This document shows positions 1 through 64,000 of a DNA stretch of 64,000 bases, piece by piece. Source of the DNA: Pseudomonas sp. R84 (GTDB lineage: Bacteria > Pseudomonadota > Gammaproteobacteria > Pseudomonadales > Pseudomonadaceae). The stretch's first letter is position 1. Every line of letters begins with the position of its first letter. Under the pieces are notes generated by a model. It was given only the letters and a program-made list of their open reading frames with translations. It had not been told where the DNA came from and made no database searches. Made by a program: the position numbers and the translations under genes. The stretch lies in contig NZ_CP019426.1 of assembly GCF_009834515.1 (NCBI RefSeq), forward strand, positions 2,531,501 to 2,595,500, written 5' to 3'.

Positions 1-2
1 GA

Positions 3-329
3 CCGAGTGAAGCGTTGTTTTTTGCCAACGTTGAACGAATTCTGGGGGCGGCGTTACGGCTGATCCGCCATGCAGAGGTGCCGGTGCACACGGTGATTCT
101 GAGTCTTGAGGAGACGCCTGACCTGGATGGCACCAGTATTGAGGCGATGCAGGAGTTTTTCCTGCGGGTGCATCAGGAAGGCAAGCGATTGATTCTGGCG
201 CGGCTCAAGCATGAAGCGCTGACGGTGTTGGACGCATTGCCTGAAGTGCAGGCCAGCGGTGTGATCCTCAGCGGTTTGAGCGTCGATGGCGCCGTGCAGA
301 AAGCCCTCAAACCAGACCCCAAGGCATAA
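3..329 (+). CDS. SulP-family anion transporter, C-terminal STAS domain (partial)
   Basis: The reading frame is open from the first bases of the window, so this is the 3' end of a larger gene. The visible ~108 residues form a STAS domain: a beta strand with VILSLEE, then the DLDGTS loop and an alternating helix/strand pattern typical of the cytoplasmic tail of SulP sulfate/bicarbonate transporters. STAS domains regulate or anchor the membrane transporter. A stand-alone anti-sigma antagonist is less likely because the frame continues upstream of the first possible start. It is followed at once by a strong hairpin shared with acnB. Confidence 0.7.
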   Translation, partial: PSEALFFANVERILGAALRLIRHAEVPVHTVILSLEETPDLDGTSIEAMQEFFLRVHQEGKRLILARLKHEALTVLDALPEVQASGVILSGLSVDGAVQKALKPDPKA

Positions 330-330
330 A

Positions 331-366
331 AAAACGCCGCTCATCTCACGATGGGCGGCGTTTTTC
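331..366. terminator. Bidirectional intrinsic terminator
   Basis: A 16-bp inverted repeat (arms 331-346 and 351-366) with a 4-nt loop. A-tracts and T-tracts flank a GC-rich stem, so it works in both directions. It lies between the stop codons of the convergent SulP and acnB genes. Confidence 0.9.
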
Positions 367-380
367 ATTGCGTTGCAACG

Positions 381-2990
381 TTAGGCTTGAACGACCGGGA
401 TGTTGGCGTTCGCAGCAGCTTCACGGAACTCGGCGATCTGGTCGAAGGACAGATAGCGGTAGATATCGGCCGCCATGCTGTCGATCTTGCCAGCGTATTC
501 CATGTACTCCTCGACGGTCGGCAGGCGACCCAGGATCGAAGCCACGGACGCCAGCTCGGCCGAAGCCAGGTAGACGTTCGCGCCGTCGCCCAGACGGTTC
601 GGGAAGTTACGGGTCGACGTCGACACCACGGTGCTGTTCGGCTCTACACGTGCCTGGTTACCCATGCACAGCGAGCAGCCTGGCATTTCCATGCGTGCGC
701 CAGCCTTGCCGTAGATGCCGTAGTAGCCTTCTTCGGTCAGTTGGTGAGCGTCCATCTTGGTCGGCGGCGACAGCCACAGACGGGTTGGCAGCTGACCCTT
801 GACCTGATCCAGCAGCTTACCGGCAGCGCGGAAGTGACCGATGTTGGTCATGCACGAACCGATGAACACTTCGTCGATCTTCTCGCCAGCAACGCTGGAC
901 AGCAGACGGGCGTCGTCCGGATCGTTCGGCGCGCACAGTACCGGCTCGTTGATGTCGGCCAGATCGATTTCGATGACTTCGGCGTATTCGGCGTCGGCAT
1001 CGGCTTCCATCAGTTCCGGGTTGGCAACCCAGGCTTCCATCGCTTGAGCGCGACGTTCCAGAGTACGTGCATCGCCGTAGCCTTCACCGATCATCCAGCG
1101 CAGCAGGGTGATGTTGGAGTTCAGGTACTCGGTGATCGACTCTTTCGACAGCTTGATGGTGCAACCGGCAGCCGAACGTTCGGCCGAGGCGTCGGACAGT
1201 TCGAACGCCTGCTCCAGGGTCAGACCTTCCAGACCTTCGATTTCCAGGATGCGGCCGGAGAAGGCGTTTTTCTTGCCTTTCTTCTCGACGGTCAGCAGAC
1301 CGTTCTGGATGGCGAAGTAAGGAATGGCATGAACCAGGTCACGCAGGGTGATGCCAGGCTTCATTTTGCCTTTGAAACGCACCAGAATCGATTCCGGCAT
1401 GTCCAGCGGCATAACGCCGGTGGCAGCGGCAAACGCAACCAGACCGGAACCGGCCGGGAACGAAATGCCCATCGGGAAACGGGTGTGCGAGTCACCACCG
1501 GTACCGACGGTGTCTGGCAGCAGCATGCGGTTCAGCCACGAGTGGATGATGCCGTCGCCCGGACGCAGGGAAACGCCGCCGCGGGTCATGATGAAGTCAG
1601 GCAGGGTATGGTGGGTGGTCACGTCGATCGGCTTTGGATACGCCGCGGTGTGGCAGAACGACTGCATCACCAGATCAGCGGAGAAGCCCAGGCACGCCAG
1701 GTCTTTCAGTTCGTCACGGGTCATTGGACCGGTGGTGTCCTGAGAACCTACGGTGGTCATCTTCGGTTCGCAGTAGGTGCCAGGACGGATGCCTTTGCCT
1801 TCTGCCAGACCGCAAGCCTTGCCGACCATTTTCTGCGCCAGGGTGTAACCCTTGGTGCTTTCGATCGGTGCATCAGGCTTCTTGAACAGGTCGAACGGTG
1901 GCAGACCCAGTTCGGCGCGAGCCTTCTCGGTCAGGCCACGGCCGATGATCAGCGGGATACGGCCGCCGGCACGGACTTCGTCCAACAGCACCGGCGTCTT
2001 CATTTCGAAGGTGGTCAGGACTTCGTCGGTGCCGTGTTTGCAGACTTTGCCAGCATGCGGGTACAGGTCGATCACGTCGCCCATGTTCATGTTGGAAACG
2101 TCGAACTCGATTGGCAGTGCGCCGGCATCTTCCATGGTGTTGTAGAAGATCGGAGCGATTTTGCTGCCGAAGCAGAAACCGCCAGCACGCTTGTTCGGCA
2201 CGTAAGGAACGTCGTCGCCGAAGAACCACAGCACCGAGTTGGTGGCCGATTTACGCGAGGAACCGGTACCGACCACGTCACCGACGTAGGCGATCGGGAA
2301 GCCTTGACCGCGCATTTCTTCGATCTGCTTCATCGGGCCGATGGCGCCCTGCTGATCAGGAACGATGCCGTCACGGGCCATTTTCAGCATGGCCAGGGCG
2401 TGCAGCGGGATGTCTGGACGCGACCAGGCATCTGGAGCAGGGGACAGGTCGTCGGTGTTGGTTTCGCCGGTGACCTTGAATACGCGCAGGCTGATCTTGT
2501 CTTCCAGCGTTGGGCGGTTCTTGAACCACTCGCCGTCAGCCCAGGATTGCAGCACGGCTTTAGCGTGAGCATTGCCGTTCTTGGCTTTTTCCGCGACGTC
2601 GTGGAACGCATCGAACATCAGCAGGGTGTGCTTGAGTTGCGCGGCGGCGACTGGCGCCAGTTCGGCGTCGTCGAGCAGGTCAACCAGAGTGACGATGTTG
2701 TAGCCGCCCTGCATGGTGCCGAGCAGTTCTACAGCGCGCTTTTTGTCCAGCAGAGGGGAGGAAACTTCGCCCTTGGCCAGTGCAGACAGGAAACCGGCTT
2801 TAACGTAAGCCGCTTCGTCCACGCCTGGTGGAATGCGATTGGTGATCAGGTCAACGAGGAATTCTTCTTCGCCAGCCGGAGGGTTTTTCAGCAGCTCGAC
2901 CAGGCCTGCTGTTTGTTCGGCGTTAAGCGGCTGGGGAACGATACCCAGGGCTGCACGCTCTTCGATATGTTTGCGGTAGGCTTCAAGCAC
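381..2990 (-). CDS. acnB: Aconitate hydratase B / 2-methylisocitrate dehydratase
   Basis: Cytoplasmic [4Fe-4S] enzyme of the TCA cycle that isomerises citrate and isocitrate; AcnB also rehydrates 2-methyl-cis-aconitate. The protein is 869 residues, the usual AcnB length, with the AcnB domain order (N-terminal HEAT-like domain, then swivel and aconitase domains). The three cluster ligands are visible as Cys713 (GSCMTN) and Cys772/Cys775 (CSLCMGNQ). The frame extends 16 codons upstream, but the family start VLEAYRKH fits a GTG at 2990, with a GAGG ribosome site 9 nt before it. Transcription ends at the terminator at 331-366. Upstream is a long untranslated stretch with a nested palindrome. Very sure of the identity. 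Confidence 0.97.
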
Positions 2991-3110
2991 AGTTATTACC
3001 CTCATCAGTGGTCCCAAATGGGTGTCCGGGACGCTCATCCCGAAATTGCCGTACTCATGCTCCTCACGACGTTGTGGGTCGTTCGGCCAGAATTACCGGC
3101 AATTCCTTAC

Positions 3111-3251
3111 AGAAGCTGCTTTCAAAGTTTTACGCCTGCAGAACGGGGAACTGATGAGGGTTGGCGCTGGATTTTTCCCCGCTGGAAAAATCCCTCGCCA
3201 ACACCGCTCTGAAGGAACGACTGTGCTCGTGACGCTTTGAAAACAGCTTCT
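3111..3251. repeat. Large nested imperfect palindrome upstream of acnB
   Basis: The gap 2991-3458 has no gene. Within it, arms at 3111-3127 and 3235-3251 pair over 17 bp with one G-T wobble. Inside them a second hairpin (about 3155-3203) has two stem blocks, GTTGGCG/CGCCAAC and GATTTTTCC/GGAAAAATC, split by small internal loops. It ends about 120 nt before the acnB start codon, so it could lie in the acnB leader, be a separate small RNA, or be a mobile repeat. There is no protein evidence in this gap. Confidence 0.6.
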
Positions 3252-3458
3252 AACGGACATTGGCGCCTTAAAAGGCTGGCTGATTCTACGGCAAAAAAAA
3301 TTTAAAGGTAAGTCGGGCACTATTGGACTTTCGTGGCAATGCGCGTGTCTGGGTCAAACGCGCGGTGCGACTGAGACCCTGATGTTTGAGGGGTGATCAA
3401 TGCCCGACAAAGGGCTAACATGCCGACCTGTTCCGCGTTTCAGTGTTTTGCCTATCTT

Positions 3459-3929
3459 ATGCCCAATCAGACCATCAAGACCCCCTGCGTCGGCCTCTGC
3501 TCCACTGTTTACGGTGATCTGGTGTGCCGTGGCTGCAAGCGTTTCCACCACGAAGTGATCCACTGGAATGGGTACAACGAGGAGGAAAAGCGCGCGGTGT
3601 GGTTGCGTCTGGAGCAATTGCTGTCACAAGTGATGGCAGGCAAGGTCGAGATTTTCGATTCGGCGCGCCTGCGCGAGCAACTGGAGCAGCGCAAGATCCG
3701 CTTCGTGCCGCATCAGTCGGAATATTGCTGGGCGTATCAGCTGATTGCTCGCGGTGCGCGGGTGATCATTAATCTGGAAGCCTACGGAATGGTGTTGCTG
3801 CCGGAGTTTCGCGACTGGAACCTGCCGGAACTGCGCGATGCCATTGATCGGGAATTCTTCCTGCTGTCGGAAGCGCATTATCAGCGCTACATCGCCCCGG
3901 GCTTTTTGAAAGACGCTTTCGGCGCCTAG
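3459..3929 (+). CDS. DUF1289-domain protein
   Basis: Small conserved protein of unknown function, 156 residues. The N-terminal third is a DUF1289 module with regularly spaced cysteines (TPCVGLC, then CRGCKRFHHEV), suggesting a metal-binding knuckle. The rest is a Pseudomonas-type extension with no motif I recognise. An upstream ATG at 3393 gives a longer frame, but family proteins begin near MPNQTIKTPC, so the ATG at 3459 was chosen although no clear Shine-Dalgarno precedes it. It is divergent from acnB across the palindrome-bearing gap and is followed by REP elements. Confidence 0.85.
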   Translation: MPNQTIKTPCVGLCSTVYGDLVCRGCKRFHHEVIHWNGYNEEEKRAVWLRLEQLLSQVMAGKVEIFDSARLREQLEQRKIRFVPHQSEYCWAYQLIARGARVIINLEAYGMVLLPEFRDWNLPELRDAIDREFFLLSEAHYQRYIAPGFLKDAFGA

Positions 3930-3934
3930 AAGCT

Positions 3935-4066
3935 TCGCGAGCAGGCTCGCCCCACATTTGGAATGCGTACCCCTGTAGGAGTGAGCCTGCTCGCGATGGG
4001 GCCGGTACATTCAACATAGTCTTCGGCCAATACACCGCCATCGCGAGCAGGCTCACTCCTACAGGG
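3935..4066. repeat. REP/REPIN cluster (three units)
   Basis: Three copies of a roughly 23-nt REP core (GAGCCTGCTCGCGA or its complement) at 3935-3955, 3974-3999 and 4038-4065, in alternating orientation, so neighbours can fold into a REPIN hairpin. It lies between the convergent DUF1289 and universal-stress genes. Confidence 0.9.
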
Positions 4067-4088
4067 ATCGCATTTCAAATGTGGCTGT

Positions 4089-4952
4089 TCAGTGTTTCAC
4101 CGCCAACTCCACCAGATGATCCTCAACCTCCTGCGGTTTGAGCACCAGCACATCGCTCTCCAGTGCATCCAGCACAACTTCCGCCGTATTCCCGATCAAC
4201 GCCCCTGACAACCCGGTACGCGCCACCGTGCCAATCACGGTCACCGCTGCCTGCAGCTTGTGCGCCATGAACGGGATCAACACATCCGCCGGGCCTTCCT
4301 CGATGTGCAGGTGCTCGTCATCGACATCGAATTCCGCCTGAAACGCCCGGCATTGCTCGCGATAACGCGCCTCGATGGTTTCACTCAGTTGCAGCGTCGG
4401 GTCCGCTGCTGACAGCATCGGCGATGGATGCGCGGCGATCACATGCAAATGCGCTTTGGCCAGACTGGCAATGTCGTAGCCATGATCAATGATCGTTGTG
4501 TGCAGATGCCGGTGCTCACCATCGGCATTGCCCACGTCCACCGCCGCCAGAATCACCTTGTCCTTCCACGAACCGGCGGTTTTCACCAGCAACACCGGGG
4601 TAGGGCAGTGGCGCAATAGCTTCCAGTCCGCCGGGGTCAGCAGGGCTTTTTTCAACGAACTGTCAGGGAAATGCTGTTTGATCACCAACCCGCAACCTTC
4701 GGCCTGCTGCACATCGATGATGGTTTCGTGCAGGCTCTCGTTCCACGCCTGCTCGGTGGTCACGCTGTAGCCGTCGGCCAGCAGTGCGGCTTTGAGCACG
4801 CCGAGCATACCGGCGTGATCGTGCTTCTTGTCGCACACCAGCAGGTGCAGATGGGCCTGGGTCACGCCCGCGATCAACTTGGCGCGCTTGAGCGCCAGGC
4901 TTTCCGAATGTTCGGGTTCGATGACCACCAGAATGCTGCGAATGGCTTGCAT
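4089..4952 (-). CDS. Universal stress protein with two Usp domains (UspE-like)
   Basis: A 287-residue cytoplasmic protein made of two tandem Usp folds (about 1-140 and 150-285). Each begins with a hydrophobic strand (ILVVIEP; VILAAVDV) and the second ends with the nucleotide-loop pattern GTVARTGLSG then GNTAEVVL, as in ATP-binding Usp domains. Tandem-domain UspE proteins are linked to general stress survival; the specific role here is inferred. The frame reads far upstream, but the ATG at 4952 has a GGAG site at proper spacing and the expected MQAIRSILVV start. Its promoter region backs onto that of miaE. Confidence 0.9.
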   Translation of the reverse strand: MQAIRSILVVIEPEHSESLALKRAKLIAGVTQAHLHLLVCDKKHDHAGMLGVLKAALLADGYSVTTEQAWNESLHETIIDVQQAEGCGLVIKQHFPDSSLKKALLTPADWKLLRHCPTPVLLVKTAGSWKDKVILAAVDVGNADGEHRHLHTTIIDHGYDIASLAKAHLHVIAAHPSPMLSAADPTLQLSETIEARYREQCRAFQAEFDVDDEHLHIEEGPADVLIPFMAHKLQAAVTVIGTVARTGLSGALIGNTAEVVLDALESDVLVLKPQEVEDHLVELAVKH

Positions 4953-5102
4953 GAGCGGAGTCTCCAGCAAAGAAAAGGCACGGCGTTGCACAACTATAGT
5001 TGCTGCTCGATCATGCGCGACTTGATGCATATCAACGCCAGCCGCTGGTGGTCTGCGGGCAGGCCGGTATAATCGGCGCCCTTCGCTCGAACACCTTTTA
5101 CC

Positions 5103-5720
5103 GTGAGCCCCATGATCCTTCCCGAAATCCACGAATTCCTTGGCTGCCGCACCCCCGACGCCTGGGTTCAGGCGGCACTGGCCGATCAGGAAACCCTGCT
5201 GATCGACCACAAGAACTGCGAGTTCAAGGCTGCCAGCACCGCCCTGAGCCTGATTGCCAAGTACCATTCCCACGTCGACCTGATCAACATGATGTCGCGT
5301 CTGGCCCGGGAAGAACTGGTGCACCACGAGCAGGTCATGCGCATCATGAAACGGCGCAAGATCGAACTGCGCCAGCTCCACGCCGGTCGTTATGCCTCGG
5401 GCTTGCGCAAGGTCGTGCGCAGCCACGAGCCGGTGAAACTGGTGGATACGCTGGTGGTCGGCGCGTTTATCGAAGCGCGCAGTTGCGAGCGGTTCGAAGC
5501 GCTGGTGCCGCATCTGGACGAAGAACTCGGCAAGTTCTACTTTGGCCTGCTGAAAAGCGAGGCGCGGCATTTTCAGGGGTATTTGAAGCTGGCCTATCAG
5601 TACGGTGATGCGAAAGATATTGCCCAGGTCATCGACAAGGTCCGCGCCGCCGAGCAGGAACTGATCGAATCGCCGGATGAAGAGTTTCGCTTCCACAGCG
5701 GTGTGCCTGCCAACACTTAA
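5103..5720 (+). CDS. miaE: tRNA-(2-methylthio-N6-isopentenyladenosine-37) hydroxylase
   Basis: MiaE hydroxylates the isopentenyl group of ms2i6A at position 37 of tRNAs reading UNN codons, using a non-haem di-iron centre. The 205-residue length matches the family. Iron-ligand glutamates and histidines are visible in EELVHHEQ and SEARHFQGY, with further acidic residues near DHKNCE. The start is uncertain: a GTG at 5103 or an ATG at 5112, neither with a strong ribosome site. It is monocistronic, divergent from the stress-protein gene, and ends just before a long perfect inverted repeat. Confidence 0.95.
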   Translation: MSPMILPEIHEFLGCRTPDAWVQAALADQETLLIDHKNCEFKAASTALSLIAKYHSHVDLINMMSRLAREELVHHEQVMRIMKRRKIELRQLHAGRYASGLRKVVRSHEPVKLVDTLVVGAFIEARSCERFEALVPHLDEELGKFYFGLLKSEARHFQGYLKLAYQYGDAKDIAQVIDKVRAAEQELIESPDEEFRFHSGVPANT

Positions 5721-5724
5721 AGAT

Positions 5725-5804
5725 CAAAAGATCGCAGCCTTCGGCAGCTCCTACACTTGGAAATGCGTTTCCCTGTAGGAGCTGCCGAAGGCTGCGATCT
5801 TTTG
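5725..5804. repeat. 31-bp perfect inverted repeat (second REP-like family)
   Basis: Arms 5725-5755 and 5774-5804 are exact reverse complements over 31 bp with an 18-nt loop. The core (CTGCCGAAGGCTGCGATC) differs from the GAGCCTGCTCGCGA family and recurs singly or degraded at 39314-39372 and 62151-62182. It may also stop transcription after miaE. Confidence 0.9.
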
Positions 5805-5950
5805 CGTTTGAATGTTAAAAACTCTTAAGAGTATGAAACATCACCGAAAACCGGCCCCAGCGGCCGGTTTTTGCTGCCTGAAGCAAACGCCTTCAGCGCG
5901 ATTGCCGCCATAATGCCGACCACTTCACACTTGGGTGGCAGACGGTCGTT

Positions 5951-6658
5951 ATGGATAACCTGGGTTTTGGCAAAGTTCTGTTGGTGGAAGACGATGAGCG
6001 TCTGGCGGCGCTGATCGCGCACTTTCTCGAACAACACGGCTACGAGGTGCGCACCGTGCTGCGCGGCGACCTGGCCGTGGCTGCCTTTCTGGAATTCAAG
6101 CCGAAAGTCGTGGTGCTCGACCTGATGTTGCCGGGGCAGAGCGGTTTGCACGTGTGCCGCGAGATTCGCAGTGTATCGGACACGCCGATCGTGATTCTGA
6201 CTGCCAAGGAGGACGATCTCGACCACATTCTCGGGCTGGAATCCGGCGCCGATGACTATGTGATCAAACCGATCAAGCCGCCGGTGTTGCTGGCCCGGCT
6301 GCGGGCGCTGCAACGGCGCCAGGTGCCGGATAGCAATGTCGTCAGTTTTCTGGAGTTCGGCCAGTTGAGCGTCGACCGCAGTTGTCGGGAAGTGCGGCTG
6401 GCGGGCGAGGTCATCGAAATGACCACCATGGAATTCGAGCTGCTGTGGTTGCTGGCCAGCGCGGCCGGCAAGGTGCTGTCGCGTGATGACATCCTCAATC
6501 GCATGCGCGGGATCGCCTTCGACGGGCTCAATCGCAGCGTCGACGTTTACATCAGCAAGTTGCGCAACAAACTCAAAGACAACCCCCGTGAGCCGATGTG
6601 CATCAAGACCGTGTGGGGCAAGGGTTATCTGTTCAATCCGTTCGCGTGGGAGCTGTAG
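5951..6658 (+). CDS. OmpR-family response regulator (RstA-like)
   Basis: A 235-residue regulator. The receiver domain (about 8-120) has the acidic pair in VEDDE, the phospho-acceptor Asp in VLDLMLPG, the Thr/Ser position in ILTAKEDD and the conserved Lys in YVIKPI. The C-terminal winged helix (about 140-232) includes LLWLLASAAGKVLSRDDI and VDVYISKLRNKL. The next gene, its kinase, begins immediately after the stop codon, so the two are surely co-transcribed. The layout and kinase resemble E. coli RstA/RstB; the signal and targets are not evident from this locus. Confidence 0.92.
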   Translation: MDNLGFGKVLLVEDDERLAALIAHFLEQHGYEVRTVLRGDLAVAAFLEFKPKVVVLDLMLPGQSGLHVCREIRSVSDTPIVILTAKEDDLDHILGLESGADDYVIKPIKPPVLLARLRALQRRQVPDSNVVSFLEFGQLSVDRSCREVRLAGEVIEMTTMEFELLWLLASAAGKVLSRDDILNRMRGIAFDGLNRSVDVYISKLRNKLKDNPREPMCIKTVWGKGYLFNPFAWEL

Positions 6659-7945
6659 ATGCTGCGGTTATTTCTCGGGCTGTTTCTGGTCATGACAATT
6701 GGTCTGGTGCTGGCGTTGCAGACGGTCGAACGTACCTTTGATGCCTTGCTCGATTACCAGATGCAGGACTACAACCGTGAGGCCGTGCGCGGGCAGGCAT
6801 GGACATTGGGCCAGCAGTTGTGTGACCTCGACGGCCCGGCCCGGGAAAAGCAGCTAGAAACGATCCGCCCGCATTACGGCTTGGGGCTGACGCTGGTCGA
6901 CACTTCTGAACTCGCCCTGAGTGACGAGGAAAAGGCCGAACTGGCCAAAGGGTTGCTGGTGATCCGCGACAAGTACACCCAGTACATTTCGGCGATTGAT
7001 GAGGGGCCGCAATTACTCAGTATTCGCTTGCCGGCCGAGCCGAGTCTGATGCCGTTCTACATCGCCGGCGCCTACCTGATGATTGCCGTGATGATCGGCA
7101 TCGTCCTGTTTTTCTGGGTGCGTCCGCACTGGCGCGATCTGGAGAAACTGCGTCTGGCCGCCGAGCGTTTCGGCGACAACGATCTGTCGGTGCGCATCCA
7201 GTTGTCGAAGCGCTCGAACATCCGCGATCTGGCCGAGCACTTCAACCTGATGGCCGCACGCATCGAAGGCCTGATCGCCAACCAGCGTGAGCTGACCAAC
7301 GCCGTCTCCCACGAACTGCGCACACCGATTGCGCGGCTGTCGTTTGAACTCGACCAGCTCAAACAGCAACCGGACGCCAGTCAGAACCGCGAGCTGATTG
7401 CCGACATGTACGCCGACCTCGGCGAACTCGAGGAAATGGTCTCGGAACTGCTGACCTACGCCAGCCTCGAGCGCGGTGCGACGGTAATCAAACGCGAAAA
7501 CATTCAGGCTGCCAATTGGCTCGACAGTGTGGTTGGCAGCGTGGCGCTGGAGGCCGAAGCGGCGGGAGTGCAATTGCTGATCGGTGATTGCCGGCTCGAC
7601 ACCGTGCGTATCGAGCCGCGATTCATGGCGCGGGCGGTGATCAATCTGCTGCGCAACGCGATTCGTTACGCCGAGCAGCGAGTTGAGGTGACGCTGGTGC
7701 GCACCGGCGATTATTACGAAGTGCGGGTCAACGATGATGGGCCGGGCGTACCGGTGCATGGGCGGGAGAAGATCTTCGAACCGTTTTCGCGGCTGGATGC
7801 CAGCCGGGATCGGCGTACGGGTGGGTTTGGCTTGGGTTTGGCGTTGGTGCGCCGAGTGTCGCAGTCCCATGGCGGGCAGGTTGAAGTGGGCGATTCGGCT
7901 TGGGGTGGGGCGTCGTTCCGGATGACCTGGGCGCATCTGGATTGA
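6659..7945 (+). CDS. Sensor histidine kinase (RstB-like)
   Basis: Inner-membrane partner of the preceding regulator, 428 residues. There is an N-terminal membrane segment (about 2-20), a ~110-residue periplasmic sensor region, a second membrane segment (about 125-148), a HAMP linker, the phospho-acceptor His in AVSHELRTP, then the HATPase with an N box (NLLRNAIRYA), DDGPGVP and GGFGLGLAL. The start ATG abuts the regulator's stop codon without a gap. No neighbouring target gene is obvious, so its stimulus is unknown. RstB resemblance is by overall size and layout. Confidence 0.92.
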   Translation: MLRLFLGLFLVMTIGLVLALQTVERTFDALLDYQMQDYNREAVRGQAWTLGQQLCDLDGPAREKQLETIRPHYGLGLTLVDTSELALSDEEKAELAKGLLVIRDKYTQYISAIDEGPQLLSIRLPAEPSLMPFYIAGAYLMIAVMIGIVLFFWVRPHWRDLEKLRLAAERFGDNDLSVRIQLSKRSNIRDLAEHFNLMAARIEGLIANQRELTNAVSHELRTPIARLSFELDQLKQQPDASQNRELIADMYADLGELEEMVSELLTYASLERGATVIKRENIQAANWLDSVVGSVALEAEAAGVQLLIGDCRLDTVRIEPRFMARAVINLLRNAIRYAEQRVEVTLVRTGDYYEVRVNDDGPGVPVHGREKIFEPFSRLDASRDRRTGGFGLGLALVRRVSQSHGGQVEVGDSAWGGASFRMTWAHLD

Positions 7946-7968
7946 ATGCTGTTGCCTGCGCCGGCCCC

Positions 7969-8098
7969 TTCGCGAGCAGGCTCGCTCCCACAAATGGAAT
8001 GCGTTCTTCTGTGGGAGCGAGCCTGCTCGCGAAAGCGTCGGGTCAGTCAGCATGGGTGTGTCTGATCCACCGCTATCGCGAGCAGGCTCGCTCCTACA
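7969..8098. repeat. REP/REPIN cluster (three units)
   Basis: REP cores at about 7969-7991, 8010-8033 and 8076-8098 in alternating orientation. The first two form an inverted pair around an 18-nt spacer. They fill the gap between the convergent kinase and GFA genes. Confidence 0.9.
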
Positions 8099-8109
8099 GG
8101 GGGCACGGT

Positions 8110-8598
8110 TCAGCGGGTCAAGCCGAGACGTTCATGCCACTGGGCAATGGATTCTTCGGGGTAGACGTCGAACTGTTGGTCTTTGGTTTTGGCCTCGACT
8201 TCGACCCAGGGTGCTTTCGAACCGAGCATCAGATGTGTGTGCTCCGGCGGCACCGGCAAAGGCGTGTCGATGGCCGAGGCGAACGGGTGGATCAGCTCCG
8301 GCCATTCAGGGCTGAACAGCCACAAACCGCTGCCACACAGTGAGCAGAAATGGCGTTCGGCCGTGCTGCGATGGGCGCGCTTGTCGCCTTCGTCTTTCAT
8401 CTTCGCGTGGTAAACGCTGATGTGTTTGCGCCCGCGCACTTTGAGACTGGTCGCGTCGCCGCCGAGGTTTATCGCATAACCGCCACCGCCCTGGGTCTTG
8501 CGGCAGATCGAGCAGTAGCAGCGTTGATAAGGGTAGGGGTGGGCGCTGGTGAGGCTGAATGTGACCTCGCCGCAATGGCAGGAGCCTTCGAGATGCAT
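8110..8598 (-). CDS. GFA / CENP-V family zinc protein
   Basis: A 162-residue protein of the GFA family, named for the reported glutathione-dependent formaldehyde-activating enzyme, though most members have unknown substrates. Three cysteine clusters that hold zinc are visible: SCHCGEV near residue 7, RCYCSICRK near 27 and CSLCGSG near 85. The ATG at 8598 has a GGAGAG ribosome site. It is divergent from the glutaminase gene, whose longer upstream frame runs antisense through this gene and is not used. Confidence 0.9.
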
Positions 8599-8736
8599 GG
8601 GAGCTCTCCGGTTTCTGAATGTGCGGTTGAGCCTAGAACATTCAGTGCGATGGCGGTCGGTGTGATTCGACGGGCGGGCGCAGCGTCTAGCCCCAGTGTC
8701 CCCGCAATCCCATGGGGCGAGACTTCGGAACCCGGC

Positions 8737-9645
8737 ATGCAAGCGCTGTTGAACGAGATTCTTGACGCTGTCCGCCCGCTGATCGGGCAAGGCAAGGTGG
8801 CTGACTACATTCCCGCCCTCGGCACTGTGCCGGCCAATCAACTGGGCATCGCCGTGTACGGCAACGACGGCGAGATGTATTGCGCCGGGGACGCCGAGAC
8901 ACCGTTCTCGGTGCAGAGTATTTCCAAGGTGTTCAGCCTGGTGCAGGCGATCGATCATTCCGGCGAAGCGATCTGGGAGCGCCTTGGTCACGAGCCGTCC
9001 GGGCAGCCGTTCAACTCGCTGGTGCAGCTGGAATTCGAGCGCGGTCGGCCACGCAACCCATTCATCAATGCCGGTGCGCTGGTGATCTGCGATATCAACC
9101 AGTCACGCTTTGCCGCACCGACCCTGTCGATGCGCGATTTCGTCCGGCGCCTGTCAGGCAATCCGCAGATCATGATCGACGGCAAAGTCGCCGATTCTGA
9201 ATATCAACACCGTGCGCGCAATGCGGCGATGGCGTATCTGATGCAGTCGTTCGGCAATTTTCACAACGATGTCGAAGCGGTGCTGCGCAGCTATTTCAGC
9301 CACTGCGCGTTGCGCATGAACTGCATTGATCTGGCGCGGGCGTTCTGCTTTCTGGCCAACGACGGTTTTTGCAAACACAGCGGCGAACAGATCCTCACGC
9401 GTCGGCAAACCCAGCAGGTCAACTCGATCATGGCCACCAGCGGGCTGTATGACGAAGCGGGTAACTTCGCTTACCGCGTTGGCTTGCCGGGCAAGAGCGG
9501 CGTTGGTGGCGGGATTGTCGCGGTGGTGCCAGGGCAGTTCACGGTGTGCGTGTGGTCGCCGGAATTGAATGCGGCGGGGAACTCGCTGGCGGGGATGGCG
9601 GCGCTGGAGATGCTCAGTTCGCGGATTGGCTGGTCAGTATTTTGA
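8737..9645 (+). CDS. glsB: Glutaminase
   Basis: Hydrolyses L-glutamine to glutamate and ammonia in the cytoplasm. The 302-residue length is standard for bacterial GlsB. The beta-lactamase-like catalytic pair is in SVQSISKVF (Ser61, Lys64), with the family signatures NPFINAGAL and [12 protein letters not shown]. The open frame extends more than 380 nt upstream, but homology begins at the ATG at 8737. The ProA-like dehydrogenase that follows uses a glutamate-type fold, so a shared role in glutamine/glutamate metabolism is possible but not shown, as REP elements lie between the two. Confidence 0.95.
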
Positions 9646-9661
9646 TCTGAAACCCAATCCC

Positions 9662-9750
9662 TGTAGGAGTGAGCCTGCTCGCGATAGCTTAGTGTCAGTC
9701 AACATGTGTATATCTGATCCACCGTTATCGCGAGCAGGCTCACTCCTACA
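9662..9750. repeat. REPIN (inverted REP pair)
   Basis: REP cores at 9662-9684 and 9727-9750 in opposite orientation around a ~40-nt spacer, lying between the glutaminase and the ProA-like gene. Confidence 0.88.
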
Positions 9751-9825
9751 AGGGGTTTTGTGTTGCCTGGGGAGAGGGTGTTCCTATACATTTTCCGGCC
9801 GCTCCCTGCATGGTGAATCCGCTTC

Positions 9826-11328
9826 ATGTCTCTTGCGCTCGAACGTCTAGTCGCTGGCACGCCGATCCCTTTCGCTGGTAACCGCGTCACCGTGGTCAGC
9901 CCCGAACTGGCCGCGCGCTTTCAGCCCGGTGATCACCTGCTGGTGGAGCAGGTCAGTGGCGAGCTGCTGTTGATCCCCGTGGCGGATCAGCAAGCGGCGT
10001 CGGTAGCGATCGAGCGCGCAGCCGCCGCATTCACTGCGCTGTCGGCTGTATCCGATGAAGCGATCAGCACGTTTTTTGACCTGTTCGCGCAACGTCTGGA
10101 AAACCCGGCGTGCTGGGCGCACATCGAAACCGCCAACCTTGCCGACATCGAACGCGCCAAGGCGCGCGGCCGCTCCACCACCCGGCTGCTCGCCGACGAG
10201 CGCATGCGCGGCGACATGATTGCCGGCCTGCGTGCCTGGCGAGATGCCGCCGCCACGCGCGGTAAAGTCATCAGCAGTGTCGAGCACGACGGCTGGAAGG
10301 TCGAACAAGTGGTCTCGCCGCTGGGCATTGTCGCGTTTGTCTTTGAAGGTCGGCCGAACGTGTTCGCCGATGCGGCCGGTGTCTTGCGCACCGGCAACAC
10401 CGCTGTGCTGCGTATCGGCAGCGATGCCTTGGGCACCGCGCAAGCCATTGTCACTCACGCCTTGAACCCGGCGCTGGCCGATGCCGGTTTGCCGGCCGGC
10501 GCGGTGTCGTTGGTGGAAAGTGTCAATCACGCCGCCGGTTGGGCGATGTTCGCTGACCGCCGTTTGTCGCTGGCGGTGGCGCGCGGCTCGGGTCGTGCGG
10601 TCAGTCAGTTGGGCAGCATTGCCCAGCAGGCTGGCACCGCGGTCAGCCTGCATGGCACGGGTGGCGCGTGGTTGATCGCCGATCGTGCTGCCGATGCCAC
10701 ACGTTTTGCCGCCGTGGTGCGCAACTCGCTGGACCGCAAAGTGTGCAACACCCTCAACGTCTGCCTGATCCAGCGTGATCGCGCGGCGGAACTGGTGCCG
10801 CTGTTTCTTGATGCGCTGCAACAGGCCGGTACTGCGCGTGGCCAGGGCTGCAAATTGCACATCGTTGAAGGCAGTGAAGGATGCTTGCCGAGTGAGTGGC
10901 AGAACGCGACGGTCGAGGTCTATCGCGCCGAGGGTTTTCAGACCGAAGCGTTGGCTGAACCTTTGGCGGAGTCGGCGCTGGGCCGCGAGTGGGAATGGGA
11001 AGAAACCCCGGAAGTCAGCCTGATGATCGTTGACGATCTGGATCAGGCGATTGCGCTGTTCAACCGCTACAGCCCGCAGTTCACTGTGTCTTTGATCAGT
11101 GAGGATGCAGCCGTACAAGAGCGTTTCTACAACGCGGTGAATGCGCCGTTCGTGGGCAATGGCATTACCCGTTGGGTCGACGGCCAGTACGCGCTGAACA
11201 AGCCGGAGCTGGGGCTTTCGAACTGGGAGAGCGGGCGCTTGTTTGCGCGCAGTGCGATTCTTTCCGGTGACGGCGTGTTCACTGTGCGCAGCCGCATGAC
11301 CCAGATCGATCTCACAGTAAAACGCTGA
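9826..11328 (+). CDS. ProA-like aldehyde dehydrogenase
   Basis: A 500-residue protein of the aldehyde dehydrogenase superfamily. Its closest visible resemblance is glutamate-5-semialdehyde dehydrogenase (ProA): FEGRPNVFADAAG, RTGNTAVLRIGSDA and the catalytic-cysteine segment RKVCNTLNVCL (Cys307) match ProA's RPNV, GNAVILRGG and VCN motifs. ProA is usually about 420 residues; here about 80 more, mostly an N-terminal part with no clear match. It is therefore probably a paralogue rather than the housekeeping proline gene, and its substrate is unknown. The start ATG has only a weak ribosome site. Confidence 0.75.
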   Translation: MSLALERLVAGTPIPFAGNRVTVVSPELAARFQPGDHLLVEQVSGELLLIPVADQQAASVAIERAAAAFTALSAVSDEAISTFFDLFAQRLENPACWAHIETANLADIERAKARGRSTTRLLADERMRGDMIAGLRAWRDAAATRGKVISSVEHDGWKVEQVVSPLGIVAFVFEGRPNVFADAAGVLRTGNTAVLRIGSDALGTAQAIVTHALNPALADAGLPAGAVSLVESVNHAAGWAMFADRRLSLAVARGSGRAVSQLGSIAQQAGTAVSLHGTGGAWLIADRAADATRFAAVVRNSLDRKVCNTLNVCLIQRDRAAELVPLFLDALQQAGTARGQGCKLHIVEGSEGCLPSEWQNATVEVYRAEGFQTEALAEPLAESALGREWEWEETPEVSLMIVDDLDQAIALFNRYSPQFTVSLISEDAAVQERFYNAVNAPFVGNGITRWVDGQYALNKPELGLSNWESGRLFARSAILSGDGVFTVRSRMTQIDLTVKR

Positions 11329-11340
11329 TCTGGCGGACAA

Positions 11341-11373
11341 TGATCGTTCCCACGCAGAGCGTGGGAACGATCA
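11341..11373. terminator. Perfect 15-bp palindromic hairpin between convergent genes
   Basis: Arms 11341-11355 and 11359-11373 pair perfectly around a 3-nt loop (core CGTTCCCACGC). It sits 12 nt after the ProA-like stop and 6 nt after the cynT stop. It lacks a T-run, so it is a possible terminator or a third repeat family. Confidence 0.65.
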
Positions 11374-11378
11374 GTTGC

Positions 11379-12038
11379 TCAGGCCGCGTGGGTGGTTTGT
11401 GCATGAATCGCGCAAGTCGCCGGTTGCTCGGCCAGTGGCACAAACGTGCGGCGGTCCGAGGACAGCGCATCGATCGAGCCGGTCTCGATGTCATACACCC
11501 AGCCGTGCAGGTTCAGCAGGCCTTTCTCCTGCGCCAGACGCACGCTCGGGTGGGTCTGAATGTTCGCCAGTTGCGCGATCACGTTTTCGCGCACCATCGA
11601 GCTCAACTTCGCCGCGTCATTGGCATGTGGCCGCGCTTCGTTAACCACTTTCGCCGACTCGGCATGCTGCAGCCAGCCGCTGACCGCAGGTAAGTGATCC
11701 ATGCATTTGCACTTCGCGATCGCGGTCATCGCGCCGCAGTCCGAATGCCCGCAGATCACAATGTCGGTCACCCCGAGCACCGCCACCGCGTACTCCACCG
11801 TCGCCGAAACCCCGCCCGGATGCGGGCTGTAGGACGGCACGATATTGCCGGCGTTGCGGATCACGAACAGTTCGCCGGGTTCTTGTTGGGTCAATAATTC
11901 TGGCACTACTCGGCTGTCGGAACAGGTGATGAACAAGGTGCCGGGCTGTTGCGTGGTCGCCAGGTGTTTGAACAGTTCGGTGCGTTGCGGAAACGCTTCG
12001 TTCTGGAACTTCAGGAAGCCATCAATCAGGTTTTTCAT
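11379..12038 (-). CDS. cynT: Beta-class carbonic anhydrase
   Basis: Interconverts CO2 and bicarbonate; in cyanate operons it restores the bicarbonate consumed by cyanase. The 219-residue protein has the beta-class zinc and catalytic residues: Cys39 and Asp41 (TCSDSRV), His98 and Cys101 (CGHSDCGAM). The ATG at 12038 has a GAGG ribosome site. It is the last gene of a probable cynS-DUF2790-cynT transcript divergent from cynR, which supports cynT over a general housekeeping carbonic anhydrase. Confidence 0.93.
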
Positions 12039-12050
12039 GGTGTTGTCCTC

Positions 12051-12287
12051 TCAGTTCGAGCAACCGCTGCCGAATTCGCTGTATTGAAGAATGTGTTTGC
12101 CACCGTGGCTGTCCAGATACGTCATCTCCACCGGCACTACGCCACACACATCGGTAACCGGGGTAATGCTCAGCACTTGAGCGATGTCCAGTGGCATGCC
12201 GTAGCGGTAGGCGACGACCTCGTCAGCGGCAGATGCCTGGGCGCAAACGCCGCCGAGCAGGGCCAGAATCAACAGAATTTTTTGCAT
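12051..12287 (-). CDS. DUF2790 periplasmic small protein
   Basis: A 78-residue protein with a clear Sec signal peptide (positively charged start, hydrophobic LLILALLGG, cleavage near ASAA), then a DUF2790 core (YRYGMPLDIAQVLSI, VEMTYLDS). Members are common in Pseudomonas, often near metal genes, with no known activity. It sits 12 nt upstream of cynT with a strong GGAGG ribosome site, so it is co-transcribed with the cyanate genes although it is not part of the classical operon. Confidence 0.88.
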   Translation of the reverse strand: MQKILLILALLGGVCAQASAADEVVAYRYGMPLDIAQVLSITPVTDVCGVVPVEMTYLDSHGGKHILQYSEFGSGCSN

Positions 12288-12337
12288 GGGGCAGCCTCCA
12301 GATGTGTTGGGTGACGGGTAGCCATTCGAGGTGGGTT

Positions 12338-12360
12338 GGCCCGCACGCTCGGTGCGGGCC
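12338..12360. other. GC-rich hairpin between cynS and DUF2790 gene
   Basis: A 9-bp perfect stem (GGCCCGCAC with its complement) with a 5-nt loop in the 81-nt gap after cynS. There is no T-run on the cyn strand, so it more likely protects or partly attenuates the transcript than fully terminates it. Confidence 0.55.
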
Positions 12361-12368
12361 TGGGCGGA

Positions 12369-12836
12369 TCAGAACGGACGCAGGGGCAGGAACTTGCCGT
12401 CGAGGGTGACCACGGCGCGGGAACCGCCTTCCGGGTCTTCGACTTTCTTGATGTCGAGTTTGAAGTTGATCGCGCTGATGATGCCGTCGCCGAACTGCTC
12501 GTGAACCAGCGCTTTGAGGGTGGTGCCGTAGATCTGGATCATCTCGTGGAAGCGGTAGATGGTCGGGTCGGTCGGCACGCCGCTGAGGCTGCCACGCAGG
12601 GGGATGATCTGCATCGCCGCGACGTCTTCAGCGCTCAGTTCGAGTTTGTCGCCGACCACTTGGGCGGCGTTTTCCGGCAGCGGGTGCTGGCCGAGCAGGG
12701 CAGCGGTGACGTATGCCAGGCTGAGGCCGGTGCCGTCGGCCAGATCCTGCCACGACAGATCTTTGCGTGCCTTGGCGTCGAGAACGCGGGTGGTCAGGGC
12801 CAGGCTGGTGTCGTTGTAGGCGTGGGACTGTTGCAT
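12369..12836 (-). CDS. cynS: Cyanate hydratase (cyanase)
   Basis: Converts cyanate and bicarbonate to ammonia and two CO2 (through carbamate), allowing detoxification and use of cyanate as nitrogen. The protein is 155 residues, near the usual length. The N-terminal half is a helical HTH-like domain; the C-terminal catalytic domain keeps Arg95, Glu98 (YRFHEMIQ) and Ser121 (GIISAI). A perfect AAGGAG precedes the ATG. It is the first gene of the operon, with its promoter facing cynR. Confidence 0.97.
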
Positions 12837-12957
12837 GGTGTCACTCCTTTCAGGGGTTGGCTTGCTGTGTGGGATTGATCTTCTGCCGATTCATCCATAG
12901 CGTCCAAGACCGATATACAATGCTTCGCATAAGTCCTGCCTATAGATGGTGATTGCC
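12837..12957. promoter_or_regulatory. Divergent cynS/cynR control region
   Basis: A 121-nt gap between divergent start codons. It contains the AT-rich stretch 12912-12944 (TATACAAT and TATAGAT blocks) where a LysR-type regulator would be expected to bind and where both promoters must lie. Exact boxes could not be fixed by eye. Confidence 0.5.
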
Positions 12958-13845
12958 ATGCTGCTGCGACATTTGCGTTATCTGCTGGCCGTTGCCGATC
13001 ACGGCGGCTTCACCCGTGCCGCCGAGGCGTTGCATGTGTCGCAGCCGACCCTGTCGCAGCAGATTCGCCAACTGGAAGAAACCCTGGGGGTGAACCTGTT
13101 TGATCGCACTTCGCGCACGGTAAAACCGACGGATGCCGGCGCGGCTTACATCGAATGCGCGCGACGGGTGCTGGTCGAGCTGGAGGCGGGCAAGCGCGCG
13201 CTGCATGACGTGAAGGATCTGTCTCGCGGCACGTTGCGTCTGGCGATGACGCCGACGTTCATGGCGTATCTGGTCGGGCCATTGGTGCGCGACTTTGCCG
13301 CGCGGTATCCGGGGATTCATTTGCAGATCTTCGAGTTGTCGATGGATGACATTGAGGCGGGGTTGGCGGATGACTCTCTGGATATCGCGATTGCGTTTAC
13401 GCCGGTGCGCAGCGCCGATATCGAGTGTATTCCGGCGTTTACCGAAACCTTGGGGATCATGGTCGGGCGGGAGCATCCGTTGTATGACAGTCGCTCGGTA
13501 CTGACGCCGGGGGATATTGCTTCGCTGGACTTTGCCTTGTTGGCGCCCGACTTCATCACGCGGTTATCGGTGGACGAGTATTTCCGCCAGCACGGGATTA
13601 CGCCACAGGTGCGGATCGAGGTGAATTCGGTGAGTACGTTGCTGGAAGTGGTGCGGCATTCGCCGCTGGCGACGATGTTGCCGGAAGCGATTGCGACGGA
13701 GGATCGGGCGTTGCGCCGGTTGCGCGTGGAGAGTGATGCGCCGCAGCGTGGAGCGGCGTTGTTGCGGCGGCGCAATAATTATCACAGTGCGGCGGCGGTG
13801 GCGTTTGTGGAATTGGTGTTGGGCATGGGAAGCCCCTCACCCTAA
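12958..13845 (+). CDS. cynR: LysR-family activator of the cyanate operon
   Basis: Transcription factor expected to activate cynS in response to cyanate. The 295-residue protein has the N-terminal HTH (FTRAAEALHVSQPTLSQQIRQLE, spanning about 18-40) and a periplasmic-binding-protein-like effector domain. It closely resembles E. coli CynR, including LFDRTSRTV and TPTFMAYLVGPL. The ATG at 12958 matches that start better than the in-frame ATG at 12946. The last residues (SPSP) and the stop codon fall in a downstream intergenic repeat, so the C-terminus has been altered by that repeat. Confidence 0.9.
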   Translation: MLLRHLRYLLAVADHGGFTRAAEALHVSQPTLSQQIRQLEETLGVNLFDRTSRTVKPTDAGAAYIECARRVLVELEAGKRALHDVKDLSRGTLRLAMTPTFMAYLVGPLVRDFAARYPGIHLQIFELSMDDIEAGLADDSLDIAIAFTPVRSADIECIPAFTETLGIMVGREHPLYDSRSVLTPGDIASLDFALLAPDFITRLSVDEYFRQHGITPQVRIEVNSVSTLLEVVRHSPLATMLPEAIATEDRALRRLRVESDAPQRGAALLRRRNNYHSAAAVAFVELVLGMGSPSP

Positions 13846-14092
13846 CCCTCTCCCAGAGGTAGAGGGGACTGACCGAGGTGTTTGTGCGATCTACGCCGAC
13901 CTGAGAAACCTGAGTCGAACTCAGGTTCTTAAAGCACCATAAATCGGCTCCCTCTCCTTAGGGAGAGGGGACTGACCGAGGTGTTCGTGCGATTTACGCC
14001 GACCTGAAAGTTTTGAGCCGAACTAAAATTTTGAGCGCAGCACAAATCGGCTCCCTCTCCCTGCGGGAGAGGGCTGGGGTGAGGGGCTACAA
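13831..14092. repeat. Tandem long repeats (CCCTCACCC family)
   Basis: A different intergenic repeat family. The outer ends CCCCTCACCCTAACCCTCTCCC and GGGAGAGGGCTGGGGTGAGGGG are inverted complements, and between them a ~125-nt unit (CCCTCTCC, GACTGACCGAGGTG, CGATYTACGCCGACCTGA, AATCGG) is repeated twice with mutations. A similar single unit occurs at 19216-19396. The left end overlaps the last codons of cynR. Confidence 0.85.
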
Positions 14093-14122
14093 TTCCAGTC
14101 ACGCCAAATCAATGCAAGCGAA

Positions 14123-14160
14123 CAAAAAAAGGCCTGCTTCCTTTAAGGAAGCAGGCCTTT
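14123..14160 (-). terminator. Intrinsic terminator
   Basis: An 11-bp stem (GGCCTGCTTCC and complement; arms 14131-14141 and 14147-14157) with a 5-nt loop and a 7-8 nt T-run on the minus strand. It terminates the gene at 14180-14509. Confidence 0.93.
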
Positions 14161-14179
14161 CAATTATTTAATGACTAAC

Positions 14180-14509
14180 TCAGCAGAACCGATCAATCAC
14201 CCGAACTTCATTATTGTTCTGCATCGAACCCCACGCCTGTTTCAGCGTTTGCAGAACATTCCCGATGAAGTCCTTGTCGGCCGCGGCTTTCTTGCCAACA
14301 TAACCGTGGCCGCGACGGTACATCTTCAGGCGGGCCAGCAGGTTCTGATGGTTGCGGTCGAACTCGTCTTCGTCAGCATGGGTCGCCAGGCAGTCGATAT
14401 GTACCTGACCCGACTTGCTGATCCACAGAATATGGCTGTCGTGGCTGTCTTTCTGCGCAGCGAACATACGAGCCAGTTCTTCGATAGTAGGTTGATTGTT
14501 CAGATTCAT
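14180..14509 (-). CDS. Conserved Pseudomonas hypothetical protein, 109 aa
   Basis: Family not recognised. It is soluble, with no signal or membrane segment, and is mildly charged. The N-terminal part has an acidic DSHDSHILWISKSG stretch; the C-terminal half is basic (RLKMYRRGHGYVGKKAAADK) and ends with a cysteine. An AAGGGG ribosome site precedes the ATG, and a strong terminator follows, so it is a real single-gene unit. No function is proposed. Confidence 0.8.
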   Translation of the reverse strand: MNLNNQPTIEELARMFAAQKDSHDSHILWISKSGQVHIDCLATHADEDEFDRNHQNLLARLKMYRRGHGYVGKKAAADKDFIGNVLQTLKQAWGSMQNNNEVRVIDRFC

Positions 14510-15019
14510 GATATTGCCCCTTGACCAGTCTGGTGATCTTTCAAAGTTGATTCGCTAATACAGGTAGCCCATCGGTTAGTTGATCCCTGGCACCGAAACC
14601 AGGACGTCAGCGCTCGCCCGTGTGCAGTACGGGGTCGTGCATCTGTTGCATGTAGTCGTGTTGAATAACTGCTACGCAATAGCGTCACAACGAGGAGAAG
14701 CAGCGAAAACCGGGAGGCTCCTTGACGACATTTACCGTGTCGACCACAAGCGTCTTGAGAATTTTCGCCAGCGCTTCTCGTCCTTGTACTGGACGTTCAG
14801 GCCAGGTCAGCTTCTTCAATCTGCCTTGTGGGCAGCGTGTATCCGGAAAAAACAACTCGGCGGTCAGACGAGTTTGCTCAAGCGTGTTACCGATGTTCCC
14901 GATCGGGGAACGTCTTCATCATGCAAAAGCAAAACGATGCCGTCAACGGTTTTGTAGTGATTATTTTTACTCACTACATATTGTCGGACAAAGCAGTTTT
15001 GGAATGAGAAAGAGTCCGT
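14510..15019. other. Gene-poor gap with possible decayed coding remnant
   Basis: About 500 nt without a convincing gene. On the minus strand a frame from about 14930 to 14698 is open and has coding-like residue use (for example PERPVQGREALAKIL) but has no start codon. This could be the tail of a lost gene. Forward open frames here show no ribosome site and no recognisable family. Confidence 0.4.
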
Positions 15020-15523
15020 TCAGGCAACGGAAAAAGGCGTGCGCAGCGCATAGAAGGTGCATGGATAACCGCCTACTTCGCGCTGCTGCAGGGTGAAGTG
15101 GGCGTCGCTCAATAACGGAATCAGCCTGGCCCAGAAGCGCTGGGCCGGCAGGTTGGCGTCGATATGGAAAAACTGCCATTGACCGGGGATCTGGCTCAAG
15201 AGGGCAGAGACGACAAACTGCGCGACGCCTTGGCCACGAAAGCGTCGCGCGATGAAAAAGTATCCGATGTTGTGCTCAGCCCCGGCGATATGCGTTTCGT
15301 TATCGACGGTCACGAAACCGGCGAGTTCGCCGTCGACGCGAATCAGAAATGGTTGGGTGGCCGGGTGGCGCCAGTAGTCGATTTTCGGCTGGATGGAGAA
15401 GAAACCATGCGGAGCGAGCTTTAGCGGCAGCCATTCGCTGAAGTCGTACATGTAGAACTGCATGAGGTTTTCGATGATTTCCAGCTCATCGCGCCGGGCT
15501 GGGTGCAGTTCGATATTGGCCAT
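15020..15523 (-). CDS. GNAT-family N-acetyltransferase
   Basis: A 167-residue protein with the GNAT fold. The acetyl-CoA loop is recognisable in ARRFRGQGVAQFVVSALL (about 91-108), preceded by the beta-strand pair LAGFVTVDNE and GYFFIA. Substrate unknown. An AGGA ribosome site precedes the ATG at 15523. It lies 48 nt downstream of topB on the same strand and may be on its transcript. Confidence 0.88.
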   Translation of the reverse strand: MANIELHPARRDELEIIENLMQFYMYDFSEWLPLKLAPHGFFSIQPKIDYWRHPATQPFLIRVDGELAGFVTVDNETHIAGAEHNIGYFFIARRFRGQGVAQFVVSALLSQIPGQWQFFHIDANLPAQRFWARLIPLLSDAHFTLQQREVGGYPCTFYALRTPFSVA

Positions 15524-15571
15524 ACGCCGGGTTCCTGAAAGTGATGAGCCTTGCAGAAAGACTAGCGGGTT

Positions 15572-17518
15572 TTATTTGGCAGCTGGTTTCGGCGTGCGTT
15601 TGGTGGTGCCTGTGGTTTTGCTGCGGGTCGATGATTTGCGTTTCTTCTTCCACGGGGCCGCCGCTTTACCGGCCGGCGGCGGGCCGCTGATGGTCAGGCT
15701 GAGGCTGGAGCAGCGCGTCACCTGTTTGCTCATCCACGCCGCTTGTTTGGTGACGAACTCTTCAAGACTCATTTCGCCACTTTGCACCATGTCCAGCGCC
15801 TGTTCCCAGATCGCCGTAGTGCCGGGGTCGGCAATCGCGCGTGGCACCGCATCAATCAGGCTGAACGCCGCCGGTGTGGCGGCGAGGGCCTTGCCGTTTT
15901 TCACCAGATAACCACGGTCAATCAAGCCCTGAATGATCGAGGCGCGGGTGGCTTCCGTGCCAATGCCGGTGGTGTCCTTGAGTTTCTGTTTGAGCAGTGG
16001 ATCCTCGACCAGTTTGGCGACGTTCTTCATCGCCTTGATCAGATCGCCCTCGGTGTAGGGTTTCGGTGGTTGCGTCCACAGATCCTTGAACTTCACTGCG
16101 GCGATGGCGCATTCGACGCCTTGGCTCAGCGCCGGCAAGGTTTGCGGCGCGGGAGCTTCGCGGCCCTTGGCCGGCGCCAGTGCCTCGGGCAGCGCGCGTT
16201 TCCAGCCTGGTTCGATGATCTGCTTGCCGACCGCGCGCAACGCTTCACCGGCGCAATCGAAGTCGGCCTGGGTGCGATCGTATTCGTGATTGGGCAGGAA
16301 CTGCGCCAGATAGCGTGCGCGGATCAGGGTGTAGACCGCACGGTGTTTGCCTGTCAGGCGCTCTAGATTCTTCGCTGCAGCGGTGGGAATGATGCCGTGG
16401 TGCGCGCTGACCTTGGCGTCGTTCCACGCTCGGGAGCGGCGCTGGGGGTCGAGATGGCCTTGCAGTGCCTCAAGACTCGAGTCGGCCTGACGCAACGCCG
16501 CGAGAATTCCCGGCGCCTCACTGTGCTGGCTTAGCGGCAAGTAGCCGCAATCACTGCGCGGGTAGGTGATGACTTTGTAGGTTTCGTAGAGTGCCTGAGC
16601 AATGTCGAGGGTTTCCTGCGCGCCGAGGCCGAGCTTCTTCGAACAGACCTCCTGCAAGGTGCCGAGATCGAAGGGCAGGGGCGCCACTTCGCGCATGCGC
16701 TCGGTTTTCAGCTTGACCACCCGGGCATTGGCAGCGCCGTTGATGGCGGCGGCCGCTTGCTGGGCCAGCGTTTGATTCAGGCAGCGCTCCTGATCATCGC
16801 AGGCATCCGGTGGTGCACGCCATTGCGCAGTAAACGGAATGCCGTTGCGCAGCAGATCGACATCGATCGCCCAGAACGGCACCGGCACGAAATCGGCGAT
16901 GCTGCGGTCGCGATCCACCACCAGCCGCAAGGTCGGTGTCTGCACCCGGCCTACCGGCAACACGCCCTGATAACCCGATTGCCGACCGAGCAGCGTGAAC
17001 AGTCGGCTCATGTTCATGCCGATCAGCCAGTCCGCCCGCGAGCGGCCCAGCGCCGAGTGATACAGGCTGAAGGTCTCGGCCCCCGGTTTCAATGCGGCCA
17101 GAGCCTTGCGGATCGAGGCTTCGTCCAGCGCCGACAGCCACAAGCGGCGGATCGGCCCGCGATAACGACAATGCTCGACCAGTTCCCGGGCAATCATCTC
17201 GCCCTCACGGTCGGCGTCGGTGGCGATGATCAGCTCGCTGGCCTCGCCGAGCAGGCGCTTGACCGCTTTGTACTGGCTGGCCGTGCGCGGTTTGACGGTC
17301 ATTTTCCACTTGTCCGGAATGATCGGCAGATCGGCCAGTACCCAGCGCTTGTAGCGGGCGTCATAGGCATCCGGCGGCGCGGTTTCGAGCAAGTGGCCGA
17401 TGCACCAGGTCACCGTGACGTCCGTTCCCAGCCAGCAGCCGTCGCCCCGACGCTTGGCGCCGAGCACGGCCGCAATGTCTTTGGCCTGGGAGGGTTTTTC
17501 ACAGAGGTACAGCCGCAT
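15572..17518 (-). CDS. topB: DNA topoisomerase III
   Basis: Type IA topoisomerase that cuts and passes single strands, separating linked replication and recombination products. The 648-residue protein has the TOPRIM domain with Glu7 (CEKPSQ) and Asp101/103/105 (TDADREGE), and the active-site Tyr319 in ITYPRSD. The tail after about 610 is very basic (KKKRKSSTRSK) and lacks an obvious zinc ribbon, as is common for TopB. The start was set at the ATG at 17518, matching MRL starts of the family, rather than three codons upstream. A LexA-like palindrome lies 73 nt upstream. Confidence 0.95.
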   Translation of the reverse strand: MRLYLCEKPSQAKDIAAVLGAKRRGDGCWLGTDVTVTWCIGHLLETAPPDAYDARYKRWVLADLPIIPDKWKMTVKPRTASQYKAVKRLLGEASELIIATDADREGEMIARELVEHCRYRGPIRRLWLSALDEASIRKALAALKPGAETFSLYHSALGRSRADWLIGMNMSRLFTLLGRQSGYQGVLPVGRVQTPTLRLVVDRDRSIADFVPVPFWAIDVDLLRNGIPFTAQWRAPPDACDDQERCLNQTLAQQAAAAINGAANARVVKLKTERMREVAPLPFDLGTLQEVCSKKLGLGAQETLDIAQALYETYKVITYPRSDCGYLPLSQHSEAPGILAALRQADSSLEALQGHLDPQRRSRAWNDAKVSAHHGIIPTAAAKNLERLTGKHRAVYTLIRARYLAQFLPNHEYDRTQADFDCAGEALRAVGKQIIEPGWKRALPEALAPAKGREAPAPQTLPALSQGVECAIAAVKFKDLWTQPPKPYTEGDLIKAMKNVAKLVEDPLLKQKLKDTTGIGTEATRASIIQGLIDRGYLVKNGKALAATPAAFSLIDAVPRAIADPGTTAIWEQALDMVQSGEMSLEEFVTKQAAWMSKQVTRCSSLSLTISGPPPAGKAAAPWKKKRKSSTRSKTTGTTKRTPKPAAK

Positions 17519-17584
17519 AACCACCATCGTCGATCAAGGTCCGAACAGGTGCACAGAATGGCCGGACTTGGCGTCAGGGGCAAC

Positions 17585-17612
17585 TTTTATCTGTATGGAT
17601 ATACAGATAAAA
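17585..17612. promoter_or_regulatory. LexA-box-like palindrome between topB and serralysin gene
   Basis: Two perfect 12-bp arms (17585-17596 and 17601-17612) with a 4-nt centre. The core at 17591-17606 reads CTGTATGGATATACAG, fitting the CTGT-N8-ACAG form of LexA sites. It is 67 nt upstream of the topB start and about 185 nt upstream of the serralysin start, so either gene might be controlled. Confidence 0.6.
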
Positions 17613-17796
17613 AACATTGCAGCAGGTGACGGGCAATACAGGGACGCAGGCCCGGCTATCGAGAAATTGATTAGCGCCCGGTTTGCGCCTGTGTCAGGTT
17701 TTTCGCCGATTCAAAACACGCGAGTGACAGGACGATCTCGCCAGAAGATCGCCGTGGTCTGTCGACACTGACTACTCAGAAACAAGGAAGTCCATC

Positions 17797-19203
17797 ATGG
17801 CTCAAGCCAAATCCAACACCAGCAGCGCCTTCGACGAAATCGATACCTTCAGCCATCTGTATGACCGTGGCGTCGGGCTGGTCAATGGCAAACCCTCATT
17901 CACTGCCGATCAGGCTGCGGATGAAATCCTGCGCAAAGGCCTGTCGTGGGGCGACAAGAACGCTGACGGCAAAGTAGACCTCAGTTACACCTTCCTGACC
18001 GAGAAACCGACGAACTACAACGTCAAACTGGGCAACTTCAGCGAGTTCAGCGCCCAGCAAAAGGCCCAGGCCGTGCTGGCCATGCAATCCTGGGCTGATG
18101 TCGCCAACGTCACCTTCACTGAAGGCAAGGGCGGCGATGGCCACATGACCTTCGGTAACTACGATGTCAGCACCGGTGGTGCGGCATTCGCTTACTTACC
18201 GAGCGGTGGCAGCTATGACGGCCAGTCGTGGTACCTGATCAACGATCAATACCAGGTCAACAAAACCCCGGACATCAACAACTACGGGCGCCAGACCCTG
18301 ACCCACGAGATCGGTCACACCCTTGGCCTGTCGCATCCGGGCGCGTACAACGCCGGTAATGGCAACCCGACCTATAACGACGCAAAGTACGCCGAAGACA
18401 CCCGTGGCTACAGCCTGATGAGCTACTGGAGCGAAGCCAACACCGAGCAAAACTTCAGCAAGGACGGCAGCGGCGCGTACGCCTCGGCGCCGTTGCTCGA
18501 CGATATCGTCGCGGTGCAGAAACTGTATGGCGCCAACTACGCGACCCGTGCCGATGACACCACGTACGGCTTCAACTCCAATGCCGAGCGCGATTTCTAC
18601 AGCGCCACTTCGGCGTCCTCCAAAGTGGTGTTCTCGGTGTGGGATGGCGGCGGCAACGACACGCTGGACTTCTCCGGCTTCAACCAGAACCAGAAGATCA
18701 ACCTCAATGAAGGTTCGTTCTCCGACATCGGTGGCCTCGTCGGTAATGTGTCCATCGCTTACGGTGTGACCGTGGAAAATGCCATCGGCGGTTCAGGCAA
18801 TGACCTGCTGATCGGCAACACCGTTGCCAACGAACTGGTCGGCGGTGCCGGCAATGACATCCTTTACGGTGGTGGCGGTGGCGACACCTTGTGGGGCGGA
18901 GCAGGTGCAGACACTTTTGTGTTCGGTGCTGCCAGCGATTCGACCATGACTGCGCCGGACTGGATCATGGATTTCACCAGCGGCCTGGACAAGATCGACC
19001 TGTCGGGGATCGCCGGTTTCGCCACGGGCGCGGCGTCGCTGAACTTTGTCAGCGGCTTCACCGGGCATGCGGGCGACGCGATCCTGACCTACTTCGCGCA
19101 GACCAATCAGACCAGCCTGATGGTTGACCTGACGGGGCAGGGTTCGGTGGACTTTGCTGTGGGTGTGGTGGGGCAAGCGGTGGCGACTGATATCGTTGCG
19201 TGA
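17797..19203 (+). CDS. Serralysin-family secreted metalloprotease (AprA-like)
   Basis: Extracellular zinc protease, normally exported by a type I system that reads its C-terminus; no N-terminal signal peptide is present, as expected. The 468-residue protein has the zinc site [11 protein letters not shown] (His170, His174, His180), the Met-turn SLMSYW (about 206-211) and RTX calcium-binding nonapeptides ([32 protein letters not shown]) at about 328-372. A strong AAGGA ribosome site precedes the ATG. Unlike the classic apr locus, no inhibitor or aprDEF exporter genes follow, so it must rely on an exporter elsewhere. Confidence 0.93.
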
Positions 19204-19215
19204 TGCCTGAAGAAC

Positions 19216-19396
19216 GGCCCTCACCCTAACCCTCTCCCAGTGGGAGAGGGGACCGATTGGGGGATATTGGCGAAATTCACCGACTTGAACGATTGGCTTT
19301 GAATCCATAATCGACTCGATTTTTCAGGTCGATGGATTTCGCCAGACAACTCGGTCAGTTCCCTCTCCCTCCGGGAGAGGGCTAGGGTGAGGGGCT
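19216..19396. repeat. CCCTCACCC-family long repeat
   Basis: Same family as 13831-14092, here one unit bounded by inverted ends (CCCTCACCCTAACCCTCTCCC left, its near complement right). It also contains a hairpin-prone middle (GACTTGAACGATTGG to TCGACTCGATTTTTCAGG). It lies directly after the serralysin stop and may act as its transcript end. Confidence 0.82.
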
Positions 19397-19493
19397 TTTG
19401 ATGTTGAAGGGCCGTTCGGCTGCAAACCCACCCCAACCAGAACCAATGAGCTATACCTGAACCGGTCTCTTCGCCGTATCCAGGAGAACCCCC

Positions 19494-19862
19494 ATGAAAA
19501 GCTCCGGCCCTAGTCCCGTCATTGCCCTCGAACAACTTCCCGGCTGCCTGATAGTGAAATTCCACGGCATCCAGGTCGCCGCCTCGTCCCACGTACTGAT
19601 CCTCAACGAAGCCAACTACCCGCCGGTCTATTACATCCCCCGCGAAGACATCGACGAAAAGTACTTCGCCCGCACCGACCACACCAGTTATTGCCCGTAC
19701 AAGGGCGACGCCAACTACTTCAGCCTGCAAGTGCCGGGGCATGAAGGGGCGAACGCGGTGTGGACTTATGAGAAGCCGAAAATCTCGGTCGGGCCGATCA
19801 AGGACTACGTGGCGTTTTATCCGGATCAGGTGAAATTCGAAGTGATCAAGGCTGATGCCTGA
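19494..19862 (+). CDS. DUF427-family protein
   Basis: A 122-residue cytoplasmic protein of the DUF427 family, small beta-barrel proteins of unknown function. Recognisable pieces are the central YYIPREDI, the DHTSYCPYKGDANYF stretch and the final AWTYE-like segment (NAVWTYEKP). An AGGAG ribosome site precedes the ATG. It stands alone and converges on the MHS transporter gene across a terminator. Confidence 0.88.
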   Translation: MKSSGPSPVIALEQLPGCLIVKFHGIQVAASSHVLILNEANYPPVYYIPREDIDEKYFARTDHTSYCPYKGDANYFSLQVPGHEGANAVWTYEKPKISVGPIKDYVAFYPDQVKFEVIKADA

Positions 19863-19865
19863 GCA

Positions 19866-19899
19866 AAAAAATCGGCGAGAGTAAAAACCCTCGCCGATT
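19866..19899 (-). terminator. Intrinsic terminator of the MHS transporter gene
   Basis: A 10-bp stem (arms 19870-19879 and 19890-19899) with a 10-nt loop and a T-run on the minus strand. It may also act weakly for the convergent DUF427 gene. Confidence 0.88.
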
Positions 19900-19917
19900 G
19901 AATTATCTGGTTGAGTT

Positions 19918-21540
19918 TCAGTTCTTGTCGAGATCGATATTCTTCGTCTCACGCAAACAGATCATCCCCACCACCAGGCTCACCCCGGTAATCAACACCG
20001 GATACCACAGCCCATAAAAGATGTCCCCGGTGTACACCACCAACGCGAACGACACCGTCGGCAGGAATCCGCCAAACCAGCCGTTGCCGATGTGATATGG
20101 CAGCGACATCGAGGTGTAGCGAATGCGCGTCGGGAACAGTTCGACCATCAGCGCCGCCAACGGGCCGTAGCACATCGCCGAGATGATGATCAACGCCACG
20201 ATCAGGGCGACGATCATCGGTTTGTTGATCTGCTGCAGATCGGCCTGTTGCGGGTAGCCGGCCAGCGTGATCGCACCGCGCAGTGCAGCCTCATCGAAGC
20301 CGTCGAGTTTGACGTCGCCGACGCTCACTTGCACGGCGCTGCCAGCAGGCGCAGCGGCGCTGGAGTAGGGCAGGCCTTGCTTGACCAGGAAGGTCTTGAC
20401 CTTGTCGCACGGGCTGTCGAATTTGGCTTTGCCGACCGGGTCGAACTGGAAGGTGCAGGTCGCCGGATCCGCCAGCACGGTGATCGGCGCCTGACGGCTG
20501 GCCTGATCGATCGCCGGGTTGGCGTAGTGCGCGAGGGATTTGAAGATCGGGAAGTACAACGCGGTGGCCAGCAGCAAGCCCAGCATCAGCACCGGTTTAC
20601 GCCCGACCTTGTCCGACAGCCAGCCGAAAAAGATGAAGAACGGCGCGCCGATGACCACGCTGATGATCAGCAAGGTGTTGGCCACCGCCGGGTCCATTTT
20701 CAGGAACTGGGTGAGGAAGAACAGCACGTAGAACTGCGCCGCGTAAAAGGTCACCGCTTGCCCGGCGTTGATGCTGAACAGGGCGATCAGCACAACTTTG
20801 AGGTTTTCCCATTTGCCGAAGGATTCGCGTATCGGCGCTTTCGAGGTTTTACCTTCCTCTTTCATTTTCAGGTACGCCGGCGACTCGTGCAGGCTCAGGC
20901 GAATCCAAGTGGAAATGCCCAGCAGTACGATCGACAGCAGGAAGGGAATACGCCAGCCCCACACCTCAAACTGATCGCCGGTGAAGTAGCGGCAACCGAG
21001 CACCACCAGCAGCGACAGCAACAGGCCGAGAGTCGCGGTGGATTGAATCCAACTGGTGTGGAATCCGCGTTTGCCGATTGGCGCATGCTCGGCCACATAG
21101 GTCGCCGCGCCGCCGTATTCACCGCCAAGCGCCAGGCCCTGCAGCATGCGCAGCACCACCAGAATGATCGGCGCGGCGATGCCAATGCTGGCGTAGGTCG
21201 GCAGCAGACCGACGCAGAACGTCGCCACGCCCATCAGAATGATCGTCGCGAGAAAGGTGTATTTACGCCCGATCATGTCGCCCAACCGACCAAACACCAG
21301 CGCCCCGAACGGCCGCACGATAAAGCCTGCGGCGAAAGCCATCAGCGCAAAGATGAACGCCGTGGTGTCGTTGACTCCGGCGAAAAACTGCTTGCTGATC
21401 ACCGCCGCGAGGGCGCCGTAGAGGAAGAAGTCATACCACTCGAACACCGTTCCCAGTGATGAGGCGAAGATGACTTTGCGTGTATCCGGGCTGGTCTCCG
21501 CGCTGCGCACGGCGTCCAGCGGCTGAACGTGTTCTGACAT
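19918..21540 (-). CDS. MFS transporter, metabolite:H+ symporter (MHS) family
   Basis: A 540-residue inner-membrane transporter with about 12 helices. MHS signatures include VFEWYDFFLYG near the start, FGRLGDMIGRK (about 83-93) and LGGEYGGAATYVAEHAP (about 138-154). Relatives carry organic acids, shikimate, proline/betaine and similar solutes; the substrate here is unknown. An unusual ~100-residue hydrophilic insert (about 338-440, with Cys362 and Cys378) sits between helices in the C-terminal half and accounts for the extra length. A GAGGG ribosome site supports the ATG at 21540. The neighbouring GMC oxidoreductase and LysR suggest a catabolic cassette. Confidence 0.9.
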   Translation of the reverse strand: MSEHVQPLDAVRSAETSPDTRKVIFASSLGTVFEWYDFFLYGALAAVISKQFFAGVNDTTAFIFALMAFAAGFIVRPFGALVFGRLGDMIGRKYTFLATIILMGVATFCVGLLPTYASIGIAAPIILVVLRMLQGLALGGEYGGAATYVAEHAPIGKRGFHTSWIQSTATLGLLLSLLVVLGCRYFTGDQFEVWGWRIPFLLSIVLLGISTWIRLSLHESPAYLKMKEEGKTSKAPIRESFGKWENLKVVLIALFSINAGQAVTFYAAQFYVLFFLTQFLKMDPAVANTLLIISVVIGAPFFIFFGWLSDKVGRKPVLMLGLLLATALYFPIFKSLAHYANPAIDQASRQAPITVLADPATCTFQFDPVGKAKFDSPCDKVKTFLVKQGLPYSSAAAPAGSAVQVSVGDVKLDGFDEAALRGAITLAGYPQQADLQQINKPMIVALIVALIIISAMCYGPLAALMVELFPTRIRYTSMSLPYHIGNGWFGGFLPTVSFALVVYTGDIFYGLWYPVLITGVSLVVGMICLRETKNIDLDKN

Positions 21541-21622
21541 ATCGGTATCCCTCACAGTGATTGTTTTTGTTGTTCCACTGGTGTTGCGTGTCCGGGTGAT
21601 GCCTTGAATTAAACGCGGTCCC

Positions 21623-21716
21623 TTGTAGGAGTGAGCCTGCTCGCGATAGCGGTGTATCAGCCAACGCAGATGTTGAATGTTATTCAGTCATCGCGAGCAG
21701 GCTCGCTCCTACAGGG
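21623..21716. repeat. REPIN overlapping a coding end
   Basis: REP cores at 21623-21649 and 21690-21716 in opposite orientation. The second overlaps the 3' end of the GMC oxidoreductase gene and supplies its last codons. Confidence 0.9.
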
Positions 21717-23332
21717 GTTGTGTTCACAGCATTAGGGTTGAGGATGAGTTGTGCCGCTTTCTCGGCAATCATCAGCGTAGGCGAACAGGTGTTGCCCGAG
21801 GTGATGCGCGGCATGATCGACGCGTCGGCAATGCGCAAACCGGGCACGCCGTGGACGCGCAGCTGTGCGTCGACCACCGCATCGCCGTCATTGCCCATGC
21901 GGCAGGTACCGACTGGATGGAAAATCGTCGTGCCGATCGTCGCCGCTGCTTGCTGCAATTGTTCTTCACTTTGCAGGTTGGCGCCGGGCAGGTACTCCAC
22001 CGGTTTGAACGCTTGCAGGGCAGGGGCGCTGACGATGCGGCGGGTCAGGCGAATCGCATCTGCCGCGACGCGCAAATCCTCTGGATGACTGAGGTAGTTG
22101 GGCTGAATCAACGGCGCTTCCTGCGGATCCGCCGAACGAATGTCGATGCGCCCACGACTCTGCGGACGCAGGTCGCACACAGAAGCGGTGAACGCCGGGA
22201 AACTGTGCAACGGCTCGCCAAAACGCTCCAGCGACAGTGGCTGCACGTGGTACTCAAGGTTCGCCGAAGTCTGCTCCGGCCCCGAGCGCGCAAACGCGCC
22301 CAACTGACTCGGCGCCATCGACAGCGGCCCGCTACGGTCATACAGATAACGCAGGCCCATGCCCATTTTGCCCCATACGCTGCCGGCGATCTGGTTTAGG
22401 GTGCGGGCGTTTTCCAGTTTGTAGATCAGGCGCAATTGCAGGTGATCCTGCAGGTTGCCGCCGACGCCCGGCAGCTCATGAATCACGCCGATACCCAAGC
22501 GTTCGAGCAGTGGCCGAGGACCAATCCCGGAGCGTTGCAAAATACTTGGTGAACCGACCGCGCCGGCGCACAAGACAATCTCTTTGCGCGCCTTGAACTG
22601 CTTGGCCTGACCTTCGTGACGCGCGCTGACTTTCGAGGCGCGACCGTCCTCCAGCAGAACACGATCCACCTCAACCCCGGTCAGCACCGTCAGATTCGTC
22701 CGGTCGCGCACCGGTTTCAAAAACGCCTTCGCCGCGTTCCAGCGCACGCCGGATTTCTGATTGACCTGAAAGTAGCCGCAACCCTCGTTGTCGCCCTGAT
22801 TGAAGTCATCGATGCTGGCGATGCCGCTCTGCTCAGCCGCACTGCGAAAGGCATCCAGAATCGGCCACGACAGGCGCTGCTGTTCAACCCGCCACTCACC
22901 CTTGGCGCCGTGAAATTCAGCCGCACCGGCAAAGTGGTTTTCGCTCTGTTTGAACAGCGGCAACACGTCATTCCAGGCCCAGCCCGGATTGCCCTCGGCC
23001 GCCCAGCCGTCGTAGTCGTTGGCCTGGCCGCGCATGTAGATCATGCCGTTGATGGACGAACAACCGCCCAGCACTTTACCGCGCGGATAGCTCAACGCGC
23101 GGCCGTTGAGGCCGGGTTGTTCTTCGGTCTTGAAGCACCAGTCGGTGCGCGGGTTACCGATGCAGAACAGGTAACCGACAGGAATGTGAATCCACGCATA
23201 GTTGTCGCGCCCGCCGGCTTCGAGCAGCAGCACGCGCTGCTGCGCATCTGCCGACAGCCGATTGGCCAGCAAGCACCCGGCAGGGCCGGCGCCGACCACG
23301 ATGTAGTCGTATTCATCGAGGGAAGTCTGCAT
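21680..23332 (-). CDS. GMC-family FAD oxidoreductase (choline dehydrogenase-like)
   Basis: A 550-residue flavoenzyme. The N-terminal FAD dinucleotide fold is [16 protein letters not shown] (about 12-27), the GMC signature 1 includes [12 protein letters not shown], and signature 2 is [15 protein letters not shown]. The C-terminal part has the catalytic His in HPVGTC and a final [18 protein letters not shown] enzymes oxidise alcohols; the substrate is unknown. The last ~12 residues ([11 protein letters not shown]) are translated REP sequence, beyond the normal family end near LILN. A GAGG site supports the ATG at 23332. It is divergent from the LysR gene, which probably regulates it, and upstream of the MHS transporter. 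Confidence 0.9.
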
Positions 23333-23465
23333 TCCCTGACCTCGCTTTTTGTTTTTATTGTCGGACACTCTAGTTGTTAGCTTTCGTTAAAAGAATGTTA
23401 GTTTTTGCGCAGCCGCTGTGCGTTTTCAAACAGCCTGCATAGACCATAGCCGACAAGGACACGCC

Positions 23466-24350
23466 ATGTTCGACTGGAACGACCTGCGGTTTTTTCTCGA
23501 ACTGCAACGCAGCGGCCGCCTGCTCACCGCTGCCCGCCGCCTCAACACCACCCACGCCACCGTCGCCCGCCATATCGAAGCCATCGAAAAAAGCCTCGGC
23601 ACCGCGCTGTTCGTCCAGCACGCCCAAGGTTACGAAATGACCCCGGCGGGGGAGGCGCTGCTTAAACACGCTGAAGCGATGGAAAACGTTGCGTTGCTGG
23701 CGCAGGAGGAAATCACCCAATCCACTGCGCCGTTGGGCAAGATTCGTGTGGGGGTGACGGAAGGGCTGGGCATCAAGTTTCTCGCCAGTCGCATGATCGG
23801 CTTGTTCGAACGTTATCCGGGATTGGAAGTGGAACTGGTCGCCGTGCCGCGCTTTGTCAGCATCCTCAACCGCGAGGCGGAAATCAGCATCCATCTGGAG
23901 CGCCCGGCGGCGGACATGCTGGTGACGCGCAAACTCACCGACTATCGACTCGCGTTGTACGCCAGCCAACGCTATCTCGATAAGGCGCCGCCACTGCAAA
24001 GCCGCGAAGACCTCGGGCGGCATGCGTGGATCGGTTATGTCGATGATTTGCTGTTCAGCCAGGAACTGATGTTTCTCAACAGCTTTTGTCGCAGCCCTCG
24101 GGTTGTGTTCCATAGCACCAGCGTTATTGCTCAGCAGGAAGCAGCGCGGTCGGGATTGGGCATTGCGGTGTTGCCTTGCTACATGGCCGAGTCGGATCCC
24201 GATCTGGTGCCGTTGCTGCCGGATGAAAGCATCGAGCGCAGCTACTGGATCAGCACGCGGCGCGAGTTGCACAAATCGGTGCGGCTGCGGGTGGTCTGGG
24301 ATTATGTGGTGGGGTTATGTGAAGCGGAGCAGGGGCTTTTACGCGGTTAA
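23466..24350 (+). CDS. LysR-family transcriptional regulator
   Basis: A 294-residue regulator with an N-terminal HTH (LTAARRLNTTHATVARHIEA, about 20-39) and a ligand-binding domain beginning near GKIRVGVTEGLG. An AAGGA ribosome site precedes the ATG. The 133-nt gap to the divergent GMC oxidoreductase has AT-rich half-sites such as GTTAGCTTTCGTTAA, where a LysR protein could bind. It most likely controls the GMC/MHS genes; the inducer is not evident. Confidence 0.9.
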   Translation: MFDWNDLRFFLELQRSGRLLTAARRLNTTHATVARHIEAIEKSLGTALFVQHAQGYEMTPAGEALLKHAEAMENVALLAQEEITQSTAPLGKIRVGVTEGLGIKFLASRMIGLFERYPGLEVELVAVPRFVSILNREAEISIHLERPAADMLVTRKLTDYRLALYASQRYLDKAPPLQSREDLGRHAWIGYVDDLLFSQELMFLNSFCRSPRVVFHSTSVIAQQEAARSGLGIAVLPCYMAESDPDLVPLLPDESIERSYWISTRRELHKSVRLRVVWDYVVGLCEAEQGLLRG

Positions 24351-24370
24351 CCAGTTAGATCCAAATCCCC

Positions 24371-24465
24371 CTGTGGGAGCGAGCCTGCTCGCGAAAGCGA
24401 TGTATCTGATACGCAAATCTCGCCTGACCCACCGCCTTCGCGAGCAGGCTCGCTCCCACAGGGGG
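24371..24465. repeat. REPIN (inverted REP pair)
   Basis: REP cores at 24371-24396 and 24436-24465 facing each other around a ~40-nt spacer, between the LysR gene and the ars promoter. Confidence 0.9.
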
Positions 24466-24510
24466 TATGCGCATATCACTCGAGATGTGTGTCATCTCCG
24501 GGTTGATTTA

Positions 24511-24547
24511 TATATGGATATCCGTATATTCGAATTTCCGTATGTGT
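24511..24547 (+). promoter_or_regulatory. Probable ArsR operator/promoter
   Basis: An AT-rich segment with the nested palindromes GGATATCC and ATTCGAAT and repeated CCGTAT half-sites, ending 13 nt before arsR. This is where an autoregulating ArsR dimer would bind; exact promoter boxes were not assigned. Confidence 0.5.
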
Positions 24548-24559
24548 TGAGCCCGTTCC

Positions 24560-24907
24560 ATGATCACCCCCACCGAAGTCTTCAAGAGCCTCGCCGATGA
24601 AACCCGCGTCCGCGCCATGCTGCTCATCGCCGATCAAGGTGAACTCTGCGTCTGCGAGCTGATGTGTGCGCTCGACGACAGCCAACCGAAAATCAGCCGC
24701 CATCTCGCGCAACTGCGCAGCAATGGTTTGCTGCTTGATCGCCGTCAGGGGCAATGGGTCTATTACCGCCTCAACCCTGATCTTCCTGCGTGGGTACGCG
24801 AAATCCTGCAAGTGACGTCCAAAGCCAACGCCGATTGGCTCAAGGACAATGCCGCGCGCCTGCAGAACATGGACGGTCGTCCCGTCCGTGAAACCGCCTG
24901 CTGCTGA
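24560..24907 (+). CDS. arsR: ArsR-family arsenic-responsive repressor
   Basis: A 115-residue winged-helix repressor that leaves its operator on binding As(III). The metal site is in ELCVCELMC (Cys30, Cys32), and the recognition helix is in SQPKISRHLAQLRS (about 41-54). The C-terminus ends with a vicinal Cys pair (ETACC) that may add to metal binding. It is the first gene of a tight arsR-arsC-arsH operon, 15 nt before arsC. Confidence 0.95.
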   Translation: MITPTEVFKSLADETRVRAMLLIADQGELCVCELMCALDDSQPKISRHLAQLRSNGLLLDRRQGQWVYYRLNPDLPAWVREILQVTSKANADWLKDNAARLQNMDGRPVRETACC

Positions 24908-24922
24908 GGAAGCAAGAAAACC

Positions 24923-25393
24923 ATGCGAATTCTGTTTATGTGCACGGCCAACAGCTGCCGCAGCATCCTGTCCGAAGCCATGTTCAATCATCTGGCGCGC
25001 CCCGGATTCGAGGCCGTGAGTTCCGGAAGTTTCCCCAAGGGCCAAGTGTTGCCGCGCAGCCTGTCGACGCTGCAACAGGCCGGCATTGCCATCGATGGTC
25101 TGTATAGCAAGGGCAATGACGCGTTCGAAGACAATCCACCAGACATTGTCATCACCGTCTGTGACAAGGCCGCCGGTGAGAGCTGCCCGGTGTACTTCGG
25201 CCCCGCGCTCAAAGCCCATTGGGGGCTGGCAGATCCCTCGGATGTGCTCGGTGACGATGCCGCCGTGGACGCGGCATTTGCTGCCACGCTGGCGATCATC
25301 GAGCGGCGCTGCGCGACCTTCCTCGGCCTGCCATTTAAAGCACTCAGCCGCGCTGAACTCCAGCGTGAGCTGGATCGTATCGGCTCTCTCTGA
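24923..25393 (+). CDS. arsC: Arsenate reductase, low-molecular-weight phosphatase type
   Basis: Reduces arsenate to arsenite in the cytoplasm. The 156-residue protein has the phosphatase loop CTANSCR (Cys7 to Arg13, the CX5R motif) and the second redox pair Cys80 and Cys88 (VCDKAAGESC), so it should use thioredoxin like the Staphylococcus pI258 type. An AGGAAG ribosome site precedes the ATG. Its product, arsenite, needs an exporter, but none is encoded in this operon. Confidence 0.94.
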   Translation: MRILFMCTANSCRSILSEAMFNHLARPGFEAVSSGSFPKGQVLPRSLSTLQQAGIAIDGLYSKGNDAFEDNPPDIVITVCDKAAGESCPVYFGPALKAHWGLADPSDVLGDDAAVDAAFAATLAIIERRCATFLGLPFKALSRAELQRELDRIGSL

Positions 25394-25405
25394 GCTGGAG
25401 GACAC

Positions 25406-26095
25406 ATGTCAGAACACCTGCCCCATCTTGATCATTCGCTGTTCGAAGGCTCTGCTTTGGATAAACACAAACCGCGCATCCTGCTGCTCTACGGCTCGAC
25501 CCGCGAACGCTCCTTCAGCCGTTTACTGGTGGAGGAGGCCGCACGCCTGCTCGAACACTTCGGCGCCGAAACGCGCATCTTCAACCCTTCCGGTCTACCG
25601 CTGCCTGACGACGTTCCGGTCGACCATCCCAAGGTGCAGGAGCTGCGTGATCTGGTGCTGTGGTCGGAAGGGCAGGTCTGGTGCTCACCTGAACGTCATG
25701 GCGCGATGTCCGCCGTGTTCAAGGCGCAGATCGACTGGATCCCGCTGGAACTCGGCGCGGTACGCCCGACCCAGGGCAAAACCCTGGCCGTGATGCAGGT
25801 CTGCGGCGGTTCGCAGTCGTTCAACGTGGTCAACCAATTGCGCGTGTTGGGCCGCTGGATGCGCATGTTCACCATCCCCAACCAATCCTCGGTGCCCAAG
25901 GCCTACATGGAGTTCGACGACACCGGGCGGATGAACGCGTCGCCGTTTTATGATCGTGTGGTCGATGTGATGGAAGAACTGGTGAAGTTCACCGTGCTGC
26001 TGCGCGATCAACAGGCGCATCTGGTCGATCGTTACTCCGAGCGTAAGGAAAGTTCTGAGCAATTGATGGCGCGGGTCAACCAGCGTTCGACCTGA
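25406..26095 (+). CDS. arsH: ArsH flavoprotein
   Basis: NADPH-dependent FMN reductase. ArsH proteins have been linked to oxidation of trivalent organoarsenicals. The 229-residue protein has the flavodoxin-like FMN loop [12 protein letters not shown] (about 29-40), the family's SPERHGAMS stretch and CGGSQSFN. It lies 12 nt after arsC with a GGAGG ribosome site, and a hairpin follows, so it ends the operon. Confidence 0.95.
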
Positions 26096-26096
26096 G

Positions 26097-26119
26097 GCCG
26101 TCCCTCGGCGAGGGACGGC
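26097..26119 (+). terminator. Hairpin after arsH
   Basis: A 9-bp perfect stem (GCCGTCCCT and complement) with a 5-nt loop, 1 nt after the arsH stop codon. No T-run follows, so termination strength is uncertain. Confidence 0.6.
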
Positions 26120-26149
26120 AGACACCACTCTGCGGCGGCTCGCGGGTGC

Positions 26150-26277
26150 TACGTTGCGAAGCGGGTTAGACATCGACAAGGTGGCGCGCAGGCCGCCCTC
26201 AGCGCTGTCGGCCAGGGTGATTCGACCGCCCAACTGCGTGGCGATGGTGTTGATGATCTTGGCTGACACACCGCCTT
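26150..26277 (-). pseudogene. Remnant of a histidine-kinase HATPase C-terminus
   Basis: The minus strand reads about 40 codons with the tail of a kinase ATPase domain: GGVSAKIINTIATQLGGRI then LADSAEGGLRATLSM, the usual last helix and strand. The rest of the kinase is absent: upstream the frame runs into a REP unit, and downstream it continues into antisense arsH without a proper end. The gene was probably truncated when the ars operon or the REP unit arrived. Confidence 0.65.
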
Positions 26278-26301
26278 CGCGAGCAAGCTCGCTCCCACAG
26301 G
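26274..26301. repeat. Single REP unit
   Basis: One REP core (CGCGAGCAAGCTCGCTCCCACA) at the broken upstream edge of the kinase remnant. Confidence 0.8.
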
Positions 26302-26387
26302 TTTTTGTGGTGTTTTCAAGTAACCGACACTTCAGGTTTTGCGCCTGCCTGCCGATGAAATCTGCACGATTTCAACGGATGCCATTC

Positions 26388-27281
26388 ATGAACAAGGTAG
26401 TTGCTGTACTGGCGCTTACTGCCCTCGTTGCAGGCTGCAAATCCCACCATCACCCCAATTTTGCGGACGATGAATTCCCCAGCTTTCGTTGTGCGGCGTA
26501 CTTCAAGCAAGCGTCGATCAGTGAGCAGCAGTTCGACGAAATCCGCTATCTCAGCACCCAGAACGCCAACTGCAAGGTGATCCTCGGTGAGATGTACGAG
26601 CAGGGACATGGCGTGCCGAAAAACATCGAGAAGGCCAAAGACATCTATGAGTCGGTGGCCCGACGTGCGCCGAATGTCTACAGCCGACTGGGCGATATGG
26701 CGGCAGCCGGTGTCGGCGGGCCGGTCGATCTGGTGGCTGCCCGGGACTTTTATGAGCGCTCTATCGCGGAGCCCGGCAATACCGCAATGGAACTCAAAGT
26801 CGCCGAGTTTCTGGAGAACGGCAAAGGCGGCCCGCAAGACCTTCAGGGGGCGCTGAAGCTGTATTTCAAAGCCGACTCATGGGACAACCTCCAACGCCTG
26901 GGCACCAAAGGCGTGGTGATGACGATCGAACAACAACAGCAGTACAACAAGGTTTATCTCAATAGGATGCAGTACGGCGTCAGGGCGAAGATTGAAGGTA
27001 TCGAGAAAGCGTTGGCGCAAGAAAAGCTGTCGACCCCCGAGCGCAAGTCGGTGCAGCTGGAACTGACTTACACGCCCGGCTCGTTGGTGCCAGTGATTGC
27101 CTTGCGGCAAAGTTGCGGTAACAGTGCCATCGACCAAAAAGTCATGCAGGGTTTTAGCGATTACCGATACCCCGGCGAACCGATCCTTTCGCCGCAGCAG
27201 AAAAACCACACGACTGTCGCCAGCGTCAGGACCGATGGGCTGACCGATAGAGAACGACTCAGAGCGCTATCGAAAAAATAA
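26388..27281 (+). CDS. Sel1-repeat lipoprotein
   Basis: A 297-residue lipoprotein. The signal peptide ends in the lipobox LVAGC (Cys17). Residues about 60-160 are Sel1-like helical repeats (LGEMYEQGHGVPKNIEKAKDIY; LGDMAAAGVGGPVDLVAARDFY; VAEFLENGKGGPQDLQGALKLY), which mediate protein contacts. The C-terminal part resembles a TonB C-terminal fold (LVPVIALRQSCGNSAIDQKVMQGF), a weaker call. The ATG at 26388 gives a proper signal peptide; the longer frame upstream is not used. Function is unknown; relatives occur in envelope and polysaccharide systems. Confidence 0.82.
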   Translation: MNKVVAVLALTALVAGCKSHHHPNFADDEFPSFRCAAYFKQASISEQQFDEIRYLSTQNANCKVILGEMYEQGHGVPKNIEKAKDIYESVARRAPNVYSRLGDMAAAGVGGPVDLVAARDFYERSIAEPGNTAMELKVAEFLENGKGGPQDLQGALKLYFKADSWDNLQRLGTKGVVMTIEQQQQYNKVYLNRMQYGVRAKIEGIEKALAQEKLSTPERKSVQLELTYTPGSLVPVIALRQSCGNSAIDQKVMQGFSDYRYPGEPILSPQQKNHTTVASVRTDGLTDRERLRALSKK

Positions 27282-27406
27282 GCGGTGCCGTGTGGCCCGA
27301 ACTGATCGGCGGGCTACTTGCCGGAATAGTCTCTCGCGTCCACTCTATGACCTGCCGACAAGGAGCGTCCGCCGACCCTCCGTCGTGACCACAGGGAGCT
27401 TGCAGC

Positions 27407-27619
27407 ATGAGCGAAGACAACAAGGTAAAAGGTCCGGCGTCATACTTTCCCTCCATCGAGAAAAAATACGGCCGGCCCATCGATCACTGGCTGAACCTGC
27501 TCGCCGGCATCACCGACAAGAAACACATGGAACTGGTGGCGTGGCTCAAGGAAGAACACGGCATGGGCCACGGCCATGCCAACGCCTTGGTTGCGCATCA
27601 TCTGGCGGGTAAAAAGTGA
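27407..27619 (+). CDS. DUF4287-family small protein
   Basis: A 70-residue soluble protein of the DUF4287 type, recognised by ASYFPSIEKKYGRPIDHW and the C-terminal LKEEHGMGHGHANALVAH with its clustered histidines. Function is unknown. A GGGAG ribosome site lies upstream. It is followed after 13 nt by an acetyltransferase gene, probably in one transcript. Confidence 0.85.
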   Translation: MSEDNKVKGPASYFPSIEKKYGRPIDHWLNLLAGITDKKHMELVAWLKEEHGMGHGHANALVAHHLAGKK

Positions 27620-27632
27620 GGGCAGGGCAGCG

Positions 27633-28112
27633 ATGAATTTCACCCACCGGCCTGTGACGGCCGACGACGTCAACATTCTCTGCAGCTTTCCGCAGGGCGA
27701 ACAAGAACTGTTCTTCATGTTCCCGAAAGCCAACTTCCCGCTGACGGAAGAACAGATGCACAGCGCGATCAGCCAACGCTTCGACTCCACGGCTTTTCTG
27801 GCCAACGGCGAGTTCGTTGGCTTCGCCAATTTCTACCGCGCTGAGCACGATGGCATCTGCTGCATCGGCAACGTCATCGTCGCGCCCTACGCCCGAGGCC
27901 AGGGTGTTGCGCGGTACATCGTCGAAACCATGACCGCGCTGGGTTTCGAAAAATACCAGGCCAAGGAAGTGCAACTGTCCTGCTTCAACGAAAACACCGC
28001 AGGCCTGCTGCTCTACCCAAAACTCGGCTTCGTGCCGTACTCCATCGAAGAGCGCCCGGCACCGAATGGTGGACGTTCAGCGCTGATCAACATGACGCGC
28101 CGCCGACCCTAA
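27633..28112 (+). CDS. GNAT-family N-acetyltransferase
   Basis: A 159-residue protein with the GNAT acetyl-CoA signature (VIVAPYARGQGVARYIVETM, about 86-105) and a C-terminal YPKLGFVPY motif. The substrate is unknown. Homology and an AGGGCAG site support the ATG at 27633. It is probably co-transcribed with the DUF4287 gene. Confidence 0.88.
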   Translation: MNFTHRPVTADDVNILCSFPQGEQELFFMFPKANFPLTEEQMHSAISQRFDSTAFLANGEFVGFANFYRAEHDGICCIGNVIVAPYARGQGVARYIVETMTALGFEKYQAKEVQLSCFNENTAGLLLYPKLGFVPYSIEERPAPNGGRSALINMTRRRP

Positions 28113-28127
28113 TCATCCCCCAATCCT

Positions 28128-28290
28128 TGTGGGAGCCGGGCTTGCCCGCGATGACGCCAGCCCAGCGACCGCGAACCCAGAGCCCGACACAAAACCTGTG
28201 GGAGCGAGCCTGCTCGCGAAGACGCCAGCCCAGCCACCACAAGTCTCGCGCCACCCACAAACCCCCTGTGGGAGCGAGCTTGCTCGCGAA
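28128..28290. repeat. Three REP units in direct orientation
   Basis: REP units at about 28128-28155, 28197-28221 and 28267-28290 all point the same way, with similar ~45-nt spacers (GACGCCAGCCCAGC). The first belongs to a GGGAGCCGGGCTTGCCCGCGA variant. This differs from the inverted pairs elsewhere in the window. Confidence 0.85.
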
Positions 28291-28463
28291 GACGCCCACC
28301 CAGCCACCCCATCAACCACTAACCGAAATAAACAGTAAAAACCACCACTGTTTAAACGAAGCCTCAAGTAACCACCGAAACCCTACAACGCCTTGCGCCG
28401 TTACCTACGACTAAGCCAGAATCCGCCGGCTTGTGCGTCTAGGTCGCGGGTTCTATCGTCTGT

Positions 28464-28670
28464 CGGTCGCTGAAAACAGCGATCGGGTTTGGTAGCCCTG
28501 AGTTTTCGTAGATTGCATAAGCATCATGATTCGCAGTGTCTGTTCGACACGGCTTTATGGTGGTCATGCACAGGGCGTCTTCGGGCGCGCCGGTTTTCTA
28601 CGTCCCGGTCTACCAACCTGCGCATGGCCGCCACCCTCGTTTGGTAGCGAGAGTGATGGCTCCTTTTTTT
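28464..28670 (+). promoter_or_regulatory. Structured leader with terminator-like hairpin before DUF6124 gene
   Basis: A predicted RNA leader. Hairpin A: 9-bp stem 28464-28472/28477-28485 with loop AAAA. Hairpin B: GGG/CCC stem (28485-28498) with loop TTTGGTAG. Smaller hairpins follow, including GTGTC/GACAC. At 28610-28616 is CTACCAA, exactly complementary to 7 nt of that loop. Hairpin C (28627-28660) repeats the loop TTTGGTAG on a different stem (CTCG/CGAG, extended by GCC..GGC) and is followed by seven T (28664-28670). The ribosome site GTAGGAG comes directly after. It looks like an attenuator or cis-acting RNA; no known class was recognised. Confidence 0.55.
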
Positions 28671-28688
28671 GACGTAGGAGCTTCATCA

Positions 28689-29051
28689 ATGATCAAACCA
28701 ACACCCAACCCACCAGAAACCGACCCCACATCCCCTTACGAATCCCCCGACTCCAAGCGATTCCACGAAGCCGCCGAACGCGCCCTCGACCACTACCTCA
28801 AACCCGCCAGCCAAATCATGGCCAGCACCCAACAGCCCGAACGCATGTACCTCGCCAACCCGAAGTACAACAGCGAATCCCTGCTCGCCAACGCCAGCGA
28901 AACCCTCGGCTCCGCCAGCGAAATGCTCCTCAACTTCGCCGCCATGCTCGACACCCCGCACCGCAAAACCGCACTGGGCATCGCCCAGGTGGTGATGCTC
29001 GGCGAAATCGCCGTAAACCAAGCGCTGGATAACGTCGAAATCGCCAGCTAA
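28689..29051 (+). CDS. DUF6124-family protein (formerly DUF3077)
   Basis: A 120-residue Pseudomonas-specific protein, soluble and helical, recognised by SKRFHEAAERALDHYL (about 20-35), ESLLANASETLGSASEML and the C-terminal GIAQVVMLGEIAVNQALD. Function is unknown; members are multicopy in fluorescent pseudomonads. AGGAG lies 8 nt before the ATG at 28689. The structured leader immediately upstream suggests control of transcription elongation. The next gene is a lipase-type effector 137 nt downstream. Confidence 0.85.
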   Translation: MIKPTPNPPETDPTSPYESPDSKRFHEAAERALDHYLKPASQIMASTQQPERMYLANPKYNSESLLANASETLGSASEMLLNFAAMLDTPHRKTALGIAQVVMLGEIAVNQALDNVEIAS

Positions 29052-29187
29052 CCCCCACCCCGACGAGGGGAAACCCTCGTCGAACCCCGCTGTCACAGCC
29101 TGGCTGGCACACGGCCACGGCTTGCGCCCCCCAGCCACGGCTGTCACCCTTCGGGCCGTTCTCAAGGATCAGAACCAGGAATCACGG

Positions 29188-30729
29188 ATGAGTGGCTACG
29201 TACCCAACCCCCCGAAAAATTACCGTTACGAAGAAGCCAAACCCGTCGATATTCACGCCCAGCGTTGGGCGGAATATGAGAAACACGGGAAAGAACCTGC
29301 GCGCGAACCTGAGAAAATCGGGATTGCGTTGAGGATTGGGGTTTTCTTTGATGGCACTGGGAATAATGCGAATAACACGGCGGCGGGATTGCTGTGTGGG
29401 GCGCAGCATCCGATTGCGCCCGAGGATATCCCTGCCAGTTGTCAGCCCTATATGAGGGATCCGGACAGCAGCTACGCCAACGACACCACCAATGTTCAGA
29501 AACTGAGCGAACTGTACTTCGCACCTCAAAAGGCCGAAGGGGATAGTTCGCAAAAGCAAGCGTTCCGGATGATTTACATCGAGGGAATAGGAACTCAGTC
29601 AGGCAAGAAGGACAGTACGTTAGGTGGTGGTACTGGCCGAGGCGAAACAGGCGTGGCGGGCCGAGTTCAGTTGTCGTTTGCAGAGATCAAAACGCGTATC
29701 AAGGACGTGTTGGACAACAATCCCAATAGTGAAATTACGTCCCTGACCTTTGATGCATTCGGCTTCAGCCGTGGTGCTGCTGCGGCAAGACACTTTGCCA
29801 ACGAAGTCGTACGTGGAAAGCAGGGGCCACTCGGGGAGGTTTTGCGCAGCAACGCCAATGCCCTCAGCCGGACCTTCATCGAAGAGTACAAAAGCAGCAT
29901 CAACATTGGTTTTATTGGCCTTTTTGATACGGTGCCATCCATTGCGGGCTGGTCGAATCTGGGGGATATCAAAAGTCCCATCGCAACAGGAATCAAACTT
30001 TACCTCGACCGTCGCTTCTTCACAGATGTCGTGCAGCTATCCGCACGTGACGAATATCGGGCCAACTTCGCTCTGAGCCGCGTTAAAGCGGATCACTTGG
30101 AAATAACTCTGCCCGGGGTTCATTCCGACATCGGCGGTGGCTACCGCGATAAGGTCGAAGAGTGTGTGCTCGTCAGTCCGATGCAAACGCTTGAGGTGTC
30201 GCAATTTACCGATGTCTCCACTACGTCGATCTACCGTGATGCCGTAACGGTGAAGGCGCAGTGGCTTGCCAAAGGATGGCCAGAAGAGATGTTGGAGATC
30301 GTCACGCCTGATGCCCTTCCTCTGCCAATTGATCGGCAGGATCGGCTCAGCCCACGCATGAAGCGCGTATATGCCGCAGTGCAACTCAAACGTCCTGTGA
30401 GTGGCTTGCTCTCCAGGGTATATCTACGAGTGATGCACCGATTGGCAAAAGAGAAGGGCGTTCGGTTCCAAGACATTCCCGATACGCCTGAGTTGGCAGT
30501 GCCCGCAGAGCTTCAAGCGCTGTGTGATCGATTTCTGGCGGGTAGTTACGACACCTCAATGCAAGAAGACCAACTGCTGAAGCTGAAGTACATTCACATG
30601 TCTGCAAATTGGAACCATCCTCTCGGGCGCAGAGATGGCACTGGCGTCCGCGCCGTTTACATCAATGCCCCGACGCCGGACTCGATACGCGTACAACACC
30701 CTCATGTAGCTGACTGGAAACTTTGGTGA
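29188..30729 (+). CDS. DUF2235 / Tle1-type phospholipase effector
   Basis: A 513-residue protein of the DUF2235 alpha/beta hydrolase family, which includes type VI secretion phospholipase effectors of the Tle1 class. The opening strand IGVFFDGTGNN (about 50-60), nucleophile elbow GFSRG (Ser194), Asp247 (LFDTVP) and His312 (LPGVHSDIGGGY) give a full catalytic triad. No signal peptide is present, fitting delivery by a needle machine. The next two genes encode lipoproteins; the first overlaps this stop codon, the usual effector-immunity arrangement. No vgrG or hcp gene is nearby, so it is an orphan effector whose delivery system lies elsewhere. Confidence 0.85.
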   Translation: MSGYVPNPPKNYRYEEAKPVDIHAQRWAEYEKHGKEPAREPEKIGIALRIGVFFDGTGNNANNTAAGLLCGAQHPIAPEDIPASCQPYMRDPDSSYANDTTNVQKLSELYFAPQKAEGDSSQKQAFRMIYIEGIGTQSGKKDSTLGGGTGRGETGVAGRVQLSFAEIKTRIKDVLDNNPNSEITSLTFDAFGFSRGAAAARHFANEVVRGKQGPLGEVLRSNANALSRTFIEEYKSSINIGFIGLFDTVPSIAGWSNLGDIKSPIATGIKLYLDRRFFTDVVQLSARDEYRANFALSRVKADHLEITLPGVHSDIGGGYRDKVEECVLVSPMQTLEVSQFTDVSTTSIYRDAVTVKAQWLAKGWPEEMLEIVTPDALPLPIDRQDRLSPRMKRVYAAVQLKRPVSGLLSRVYLRVMHRLAKEKGVRFQDIPDTPELAVPAELQALCDRFLAGSYDTSMQEDQLLKLKYIHMSANWNHPLGRRDGTGVRAVYINAPTPDSIRVQHPHVADWKLW

Positions 30730-31388
30730 TGAAAGTACTTTTTACCCTGCTATGCGCGCTGTTCATTACTGGGTGCCAGTCAGCGGATCCACTTTCAGCA
30801 AAAAATGACCCGAAATCCGAGTGGTGGGAGTTGGCGTTTACCGAGCCGGACTACATGAAGGTCTGGGTAGAGAACAGTTCTGTTCAAGACATTAACGGCA
30901 GGATTTTCTACAAAACCGGCGGCGGCACCGCTGCGGGGGGAGAACCTGAAGATGGCACGGAGTCTGCCCGAGGTTGGACAGGTGGGGTAGGCGGCAGCGG
31001 AAGGAGAGTGGTGGGAGCAGATTTACCTGTTCGCATCTGGGTCCGTTGGCAATCTATTGTCGAACAGAAAACGTGGCAGGCATGGGTAGAAATCCCAGAG
31101 GAAGCCAGGCAGTTGATGGTGGCGTCCGTCAATCAACGTTGCCCGCAGACGCCTGATCAGGAAGCGAGATTTATGGCGTCGGTTTATCTAGGGTTGGCCC
31201 CCGGTGGTGTTGTGCAGGTTTGGGTAAGAGACTCTTGCCACCACCCGGTTAAAGTCGCTCGAGCGCAGGCTGAAATTGAGCCACTGGGGCCGAGCCAAGG
31301 TAAGAACGAAGGGCGTTACGCTTATCCGGTGAGTGAAAAGGCCAAGCGGTACATCGATAAATATGGCATTCCATACGGAAGTTGGTAG
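30729..31388 (+). CDS. DUF2931 lipoprotein, probable effector immunity protein (copy 1)
   Basis: A 219-residue lipoprotein with the lipobox LFITGC (Cys16) after a hydrophobic signal. It matches the DUF2931 type, with WWELAFTEPDYMKVWVE near the start and GRYAYPVSEKAKRYIDKYG near the end. The ATG overlaps the effector's stop codon by 1 nt (TGATG), so the two are translationally coupled. A periplasmic lipoprotein next to a Tle1-type enzyme is expected to neutralise it; that role is inferred. It differs from copy 2 by a Gly-rich insert around residue 80. Confidence 0.82.
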   Translation: MKVLFTLLCALFITGCQSADPLSAKNDPKSEWWELAFTEPDYMKVWVENSSVQDINGRIFYKTGGGTAAGGEPEDGTESARGWTGGVGGSGRRVVGADLPVRIWVRWQSIVEQKTWQAWVEIPEEARQLMVASVNQRCPQTPDQEARFMASVYLGLAPGGVVQVWVRDSCHHPVKVARAQAEIEPLGPSQGKNEGRYAYPVSEKAKRYIDKYGIPYGSW

Positions 31389-31419
31389 TCGTGACACTTA
31401 ACTGAATGGATCTTTTGTA

Positions 31420-32076
31420 ATGAACGCAAGGATTGCGCTGCTGGGCGCTTTATTGATATCTGGCTGCCAAATCGGAGGTCCAGAAACCGGCGAAAATGAC
31501 CCTAAATATCCATGGTGGGAGTTAGTGTTCGTTGAGCCGAATTACATGAGGGTCTGGGTAGAGGACAGCTCCGTCCAAGACATCAATAACAGAATTTTCT
31601 TTCGCGCTGGCAAGAGCACTGCTGCTAGCGGTGAGCCCGATATCAGCACAGAGTCTGCTCGTGGTTGGGGGACAGTATCGGGGACTGGGATGCCTGTAAC
31701 GGGCGCTGATCTTCCAAAACAAATCTTTGTCCGCTGGCAATCCATAACAGAGCAAAAAACCTACCAAGGTTTCATCGAAATTCCGGAAGAGGGCAGGCAA
31801 CTGATGGTGAAGTCAACACACCAGCGTTGCCCGGAAACACCGGAGAAAACTGCTCGCTTTATGGCGTCACTTTACGTGGGGCTCGCTCCAGGCGGCGTAC
31901 TTCAAGCATGGGTTAGAGACTCATGTCGAAATCCGGTTGCGGTTGCCCGAGGTCAAGGTGGGATAGAAGTTTTGGGGCCGGAACAAGGGAAGCACGGTGG
32001 TCGTTATGCCTATCCGGTAAGTGAGAAGGCTAAGCGATATGTGGAAGAGTACGGCATTCCGTATGGAAGTTGGTAA
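31420..32076 (+). CDS. DUF2931 lipoprotein, probable effector immunity protein (copy 2)
   Basis: A 218-residue paralogue of the preceding gene with the lipobox LLISGC and the same framework (WWELVFVEPNYMRVWVED, CRNPVAVARG, GRYAYPVSEKAKRYVEEYG). The two copies are clearly homologous but diverged in the middle. The gap to copy 1 is 31 nt, so the three genes form one operon. A second copy may protect against a variant effector, or be a leftover from tandem duplication. Confidence 0.82.
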   Translation: MNARIALLGALLISGCQIGGPETGENDPKYPWWELVFVEPNYMRVWVEDSSVQDINNRIFFRAGKSTAASGEPDISTESARGWGTVSGTGMPVTGADLPKQIFVRWQSITEQKTYQGFIEIPEEGRQLMVKSTHQRCPETPEKTARFMASLYVGLAPGGVLQAWVRDSCRNPVAVARGQGGIEVLGPEQGKHGGRYAYPVSEKAKRYVEEYGIPYGSW

Positions 32077-32346
32077 GAGGCAGGCAGAAGGTATTTCTCC
32101 TACCTGTCTTCCAGCAAAGTGGTTTTGAGTAACCATCTTTGACAGCTGCCGTGTCAATGCTGGGTTCAACGGAGGTCCGCTTTCGGTCATAAAAGGAGGT
32201 TCACAAGTGACCGTTTTTGCCCAAAAGTGGACGCGCATCCAGGGCAGCTCAGTCGCATGTCTTCTAGCGCAAAGAGTAATAAATGTAGCGATGTTTATTC
32301 TTGACCCGCATGGCACAATCGAAACTCATAAGATCAGGAGGCACAC

Positions 32347-33180
32347 ATGTCTGAGTCTGGAAATGTCAAAAGCACGATAGATGCAGTCACTGGTCTAGTC
32401 AAAGAAATTCCCGTCTATCAAGATTTACTACAGCCCTCGGTTCGAGAGGTTGGGAAAGGATTACACACTGTAGCTAAGACAGTGAATATCGCATTATCAC
32501 CTCTTGGCGCTCTAGTTTGGGGTTATGATCAAATTAGTAAATTCGTGACGATAAAGGTGGCAGAAAAGCTCAGCCATACGCCGGTTGAAAACATAATACC
32601 GCCTAAGCTTAACGTAGCAGGACCGGCATTGGACGCGCTTCGATACATTGGTCATGACGAGGCGCTTAGTGATTTATATGCCAGTCTTCTGGCCACAGCA
32701 ATGGATAAAGAAACAGCAGAATCTTCTCATCCCGCATTCGTTGAGATAATTCGTCAAATGACGGCTGATGAAGCAAAAATAATGAAATTATTTTTAGATA
32801 GGAATGCTTGTCCGACCATAACTATTCGGGCAGAGGTAAAAGAAGGTAATGCTGGATTTGATCATACAATACTAATTAACTTCCTTGGTGATGATGCGCA
32901 GTGTGAGTTGCCTGATATGAGTCCTTATTACTTAGATAATTTAAGGCGCTTGGGTCTTTTAGAGGTTTTGCCTGTATATGGCCTGCACGACTCTGACGGA
33001 TATAGCAGATTGGAAGATGGCGAGGAAACCCAAAAAATAATTTTGAGTATTTCAGAAGAGTCTGAGTATAAGCCTAGAGTAATTCGAGGCGGCGTTAAAA
33101 TCTCTCCGTTGGGAAGCTTGTTTTTAGATGCCTGCATTAAACTAAAAAAACCGCTCTCCGAATCCTCGCCAACTGTGTAG
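32347..33180 (+). CDS. Abi-alpha (DUF4393) protein
   Basis: A 277-residue protein of the DUF4393 / Abi-alpha type, a family named from abortive-infection phage resistance. Key segments are PLGALVWGYDQISKFV (about 50-66), LRYIGHDEALSDLYASLLATAMD (about 98-120) and the C-terminal ISPLGSLFLDACI. There is no clear enzyme motif. The gene is noticeably AT-rich with many AAA/ATA/TTA codons, unlike its neighbours, suggesting horizontal transfer. A perfect AGGAGG precedes the ATG. A 270-nt gap with no gene separates it from the lipoproteins. Confidence 0.8.
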   Translation: MSESGNVKSTIDAVTGLVKEIPVYQDLLQPSVREVGKGLHTVAKTVNIALSPLGALVWGYDQISKFVTIKVAEKLSHTPVENIIPPKLNVAGPALDALRYIGHDEALSDLYASLLATAMDKETAESSHPAFVEIIRQMTADEAKIMKLFLDRNACPTITIRAEVKEGNAGFDHTILINFLGDDAQCELPDMSPYYLDNLRRLGLLEVLPVYGLHDSDGYSRLEDGEETQKIILSISEESEYKPRVIRGGVKISPLGSLFLDACIKLKKPLSESSPTV

Positions 33181-33197
33181 ACAGTTCGACTGGCAGA

Positions 33198-33224
33198 TTG
33201 CTGCCGCTCGTTTACGGGCAGCAA
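33198..33224. terminator. Hairpin between convergent Abi-alpha and HNH genes
   Basis: An 8-bp stem (TTGCTGCC at 33198-33205 and GGCAGCAA at 33217-33224) with an 11-nt loop, 18 nt after the Abi-alpha stop codon. No T-run follows on the plus strand. Confidence 0.6.
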
Positions 33225-33284
33225 CGAGCCAGAGATATACCGAAAGAAATAAAAAAATTCGCGACAACGCTGTATCTCGGGTGC

Positions 33285-34154
33285 CTAGAACTCTAATAAC
33301 GTCGTAAGGTTTTCATTCTTTGCCTCTAAGTAATCTGACAAATTCTTTGCAATATGCCGAAACGACATTCGCTTCACCTTCCCGTTTTGCAGAAATATGC
33401 AGTGCCCAAGATCATAGTCATTTTCATTTGGGAATCCGGTAGTATCGGCTGGGATGTTAATCATCCCCATAAACTCACCTAGGATACCTACCACTACTCC
33501 AAAGCACCCTTTTCCAGGAATAATGAGCACGCAGGAACAATTGCTTAGCTCTACTATCATTTTGAACATTTGGAAATCACCCGGATCTGGTAGGTCTTGA
33601 TCGTTTTGGAAGCGAGTGTAGAGTCGAACATCAGGCCGAATATCCATCAAAGAATTAGCGGTTACTATTTTTCGAGGTTCGGAATGCATGACCCCTTTTC
33701 GAAACAGGTCACCATAAGCGTAGAAGCCCGCGGCCAGAGCCACCTTTGCCACAAACTTTATGTCGGCGTTTAAATCCAGCGTCAAACCATCGATTTTTAC
33801 TTGACCTCCGCGGCGTTCCCCTTTTTTCAAATATCTACGTTGTTTTAAGTCGTAAATCTGCAGCCCATTCTTTGAAAAAGTTACTTGCACAGGGGAACCG
33901 TCAATCAGCGTCGCACGGCGGGCTTTTGGCTGCGGCTGGGAACCCGAGTGGCCTTTGGCATTCGCCCTGTCGCGATTGAAAAGCATCAAAAAATCGTTGG
34001 CAATAGCGCCATCAACTTTGGATCCCACTTCATTGTTGAATTTCCTATCCGCTTGAATGCAGAAACTGTCTAAGCCCCCGAGCGAAATCGGAATAATGTG
34101 CTCTTTGCTCAAGTCAGTGCTGGGTCCATCTAAATAAATGCAGTAATTGCTCAT
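33285..34154 (-). CDS. HNH-like endonuclease
   Basis: A 289-residue protein with the HNH pattern LSKEHIIPISLGG (about 16-28) followed by SFCIQADRKFNN. In the usual form of this subfamily the start is C-x-x-C before the KEH motif; here it reads CIYL, so one zinc Cys is missing. The remaining ~230 residues (about 55-289) have no recognised domain. GGAG lies 8 nt before the ATG. It is 70 nt downstream of the YaaC-like gene on the same strand, so the two are probably one operon. Base use is AT-rich. Role as defence nuclease is inferred. Confidence 0.7.
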   Translation of the reverse strand: MSNYCIYLDGPSTDLSKEHIIPISLGGLDSFCIQADRKFNNEVGSKVDGAIANDFLMLFNRDRANAKGHSGSQPQPKARRATLIDGSPVQVTFSKNGLQIYDLKQRRYLKKGERRGGQVKIDGLTLDLNADIKFVAKVALAAGFYAYGDLFRKGVMHSEPRKIVTANSLMDIRPDVRLYTRFQNDQDLPDPGDFQMFKMIVELSNCSCVLIIPGKGCFGVVVGILGEFMGMINIPADTTGFPNENDYDLGHCIFLQNGKVKRMSFRHIAKNLSDYLEAKNENLTTLLEF

Positions 34155-34224
34155 CCCATACGCTCCAAGGTCGATTTCACGTTGAGTTTTCTTGAGAGCA
34201 CTACCTTCAATTTACTAGTAATGA

Positions 34225-35370
34225 TTACTGTAGGACGATTGCGGGCTTGGCAACATCTTGCTCTGAGAACTCTGATGCCATCAAGTAGAGGAACTGCATC
34301 GGCTGCCCAGTAATAAAATCTTGGATTAGCGGGCCGAAATTGCCTTGGGATATTTTTGGTAATTGATGAGGCCTGTACCGGGTAATTGACCCCAAATAAT
34401 AGGAAATTGCGTATATGCTGAGTAGTTGGGGTAAAACATGCTGCTGTTCTGCTGGTGGGCATGCATACAGATAGTACTTTCGATAGGGCGGGACGGTAGA
34501 TACTATCGACCAAATACGGTCCTTAATAATCTTTGATAGTTCCTGAACCTTATCGGTGGCGTAGCCACCAATCGGAATCGGTGCCTTCATCTCGAGGGTG
34601 GTCAGAACTTTATCTGTGATAGGGTCCTGACTGACCATTTTGAAATCAACATTCAAACCGGTTCTTTTCAAGAGTTGAGAACGCGTCATGCCATGCCTGG
34701 TAAGGTTTTCGGTTTTCAAAATCATCCTAATCCATGCAGTTTTACCCTGATAGTCCTTCCAGTACTGGATGCTTTCTATTGGGAACATTCGCTCATCTGC
34801 ATCCTCTGCTGCACACCACAATCGGTGTCCGCTTACCGTCTGAGGCAATAGTTTTGTTAGTTCGTAATTGAAGCTGGCGGATAGTGACGTTCCTGTCACA
34901 GCTCGTAAGAACTCATCAAAGTTTTGAAGTATTTGTTTGTTGTTCGGGCTGGGAAATGCGGCGAGGTACGCATCAACCAGCTCGACATTTGGGGCGCGGA
35001 GCTGCTCGGACAAGCCATGCTGCGCTTTATCAAATGTTGGTTGTTGTCCACGAGTCAGGCAAAAAGCTTTAACTAAATTCATGTAGCTGTAATAGAGAGA
35101 GAGCGGTCTTGACTCTAGCGTCTGTGCCTGGTTTGCAGCTTGAAAAAAATCTCGTGCTTGACGCAAGCACGCTTGGGCCTCTTCTTTAGCGGCCGCCGGG
35201 CATTTTTGGCTTATGCTTCCCTCTATAATTGACCATGGATCCAAAGCGAACAGAGTGTGTTGGACCTTATATCTGTTCTTGTGAGCAAGTGTGGCCGGCC
35301 AGAACGAGAAGTCCACAACCCGTTGCCTTGAATCAACTCTTTTTCCTGGTCGTGCTGGAGGCAATCTCAT
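34225..35370 (-). CDS. YaaC-like protein (probably frameshifted at its 5' end)
   Basis: A 381-residue protein with YaaC-family features: RPLSLYYSYMNLVKAFCLTRG (about 86-106) and YAISYYLGSITRYRPHQLPKI (about 331-351). YaaC has no assigned biochemical function. The annotated ATG at 35370 has no ribosome site. An ATG at 35425 starts a frame (MKDENMWPFNSL, then MTFDEIASSTTRK) that resembles the family's true N-terminus but enters a stop after a run of five A; removing one A would join it to this frame at RVDSRQRVVDF. So the gene may be frameshifted or contain a sequencing error. It pairs with the HNH gene downstream. Confidence 0.7.
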   Translation of the reverse strand: MRLPPARPGKRVDSRQRVVDFSFWPATLAHKNRYKVQHTLFALDPWSIIEGSISQKCPAAAKEEAQACLRQARDFFQAANQAQTLESRPLSLYYSYMNLVKAFCLTRGQQPTFDKAQHGLSEQLRAPNVELVDAYLAAFPSPNNKQILQNFDEFLRAVTGTSLSASFNYELTKLLPQTVSGHRLWCAAEDADERMFPIESIQYWKDYQGKTAWIRMILKTENLTRHGMTRSQLLKRTGLNVDFKMVSQDPITDKVLTTLEMKAPIPIGGYATDKVQELSKIIKDRIWSIVSTVPPYRKYYLYACPPAEQQHVLPQLLSIYAISYYLGSITRYRPHQLPKISQGNFGPLIQDFITGQPMQFLYLMASEFSEQDVAKPAIVLQ

Positions 35371-35396
35371 CGAACGTCATTCCATTGGCGAGTGAA

Positions 35397-35548
35397 TTAA
35401 AAGGCCACATATTTTCGTCTTTCATGCCTGCCGTCAATTAAACGCAAGGATTCCACCAACCGTTGTCTTTCTTCAGGATCTTTTTGGCCTATCCCATTGC
35501 TTGGCGACCTTCATTGCGCGCACATGGCCGATAGGCCTTGCATACCAT
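35397..35548 (-). pseudogene. Small frameshifted ORF upstream of the YaaC-like gene
   Basis: Two frames give one plausible short protein: from the ATG at 35548, MVCKAYRPCARNEGRQAMG then a stop, and in the next frame GQKDPEERQRLVESLRLID and GRHERRKYVAF ending at 35397. The end overlaps the probable true YaaC start (35425), as in tight operons. Charged, coding-like residue use supports a once-functional gene of about 50 residues. No family was recognised. Confidence 0.4.
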
Positions 35549-35783
35549 TAAAGCTGTCAACCCTCATTTGCCGCCAGATCGTCCGGCTTCGTCTGGCTCG
35601 AAGGTTAAAAGAAGGAAGCAGGCAAAATCAGAGGCTGGATCTGGGGAGGGTTTGATCGAAATTCTGAGACACATGTCACGGGAGCATTAGGGATTGAGAA
35701 TGTCTCGCTATTGGCCGAAAGCCGCCCCATGCGCAATTCCCTATCACTCCGAGTATTGCAGATCAACGAATCCACACACGGCC

Positions 35784-36890
35784 TCATCCAGCAACGATGT
35801 CAAACGCAGCATTACCCAACACCTCCCCATTAACCATCACCCGTACCCCATGCCGCCCCACAAAATGCTTCCGCGTCGTAAAGTCCCTAATCACCTGCCG
35901 CCTCCCCACACCCAAACTCTCAAACCCCGCCAACCCCACCGTCTTCAACTTAAAAACCTTCCCCGAAACCCCGCCATTCGCCTTCACATAGTCAATCGCA
36001 TAATCAATCACCAACCTCTGCTCATGCGCCACCGTCGACTTCACCACAAACGACAACGTAATCGCTTCCCCCAACCGCACCACCGCTGGTTCAACCCGCA
36101 CATCCAACAACTCAACCTCAGCCTTCGCCCCAGCCCCAATCACCGTTAACGCCCTTAAATCCCCCTGCTTAATCAAACTCCTCAAAGCATGCTTCGCAAT
36201 CCAGGCCGTGTGCTTATTCTCCAACGACCAACCTTCAATCGTGTCCAACACCCACTCCGGATGTACCTTCGTCACATCATTCAAATGATTCGCCACGGAC
36301 TTGCGCACGTACAAACTCTCATCCGCCTTCAACCGATCCAGTATCCCCGCTGCCAACTGCGGATCCGCCTGCACCGCTTCCAACCGAAACGACCAGGGCA
36401 GGCGAGGGCGGCTGCCTTCGCTGGCGAGTCGGCGGACGTGGTGGTTTTCGTCTCGGGTCCAGTCGTGCATCCGTTCCAGCGAGCGCTCCAGGTCGCTGCG
36501 GAGAAAGTGGCGGATGGCAAATTCGGAAGAGCCGAAGGTGGTGAAGTATTTCAGCGCATCCATGGAGGTATCAAACGCATGTCCGCCATAGCTCGCGACG
36601 TAATGCGGCAGGCACATGCTGACGAATCCGCTGTTCAGCCTTGGTGCGAGTTCACGAAATACATCGAGGGAATCTTGGTAATCCAGCGGCAACACGGCGT
36701 GCAGGCTTTCGCTAACCCGCGCCATGCGTTGCATCACTGATAGTTCAGCGAGTCCGTCTTGGGCGTGTTTGAGAAACGCCTTGGCCTTGAACGCTGGGTA
36801 GACGGCGCTCATTTCGCTGGCAATGTGTTGCAAGCGCTCGGCGTTGAAGATTTCCTTTAACGCCGGGGCGGCGGTGTCGGTGGTGCTCAT
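35784..36890 (-). CDS. DNA alkylation repair / HEAT-repeat protein (AlkD-like)
   Basis: A 368-residue protein. The N-terminal ~240 residues are HEAT-like repeats of the DNA alkylation repair type (NENHHVRRLASEG-like ENHHVRRLASEGSRPRLPW; ESLYVRKSVANHLNDVTK), which in AlkD remove alkylated bases such as 7-methylguanine. The C-terminal ~115 residues form a beta-rich domain (EPAVVRLGEAITLSFVVKS) seen in the longer members. The start ATG is 2 nt after the GST stop codon, so the two genes are co-transcribed; no separate ribosome site is visible. Its 3' part is unusually C-rich. Confidence 0.85.
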   Translation of the reverse strand: MSTTDTAAPALKEIFNAERLQHIASEMSAVYPAFKAKAFLKHAQDGLAELSVMQRMARVSESLHAVLPLDYQDSLDVFRELAPRLNSGFVSMCLPHYVASYGGHAFDTSMDALKYFTTFGSSEFAIRHFLRSDLERSLERMHDWTRDENHHVRRLASEGSRPRLPWSFRLEAVQADPQLAAGILDRLKADESLYVRKSVANHLNDVTKVHPEWVLDTIEGWSLENKHTAWIAKHALRSLIKQGDLRALTVIGAGAKAEVELLDVRVEPAVVRLGEAITLSFVVKSTVAHEQRLVIDYAIDYVKANGGVSGKVFKLKTVGLAGFESLGVGRRQVIRDFTTRKHFVGRHGVRVMVNGEVLGNAAFDIVAG

Positions 36891-36892
36891 GG

Positions 36893-37498
36893 TCAGGTCA
36901 TCGGGGTGCTGACGAACGCTTCGAGGGTTTCGGCGTAGGCGGTGTATTGGGCGATGTGGGGGTAGCGGCGGGTGTCGATCTGGTCGGGGACGACGAGGTC
37001 GGTGAAGCTCCAAGCAACCGCGAGGCTGATGCCGGCCTGGGTGAGGGTGCCGTCGGTGGGCAGGCCGGTTTTTTCCAGTTCTTGCTCGAGGGCGGTGAAG
37101 GCGGCGGCGAGTTGGCCTTCGACGCGTTCGACCCACGGCTGGTATTGGATGTCGGCCGGGCGCAGGTTGCGTTCGTAGTAGAGCTGCACGGCTTTTTCGC
37201 AAGCGGCGAGGCTGAGTCCGATCAGGCGCAGGGCTTGGGCGCGTTGTTTCAGGTCGGTTGGCAGCAGGCTTTTGCCGGCGCTGGCTTCGAGGTAGTCGAG
37301 GATGAGGGTGGAGTCCATCAGGACCACGCCGTCGTCGAGGATCAGCGTGGGGGCTTTGACCACCGGGTTGATCTGCTGGAATTGCTCGAAGTGGCGGAAC
37401 ACCGAGACTGACTCGTGTTCGAGGTCGATGCCAAGGCGTTTGGCGGAGATCGCCACGCGACGCACGTAAGGGGAGTCCAGCATGCCGATCAGTTTCAT
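36893..37498 (-). CDS. Glutathione S-transferase family protein
   Basis: A 201-residue cytosolic GST-like protein. The thioredoxin-fold N-terminus (LIGMLDSPYVRRVAISAK) carries the Ser of the family, followed by the glutathione-binding DSTLILDYLE (about 62-71), then an all-helical C-terminal domain. The substrate is unknown. AAGGA lies before the ATG at 37498. It is the first gene of a GST / DNA alkylation repair operon, a plausible pairing for handling electrophiles that attack DNA. Confidence 0.88.
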   Translation of the reverse strand: MKLIGMLDSPYVRRVAISAKRLGIDLEHESVSVFRHFEQFQQINPVVKAPTLILDDGVVLMDSTLILDYLEASAGKSLLPTDLKQRAQALRLIGLSLAACEKAVQLYYERNLRPADIQYQPWVERVEGQLAAAFTALEQELEKTGLPTDGTLTQAGISLAVAWSFTDLVVPDQIDTRRYPHIAQYTAYAETLEAFVSTPMT

Positions 37499-37559
37499 GA
37501 CGCGTTCCTTCAAGTCAAACCGGTGGGAAGGCATAACCTAGCCGACGTTGAGGCAATTG

Positions 37560-38468
37560 TCAGTCGTCGAAGCCGGGTTGTTCGTGAATCTCATCGACAT
37601 TCAGTTCCAGCCGATAGGCCACCGCCACAAACAACGCCTGACACAAACACAGCGTCGCACTCAGCGAGCGAAAGGCGAGGGCGCTGCCTTCGTTGACCAG
37701 CAATACGCTGTTGGCGAGTTTCGCCAGCGGCGAGAGGTGGCTGTCGGTGAGGATCAGGGTGTTGGCCTGCTGCTGGCGGGCGAAGCGCAGGCAATGTTGG
37801 GTTTCTTTGGCGTAGGGCACGAAGCTGATGGCGATGACCAGATCGTTGGCGCGCACGCTGCGCATTTGCTCGCGATAGCTGCCGCCTAGCCCGGACACCA
37901 GATGAATTTTTTTCTGAGTGTGTTGCAAGTTGTAAACGAGGTAGTCGGCGACGGCGAAGGAGCGGCGCACGCCGACGACATAAATGTTGTCGGCGTTGAC
38001 GATCAGGTCGACGGCTTTTTCGAACGCGGTGTCGTCGAGTTCGCGGCCCAGGCGTTCGATGCCGGAGCGCGTGGCGTCGATGCATTCGCGGGCGAGGTCG
38101 CCGGCGCTGGCTTGCTGCGACTGGTTGGCGATCATGCTGCGGATGCGTTGCTGGTAGTTTTGCACCGGTGAGGCTTTGTGGGTGTAGGCGCTGCGGAACA
38201 GCGCCTGCATTTCGCTGAAGCCGCTAAAACCGAAGCGTTGCGAGAAGCGCACGATGGCGGACGGGTGGACTTCGCACTCACGGGCGATGTCGCTGATGCG
38301 GTCGACCATGATCCGGTCGCTCTGTTGGCTGATGTAGCTGGCGATGCGTTTGAGCTGGCGCGGCAGGGCGTCGTATTCGTCGGTGATCAGTTGCAGCAGG
38401 CGCTCGGCATTGATCGGGGGGCTGGCGAGTGAAACCTCGTCGGTGGCCGGCAGATCGGGGCGGGGCAT
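37560..38468 (-). CDS. RpiR-family transcriptional regulator
   Basis: A 302-residue regulator with an N-terminal HTH of the RpiR type (about 25-100, including HPSAIVRFSQRFGFSGFSEMQ) and a C-terminal SIS sugar-phosphate-binding domain (about 150-275; VVGVRRSFAVADYL, ISFVPYAKETQ). RpiR proteins respond to phosphosugars; the target is unknown, and neither neighbour is a sugar gene. AAGGA precedes the ATG. The 5' flank is a 400-nt gap. Confidence 0.9.
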   Translation of the reverse strand: MPRPDLPATDEVSLASPPINAERLLQLITDEYDALPRQLKRIASYISQQSDRIMVDRISDIARECEVHPSAIVRFSQRFGFSGFSEMQALFRSAYTHKASPVQNYQQRIRSMIANQSQQASAGDLARECIDATRSGIERLGRELDDTAFEKAVDLIVNADNIYVVGVRRSFAVADYLVYNLQHTQKKIHLVSGLGGSYREQMRSVRANDLVIAISFVPYAKETQHCLRFARQQQANTLILTDSHLSPLAKLANSVLLVNEGSALAFRSLSATLCLCQALFVAVAYRLELNVDEIHEQPGFDD

Positions 38469-38870
38469 AGGTCTTCCTTCAGGCTGTTTGATCTCACGAT
38501 GGGCCTGATAGTAGGGGGGCTTTTGCGGTTCTGCTTTGCTGAAACGATGCAGTGCGTGGTAAAAAATTGCGTCTGAACGCTGTGCGGTTAGCCGTTTGTC
38601 TTCTATATACAGCCGCTCGACTGAATTTCTTGCTATAAACGCACTCCGATTGCCCGTGTGAACCCTGTGTCAGAGCAGTTTCCGGACGTTGTCGGACAAA
38701 TTCCCTGTATTTACAGTTGCTGAGGCCTCATTCGGGCCTTAGACTGCCGCCCCTCGTAAATTGAGTGCCGGGTGGCATTTGCAATAAACGATGCCTTTTC
38801 GCCGACCGCACGCGGTTCGCCGAAACGCTCCCTAATTCGCCTTAATGCACGTTTTTTTATAGAGATATCA
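38469..38870. other. Gene-free gap between RpiR and DksA-like genes
   Basis: About 400 nt between divergent genes. It must hold both promoters. AT-rich stretches include 38611-38640 (TATATACAGC, CTATAAAC) and a T-run with ATAGAGATATC just before the DksA-like ATG. No ORF with a ribosome site and no repeat was found. Confidence 0.5.
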
Positions 38871-39275
38871 ATGACAAAGGACAAGTTGCTGGCCATGCCG
38901 GCAGATGACTACATGAATGCCGAGCAGCACGCTTTCTTCACTGAGCTGTTGCAGAACATGAAAGTCGAAACCCACGAGCGCATTGAGCAAAACCGTATCG
39001 CCATCGAAAGCCTGGACACCCCGGCTGACCCGGCGGACGCGGCTTCGGTTGAAGAAGAGCGCACTTGGCTGGTGAACGCGATCGATCGCGACCAGCGCAT
39101 GCTGCCACAGCTGGAACAAGCCCTTGAGCGCATCAAGGAAGACAGCTTTGGCTGGTGCGATGACAGCGGCGAGGCCATTGGCCTGAAACGCCTGCTGATC
39201 AGCCCGACCACCAAGTACTGCATCGAAGCTCAAGAGCGCCACGAGCAGATCGACAAGCACCAGCGTCAGGCCTGA
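38871..39275 (+). CDS. TraR/DksA-family protein lacking the full zinc finger (DksA2-like)
   Basis: A 134-residue RNA-polymerase-binding regulator with the DksA coiled-coil (about 25-95) and a C-terminal finger region. The canonical four-cysteine zinc finger is incomplete: only two Cys remain (WCDDSGEAIGLKRL and YCIEAQ), the other two being Asp and Ala. This resembles the zinc-independent DksA2 of P. aeruginosa in length and sequence, thought to replace DksA under zinc limitation. Whether this copy is zinc-regulated is not shown here; no Zur-like site was identified by eye. The ATG at 38871 is the family start; the open frame runs 33 codons upstream. Confidence 0.85.
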   Translation: MTKDKLLAMPADDYMNAEQHAFFTELLQNMKVETHERIEQNRIAIESLDTPADPADAASVEEERTWLVNAIDRDQRMLPQLEQALERIKEDSFGWCDDSGEAIGLKRLLISPTTKYCIEAQERHEQIDKHQRQA

Positions 39276-39313
39276 TTCTGTGAGGTGACCCTTTCGATAG
39301 GGGCGCCTTGAAA

Positions 39314-39372
39314 AGATCGCATCCTTCGGCAGCTCCTACACAGGCGTTGCTGGAGGCTGCGATCTTTGTTTT
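39314..39372. repeat. Degraded inverted repeat (same family as 5725-5804)
   Basis: Contains AAAGATCGCATCCTTCGGCA, CTCCTACA and a shortened right arm GGAGGCTGCGATCTTTG. It follows the DksA-like gene and may act as its terminator. Confidence 0.7.
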
Positions 39373-39503
39373 TGCTCGTCCGCAATATTTCCCCGCGATT
39401 CCATTGACCTGCCACAGACCCCACGACTAACGGACCATGGATAATGGCGTTGTAGTGGCGTTTAATGCAGTCACAACAATGAGAACAAGCGTGGGGTGTT
39501 GAT

Positions 39504-41108
39504 ATGACGAGAGATGGATCTCTGGTTGGGGCTTTGCCTGCACCAGTGCTTTTGCCGAAAAACCGCTGGATCGCACCGACCCTGCAAAGCATCGCCCTGA
39601 TGCTGTTGCTGGCCGGCATGTCCCTGGCCGGATGGTCGCTGTACATTGGCATGCCGCTGGCGGTGCTGATTGTCTGGCTGCCACGCCTACGCTCCCGCAC
39701 CATCCCCGATACCCAGCCTGCCGACAGCGGCAGCGCCATGTCTGAACTGACCCGCGACCTTTCCTACACCACCAGTCATAACGCCTTGTCGGCGGCCGGC
39801 GTGGCATTTTCGGTCAAGGAACTGGCGAGCAAACTCGAATCGCAACTCGATGCGGCGGCGCAGATCGTCAGCAACGCCGAGGTGATGATCGCGACTGAAC
39901 ACGCCACTTCACAGCTCAGCCGTACGGCGCTTGAGGCGGCCAGTCAGGCGCATCACAGCAGCGCAGTGGGGCGCACGGAACTGGTGGATTCGATCGCGCG
40001 CATGCATCAGCTCAGTCAGCGCGCCAATGCCAGCCGTGAATTGATCGAAGCCTTGAGTCTGCGCAGCGATGATATTCAGCGCGTGACCCTGGTAATTCAG
40101 TCGATTGCCAGCCAGACCAATCTGCTCGCATTGAACGCGGCGATCGAAGCGGCGCGGGCCGGTGAGCATGGTCGTGGTTTCGCGGTGGTGGCGGACGAAG
40201 TTCGCGGGTTGGCGGCACGCACAGCTTCGGCAACCGGTGAAGTGGGCGAGATGGTCGCGGACATTCAACAGCGCACGGCGCAGGTGGTTGAGCAGATTCG
40301 TGAGCTGTCCAGCGATCTGCAGACCGGTGTCGAGCAGGTCGAGCACACCGGTCAGCATCTGGAGAACATTGCACGATTGGCTGCCGGTGTGGAAAGTCAG
40401 GTCGGTGAAATTGCCCAGGGCGCGGAAACCAATCGCGAACAACTCGACAGTCTTTTTAAAGCCATTGAACAGATGCGCAGCGATCTGGCGATCAGCGATC
40501 AACAGACGCGCCGCCTCGCCGAAGCGGCGGTGCAGATGGAAGGGCAGGCGGAAACCATCAGTGAGCGTCTGGCCGAAGTCGGGCTGGATGACTATCACCA
40601 GCGTATCTACGATCTGGCGCGTGAGGGGGCGAGCCAGATTGCTGCGCGGTTCGAGGCGGATGTCGAGCAGGGCCGGATCAGCCTTGAGGATTTGTTTGAC
40701 CGCCAGTATCAGCCGATCCCGAATACGCAGCCGGCGAAATTCCAAACCCGTTTCGACCGTTACACCGATCAGGTGCTGCCGGCGATTCAGGAACCCTTGT
40801 TGCCGCGTCACGAGGGGCTGGTGTTCGCCATTGCCTGCACGCAGCAGGGTTATGTGCCGACGCACAATCAGTTGTTCAGCCAGCCGTTGACCGGCGATGC
40901 ACAGGTCGACGCGGTGAACAATCGCACCAAACGCAAGTTTGCCGACCGCACGGGTATTCGCTGCGGCAGCCATCAGCAACCGGTGTTGTTGCAGACCTAT
41001 ACCCGCGACACTGGTGAGCTGATGCATGACCTGTCGGTGCCGATCATGATCAAGGGCCGGCACTGGGGTGGATTGCGTCTGGGCTATAAACCGGAAAAAC
41101 CGCGCTGA
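39504..41108 (+). CDS. Methyl-accepting chemotaxis protein without a periplasmic sensor
   Basis: A 534-residue chemoreceptor. Residues about 27-60 hold a membrane hairpin with almost no periplasmic part. The signalling domain follows, with the conserved tip [20 protein letters not shown] and [13 protein letters not shown] (about 196-238). After it, a ~150-residue C-terminal cytoplasmic domain (ending [12 protein letters not shown]) resembles a soluble PAS/Cache-like sensor placed after rather than before the signalling module. A CheA/CheW target is expected; the stimulus is unknown. GGGGTG precedes the ATG. Confidence 0.88.
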
Positions 41109-41221
41109 GGGATTGTTACTCTCGGTGCAATAAATCTGTGCATGGAGCTTGCTGTTTCCGCTCGAAAGAAACCATTAATCTGACCGCTTAGTTAGGTTGC
41201 TAATGATTTCGGGAGAGCTGC

Positions 41222-41425
41222 ATGCAGTGCAGAGTTGATGTTGCCGTGATGATCGGCAGTGGCGTGCCGGCCGGTTTGCGCGCAATGGGGCGCAGCGTTT
41301 GCTGGGTGGTGTTGCTCAATGGCGAGCGTCGCGGTACCGCGTTTGCCAGTCGCGACGAGGCCGAGGAGTGCAAGGCTGCGTGGCTCGTGCAATTGCATGC
41401 CGAGCCATGTGACAGCCTTCACTGA
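41222..41425 (+). CDS. Small hypothetical protein, 67 aa
   Basis: Family not recognised. It has a GGGAG ribosome site 6 nt before the ATG. Sequence features: VPAGLRAMGRSVCWVVLLNGE in the middle and FASRDEAEECKAAWLVQLHAE, which looks like a small alpha/beta protein. It converges on a DUF2789 gene 7 nt away. Real-gene status rests on the ribosome site. Confidence 0.6.
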   Translation: MQCRVDVAVMIGSGVPAGLRAMGRSVCWVVLLNGERRGTAFASRDEAEECKAAWLVQLHAEPCDSLH

Positions 41426-41432
41426 TCCGGGA

Positions 41433-41669
41433 TTACTTGTCTCGGTGCAGGCGCACATTCAGCTCGTCGACCATGACCGCTTCTTCACCGTCCGCCCGTA
41501 ACCATTCCTTTAGCAATTGCGCCTGTTGCGGTGACCAGAAGTCAGCGTCGATCAGTTTGGTGTTGGCGTCCAGTAGATGCGCCTCGATGAAATCGTCGAT
41601 TGCGTTACCTTCTGAATCTAGCCCCAGTTGATCGAACAGGGTTTTCAGATCGTATGCTGGCAGTTCCAT
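41433..41669 (-). CDS. DUF2789-family protein
   Basis: A 78-residue soluble acidic protein of the DUF2789 type, recognised by YDLKTLFDQLGLDSEG (about 6-21), DADFWSPQQAQLLKEWL and the C-terminal VDELNVRLH. Function is unknown. A perfect AAGGAG precedes the ATG at 41669; the longer open frame upstream is not used. Confidence 0.88.
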   Translation of the reverse strand: MELPAYDLKTLFDQLGLDSEGNAIDDFIEAHLLDANTKLIDADFWSPQQAQLLKEWLRADGEEAVMVDELNVRLHRDK

Positions 41670-41715
41670 CGTGTACTCCTTCGGTGGGCGCCGGTCTGGC
41701 GTGGTAGGTGTCTCT

Positions 41716-41967
41716 TTATCTGAGGCAGCCATTCGCCAGGAGTTCGATCTTCGATTCAAGTGAACGGGCGAGGGCGCAGGCTTCGTTGTGATCTTCACGG
41801 AAACCTCTTACACGCCCGGTCGAGGTTTCCTTGATGTGGAAGAAGGCGTTGCCGGCCGGTACGACTTGAAAGCGTGGCCAATGCTCGTTGATGGCGCTGA
41901 GATGCAGGATCAGCGGCGATTCGATACGGGCGTCTGTGGTCATGGCAAAGTGAGTCCGAGTGCACAT
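41716..41967 (-). CDS. Hypothetical protein, 83 aa
   Basis: Family not recognised. It is soluble, with FFHIKETSTGRVRGFREDHNEA in the middle, suggesting a small beta-sheet domain. AAAGGA lies 7 nt before the ATG at 41967. It lies 46 nt upstream of the DUF2789 gene on the same strand; co-transcription is likely. Confidence 0.65.
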   Translation of the reverse strand: MCTRTHFAMTTDARIESPLILHLSAINEHWPRFQVVPAGNAFFHIKETSTGRVRGFREDHNEACALARSLESKIELLANGCLR

Positions 41968-42368
41968 ATGAAGTCCTTTTCATCAGTTGGCCGATATTTA
42001 CAGGCCGTTTCGGGTAGTCGGAATGAGCATCGCTGCTCTAGAATCGCCAGTACCTGTTGACGACAGGGCTTATCTAAAGCAATTTTTCGCCAGCGATATG
42101 TCGGAAAAGTGCTTTTTTTCGTGAGAATTTTCCCTAAAGTTCGTAGTCAGACTGCTCTTGCCAACGGTGAGGATTTTTCCTTCAAGCTTTGGCGAAATCT
42201 GGATGAGTTTCGCGAGTGACAATCCAGTAGTCTTAGGGGCCTCGCGCTGAATCAGCACTCTGCTCGATTCGGGTATTTATTTGAGTCATTTGGTAGTTGC
42301 ATTGGCCTGGCTTTTTTTTGCCGTGCGCGTTTTCCGTGTGCGGTTTTTTCAGATGTGGGGATGTTTCT
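41968..42368. other. Gene-free gap
   Basis: About 400 nt between divergent genes with an AT-rich centre (42080-42180) and several T-runs. No family-level ORF, repeat or clear promoter box could be assigned. Confidence 0.5.
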
Positions 42369-42839
42369 TTGGCAGTCAGTAATCTCGATATGCATGCTTT
42401 GTTCGTGTTGGGTGATTTGCGTGCAAAGCTGGTCAAGTTGTTCCAGTCGCGTTTTGTTTACATCACCGAGCAGAACGCCGAAGGCATTTACGTGGCCGAG
42501 ATCGACACCGAAAGCGCCTTGGTGGTCGATGACAAACCAGGGCTCAAGCTCAAGGTCGGCGATCATTTCAGTGCATCGGTCTTGCCCAGCCGTGAAGGCG
42601 GCAAGATGGATATCCGCTTTCGCGAAATCAAACTCACGGTCTATGGACTGGGCGATTACGCCTTCGTCGAAACTGCTGACGGGCACGCGATCCTGTTCAA
42701 GGAAGGCCACAGCGTGGTGACCGTGTTCGCCGCTCATCAGCAATTGCAGGAAGGCCTGACCAAAACCCTGAAAGCCGTGACCGCCAAAGCCGCCAAATGG
42801 CGCAAGGGCGAGCTGGTGACGTTCAAGGCCAGCGAGTGA
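42369..42839 (+). CDS. Conserved Pseudomonas hypothetical protein, 156 aa
   Basis: Soluble protein of unknown function. Likely read from a TTG at 42369 (MAVSNLDMHALF), preceded by a GGGG ribosome site; the next ATG, at 42390, has no such site. The sequence alternates strands and turns (YITEQNAEGIYVAEID; KLKVGDHFSASVLPSREGG), suggesting a PilZ-like or beta-barrel fold, though I could not assign it. The C-terminus is basic. Its stop overlaps the start of the next gene. Confidence 0.7.
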   Translation: MAVSNLDMHALFVLGDLRAKLVKLFQSRFVYITEQNAEGIYVAEIDTESALVVDDKPGLKLKVGDHFSASVLPSREGGKMDIRFREIKLTVYGLGDYAFVETADGHAILFKEGHSVVTVFAAHQQLQEGLTKTLKAVTAKAAKWRKGELVTFKASE

Positions 42840-43033
42840 GTCGCTCAGATTTCCATTCGCAGAACCTCGACACTGCACGCGAGGAAGCCCTGCGTTTGTT
42901 CGCCGCCAAGGCCGAATTGCAGGGCGCCTGGCTGAACTGGGTGGCTGCGCAGATCTACCAGTTACGTCCCGCGGAATACGCCAGCATGGTCAGACGCGAG
43001 CTGCAAAGCCTGCAGGAAAAGTCTGATTCATAA
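42836..43033 (+). CDS. Small hypothetical protein, 65 aa, translationally coupled
   Basis: Begins with a GTG that overlaps the previous stop codon (GTGA, 4 nt shared), so it is translated with the preceding gene. It is helical and charged (DTAREEALRLFAAKAELQGAWLNWVAAQI), with no motif. A role linked to its partner is likely; function is unknown. Confidence 0.65.
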   Translation: MSRSDFHSQNLDTAREEALRLFAAKAELQGAWLNWVAAQIYQLRPAEYASMVRRELQSLQEKSDS

Positions 43034-43160
43034 CCTCGTCCGGAGTGCGGCCCGGAAAAAGCAGGAACCTCGGCTACAGTCAGTTGACTGAGTATTCAGA
43101 GGCTTGCGGTCTTCTGTCAGGCCATCCTGCCATTGCTGTGAACAGCACGAGGTGCAATGC

Positions 43161-44177
43161 ATGAACGGATTTCGACGGTTACTGGCCGCCAGCGTGGCCA
43201 CGTTCGGTTTGCTGACATCAGCGCAATCGGTGACGGCCGCCCAGGCGCCGATCCATTTTGCCGACCTGAACTGGGAAAGCGGCAGCCTGATTACCGATGT
43301 GCTGCGGATCATCGTCGAGAAGGGTTACGGCTTGCCGACCGACACCTTGCCTGGCACCACCATCACGCTGGAAACCGCACTGGCCAACAATGACATTCAG
43401 GTCATTGGTGAGGAGTGGGCCGGGCGCAGTCCTGTGTGGGTCAAGGCCGAGGCCGAAGGCAAAGTCGTCAGCCTCGGTGATACCGTCAAGGGCGCTACCG
43501 AGGGCTGGTGGGTGCCGGAATACGTGATCAAGGGCGACCCAGCCAAAGGCATCAAGCCGCTGGCGCCGGATCTGCGCAGTGTCAGTGATCTGAAGAAGTA
43601 CAAGGACGTGTTCAAGGATCCGGAAGCCCCGAACAAGGGGCGGTTCCTCAACAGCCCGATCGGCTGGACCTCGGAAGTGGTCAACAAACAGAAGTTGACG
43701 GCTTACGGATTGCAGGACGACTACACCAACTTCCGCAGTGGCTCGGGGGCGGCGCTGGATGCCGAGATCAGCTCATCGATTCGTCGTGGCAAACCGGTGT
43801 TGTTTTACTACTGGTCGCCGACGCCGCTGCTGGGCAAGTTCAAACTGGTGCAACTGGAAGAGCCGCCGTTTGATGCCGAGGCGTGGAAAACGCTGACCGA
43901 TGCCGATAATCCGAATCCGAAACCGACCCGGTCGCTGGCGTCGAAGCTGTCGATTGGTGTGTCTACGCCGTTTCAAAAGCAGTATCCGCAGATTGCCGAG
44001 TTTTTCAGCAAAGTGGATTTCCCGATCGAGCCGCTGAACAAGGCGTTGGCCGAGATGAGCGAGAAGCACACGGCGCCGCGTGAGGCGGCGGAGGCATTCA
44101 TGAAGGCGCACCCGGACGTTTGGCAGGCCTGGTTGCCGAAGGATGTCGCGGAGAAGGTTTCGGCTGATTTGAAATAG
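43161..44177 (+). CDS. Glycine betaine/choline-type ABC substrate-binding protein (ProX/OpuAC)
   Basis: A 338-residue periplasmic protein with a Sec signal peptide (cleaved near VTAAQA). The OpuAC-type fold is recognised by IHFADLNWESGSLITDVLRIIVEKGYG and the later GWWVPEYV and FYYWSPTPLLGKF, where the aromatic residues form the quaternary-amine box. GAGG precedes the ATG. No ABC ATPase or permease gene follows, so it is an orphan binding protein that must share a transporter encoded elsewhere. The ligand is inferred. Confidence 0.88.
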   Translation: MNGFRRLLAASVATFGLLTSAQSVTAAQAPIHFADLNWESGSLITDVLRIIVEKGYGLPTDTLPGTTITLETALANNDIQVIGEEWAGRSPVWVKAEAEGKVVSLGDTVKGATEGWWVPEYVIKGDPAKGIKPLAPDLRSVSDLKKYKDVFKDPEAPNKGRFLNSPIGWTSEVVNKQKLTAYGLQDDYTNFRSGSGAALDAEISSSIRRGKPVLFYYWSPTPLLGKFKLVQLEEPPFDAEAWKTLTDADNPNPKPTRSLASKLSIGVSTPFQKQYPQIAEFFSKVDFPIEPLNKALAEMSEKHTAPREAAEAFMKAHPDVWQAWLPKDVAEKVSADLK

Positions 44178-44197
44178 AGGCTGATGCGGCCGGCCTC

Positions 44198-44262
44198 TTC
44201 GCGAGCAGGCTCACTCCTACAATTGGAATGCATTCCCCTGTAGGAGTGAGCCTGCTTGCGAT
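44198..44262. repeat. REPIN (inverted REP pair)
   Basis: REP cores at 44198-44221 and 44239-44262 around a 17-nt spacer. It lies between the convergent ProX-like and TonB-receptor genes, 4 nt from the receptor stop codon. Confidence 0.9.
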
Positions 44263-44266
44263 GCTT

Positions 44267-46399
44267 TTAGAATCGGGTCTGCACCGCCAATTCGAAGGTA
44301 CGCGGTGATCCGAGGTAATACGCCGGCGAAACATGCGCAAACTCGGCATACACCTCATTGGTCAGGTTACGCACGCGCCCGGTCACGGTGGTGTGCGAAT
44401 CAACCTTGTAGCTGAGGAAACCGCCGAACAAGGTGTACGACGGCACGGTCATGGTATTCGCAGTATCGGCATACACCGACGCCACATACCGCGCATCCAC
44501 CCCACCTTGCCATTGCGGCGAAAAGTCATAGGTCAGCCACAGATTGCCGACTCGATCCGGCACATTGGTCGGCGTGTTGCCCTTGCGTGACACCACGACA
44601 CCGGCGGCATTCTTTTCGGTGAAATCATCGTACTGCGCGTCGACCCAGGCGAAGTTGCCTTCGGCCAAAAGCTTATCGGTGATCCGCAACGAACTGGCGA
44701 TTTCCACCCCTTTCGACGTCTGTTGACCGACCGGAATACTGCCGGCCGGATCTAGCGGGTCCGTCACCGCGAAGTCTTTTCGCTCGATGGTGTAAGCGGC
44801 AATCGTCGCCGAGCCGCGTCCATTCAGATAATCGAATTTACTACCAATCTCCCATTGCTTGCCGGTCGAGACATCAAAGTCCTGCGTGCCGTTCGGTTGC
44901 TCGGCGGCGGTGCTGTATTGCACGTAGACGTTGGCCGACGGAATGAACTGGTAGCTCAGGCCGGCGCGGCCGGTGACTGGCTCCCAACTGCGCTTGAGGT
45001 GCTTGGGATTGGCGGCGGTGACGGTGCGATGGTTGGTCACATCGAGGTCAATGTCGTCATAGCGCAGACCGGTGAGCAGCGACAGTTTGTCGGTCAACGC
45101 CAAACGGTTTTCCACAAACAATGCCTTGGTGGTGACCTCGTTGGTTTTGTCGCTGATCAATTTCGGGTTGGTGCCGGGAATGTCGTAGAAGTGCCCCGGG
45201 CGGTAGTTGTTCGGGTCAACGGTGCTCGCACCTTTGATGTTCAGCGGCGAGTTGGTGGTCTGGTTGACCTTGTATTCGAAGCCCCCCGACCACGTGGTGT
45301 CGAGACCTAAAAGCGTGTTGTCGTGGCGCAGTTCTAACTGGTTGCCGTTCTGTTCGCCCTGATGGCGAACCTGATAGGCGGTCGAACGGTTCACCGCGGT
45401 GTTGTCGGCGTTGTACTGGTAGGTTTCGAGGTTGCGGTAATCGCGCTGGCTGTCGAGGTGATACAGCGTGTTGCGCAGGGTGGTGTTGTCGTTGATGCGG
45501 TAGTCGATGATCGAGCGTACCCAGATCGTTCGCTGCTCGTAACGTCCGTCCTCGACGTTGTAGTTGTTGAAGCGATTGTGTTTGTCGATCTTCAATTCGC
45601 CGGCCTTGGGATTGAGCACGGGCGTGCCCCAGTAAGGGCTGTCTTCGTGTTCGTCCTGATATTCCAGCGCCAGCGTGTGCGACAGGTTCGGAGTGAGATC
45701 GCTGAGCAGCGAGAACGCCACGCTCCAGGCATCGCGCTCCTGGCGGTCGATGTAGCCGTTGCTGGTGTTGTGGCTGACGTCGAGTCGCGCATAGTGCTGC
45801 ACGTCGGCGCCTGGCTCGGTCAGGGCGTGGTTGAGGCCGAACGCGGTTTCGGTGGTGTCGTAGGTGCCGTAGCTGACCCGACCTTCAACGGCTTGTTCAT
45901 CACGGGTGGCGAGTTTGGTCACGTAGTTCAGCGAGCCGCCGACGGAGCCTGCACCATTGATCAGCGATGACGGACCGCCGACCAGTTCAACGCGGTCATA
46001 GATCCACGAATCGACGGGGCGGGCGAGGCCGCCGGATACGTTGATGCCGTTGAACATCTGGGTAATCTGACTGCTGGTAAAGCCACGATAGGAAACGAAC
46101 CCGCCGAAACCCGGCGGCGCGCTGGCGTTGACACCGGGCAAGGTGTTGGCGGCGTCCTGGAAGTTCTGCGCGCCGTGGCGTTCGATATCGTTGCGATTGG
46201 CGATGGCCACCGAAGCCGGTGTGTCACGCACGCTCAAACCCAGACGCGAAGCCATGCCGCTGGATTGGTCGAGGCTCAGGCCCGGTTCCGCGCCGGACTC
46301 GCCGTCGATGGTGATCGGCGCCAGATCCACGGTGGATTGCGCCCAGACGTTGACGGACAGGCAGCCGCACAGGCTCGCCAGTAGAGTGAGTTGTTTCAT
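44267..46399 (-). CDS. TonB-dependent outer-membrane receptor, siderophore-type
   Basis: A 710-residue receptor with a signal peptide (cleaved after VWAQ). The plug domain (about 40-160) has SVRDTPASVAI and the GGPSSLINGAGSVGGSLNYVTK stretch, and the 22-strand barrel ends with the usual aromatic residue (VQTRF). TonB receptors import iron siderophores, cobalamin or copper complexes; the ligand is unknown. The next upstream gene is DUF2946, often linked to copper, which hints at copper rather than iron. The start is the second of two adjacent ATGs (46399), 7 nt after AGGA; 46402 is possible. Confidence 0.88.
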   Translation of the reverse strand: MKQLTLLASLCGCLSVNVWAQSTVDLAPITIDGESGAEPGLSLDQSSGMASRLGLSVRDTPASVAIANRNDIERHGAQNFQDAANTLPGVNASAPPGFGGFVSYRGFTSSQITQMFNGINVSGGLARPVDSWIYDRVELVGGPSSLINGAGSVGGSLNYVTKLATRDEQAVEGRVSYGTYDTTETAFGLNHALTEPGADVQHYARLDVSHNTSNGYIDRQERDAWSVAFSLLSDLTPNLSHTLALEYQDEHEDSPYWGTPVLNPKAGELKIDKHNRFNNYNVEDGRYEQRTIWVRSIIDYRINDNTTLRNTLYHLDSQRDYRNLETYQYNADNTAVNRSTAYQVRHQGEQNGNQLELRHDNTLLGLDTTWSGGFEYKVNQTTNSPLNIKGASTVDPNNYRPGHFYDIPGTNPKLISDKTNEVTTKALFVENRLALTDKLSLLTGLRYDDIDLDVTNHRTVTAANPKHLKRSWEPVTGRAGLSYQFIPSANVYVQYSTAAEQPNGTQDFDVSTGKQWEIGSKFDYLNGRGSATIAAYTIERKDFAVTDPLDPAGSIPVGQQTSKGVEIASSLRITDKLLAEGNFAWVDAQYDDFTEKNAAGVVVSRKGNTPTNVPDRVGNLWLTYDFSPQWQGGVDARYVASVYADTANTMTVPSYTLFGGFLSYKVDSHTTVTGRVRNLTNEVYAEFAHVSPAYYLGSPRTFELAVQTRF

Positions 46400-46491
46400 C
46401 ATTGAATCCTGAATGCTTGTCTAGGAGTCAGCGCACAGGCGAACGCCGCGCGTTGGCGCAGTGGGCTGACAAATCAAAAAGGCAGGGACAT

Positions 46492-46881
46492 TCAGGCGAG
46501 CGGCGGGGCGCGAGGGTTGGCCGAAGGCCAGGTGAAGCGGGCAGGGAGGTCAGCGCTGACGATGGGCGCCAGTGGCGGGCTGTGTTGTTCCGGCAGGATC
46601 GCCAGCGTCAGGCTGGAGTTGAACGCCGGCCCCATGCCGCCGCCGACCGAGCACAGCGGGCAGCCGAAGGCCTTGGACAGGGTCGGCAGTTGTTCTTCGG
46701 TGGGGTTGCTGGCGAGCGGCGCTTGAGTGGCCGGGTCGACTGTACAGAACTGGCCACCGATACCGTTCAGCTGCATACCGACCATTTGTCCGTGACCGAT
46801 GCTGCAGGCGAACACGTTGAACAGGACGCAGCAATAGAGCATCCAGGCCAGCAGTGAGCGATCGGAACGGGAGAATTTCAT
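46492..46881 (-). CDS. DUF2946-family protein
   Basis: A 129-residue protein with an N-terminal signal/anchor (LLAWMLYCCVLFNVFAC) and the DUF2946 pattern of conserved Cys and Gly (FCTVD, AFGCPLCSVGGG). Family members are found beside TonB receptors and copper genes and may handle copper in the periplasm; no biochemistry is known to me. It lies 90 nt upstream of the receptor gene on the same strand. The ribosome site is weak. Confidence 0.8.
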   Translation of the reverse strand: MKFSRSDRSLLAWMLYCCVLFNVFACSIGHGQMVGMQLNGIGGQFCTVDPATQAPLASNPTEEQLPTLSKAFGCPLCSVGGGMGPAFNSSLTLAILPEQHSPPLAPIVSADLPARFTWPSANPRAPPLA

Positions 46882-46975
46882 GGGGCGGCACTTTACCGTA
46901 CCGCTGATCGGTCGTGCACTTGAAAAAAATCCGACTAGGATGATTTGTTCAAATCCCTTTCCAAGGATTTCAACC

Positions 46976-47416
46976 ATGACCTTTGTGTTGGCTCAATGGC
47001 TGGTGACTACTTTCGCGGTGATCGCCTTGATGCACGTGTATTGGGCGCTGGGTGGGCAGTGGGCGGCAGCGGTGGTGGTGCCGCAGGTGCCGGTGCGCGG
47101 TTTTGTCGCAACGGTGCGGCCGGCGTTCAAGCCGTCAGGCTGGCTTACGTTGATTGTGGCAGCGGCATTGTTGGTGATTGCTGCGTTGGTGTGTATGCGG
47201 GTTGGCTGGGGGATGCCGGCGGTGAGTCACAAGGCACTGCAATGGGTGATCAGTGCGATTGCGCTGTTGATGTTTGCCCGGGCGATTGGTGATTCGAATC
47301 TGGTCGGGTTCTTCAAGGAAGTGAAGGATTCGCGGTTTGCGCGGCTGGACACCTGGGTGTATTCGCCGTTGTGCGCGCTGTTGGGGGCGGGGTTGTTGGC
47401 GGTGGCTTGGGTTTGA
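46976..47416 (+). CDS. DUF3995-family membrane protein
   Basis: A 146-residue integral membrane protein with four helices (about 5-25, 55-75, 83-100, 125-145). It matches the DUF3995 type (MHVYWALGG, then a GVG-free WVYSPLCALLGAGL end). Function is unknown. AAGGA precedes the ATG at 46976. It is divergent from the DUF2946 gene with a 94-nt shared control region. Confidence 0.85.
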   Translation: MTFVLAQWLVTTFAVIALMHVYWALGGQWAAAVVVPQVPVRGFVATVRPAFKPSGWLTLIVAAALLVIAALVCMRVGWGMPAVSHKALQWVISAIALLMFARAIGDSNLVGFFKEVKDSRFARLDTWVYSPLCALLGAGLLAVAWV

Positions 47417-47440
47417 TATTTGAGGTGATCTGGAGATTGC

Positions 47441-47509
47441 TATCGCGAGCAGGCTCACTCCTACAGGGGAACGCATTCCAAATGTAGGAGTGAGCCTGCT
47501 CGCGATAGC
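47441..47509. repeat. REPIN (inverted REP pair)
   Basis: REP cores at 47441-47468 and 47483-47509 facing each other, between the DUF3995 gene and the end of the antiporter operon. Confidence 0.9.
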
Positions 47510-47532
47510 GTCATTGCAGACAATACAAAACT

Positions 47533-47895
47533 TCAGCTACCACTCTCGGTGCGTCGGCTACTGACCTCAGCCGGCACATCATCCCCGGCCATGCGCTTGC
47601 GGAACAGCGCCGCCCGCGCCAGCAGCAACGTGGTCACCGGTACAGTAATCGCCAGCAAAATCGGAATCAGCCAGGCATGTATGACCGGCCCGGATTTCAG
47701 CGCCGAAAAGCAGATGATCGACGCCAGTGCGACACACCATGCGCCCAGCGTCGAAGCCAGTGCCGGCGGGTGCATGCGCTGGAAGTAATCCTTCATGCGC
47801 AATAATCCGATCGCACCGATCAACGCAAACAGACCGCTGAGCACCAGCAGGATCGCCACCGGAATCTCGACCCACAGAGACAATTCAGCATTCAT
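47533..47895 (-). CDS. mnhG: Mrp-type cation/H+ antiporter subunit G
   Basis: A 120-residue membrane protein with three helices and the MnhG/MrpG pattern GAIGLLRMKDYFQRMHPPALASTLG (about 27-51). It is the last of six genes of the operon, overlapping subunit F by 4 nt. With its partners it builds the multi-subunit antiporter exchanging Na+ or K+ for H+. Also called PhaG in rhizobial nomenclature. Confidence 0.95.
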   Translation of the reverse strand: MNAELSLWVEIPVAILLVLSGLFALIGAIGLLRMKDYFQRMHPPALASTLGAWCVALASIICFSALKSGPVIHAWLIPILLAITVPVTTLLLARAALFRKRMAGDDVPAEVSSRRTESGS

Positions 47896-48170
47896 TCGAT
47901 CACCTCACCACGCAGCAGGAATTTCGCCAGGGCAAACGAACCGACGAAGCCGAACAGCGCAATCAGCAGCGCCGCTTCGAAGTAAGTGTCACTGGAATAA
48001 CGAATGCCCAGCGTCAGCATCATCAGCATGGCGACGATGTACAGGTAGTCCAGCGCCAGGACCCGATCCTGCGCTGACGGGCCTTTGAACAAGCGCACCA
48101 GCGTCAGCACCATCGCCAGCGAGAACAGGAACAGCGTCAGCAGAATCGCGTTCGACAGTAATGGGCTCAT
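47892..48170 (-). CDS. mnhF: Mrp-type cation/H+ antiporter subunit F
   Basis: A 92-residue three-helix membrane protein with the MrpF signature LVRLFKGPSAQDRVLALDYLY (about 24-44). The stop overlaps subunit G's start, and its start overlaps subunit E's end by 4 nt, showing strict translational coupling within the antiporter operon. Confidence 0.95.
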   Translation of the reverse strand: MSPLLSNAILLTLFLFSLAMVLTLVRLFKGPSAQDRVLALDYLYIVAMLMMLTLGIRYSSDTYFEAALLIALFGFVGSFALAKFLLRGEVIE

Positions 48171-48655
48171 TCGAAAATCTCCATCAACGGCCGCTCGTAG
48201 GTGCTCTTGAAGTGCTCGATGAATTGCGCTTCGTCATCCAGATCCCAGACATGCAACAACAGAATGCTGCGATCCAGCGACAGCTCCGACCAAACCGTGC
48301 CGGGCACCACCGTGCAGATCATCGCCAGAGTCGCCAGGCCGTGGGCGTCGCGCAGGTCCAGCGGGACTTTGACAAAGCCCGAACGCAGCGGGCGACGACC
48401 GGCGTTGAGCACGCCCCACGCGACAATCAGGTTGGAAACCACCACGTCGCGACCGACGAGGAAGAACAGGCGCAGAATCGTTCCCGGACGGCGAATGCGT
48501 ACCTGTTTCGGACGCAGTTTGCGCATCATCAACGGTGCAGCAAAACCCAGTATCGCGCCGAGCAGCAGATTGCCCGGGCTGACCGACAGGTTCAGGGTCA
48601 GCCACAAGGCGCACAGCGCCAGCGACAACAACGGTGCAGGAAACACACGCTTCAT
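48167..48655 (-). CDS. mnhE: Mrp-type cation/H+ antiporter subunit E
   Basis: A 162-residue protein with two to three N-terminal helices and a cytoplasmic C-terminal part. MrpE features are WLTLNLSVSPGNLLLGAILG, DVVVSNLIVAWGVL and TVVPGTVWSELSLDRS. It is needed for assembly or full activity of the antiporter. It overlaps both neighbours by 4 nt. Confidence 0.95.
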   Translation of the reverse strand: MKRVFPAPLLSLALCALWLTLNLSVSPGNLLLGAILGFAAPLMMRKLRPKQVRIRRPGTILRLFFLVGRDVVVSNLIVAWGVLNAGRRPLRSGFVKVPLDLRDAHGLATLAMICTVVPGTVWSELSLDRSILLLHVWDLDDEAQFIEHFKSTYERPLMEIFE

Positions 48656-50331
48656 GGCTGCACCTCCAGCATCGCCGATTTGGCTTCCGGGCTCGGTACG
48701 GCACGGGTGCCGAGCACCGCCATCACGTATTGCTGCGGATTGTTCAGCGCCTCGGCGGTGCCCTGGGTATAACGCAACAGGGGTTCAGCCTTGAAAGTCA
48801 GGACGACGCTCAGCCCCAGCAACAGGAAGATCGGCGCGCATTCGAGTTTGCGCAGTAGCGGTGAAGGGCGCTCCTCTGGCGTCCAGAAGCGCTGGATGCC
48901 GAGACGCGAGAACGCCATCAGCGATGCCAGCCCGGTGAGAATCAGCAATGCCAGCAACGCCCATGCAGCGTTGGATATCGGCGCGTCGGTGCCCAGGCCC
49001 AGCGGATTGAGCAAAGCACCGATCAGGCTGAGTTTGCCGATGAACCCGGACAGCGGCGGCATGCCGATGATCAGCAGCGCGCAAGCAATGAAGCTCAGGC
49101 CGAGAAACGCCATGGTCCACGGGATGACCTGACCGACCACGGCTTTCTGCTCGTCATCGAGGTTGATGCCTTTGGGCGGTTGCAGGGACTCCTGCGGACG
49201 TGGCAGCAGTTCGCTTTCGTCTTCCAGCGGGATCTCGTTGGCCGAACGCGAGCGTTCGATCAACTCGGCCAGCAGGAACAGCGCGCTCAACGCCAGGGTC
49301 GAACTGACCAGATAGAACAGTGCCGCGCCGATCAGGTTCGGCTGGGCAAAGCCAACGGCGGACAGCAGAATCCCCGCCGAGACCAGAATGCTCAGGCTGG
49401 CCATGCGCTCCAGGCGTTGCGCGGCGAGAATTGCCAGGCCGGCGCAGACCATGGTCGCCATGCCGCCATAAATGAGCCAGTCGCCGCCGAAGAATGCCGA
49501 CGCTCCGGCCTGCCCTGAGAACAACAGTGTCCACAGACGCAGCAGCGTGTAGACGCCAACCTTGGTCATGATCGCGAACATCGCGGCCACCGGTGCACTG
49601 GCCGATGAATAGGCCGGTACCAGCCAGAAGTTCAGCGGCCACATACCGGCCTTGGCCAGGAACGCTACCGCGAGAATGCCAGCACCGGCGTGCAGCAAGC
49701 CTCGGTCGGCTTCCGGCACCAGCGGAATCTTCAGCGCCAGATCGGCCATGTTCAGCGTGCCGGTGACACCGTAGATCAGTGCCGCGCCAATCAGAAACAG
49801 CGACGAGGCGAGCAGGTTGATCGAAATGTAATGCAGCCCCGATGAAACCCGCGCCCGCCCCGAGCCGTGCAGCAACAGGCCATAGGACGCGGCGAGCAAC
49901 ACTTCGAAGAACACGAACAGATTGAACAGGTCAGCGGTCAGGAATGCGCCATACAAGCCCATCAACTGAATCTGGAACAGTGCGTGAAAGCTCGAACCGG
50001 CGCCGTCCCAACGGGCCATGGCAAACAGCAAAGCGCTGACGCCGATGATCCCGGTCAGCACCAGCATCAGCGCCGACAGGCGATCGACCACCAGCACAAT
50101 GCCGAACGGCGCCTGCCAGTTGCCCGGCAGATAAACGCCGATGGAACCGGGGACGCCAGTGGTTTGCGTCCATTGCAGCAGCATCACCGAAATGAACAGG
50201 CCGACGAGGCTGGAGAACAGGTTGATCTTCGCCTTCAGCGGTCGGTGCCGCTCGCCGAGCATCAGCATGATGGCGGCGGTCAGCAGCGGCAGCAGAATCG
50301 GTGCGGCGATCAGGTGAGTCATCGCCATCAT
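48652..50331 (-). CDS. mnhD: Mrp-type cation/H+ antiporter subunit D
   Basis: A 559-residue membrane protein with about 14 helices, homologous to the proton-pumping NuoM/NuoN subunits of complex I. It has a conserved Glu in FNLFVFFEVLLAASYGLLLHG (about 136-156) and a Lys in FLAKAGMWPLNFWL (about 224-237), the expected proton path. A hydrophilic loop (about 365-395, SANEIPLEDESELLPRPQE) is longer than in some relatives. The gene overlaps subunits C and E by 4 nt each. Confidence 0.95.
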   Translation of the reverse strand: MMAMTHLIAAPILLPLLTAAIMLMLGERHRPLKAKINLFSSLVGLFISVMLLQWTQTTGVPGSIGVYLPGNWQAPFGIVLVVDRLSALMLVLTGIIGVSALLFAMARWDGAGSSFHALFQIQLMGLYGAFLTADLFNLFVFFEVLLAASYGLLLHGSGRARVSSGLHYISINLLASSLFLIGAALIYGVTGTLNMADLALKIPLVPEADRGLLHAGAGILAVAFLAKAGMWPLNFWLVPAYSSASAPVAAMFAIMTKVGVYTLLRLWTLLFSGQAGASAFFGGDWLIYGGMATMVCAGLAILAAQRLERMASLSILVSAGILLSAVGFAQPNLIGAALFYLVSSTLALSALFLLAELIERSRSANEIPLEDESELLPRPQESLQPPKGINLDDEQKAVVGQVIPWTMAFLGLSFIACALLIIGMPPLSGFIGKLSLIGALLNPLGLGTDAPISNAAWALLALLILTGLASLMAFSRLGIQRFWTPEERPSPLLRKLECAPIFLLLGLSVVLTFKAEPLLRYTQGTAEALNNPQQYVMAVLGTRAVPSPEAKSAMLEVQP

Positions 50332-50672
50332 TCTTTAGGCTCCCGGCCGTCGACGTGGTCGGTGCCGGTCAGGCCGCGCGAGGCGAGCAGAACGACGAGG
50401 AACAGCGCGGTCATGGCGAAACTGATGACGATCGCGGTGAGTACCAGTGCCTGTGGCAGCGGGTCGGTGTAATGCAGCAAATCCTGGGTGACGCCATCCT
50501 TGATCACCGGCTCCTTGCCGATGAACAGGCTGCCCATGCTGAAGATGAACAGGTTGACGCCGTACGACAGCAGGCACAGGCCCATGACCACCTGGAAGGT
50601 CCGTGGTCGCAGGATCAACCAGACGCCGGACGCGGCGAGCACGCCGATGGCGATTGCGATGACTTCTTCCAT
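50328..50672 (-). CDS. mnhC: Mrp-type cation/H+ antiporter subunit C
   Basis: A 114-residue three-helix protein of the NuoK type (GVWLILRPRTFQVVMGLCLLS, ALVLTAIVISFAMTALFL). It overlaps subunit D by 4 nt and subunit A by 1 nt. Confidence 0.95.
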   Translation of the reverse strand: MEEVIAIAIGVLAASGVWLILRPRTFQVVMGLCLLSYGVNLFIFSMGSLFIGKEPVIKDGVTQDLLHYTDPLPQALVLTAIVISFAMTALFLVVLLASRGLTGTDHVDGREPKE

Positions 50673-53590
50673 CAGACGGCTCCTTTGCTGGCGACGGACT
50701 TGGGCAGCGATGCGGTCTTGTGACCTCGCACCGATTGGTGGGCGAGGGCGGTGAGGATCAACAGCGTCGAGCCGACCACAACACCGTATACGCCAATGTC
50801 GAAGAACAACGCGCTGGCGATATGGATGTCACCCAGCACCGGCAAGCTGAAATGCCAGGTGTGCGTGGTCAGGAACGGATAACCGACGACCATCGCCCCC
50901 AGGCCGGTGGCGGTGGCGAACAGTAACCCGGTGCCCATCCAGCGCAGCGGCCGCAGGCTCATTTGCGCCTCGACCCACTGTGTGCCAGCGACCATGTATT
51001 GCAGGATGAACGCCACCGACATCACCAGACCGGCGACGAAACCACCGCCCGGTTGGTTGTGTCCGCGCATAAACAGATAGAACGACACCACCAGCGCAAT
51101 TGGCAGCAACAGACGCACCAGCACTGCAGGCACCATCATGAAGCCGAGCGCGGTGTCGCTGGCTGAACGCGGGTTGACCAGATCGGTGACCACGTCCGGC
51201 GCCAGCAAGCGTTGCTGGGCTGGCAATTGCAGGCTTTCTTTCGGCGGGCGGAAACGCCGCAGCAGGGCGAACACGGTCAGCGCCACGGCGACCAGCACGG
51301 TGATTTCACCGAGGGTGTCGAAGCCACGGAAATCCACCAGCATTACGTTGACCACGTTGCTGCCGCCGCCCTCGGGCATGGCGCGGCTGAGGTAGAACGA
51401 GGAGATGTCGTTCGGCGTCTGCCGCGTCAGCATCGCGTAGGACAGCAGCGCCATGCCACCGCCGACGGCAATCGACAGCAGCAAGTCGCGCAGACGACGA
51501 ATCCGCGCCTTGCGCAGGCTGCTTGGCAGTGGCGAGACTTCTTCGATACGGCGTGGCAACCAGCGCAGGCCGAGCAGGATCAGCACGGTGGTGACCACTT
51601 CGACCGCCAGTTGTGTCAGGGCCAGGTCGGGCGCGGAGAACCAGACGAAGGTCACGCAGGTCATCAAGCCGCAGACGCTGACCATGGTCAGGGCCGCGAG
51701 ACGGTGATACTTGGCCTGCCACGCGGCGCCGAGGGCACAGGCAATTGCCAGCAGCCAAAGAGTCACGAAAACGATCGAACCAGGAATCTTCGGCCGGTCG
51801 CCCCAGCTAAGACTGCTGTGCAGCATCGGGATCAGGCCGGCGAGCACTGCCGCCAGTACCATCAGGAACAATTGCATCTGCAGACGCTTGGTGCCGAGTC
51901 GCCGCTCGACGCGCCGGGCCATGCGCATCATCACTACCAGACTGCGCTCGAACAGGCGCTTGCCGTTGAAGCGGCCTACCAGTGGCGGGTACTTGAAGCG
52001 ACCGCGCTTGAGCTGATTGCGCAGCAACAGGTAGACGATGATGCCGCCGGACATGGCGATCAGGCTCATGATCATTGGCGCGTTGAGGCCATGCCAGATC
52101 GCCAGGCTGTATTCCGGCAGTTCGCCGCCGACGACAGGCAAGGCGGCTGCCGCGAGCAGTGGGCCGACGATCTGCGCGGGGAAAATCCCCACCAGCAAGC
52201 AAGTGAACACCAGCAGTTCTACCGGCGCACGCATCCAGCGCGGCGGCTCATGCGGGGTGTGCGGCAGTTCAGTGGCCGGTGGACCGAAGAACACATCGAC
52301 GGTGAAACGCAGCGAGTAGGCAACGCTGAATGTACCGGCGATGGTCGCGACAATCGGCAGCGCCGCTTCAACCCACGCCGTGGCGTTGATGAACACGGTT
52401 TCGGCGAAGAACATCTCTTTCGACAGGAAACCGTTAAGCAATGGCACACCCGCCATCGAGGCGCTGGCAACCATGGCCAGCGTCGCGGTGAACGGAATCA
52501 GTTTGATCAGGCCGCTAAGTTTGCGGATATCGCGGGTACCGCTTTCATGGTCGATGATGCCTGCGGCCATGAACAGCGAAGCCTTGAACGTAGCGTGGTT
52601 GAGGATGTGGAACACCGCCGCCACGGCAGCCAGCGGACTGTTCAGGCCCAGTAACAGGGTGATCAAGCCGAGATGGCTGATGGTCGAGTAAGCGAGCAGA
52701 CCTTTGAGATCGTTCTGAAACATCGCGCAATACGCGCCGAGCAACAGCGTACACGCGCCGGCCCCGCTGACGATGTAGAACCATTCTTCACTGCCAGACA
52801 GCGATGGCCACAGACGCGCGAGCAGGAACACCCCGGCCTTGACCATGGTTGCCGAATGCAGATAGGCAGAAACCGGTGTCGGCGCCGCCATTGCGTGCGG
52901 CAACCAGAAATGGAAAGGGAACTGCGCACTTTTGCTGAGTGCGCCGATAAGAATCAGGGGTAAAAGAATAGGGTAGAGGGCGTGTGCACGAATCATGTCG
53001 CCGGCGGCCAGGACCTTGTCGAGGTCATAGCTGCCGACGACATGGCCGAGAATCATGACCCCCGCCAGCAGGCATAATCCGCCGGCACCGGTGACCATCA
53101 ACGCCATATAGGCACCGCGACGGGCGTCGGCGCGGTGGTGCCAGTAGCCAATCAACAGGAATGAAAAGAGGCTGGTCAGTTCCCAGAAAAACACCATCTG
53201 GATGAGGTTGCCGGAGATCACCAGACCGAGCATGGCACCCATGAACGCCAGGAAAAACGCAAAGAAGCGCGGCACCGGATCGTCCGGCGACATGTAATAA
53301 CGCGCATAGAGAGAAACGAGCGTGCCGATGCCGAGCACCAGCATCGAGAACAGCCAGGCGAAACCGTCCATGCGCAGAACGAAGTTCAGCCCGAGGCTGG
53401 GCAGCCACATGAATTCTTCGCGGATCACGCCGCCGTGGGCAATTTGCGGGTACAACAGCGCGACCTGGACGGTGCCGATCAGAGCGACCAGACCTGCCAG
53501 CAGGGATTCGGTATTACGCGCGTTGTGTGGCAGCACCGCTGCCAGACAGCTGCCAATGAATGGCAGAAGCAGTAGAACTATCAGGGACAT
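50672..53590 (-). CDS. mnhA: Mrp-type cation/H+ antiporter fused subunit A/B
   Basis: The first and largest gene of the operon, 972 residues. The N-terminal ~500 residues are NuoL-like, with the proton-path Glu in MVFFWELTSLFSFLLIGYWHH (about 128-148) and the Lys/His region HSATMVKAGVFLLARL (about 223-238). After the MrpA C-terminal extension, residues about 815-950 are an MnhB domain (FYLFMRGHNQPGGGFVAGLV), which in Bacillus is a separate protein. This A/B fusion is typical of Pseudomonas and Rhizobium Pha systems. With C, D, E, F and G the complex is complete, consistent with Na+/K+/pH homeostasis. The ribosome site is weak. Confidence 0.95.
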   Translation of the reverse strand: MSLIVLLLLPFIGSCLAAVLPHNARNTESLLAGLVALIGTVQVALLYPQIAHGGVIREEFMWLPSLGLNFVLRMDGFAWLFSMLVLGIGTLVSLYARYYMSPDDPVPRFFAFFLAFMGAMLGLVISGNLIQMVFFWELTSLFSFLLIGYWHHRADARRGAYMALMVTGAGGLCLLAGVMILGHVVGSYDLDKVLAAGDMIRAHALYPILLPLILIGALSKSAQFPFHFWLPHAMAAPTPVSAYLHSATMVKAGVFLLARLWPSLSGSEEWFYIVSGAGACTLLLGAYCAMFQNDLKGLLAYSTISHLGLITLLLGLNSPLAAVAAVFHILNHATFKASLFMAAGIIDHESGTRDIRKLSGLIKLIPFTATLAMVASASMAGVPLLNGFLSKEMFFAETVFINATAWVEAALPIVATIAGTFSVAYSLRFTVDVFFGPPATELPHTPHEPPRWMRAPVELLVFTCLLVGIFPAQIVGPLLAAAALPVVGGELPEYSLAIWHGLNAPMIMSLIAMSGGIIVYLLLRNQLKRGRFKYPPLVGRFNGKRLFERSLVVMMRMARRVERRLGTKRLQMQLFLMVLAAVLAGLIPMLHSSLSWGDRPKIPGSIVFVTLWLLAIACALGAAWQAKYHRLAALTMVSVCGLMTCVTFVWFSAPDLALTQLAVEVVTTVLILLGLRWLPRRIEEVSPLPSSLRKARIRRLRDLLLSIAVGGGMALLSYAMLTRQTPNDISSFYLSRAMPEGGGSNVVNVMLVDFRGFDTLGEITVLVAVALTVFALLRRFRPPKESLQLPAQQRLLAPDVVTDLVNPRSASDTALGFMMVPAVLVRLLLPIALVVSFYLFMRGHNQPGGGFVAGLVMSVAFILQYMVAGTQWVEAQMSLRPLRWMGTGLLFATATGLGAMVVGYPFLTTHTWHFSLPVLGDIHIASALFFDIGVYGVVVGSTLLILTALAHQSVRGHKTASLPKSVASKGAV

Positions 53591-53738
53591 AGGCTTCTAA
53601 TCTGCGGAAGTTTGTGAAGCATCATACGTGCCAGCTCCCCGATCACCAAACGCCAGGATGTCTCAGAATCCTACAAAGTAGTCTGGAATTTTCTGTTTGG
53701 CATTGTTTCAGGGGCAGCGATGTTGTGGCAGATGGCCC

Positions 53739-53807
53739 TTTCGCGAGCAGGCTCGCTCCCACATTGGAATGTATTTCAAAATGTGGGAGCGAGCCTGCTC
53801 GCGAAAG
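53739..53807. repeat. REPIN (inverted REP pair)
   Basis: REP cores at 53739-53764 and 53781-53807 in opposite orientation, between the antiporter promoter and the EamA gene end. The rest of 53591-53837 has no gene. Confidence 0.9.
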
Positions 53808-53837
53808 CGTTGGGCCAGACGCTGAAGGTGATGCGGG

Positions 53838-54773
53838 TTAACCTTGGGTTTCCTGCTCCAACCCAGCTTCGGCTTCAGCAACCTTACCCTTGGTCTTCAA
53901 CTCACTGACAATCACCGCCGCCACAATCAACCCCGCGCCCACCAGCGCAATCGCCGGCAAGCGCTCCCCGGCAATCCGTCCGACAATCCCGGCCCATACC
54001 GGCTCACCGGCATAGATCAACGTCGCCCGGGTTGGCGAAACACTCTTCTGCGCCCAGTTCATCGCCACCTGAATCGCCGCACTTGCTGCGCCCAGCCCCA
54101 GCGCGGTCACCAGCAGAGTCCAGGAAAAGTCCGGAAGCATTTCCCCGGTCGGCACCACCAGCAGGAACGACAGCACGGAGGTCGTTGCCAGTTGCACGAC
54201 GGTCACTCGGCGCACATCAACTTGACCGGCGTAGGTGCTGATCAGAATGATTTCGGCGGCAATGGCGATGGCGCTGATCAGCGTGGCGATTTCGCCGGGA
54301 CTGAAATTCAGCGCTGCGCCGGACGGCCCGGACAGCAGCATCAAACCGGTGAACGCCAACATGATGCCGATGCTTGGCATCAACCCCGGACGGCGTCCAA
54401 GCACCAGCCATTGCAGCAACGGCACGAACGGGACGTATAGCGCGGTGATGAACGCCGACTGACTGCTCGGAATGGTTTGCAAGCCAACCGTCTGCAAGCC
54501 GTAACCGAGCATGATCGCCACGCCAATAAACGCGCCGGCCTTGAGTTCGAATAGGGTTAGTGCGCGCAGATGCCGCCACGAGAACAGCGCCACGATACAA
54601 GCCGCCGCCGCAAAACGCAGACCGACAAAAAACATCGGCCCGCTGACCGTCATCGCATGCTGAACCAGCAGAAAGGTGCCGCCCCAGATCATGGTGATCA
54701 GCACCAGCACGCACTCGGCTTTGCTGAAACGAGAGAAACGAAGGGGAGTGGGAGAGCTGTTCTGCGACGTCAT
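53838..54773 (-). CDS. EamA/DMT-family exporter
   Basis: A 311-residue membrane protein with ten helices formed by two EamA repeats. Motifs are MIWGGTFLLVQHAM (about 28-41) in the first and AIQVAMNWAQKSVSPTRATLIYAGEPVWAGIVG (about 225-257) in the second. Such exporters move amino acids or metabolites out of the cell; the substrate is unknown. The start ATG at 54773 is preceded by CAAGG. It shares an 85-nt control region with a divergent XRE-cupin regulator that probably represses it. Confidence 0.88.
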   Translation of the reverse strand: MTSQNSSPTPLRFSRFSKAECVLVLITMIWGGTFLLVQHAMTVSGPMFFVGLRFAAAACIVALFSWRHLRALTLFELKAGAFIGVAIMLGYGLQTVGLQTIPSSQSAFITALYVPFVPLLQWLVLGRRPGLMPSIGIMLAFTGLMLLSGPSGAALNFSPGEIATLISAIAIAAEIILISTYAGQVDVRRVTVVQLATTSVLSFLLVVPTGEMLPDFSWTLLVTALGLGAASAAIQVAMNWAQKSVSPTRATLIYAGEPVWAGIVGRIAGERLPAIALVGAGLIVAAVIVSELKTKGKVAEAEAGLEQETQG

Positions 54774-54778
54774 GACCT

Positions 54779-54864
54779 TGCGCACTATAAAAAGGAGGCC
54801 GCACAATGCGCCCAACGTTGCGCAGTATACTGCCCAACCTCACCGAGTGAGCAATATAGTGCAC
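54779..54864. promoter_or_regulatory. Shared operator region of EamA and XRE-cupin genes
   Basis: Contains a perfect 12-bp palindrome GCAGTATACTGC (54822-54833) and a matching inverted pair of half-sites, CGCACTATA (54781-54789) and TATAGTGC (54855-54862), one beside each start. This symmetry suggests binding of the XRE protein between the two genes. Confidence 0.6.
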
Positions 54865-55422
54865 AAAGATTCAACGCAACGGGCGTCCGTCCTGCAACAC
54901 GTCAGCCTGAATGTGCGACGTCTACGCCATGCCGCTGACATGAGCCAGACCGCGCTGGCGGAAAAATCTGGCGTCAGCCGGCGCATGCTGGTGGCGATTG
55001 AGGCGGGCGAAAAGAACGTCAGTCTGACCACGCTTGATCGCGTTGCCGAGGCGCTTGATGTGGCGTTCAGCGATCTGATCCAGGCACCGGATGCGCGTGA
55101 TCCAAGCCGCATCAACGAGGTGGCCTGGGCGGGCACGATCCCGGGCAGTAAAGCGGTGCTGCTCTCCAAAGCGACGGCGACTCGCGAAGTCGAGCAATGG
55201 GAATGGTGTCTGCAACCGGGCGAGGTCTACCCGTCGCAAGCGGATGCCGAGGGCTGGAGCGAGCAGATTTTCGTCTTTGAAGGTTGCCTGACGCTGATGC
55301 TCGGCGATCAGCCGCAGCACATCGGCACTGGGGAGTTTTTCATGTTTGCCAGCAACCAGCCGCATTCCTATCGCAATGATGGCGATGTTGCGGCGCGGTT
55401 TGTGCGCAATGTGGTCATATGA
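54859..55422 (+). CDS. XRE-family regulator with C-terminal cupin domain
   Basis: A 187-residue regulator. The N-terminal HTH (about 12-68) shows NVRRLRHAADMSQTALAEKSG and SRRMLVAIEAGEKNVSLTTLDRVAEAL. The C-terminal cupin barrel (about 100-185) has EWCLQPGEVYPSQ and FFMFASNQPHSYRND, possibly binding a small ligand. A GTG start at 54859 keeps the full helix-turn-helix and has GAG upstream; the longer open frame is not used. It probably regulates itself and the divergent exporter. Confidence 0.85.
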   Translation: MHKDSTQRASVLQHVSLNVRRLRHAADMSQTALAEKSGVSRRMLVAIEAGEKNVSLTTLDRVAEALDVAFSDLIQAPDARDPSRINEVAWAGTIPGSKAVLLSKATATREVEQWEWCLQPGEVYPSQADAEGWSEQIFVFEGCLTLMLGDQPQHIGTGEFFMFASNQPHSYRNDGDVAARFVRNVVI

Positions 55423-55539
55423 CCGTTTGTCGGTAAAACGTGTCTACCTGTAATTTCTGACAGTAGACCTTAATCTTGGATACGGGCCATATTCTCTTCG
55501 CGGTATTCAAACCAAACTGCAATGGAAAGGAGTTGGAAA

Positions 55540-55836
55540 ATGGCCTACGCACTCACTATCAAAGAAGCAAAAGAGGGGGCGATCAGCATGGGGGACGTAC
55601 CCGCTCAGGGCGCGACAGCGGAAATTACTGTACATGGTGATGTTCGTGAAATTGAAATCCTGATCTCCGATAAAATTGTTGTGGAAATTCAACCTGTAAG
55701 TGCAGAGGTTTTCATTCCAAGAGCCCACCTGCATGATCACACCGGCCCACAGAAGTCATTTTCGTATGTCGGTTATGACCAACTCGGCAATTCGTATTAT
55801 TCGGATGTTGTTTTTTACGACATTCTACCTTCTTGA
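55540..55836 (+). CDS. Hypothetical protein, 98 aa
   Basis: Family not recognised. A beta-rich, acidic small protein (EGAISMGDVPAQGATAEITV; VEIQPVSAEVFIPRAHLHDH). AAGGAG lies 8-9 nt before the ATG at 55540. Base use is more AT-rich than its neighbours. A 12-bp hairpin follows its stop codon. It may be a recent acquisition. Confidence 0.65.
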   Translation: MAYALTIKEAKEGAISMGDVPAQGATAEITVHGDVREIEILISDKIVVEIQPVSAEVFIPRAHLHDHTGPQKSFSYVGYDQLGNSYYSDVVFYDILPS

Positions 55837-55852
55837 AAGAGAGAAGGTCACG

Positions 55853-55885
55853 GTCTTCGACGTCTCGAATGTTGACGTCGAAGAC
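55853..55885. other. Perfect 12-bp hairpin after a hypothetical gene
   Basis: Arms 55853-55864 and 55874-55885 (GTCTTCGACGTC and complement) with a 9-nt loop. No T-run follows, so this could be a transcript-end structure or a protein site. Confidence 0.55.
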
Positions 55886-56035
55886 ACAACCGATCCGACA
55901 ATAGGGGGACTGCATAAACGCTTCGTGAGATGGTCATCACTTGCGTTTCAATATTAGATCTCATCATTGTCTCTTCCTCAGCCAAACCTCTAAAGTGTTG
56001 GAACTATCAGGTTGACTCAGGCTGGCGAAATCAGC

Positions 56036-57463
56036 ATGGACGAAGCGCAGCACAGGCAATTTTCCCCCTTAAACAAACAGGAAACTATCCTGATCATCGG
56101 CGGCGGCCTCAGCGGCACGATGCTGGCGGTGCAATTGTTGCGTCTGCCCGGCCAGCGCAAGGTCCTGATCATTGAGCCGCGTGCTGAATTGGGACGCGGC
56201 GAGGCCTACAGTGCAGTCGAGTTGGGCCACACACTCAACGGCAATGCGGCGCGCATGAGCGTCGATCCGGATAATCCTGATGATCTGACGCAATGGCTGA
56301 CTGAACACATTGCCGGCGGAGGCTGGCCGGAGTCTGCAGAGCAGAACGTACCGGTCAGCGAACTGTTCCCGCCGCGTGGATTGTTCGGGGTCTATGTGCA
56401 GCAGCGTCTGGCTGAAGCCTGCACTGTCGGGGCGCGTTATGGTTCGAGCGTTGAACACATTCGTGCAGAGGTCGTCGATCTGCAGGTCGATGCCGATTCG
56501 GTGCAGCTCACGCTGAGCAATGGTCAGTCATTGTCTGGAGTCTGCGCAGTGCTGGCGACTGGAATGTTCCCTGCCGCACGAACTCCGCAGAAAGCCTCCA
56601 GCGGCCTCAACGCCGCCGCGCTTGATCCGTGGGATGTCGCGGCGATGCGTCAACTCGACCCGCAATCGACCGTGTTGATCATCGGCTCTGGCCTGACCAT
56701 GGTCGATGCCGTGGTGTCGTTGGAGCAGGCGGGGCATCGCGGGCCGATCGAAGTGTTTTCGCGGCATGGCTTGTTACCCCATGTGCGCCGACAACCGCCG
56801 GCCTGGGTGGATTTTCTTGGCGACGATCACAGTACTCGCACGCCCCGACAGTTATTGCGCGAGTTGCGTCGGCAATGCCGGGCAGCCATCGCCCAAGGTA
56901 TCGATTGGCAAGCGCCGCTGGACACGGTGCGGGTGCACATCGCCCGGTTGTGGAGTCAGGCGACTGACGTGCAGCGTCGACAATTCGTACGGCATGTGCG
57001 GCCGTGGTGGGAAAGCCATCATCACCGTTCGCCGCCGCTGAGTGCGGCGCTGGTTGAGCATCTTTATAAAGAAGGGCGATTGCGTATTCAGGCAGCGTCG
57101 TTCAAGGGGCTTGAGTCGAGCCCTGAAGATGGCGTCAGCATTCGTATTCGACGGCGCGGTGAGTCGGAAATCTGCGTGGTGCAGGGCGCCGCGCTGATCA
57201 ATTCCAGTGGCATCGAATACGACTGGCGTCGGGTGGCGCGACCGTTGCCGCAGCAGGTGCTGGCGCGTGGTCTGGTGCAGCCGGGACCGTTGGCGTTGGG
57301 GATTGCGGCGGCAGGGGATGGCGCGGTGCTGGATGCCGAGGGGCTTGCGGCTAGCCGGTTGTTTGCAATGGGACCGCCATTGCGCGGGATGTGGTGGGAG
57401 AGTACGGCGGTGACGGATGTGGCGTTGCAGGCCAAGGCGTTGGCGGCGCGGTTGGTGGGTTGA
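56036..57463 (+). CDS. FAD/NAD(P)-binding oxidoreductase (YdhS/HpyO-like)
   Basis: A 475-residue flavoprotein. The N-terminal dinucleotide fold is ILIIGGGLSGTMLAVQLL (about 18-35), followed by the RGEAYSAVELGHTLNGNAARMSVDP stretch typical of FAD-NAD(P)-binding proteins of this family. A second nucleotide fold is VLIIGSGLTMVDAVVSL (about 214-230). The substrate is unknown. The ATG at 56036 was chosen; a TTG at 56012 is possible, and neither has a strong ribosome site. The 5' gap is AT-rich. Confidence 0.8.
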   Translation: MDEAQHRQFSPLNKQETILIIGGGLSGTMLAVQLLRLPGQRKVLIIEPRAELGRGEAYSAVELGHTLNGNAARMSVDPDNPDDLTQWLTEHIAGGGWPESAEQNVPVSELFPPRGLFGVYVQQRLAEACTVGARYGSSVEHIRAEVVDLQVDADSVQLTLSNGQSLSGVCAVLATGMFPAARTPQKASSGLNAAALDPWDVAAMRQLDPQSTVLIIGSGLTMVDAVVSLEQAGHRGPIEVFSRHGLLPHVRRQPPAWVDFLGDDHSTRTPRQLLRELRRQCRAAIAQGIDWQAPLDTVRVHIARLWSQATDVQRRQFVRHVRPWWESHHHRSPPLSAALVEHLYKEGRLRIQAASFKGLESSPEDGVSIRIRRRGESEICVVQGAALINSSGIEYDWRRVARPLPQQVLARGLVQPGPLALGIAAAGDGAVLDAEGLAASRLFAMGPPLRGMWWESTAVTDVALQAKALAARLVG

Positions 57464-57481
57464 GGTTGTTCTTTCGGGCCT

Positions 57482-57642
57482 CTTCGCGAGCAGGCTCGCT
57501 CCCACAGGGGGATTCAGGTTGCAAATACCATTTGCGCCACATAACAGAACCTGTGGGAGCGAGCCTGCTCGCGAAAGCGGTGGTTCAGTCAATATAAAAG
57601 GTGACTGATATACCGCTATCGCGAGCAGGCTCACTCCTACAA
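57482..57642. repeat. REP cluster (three units)
   Basis: REP cores at 57482-57510, 57550-57578 and 57617-57642; the first two are inverted. It lies between the convergent FAD oxidoreductase and ppnN genes. Confidence 0.9.
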
Positions 57643-57664
57643 GGTCAGGTGGTAGCTGAAAGTA

Positions 57665-59038
57665 TTACGCCACCACTCGATAACACGGCACATACGCCGC
57701 GCCACCCGGCAGTTTCATCCGGTGCTGGGCGACGAAGGCTTTGAGCAGGGCATCGAGCGGTTGCATGATCGCCGCATCCCCACGGATCTGGTACGGCCCG
57801 TGCTCTTCGATCAGGCGAATGCCCTTGTCCTTGACGTTGCCGGCGACGATTCCGGAAAACGCCCGACGCAGGTTCGCCGCCAGTTCGTGCGGTGGCTGGT
57901 CGCGGTGCAGTTTCAGGTTGGCCATGTTTTCGTGGGTCGGATCGAACGGACGCTGGAAGCCTTCGTCGATTTTCAGCAGCCAGTTGAAGTGGAACGCGTC
58001 GTTGCGCTCGCGACGGAACTGCTTCACCGCTTTCAGCCCCTGAGTCATCTGCCGTGCCACTTCGGCCGGGTCGTCAATGATGATTTCGTAGTGCTGCTTG
58101 GCCGCTTCACCGAGGGTCGCGGTGACGAAAGCATCGAGTTGTTCCAGATACGGCGCGGCGTGTTTCGGCCCGGTGAGGATTACCGGGAACGGCAGCCCTT
58201 TATTGTCCGGGTGCATCAGGATGCCCAGCAGGTAGAGGAATTCTTCCGCGGTACCGGCACCGCCCGGGAAGATGATGATGCCGTGGCCAACACGGACGAA
58301 GGCTTCCAGACGTTTTTCGATGTCCGGCAGAATCACCAGCTCATTGACGATCGGGTTCGGCGCTTCGGCGGCAATGATGCCCGGCTCGGTGAGGCCGAGA
58401 TAACGACCGCCGTGAATACGCTGTTTGGCGTGGGCGATGGTCGCGCCTTTCATCGGGCCTTTCATCACGCCGGGGCCGCAGCCGGTGCAGATGTCGAGGC
58501 TGCGCAGGCCGAGTTCGTGGCCGACTTTCTTGGTGTATTTGTATTCTTCGGTGTTGATCGAGTGACCGCCCCAGCACACGACGATTTTCGGCTCGACGCC
58601 CGGACGCAAAGTGCGCGCATTGCGCAGCAGGTGGAAAACGTAGTCGCTGATGCCTTGCGAGGTGGTCAGGTCGATGCGTTGGCTGTCGAGTTCGTTTTCG
58701 GTGTAGACGATGTCGCGCAGGGCGCTGAAGAGCATTTCGCGGGTGCTGGCGATCATTTCGCCGTCGACGAAGGCGTCGGCCGGAGCGTTCAGCAGCTCCA
58801 GGCGTACGCCGCGGTCCTGTTGGTGAATGCGGATTTCGAAGTCCTTGTAGGCTTCGAGGATTGTTTTGGCATTGTCGACATGGGCGCCGGTATTGAGGAT
58901 GGCCAGGGCGCACTGGCGGAAGAGGGTATAGGTGCTGCCGGATCCGGCTTCGCTCAGTTGTTGAACTTCACGTTGAGAAAGGGTTTCCAGGCTGCCTTTC
59001 GGGCTGACCGAGGCATTGATTACGTGTCGTTGGGTCAT
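57665..59038 (-). CDS. ppnN: Pyrimidine/purine nucleotide 5'-monophosphate nucleosidase
   Basis: Cleaves nucleoside monophosphates to base and ribose 5-phosphate; E. coli PpnN (YgdH) is bound and stimulated by (p)ppGpp. The 457-residue protein has the central LOG-like Rossmann domain with CWGGHSIN, GCGPGVMKGPMKGA and PGGAGTAEEFLYL (about 263-275), flanked by family-specific N- and C-terminal domains. AAGGA precedes the ATG at 59038. Confidence 0.94.
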   Translation of the reverse strand: MTQRHVINASVSPKGSLETLSQREVQQLSEAGSGSTYTLFRQCALAILNTGAHVDNAKTILEAYKDFEIRIHQQDRGVRLELLNAPADAFVDGEMIASTREMLFSALRDIVYTENELDSQRIDLTTSQGISDYVFHLLRNARTLRPGVEPKIVVCWGGHSINTEEYKYTKKVGHELGLRSLDICTGCGPGVMKGPMKGATIAHAKQRIHGGRYLGLTEPGIIAAEAPNPIVNELVILPDIEKRLEAFVRVGHGIIIFPGGAGTAEEFLYLLGILMHPDNKGLPFPVILTGPKHAAPYLEQLDAFVTATLGEAAKQHYEIIIDDPAEVARQMTQGLKAVKQFRRERNDAFHFNWLLKIDEGFQRPFDPTHENMANLKLHRDQPPHELAANLRRAFSGIVAGNVKDKGIRLIEEHGPYQIRGDAAIMQPLDALLKAFVAQHRMKLPGGAAYVPCYRVVA

Positions 59039-59261
59039 GCAATGATCCTTAAAACGATGTCATCCCAAAACCGGCGAATGGCATCCGAATAGTGTGTATC
59101 CATGAATGAAGATGGCACGATCTGCGCTGTACCGCCATGTCCCCGTTGGACGCTGAAAAGATGAAAAGGAGCCCCAGCATAGCTAAATCCGCGGTAGAGG
59201 CGATAATGCGCCGGCCGGTTTTTTCTGTTAGCCCTTTTGTCGCTCAAGGAAGTCATTTGTG

Positions 59262-59789
59262 ATGTTCGAGATTCAGCCGATGGACGCCGCCACTTTTCGT
59301 CAGCAGACACGCCGCAGCACGATCATCATCGCCGTGCTGTTCCTGGTGCTGGCGATGCTGTTTTCCAGCGTCGCGGTGGCGCTGTTCGGCGAGCCTGGCG
59401 GCGATAACCTGCGCTTCAATGTCGGCGGGGTTTTTCTGGCATTTCTGCTGACTGCGGCATTACTGCGCGGGCGCTTCTGGAATCAGAGCTGGATGGCGCC
59501 AGCGGTGTATAGCTGGCGACTCAAGCGCAACCTGATGAGCATCACCAATGTGATGCATCAGGTCAAGGCGGCGGTGGAGCAGAACGATGCGACGGCGATG
59601 AAGGTGCTGCGCTTCTACCATCTAGGGCTGACACAAATGCACGAACTGGATGGCAACTCCAGCGATCACGGGCAATTGTGGCGGGAAGCTGAAGCACACA
59701 AGGAGCGGATGCAGGCGCTGGGGCTCGATACCGCGCAGACGCGCCTGGATCCGGCCTGGCTTGAGGCCTTGAAGCAAACGGCGCGTTGA
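59262..59789 (+). CDS. DUF3087-family membrane protein
   Basis: A 175-residue protein with two N-terminal helices (about 22-43 and 52-68) and a helical cytoplasmic domain (MKVLRFYHLGLTQMHELDGN). It matches the DUF3087 type, of unknown function. AAGGA lies 11 nt before the ATG at 59262 and 8 nt before a GTG at 59259, so either start is possible. It ends directly against the convergent DUF2784 gene. Confidence 0.85.
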   Translation: MFEIQPMDAATFRQQTRRSTIIIAVLFLVLAMLFSSVAVALFGEPGGDNLRFNVGGVFLAFLLTAALLRGRFWNQSWMAPAVYSWRLKRNLMSITNVMHQVKAAVEQNDATAMKVLRFYHLGLTQMHELDGNSSDHGQLWREAEAHKERMQALGLDTAQTRLDPAWLEALKQTAR

Positions 59790-60164
59790 TTACAGTGCTC
59801 GGCGCAGTTTCCACGACCGGATTAAACGGCCGTAAACCAACAGGTTCACCGCCAGTACCACGCTGCCGAGCGCCAGTTGAATCTGCGGGGTGAGCCCGGC
59901 CGGGTAAATGATCGGCCAGATGTAATGCTCGATGAAGCCGCCGGCGTATTCAGTCTGCCCGGCCGCGTGGCGCATAAGGTTTTCCCAGTAGGTCAGCGGG
60001 CAGGTCAAGTGCAGTACTTCGACCGCCACGCCCCAGGCGGCTGCCGGCAGATGCAGCCACATCAAACGCGGCCATTTGAGTACCAGCAGCCCGCCAAACA
60101 GCACGAACAAAATGAAGCACAAATGGAACAGCACCAGCCCGTCGGCTGCGATTCGGTACAGCAT
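59790..60164 (-). CDS. DUF2784-family membrane protein
   Basis: A 124-residue protein with four helices and the DUF2784 pattern (VLFHLCFILFVLFGG, HLTCPLTYWEN, FIEHYIWPIIYP). Function is unknown. GGGAG precedes the ATG at 60164. Its stop codon is adjacent to that of the convergent DUF3087 gene, leaving no gap. Confidence 0.85.
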   Translation of the reverse strand: MLYRIAADGLVLFHLCFILFVLFGGLLVLKWPRLMWLHLPAAAWGVAVEVLHLTCPLTYWENLMRHAAGQTEYAGGFIEHYIWPIIYPAGLTPQIQLALGSVVLAVNLLVYGRLIRSWKLRRAL

Positions 60165-60350
60165 GTCGTCTCCCTGACGCGATTGTGAATAGCGCCATGT
60201 TACGCCGGTCAGGGGATCAAAGGTCAGTGCGAAAATCAGCGAATTGCGCGCGCATCCGGCCGATTTCCCACAAGTGCGCAAGATTGTTCAAGCCAGAAAG
60301 GCGAAATGGCTGGCACAGTCTTAGACCGTTTTCCTGGTTGAAGAACGTTT

Positions 60351-61049
60351 ATGTCTGACTCACTCATGCCGCGCAGTGCGTTCCTTCGCGGCGCTGCGGC
60401 GATCATGCCGTTGTCTCTGGCCACCGCGCCGTGGGGGCTGTTGGCCGGCTCCATGGCGATCGAAGCCAATCTCACACCGCTGCAAGGCCAAGGCTTGTCG
60501 AGCATTGTGTTTGCCGGGGCGGCGCAATTGGTGGCGATTGGCATGCTCAAGGGCGGCGCGGGGATTTTTTCGATTCTGTTGACTACGCTGCTGTTGACGT
60601 CGCAGCACTTGCTCTATGGCATGAGCATGCGTTCGGTCATTTCTCCGCTGCCGGGGCGCTGGCGCATAGGTCTGGGTTTTTTGCTTACCGATGAGTTGTT
60701 TGCACTGACCAGTCAGCATGATCGTCAACAATTCAATCGCTGGTATGCGCTCGGCGTTGGCCTGACGTTCTACATCGCGTGGAATCTGTTCACTCTCGCC
60801 GGCATTGTCCTCGGCAGCAGCATTCCGGGGCTTGAGCACCTGGGGCTGGATTTTTCGATTGCCGCCACGTTTATCGCATTGATCACGCCGGTGGTGCGTA
60901 ACGTGCCGACGGTGGTGTGTGTGGCGGTGTCGCTGTTTTGTTCGGTGTTGTTCAGTTACTGGCAATGGGGCTCGGCCCTGGTGTTGTCCGGGCTGGCCGG
61001 AATGACCGCAGGGTTTATCTGCAACAAGCTGTATCGGGAGCGCACATGA
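60351..61049 (+). CDS. azlC: AzlC-family branched-chain amino-acid exporter, large subunit
   Basis: A 232-residue membrane protein with about six helices, AzlC/YgaZ type (IVFAGAAQLVAIGML, LLTSQHLLYGMSMR, FLLTDELFALTSQ). With AzlD it exports branched-chain amino acids or analogues. The stop codon overlaps the AzlD start by 4 nt. The substrate is inferred from the family. Confidence 0.92.
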   Translation: MSDSLMPRSAFLRGAAAIMPLSLATAPWGLLAGSMAIEANLTPLQGQGLSSIVFAGAAQLVAIGMLKGGAGIFSILLTTLLLTSQHLLYGMSMRSVISPLPGRWRIGLGFLLTDELFALTSQHDRQQFNRWYALGVGLTFYIAWNLFTLAGIVLGSSIPGLEHLGLDFSIAATFIALITPVVRNVPTVVCVAVSLFCSVLFSYWQWGSALVLSGLAGMTAGFICNKLYRERT

Positions 61050-61360
61050 TGGTTTGGGCGGTGATTTTCGGCATGGGGATTCTGGTCTTTCTTAATCGCT
61101 ACGTGTTTCTCGAACCGCGTTTGCCGGTGCGTCTGAGCAGCAATGCGCGACAGTTTCTCGGGTTTGCGGTACCGGGGATGTTGACCGCTATCTGTGGGCC
61201 GATTGTCTTCATGCCCGACAAACAACTGAATCTGCAGTGGGATAATCCTTATCTGCTTAGTTCGCTGGTAGCGATCGCACTGGTGATATACACCCGCAGT
61301 ACTTTGCTCAGCATGCTGTTGAGCATGGCGTTCTTCTTTTTGCTGCGCTGGTGGTTGTAA
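61046..61360 (+). CDS. azlD: AzlD-family exporter, small subunit
   Basis: A 104-residue protein with about four helices, AzlD/YgaH type (NRYVFLEPRLPVRLSSNARQFL, then YLLSSLVAIALVIYTRSTLLS). Its ATG overlaps the azlC stop codon (ATGA), so the two subunits are made together. Two adjacent ATGs (61046 and 61049) are possible starts. Confidence 0.9.
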   Translation: MMVWAVIFGMGILVFLNRYVFLEPRLPVRLSSNARQFLGFAVPGMLTAICGPIVFMPDKQLNLQWDNPYLLSSLVAIALVIYTRSTLLSMLLSMAFFFLLRWWL

Positions 61361-61413
61361 GTTGTCTGTTCTACGCTTCAGGGATGGAGATTAACTGATA
61401 ACGGGAGGTGCAC

Positions 61414-61560
61414 ATGGCGACTGAGCAAAAGCATCCAGACACGGATGACGAAGATACGGACGAACCGACGCAAGAAGAAATAGAGCGTGAAAAGCACAAG
61501 GAACAGACCTGGAAGCACGATGATGGCCGAGAGCTTTCCGATCCTGACCGCAAGTTTTGA
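61414..61560 (+). CDS. Small acidic protein, 48 aa
   Basis: A short gene. A perfect GGGAGG lies 5 nt before the ATG. The protein is highly charged (PDTDDEDTDEPTQEEIEREK in the first half, then DDGRELSDPDRKF) and probably disordered. A strong terminator follows 12 nt after the stop codon, so it has a complete expression unit. Function is unknown. Confidence 0.7.
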   Translation: MATEQKHPDTDDEDTDEPTQEEIEREKHKEQTWKHDDGRELSDPDRKF

Positions 61561-61572
61561 GTGACTTCTACG

Positions 61573-61601
61573 AAAAAGCCCCGCAAATGCAGGGCTTTTT
61601 T
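61573..61601 (+). terminator. Intrinsic terminator
   Basis: A stem from AAAAAGCCC and GGGCTTTTT with a small loop and a run of T on the plus strand. It serves the 48-aa gene and may also work for the convergent gene at 61607. Confidence 0.92.
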
Positions 61602-61606
61602 GTGGT

Positions 61607-61822
61607 TCAGAGATCGTCCAGCTGCGTGAAATCGGGGTGTGTGGCCCGATATCCCAAGGTTCGATCAATCCACGCATTCAGCTCGTTGACCATCACCGGC
61701 GCGTGGCCGGGATACCCTTCGAGGGTGGTGCGCAGGATGTGTTCGATATCGGGTACGGAACGCAGGTTTCGGGTCTTGATGTAGTGGCCGATAAAACAGT
61801 CGAGTTCAAAGCGTTCTGTCAT
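61607..61822 (-). CDS. Hypothetical protein, 71 aa
   Basis: Family not recognised. The sequence begins MTERFELDCFIGHYIKTRNL and ends HPDFTQLDDL, with a middle IEHILRTTLEGYPGHAPVMVNELNAW, a soluble helical protein. The ATG at 61822 has no ribosome site; a TTG at 61894 would add 24 residues. It abuts the terminator of the small acidic gene. Confidence 0.6.
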   Translation of the reverse strand: MTERFELDCFIGHYIKTRNLRSVPDIEHILRTTLEGYPGHAPVMVNELNAWIDRTLGYRATHPDFTQLDDL

Positions 61823-61924
61823 CGACAGATGAATACACTCCAGGCCGCTGACCTGTTTGATTGCAAAATCGTCGCGCAACTTATTTCTCTGCAAGGCTTG
61901 TAGACGTTAGGGGGTTCCTGGTTT

Positions 61925-61953
61925 GTTGACTCTTTGGTCAACTGGTATACCAA
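61925..61953. promoter_or_regulatory. Paired palindromes in an intergenic gap
   Basis: The gap 61823-62210 has no gene. It contains GTTGAC/GTCAAC (61925-61942) and directly beside it TGGTATACCA (61943-61952), a perfect 10-bp palindrome of the kind bound by GntR-type regulators. The nearest gene starts are 62891 and 61822, so the target is unclear. Confidence 0.45.
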
Positions 61954-62150
61954 ATGGAAATGCGGCGCGCATGCTAGCCGTAGTGCATATAAATGTATGT
62001 ATGACGGTTGAAATGTCAGACAGGCGGTTAGTTCATTCGAACGTCTGTTTTATGTGCTCCGTCTCAAAAATGAAACAGTGTTTGTAACAACAGTGATTCG
62101 CTTTATGAGTCGCTAAAATTTGCAATAGTTTTATTGCTTGTAACGCTGCG

Positions 62151-62182
62151 TCAAAAGATCGCAGCCTTCGGCAGCTCCTACA
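62151..62182. repeat. Single arm of the CTGCCGAAGGCTGCGATC repeat family
   Basis: A near-perfect copy of one arm of the 5725-5804 repeat, without its partner, located 29 nt after the SRAP stop codon. Confidence 0.8.
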
Positions 62183-62210
62183 TTGATAAACGCTTGAAGT
62201 CGGCAAATGT

Positions 62211-62891
62211 TTAAGTCTGCTCGATAATCAAACTGGCCCCCTGATTGCGCACGTTACCGACAGCTTTGCCGACTTTGTACCATTCGAACACTTCGTTGCG
62301 TTCACCTTCGAACAGCAGCATTTGCTCGGCGCGCTCAAAGGGTGTCGCCGGATCCAGCCATTCATGCACCAAGTCTGCGCAGAAGACTACGGGTCGGCGA
62401 TCATGGATATCGAGCATGCCGCCGAGAGCATCGGCGGTGATTATCACGAAACCGTCGTCATCCCGAGCTGGCGTTTCGGCTGTAGGAAATTGCCCGATGG
62501 CTGCGCAGAAAACCGCTTCGTGATCCGCGCGACGGATCAGCCATGGTTGTCGTGTTTTGTCTGCGCTATCGACCCATTCAAACCAGTTGTCCACGGGCAC
62601 AATCAAACGATGTCGCCAGATCGCCCGGAAGAATGGTCCATGGGCGACTTTCTCGACCCGGGCATTGATCGGTGGTGGACGATCCTTGGCCCAATGCGGG
62701 CGCCAGCCCCAGCGCAGATTGTCGGCATGCAGGTGTTGCCCTTGTTGATGCAGGACGGCCAGCGCGGTGGTCGGCGCCGCGTTGTAGCGATCGAGCGGCG
62801 CGTCGCCGACGTGATTGATCAACGCGTCGGGAATGCTCAGCACCGCGACGAAGTCGTGAATGCCCCGGTACTGCGAGAGTCTTCCGCACAT
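62211..62891 (-). CDS. SRAP-domain protein (HMCES/YedK)
   Basis: A 226-residue protein that crosslinks to abasic sites in single-stranded DNA to shield them. The catalytic Cys2 (MCGRLSQ), NAAPTT (Asn/Pro/Thr of the pocket), Glu in WFEWV and the final HDRRP segment are all present. GGAG precedes the ATG at 62891. The family is also called SOS response-associated peptidase; no LexA box was seen upstream. Confidence 0.93.
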   Translation of the reverse strand: MCGRLSQYRGIHDFVAVLSIPDALINHVGDAPLDRYNAAPTTALAVLHQQGQHLHADNLRWGWRPHWAKDRPPPINARVEKVAHGPFFRAIWRHRLIVPVDNWFEWVDSADKTRQPWLIRRADHEAVFCAAIGQFPTAETPARDDDGFVIITADALGGMLDIHDRRPVVFCADLVHEWLDPATPFERAEQMLLFEGERNEVFEWYKVGKAVGNVRNQGASLIIEQT

Positions 62892-62920
62892 GGGCTGAAT
62901 CTCCGGTTGGAGAGTTCAGC

Positions 62921-63763
62921 TTAGTCGCTGGCGTCCTGCCCGGTGAAGGTGTCACGCCAGTTCAGCCAGCGGCGTTCGAGCATGGCCAGCAAGCCGTCGC
63001 TGAGTTTGCCGAGCAAGGCGAGCACGATGATCGCGGCCAGCACGATGTCCGGCCGCGAGGTTTCCCGGCCGTCACTGAGCAGATAGCCCAAACCCTTGGT
63101 GGCCGCGATCAACTCTGCTGCCACGAGAAACATCCATGCCAGGCTCATGCCGCTGCGCAATCCGGTGAACAGGCCGGGCAGGGCGGCGGGCAGCAATATT
63201 CGTCGCACCAGTTGCAAGCGGCTGAAACCATAGATGCGGCCGACTTCCACCAGTTTGCGATCAATATTTCGAATCGCCGCGACGACATTCACATACACCG
63301 GAAAGAACGCGCCGATCGCGATCAAGACAATTTTCGAGGTCTCGTCGATGCCCAGCCACAACAGCAGCAGTGGCACCCAGGCCAGGCTCGGAATGGAGCG
63401 CAGGGCGGCGAACGTCGGCTCCAGATAGGCCTCGGCTTCACGGCTCAAGCCGACCCAGGCAGCAAACACCAGCGCCAGACTGGCGCCAATGGCAAAACCC
63501 AGCAACACGCGAATCAGGCTGGCGCCGATGTGCTTCCACAGCGCGCCCTCAGCAAGGTCGGTGAGGGTTAGGGCGATTTCGCTCGGCGCCGGCATCTGGT
63601 AGGACGGCAGCCAACCGATGCGGACGATAATTTCCAGTGCAACGATGATCAGCAGCGGCAGGGCCAGGCCTTTGCCGCGGCGCTGCCACGTCGGATTCAA
63701 ACTCGCAGGACGCTGGCGCGGTACGGCAAGTGGCGCGGGCAAGTCTTTGCTGTGAGTGGTCAT
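62921..63763 (-). CDS. Sulfonate-type ABC transporter permease (SsuC/TauC-like)
   Basis: A 280-residue inner-membrane permease with six helices and the EAA-type coupling loop (AAIRNIDRKLVEVGRIYGFSRLQ, about 178-200) that contacts the ATPase. It resembles SsuC/TauC and related nitrate/taurine permeases. GGAG precedes the ATG at 63763; the upstream codons to 63781 are not needed. It follows a binding-protein gene, partly outside the window, from which a long hairpin separates it. The ATPase gene is not visible on either side. Confidence 0.9.
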   Translation of the reverse strand: MTTHSKDLPAPLAVPRQRPASLNPTWQRRGKGLALPLLIIVALEIIVRIGWLPSYQMPAPSEIALTLTDLAEGALWKHIGASLIRVLLGFAIGASLALVFAAWVGLSREAEAYLEPTFAALRSIPSLAWVPLLLLWLGIDETSKIVLIAIGAFFPVYVNVVAAIRNIDRKLVEVGRIYGFSRLQLVRRILLPAALPGLFTGLRSGMSLAWMFLVAAELIAATKGLGYLLSDGRETSRPDIVLAAIIVLALLGKLSDGLLAMLERRWLNWRDTFTGQDASD

Positions 63764-63778
63764 GGTTTTGGCTCCGCT

Positions 63779-63814
63779 CACGACAAATCCGCGACGGGGC
63801 GCGGATTTGTCGTG
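63779..63814 (-). terminator. 15-bp hairpin between binding protein and permease genes
   Basis: Arms 63779-63793 and 63800-63814 pair perfectly around a 6-nt loop, with no T-run. Such structures between a binding-protein gene and the permease often stabilise or partly attenuate the transcript, so the binding protein is made in excess. It may instead be a terminator. Confidence 0.65.
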
Positions 63815-63825
63815 AGGCTGATCGG

Positions 63826-64000
63826 TTACTGGTGGGCGACGGCTTGCTGCACACCGCTGTCGAGCAATTGATCGATGACTTGATCGACATTCACCCCACG
63901 GCGCACCAGTTCCTCGGAGACCAGAATCGGCGCCGCTGCCTTGGAGGCGCTGATGTCCTGTTGAGTGAGTTGCGGGCTGCTCAGGTCAGTGCGCGACAGT
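63826..64000 (-). CDS. ABC transporter substrate-binding protein, C-terminal fragment (partial)
   Basis: The open frame continues beyond the window end, so only the last 57 residues are seen, ending QAVAHQ and stop. The tail (DISASKAAAPILVSEELVRRGV, VDQVIDQLLDSGVQQAV) fits an aliphatic-sulfonate-type binding protein, supported by the SsuC/TauC-type permease just downstream. The exact ligand cannot be stated. Confidence 0.7.
   Translation of the reverse strand, partial: LSRTDLSSPQLTQQDISASKAAAPILVSEELVRRGVNVDQVIDQLLDSGVQQAVAHQ

Follow-up and report, generated by a model that had tools for sequence, protein, structure and literature searches.

C4-type antisense RNA units in front of DUF6124 genes in Pseudomonas sp. 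R84

The leader of a DUF6124 gene in the window, as the whole 64,000-nucleotide stretch of Pseudomonas sp. R84 DNA analysed here is called, is on sequence grounds close to certain to be a member of the C4 antisense RNA family, and it is placed so that it should silence the gene that follows. The same genome holds 36 C4 units, mostly before DUF6124 genes, an observation that is new here. The reading favored, at a probability of about 0.87, is that of a P1-type C4 antisense switch on DUF6124, in which the antisense segments a' and b' would block translation and 36 privately addressed units would be exchanged as cassettes. C4 itself was known from phages P1 and P7, and a multicopy group from Acinetobacter baumannii; the scale, the linkage to DUF6124, the different three-part addresses, and the apparent exchange of cassettes are new. 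A phage immunity RNA here appears to have become a chromosomal control system across the genus, with candidate targets that can be read from the sequence, and it offers a large natural set of antisense switches that differ in specificity and a first regulatory handle on DUF6124.

The C4 leader in the window

Rfam covariance searches assign the leader to two families (Table 1). The C4 model scores 79.6 bits against a gathering threshold of 45 and is matched over positions 1-87 of 87, and c4-a1b1, the upstream target, scores 47.8 bits, just over its threshold of 46.7; besides these two, the scan of the whole 64-kb window found no family at gathering score and no riboswitch aptamer match. The initial annotation had recognized no known riboswitch class in this leader and had left it unclassified, which the assignment to RF01695 and RF03163 overturns; a riboswitch or a new RNA class was rejected on the same scan.

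Table 1. Features of the C4 unit and of the gene behind it, in window positions
Feature	Position	Strand	Basis
Candidate promoter TTGTGC-17-TATCGT, just 5' of a1 stem	28431..28459	+	by eye; weak
c4-a1b1 element, two hairpins; a1 loop 28488-28495	28453..28504	+	RF03163
a1 hairpin, GGG/CCC stem, loop TTTGGTAG	28485-28498	+	letters; terminator-like in scan
b1, CGTAGA, complementary to part of b' loop	28507..28512	+	complementarity, 6 nt
C4 antisense RNA	28553..28638	+	RF01695, fold z -4.84
Mature C4, putative	about 28559-28635, 77 nt	+	comparison with phage P1 only
b' antisense segment TTTCTACGTC, loop of third C4 stem	28595..28604	+	10-nt pairing with b2, G-U allowed
a' antisense segment CTACCAA	28610..28616	+	pairs with a1 and a2 by sequence
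a2 target hairpin, CTCG/CGAG stem; loop TTTGGTAG 28640-28647	28636..28651	+	letters, fold
T run, seven T	28664-28670	+	letters
b2 target GACGTAGGAG, includes Shine-Dalgarno-like AGGAG 28676-28680	28671..28680; -18 to -9 from start codon	+	
DUF6124 gene, 120 aa, start codon 28689	28689..29051	+	PF19619, E 2.6e-18

The initial annotation had drawn attention to one loop, TTTGGTAG, carried by two hairpins, and to a CTACCAA complementary to both. Between 28401 and 28700 the loop sequence is indeed found twice, at 28488 and 28640, and CTACCAA once, at 28610; the latter is the a' segment and the two loops are its targets a1 and a2, so that the loop is constant around changing stems because both hairpins are targets of one antisense segment. 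The GGG/CCC and CTCG/CGAG stems are present as letters, but the GCC/GGC extension proposed for the second goes unused in the predicted fold, where GCC (28627-28629) is part of the C4 closing stem. Absent from that annotation were the C4 fold, the b' loop, and the match of this loop to the Shine-Dalgarno region (b2, 10 nt) and to b1 (6 nt).

Selected RNA structure and a cis-acting RNA had also been suggested, and both suggestions are borne out. The C4 unit alone (86 nt) folds at -42 kcal/mol (z -4.84, 0 of 200 shuffles as good), the 251-nt leader folds with z -4.32 against shuffles (one shuffle equally good), and the proposed check for compensatory changes finds them in 15 of 22 predicted C4 pairs among relatives, in an alignment from which the third stem is missing. 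The cis-acting RNA is C4 itself, with an a1b1 target and pairing to its own target, and a form of about 77 nt, processed by RNase P, is predicted.

The same annotation read the second hairpin and seven T as a terminator that stops transcription ahead of DUF6124. The T run, followed by the ribosome site, is confirmed as letters and does come after a hairpin, but runs of six or more T between C4 and the start codon are found in 4 of 36 paralogous leaders (the window among them), the terminator scan is silent at 28627-28670, and the 53-nt stretch from a2 to the ATG folds near shuffle level (z -1.26, 27 of 200 shuffles as good). Attenuation is thus highly improbable, and a conserved intrinsic terminator before the gene was rejected on the same counts.

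Another alternative makes the upstream element an activator: a short RNA ending near 28505 would bind C4 and turn the gene on, in the manner of IsrK of Gifsy-1, which in the available part of PMC4825925 raises an anrP translation fusion 139-fold when given in trans. The isrK model (RF01394) matches the window weakly over its full length at 28466-28558 (21.8 bits, E 0.014), and the a1 hairpin is terminator-like; the match is, however, below the gathering score of 50, and the scan gave three terminator-like sites in 900 bases against 1.4 expected. Activation through a1b1 is unlikely on this balance, and it is compatible with the antisense switch as its on-switch; by the IsrK parallel, as far as that part of the source goes, a short a1b1 RNA would be the first candidate for the opening signal.

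A strict sigma-70 scan of the window leader found no promoter, and a looser scan of the 36 paralogous leaders found no common consensus and preferred, for the window, TTGCGC-18-CAGAAT to the candidate in Table 1. Further upstream, between an acetyltransferase gene and the C4 leader (28127-28300), lie three similar repeats of the GTGGGAGC...GCTCGCGA type, which we take to resemble Pseudomonas REP elements.

The DUF6124 protein is predicted to fold into three helices (mean pLDDT 74.9, pTM 0.49, 29 sequences). Its fold has no match in the PDB at E 0.001 or better, its sequence has no match there, and no PADLOC, PHROG or NCBIfam family was found for it. The name DUF6124 was not found in the main text of the openly accessible papers searched, and a search of that literature mostly by title found no title on C4 arrays in Pseudomonas. 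Among five genes tested beside the window unit no phage gene was seen. Downstream, at 29188-32076, lie a Tle1-like gene of T6SS phospholipase type (PF09994) and two DUF2931 genes in a row, possibly an effector with its immunity proteins.

Addresses of the C4 units

A covariance search of the R84 genome finds 36 C4 matches (35 over cut-off), as well as 34 a1b1 matches (16 over cut-off), each lying no more than 130 nt upstream of a C4. DUF6124 gives 33 matches over cut-off in this genome. The initial annotation had suspected a recurrent leader, and 29 of the 36 C4 do directly precede a DUF6124 gene, at a distance of 320 nt or less. Four of the 33 DUF6124 genes lack their own C4 (G000:C1:6434114, 4223619, 922428 and 3058143); the last of these stands in tandem behind a C4-preceded copy. 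Of the remaining seven C4, two precede Bro-N proteins (Pfam), two precede DUF3077 proteins, and three precede proteins of about 100 aa to which no Pfam family is assigned. Of the two Bro-N proteins, the one tested (L025) matches phage anti-repressor families in PHROGs. One DUF3077 gene follows its C4 directly (L033), and the other (L028), an intact gene of 93 aa, is preceded by a leader frame of 24 aa whose stop codon overlaps its start (ATGA).

At all 36 loci a' pairs with a2 over an uninterrupted 6-9 nt, G-U allowed, and the best b'/b2 run, sought from about -40 to +2 relative to the ATG, falls within -20 to 0. The mean score of own pairs exceeds all 2000 permutations at each of a1, a2, b1, and b2. 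When a2 and b2 are taken together, 30 of 36 loci have their strictly best match in their own target, the other six matching another locus better (L029, L034, L048, L052, L054, L060); for a1 and b1 together this holds for 14 of 36, and for b1 alone, which is weaker than b2, for 8 of 36. Thresholds of 16 for a and 17 for b are both passed by 29 of 36 own pairs against 9 of 1260 foreign pairs. All 36 address strings (a'/b') are different, which argues that each C4 mainly controls its own gene.

Among nine loci that have CTACCAA as a', b' still selects its own b2 (0/5000 permutations); the corresponding figure for four CTACTAA loci is 207/5000, a weak test. As a control, b' was compared with the own coding start, where no excess was found (3409/5000). 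Runs of b' with b2 are weak at L029, L048, L050, L051, L054, L058, and L060, with scores of 13.8-16 against a mismatched mean of 13.2. Foreign b matches at a score of 17 or more occur at 0.021, against 0.016 for shuffled b'; because foreign matches are thus at about the shuffle level, there is no sign of cross-talk avoidance beyond chance, and selection against cross-talk is not supported.

Own-target specificity is replicated in another genome of the genus (G010), which has 36 C4 matches (35 over cut-off) and 29 DUF6124 matches. Thirty of its 36 C4 were taken into the address tests, with L303 counted although its chosen start yields an 18-aa frame. Own-pair scores are reached by 0 of 2000 permutations at each of the four sites, the own target is strictly best for 26 of 30, 29 addresses are distinct, and both thresholds are passed by 29 of 30 own pairs against 11 of 870 foreign ones, with b2 matches starting between -27 and -7. 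Two neighbouring DUF6124 pairs in this genome, whose proteins are 96% and 98% identical, carry different addresses. When R84 is pooled with 78 loci from named genomes, 55 addresses are distinct and the own a2 and b2 are strictly best for 37.

Cassette differences and distribution

At the orthologous locus, with the acetyltransferase gene upstream and the Tle1-like gene downstream, four C4 cassettes are found in front of DUF6124 proteins 98-100% identical to that of the window: W (window, L096, L099-L102), X (L094, L095), Y (L097, L098, and L104, whose protein is 97% identical), and Z (L103, L105). By eye, b1 and b2 fit the own b' in each of the four, and in Y the a1, a', and a2 are likewise its own. 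The permutation tests took in these cassettes, and for L103/L105 and L097-like units another locus can score equal or better. Between L095 and the window, identity is 100% across the promoter region and the first a1 stem, falls to 71% in a1 and b1 and to 57% in the spacer, is 79% in C4 and 83% from a2 as far as the Shine-Dalgarno site, and reaches 98% in the gene, while Y cassettes diverge from the window already at the promoter region (65%). Noncoding DNA just 5' of the cassette is 99-100% identical in X, and because this DNA is unchanged the cassette looks replaced rather than drifted.

Similar differences are found within genomes and among the named loci. At four loci with DUF6124 genes in tandem (L095, L097, L104, L112), the pair shares 93.9-98.6% DNA and 94.2-100% protein identity, and their C4 share 67-76% and flanks 51-61%. 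Across the 78 named loci, DUF6124 is at least 95% identical in 176 pairs, in 48 of which C4 is less than 80% identical. Gene conversion of the coding region together with exchange of leaders would account for like proteins behind unlike C4. Decay offers another explanation, in which the units are copies of a phage-derived repeat that are functionless now, as their number and dispersal and the weakness of some b'/b2 matches might suggest. Such decay is hard to reconcile with compensatory changes in 15 of 22 C4 pairs, with three-part addresses that are still matched after a cassette change, or with DUF6124 frames that measure 119-127 aa behind 27 of the 29 C4 and 108 and 110 aa behind the other two, and it is the least probable of the alternatives.

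Within the genus, C4 is found in 138 of 149 sampled genomes (a per-genome count of 27 in this sample stands for at least 27) and DUF6124 in 115 of 149. A sample of the class has C4 in 18 of 274 genomes, R84 included, with 1-6 matches in the others, and DUF6124 in one, R84. In a distant gammaproteobacterial genome, four C4 matches lie within 1.4 kb (G409:C9:1700-3092, L191). Named genomes contain at least 524 DUF6124 relatives, of which 79 loci were kept, all from Pseudomonas. The covariance search in Pseudomonas that the initial annotation proposed as a check found C4 5' of DUF6124 at 78 of 78 named loci with sufficient upstream DNA, ending 45-55 nt before the ATG; as these loci are the nearest relatives, the count is little guide to more distant DUF6124 genes. 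Elsewhere in the genus C4 also stands before Bro-N and DUF3077-like proteins and before two further families, one of about 52 aa and one of about 90 aa, and outside the genus one AntA/AntB-like antirepressor was seen behind C4, in a sorting that left 9 of 47 loci unclear or without an ATG and in which at least two choices, those at L067 and L078, look wrong.

A pattern search of viral contigs gave 86 stretches, and the loci loaded from them comprise 81 C4 units, which simple motif sorting divides into 29 of the 52-aa type, 19 DUF6124-like, 9 DUF3077-like, and 24 others. Of these 24, 17 open with a frame no longer than 40 aa; 15 of them continue with a second frame, DUF3077-like by eye, whose start lies one base ahead of the stop codon, and the remaining two are cut by the contig end. 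L028 and the 15 viral units (L195 and L273, for example) share a short leader frame (22-35 aa) with a stop codon that overlaps (ATGA/GTGA) a DUF3077-like start, as with icd and ant1 of P1, and translational coupling at this overlap seems to be kept. A weak match to DUF6124 (E 0.0083, below cut-off) was also found for one viral DUF3077 protein, and the two families may therefore be distantly related.

DUF6124 itself turned up in a single phage record among 50,697 (EU982300, with the gene at one end of the record and its own C4 beside it) and in none of 72,556 plasmid records, and the idea of DUF6124 as phage or plasmid cargo was rejected on these counts, but 19 of 81 viral C4 units precede a DUF6124-like start. 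Six C4-DUF6124 units on viral contigs (L205, L209, L224, L241, L245, L261) have similar addresses, are placed right at the end of the stored sequence, three bases past the last codon, and may mark a common prophage border.

The viral units also bear on a further alternative, in which the C4 would form a bank of immunity RNAs, with inherited flanking sites, whose action is chiefly in trans, on mRNAs from prophages or elsewhere. The address of L028 (G000:C1:348774-348860) is that of C4 on seven of the viral contigs (L200, L206, L210, L212, L213, L252, L273; 81 units compared), all of them leading into DUF3077-like genes, and cross-immunity between this host locus and related prophages is possible; C4 of P1 and P7 confers heteroimmunity, according to the available portions of PMC5320573 and PMC12197685. 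Against such a bank, 1 of 36 addresses is shared with viral units and 36 of 36 units keep an a2 site beside their own gene, and it is improbable as the main role of C4.

Proposed switch and known systems

The reading that best fits these observations is that a phage immunity switch has been multiplied into a family of translational locks, each with a private address, and repression of DUF6124 by C4 is, by analogy with P1, very likely. We infer that a single transcript would carry a1b1, C4, a2b2, and the DUF6124 gene, and that RNase P would free from it the C4 RNA of about 77 nt. The a' segment would then dock on the a2 loop and the b' loop would cover the Shine-Dalgarno region (b2), leaving DUF6124 untranslated, and a1b1 would be a second target able to soak up C4. 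Addresses would swap or diversify as whole matched cassettes, with the protein unchanged. More tentatively, the units may form a domesticated heteroimmunity array, in which dozens of near-interchangeable proteins have private C4 locks, gene conversion keeps the proteins alike, matched three-part cassettes swap or diversify, and DUF6124 would be a growth-inhibiting or antirepressor-like effector, the chromosomal counterpart of icd/ant; each silent copy could then be released on its own. With one and the same protein behind different locks, the evolution of RNA specificity can be tested directly.

The annotated c4 region of phage P1 (c4, a1, b1, a2, b2, icd) served as a control for the layout of the window. 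In P1 the end of C4 lies 50 nt from the icd ATG, a2 begins 4 nt past C4, b2 lies at -18 to -11, and icd and ant1 overlap by ATGA. Both a1 and a2 are exact matches to C4 RNA, and the annotated b1 is one letter short of an exact 8-nt match, so an imperfect b1 is not unusual. The P1/P7 C4 (RF01695 and RF03163) and the window unit are alike in their three-stem fold, the a1b1-C4-a2b2 order, the spacing to the start codon, and the position of b2 over the ribosome site. They differ in their targets, icd-ant in the phages and DUF6124 in the window, where a comparison with the immI operon found no icd or ant downstream of C4. The phages differ further from the R84 genome, which has 36 chromosomal C4 matches with 36 different addresses.

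Type I toxin-antitoxin families also consist of multicopy small proteins, every one of them paired with an antisense RNA of its own that is directed at the ribosome site. Those RNAs are encoded opposite their target, whereas C4 lies on the same strand, and by the proposed mechanism on the same transcript, as its target.

The IsrK-orf45-anrP system of the Salmonella prophage Gifsy-1, as described in the accessible part of PMC4825925, is alike in that a structured leader RNA element controls translation of a downstream antirepressor operon, and it differs in that IsrK is reported to activate in trans and in that the window matches the isrK model weakly (21.8 against 50 bits). Both c4 and c4-a1b1 are listed by Weinberg et al. 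2010 (PMC2864571, in the part available), who, according to the accessible text of PMC5320573, predicted C4 in Pseudomonadales among others. The latter, a 2016 study of A. baumannii, describes in that text an abundant group of C4-like RNAs that shows signs of processing by RNase P, and suggests bacterial targets. The Group 1 sRNAs of A. baumannii AB5075, on the same portion of PMC5320573, resemble the R84 units in that many C4-like RNAs occur in one bacterial genome and a' is variable; no targets are named there, whereas each R84 C4 lies between two candidate targets and is linked to a downstream gene, and its address specificity was tested.
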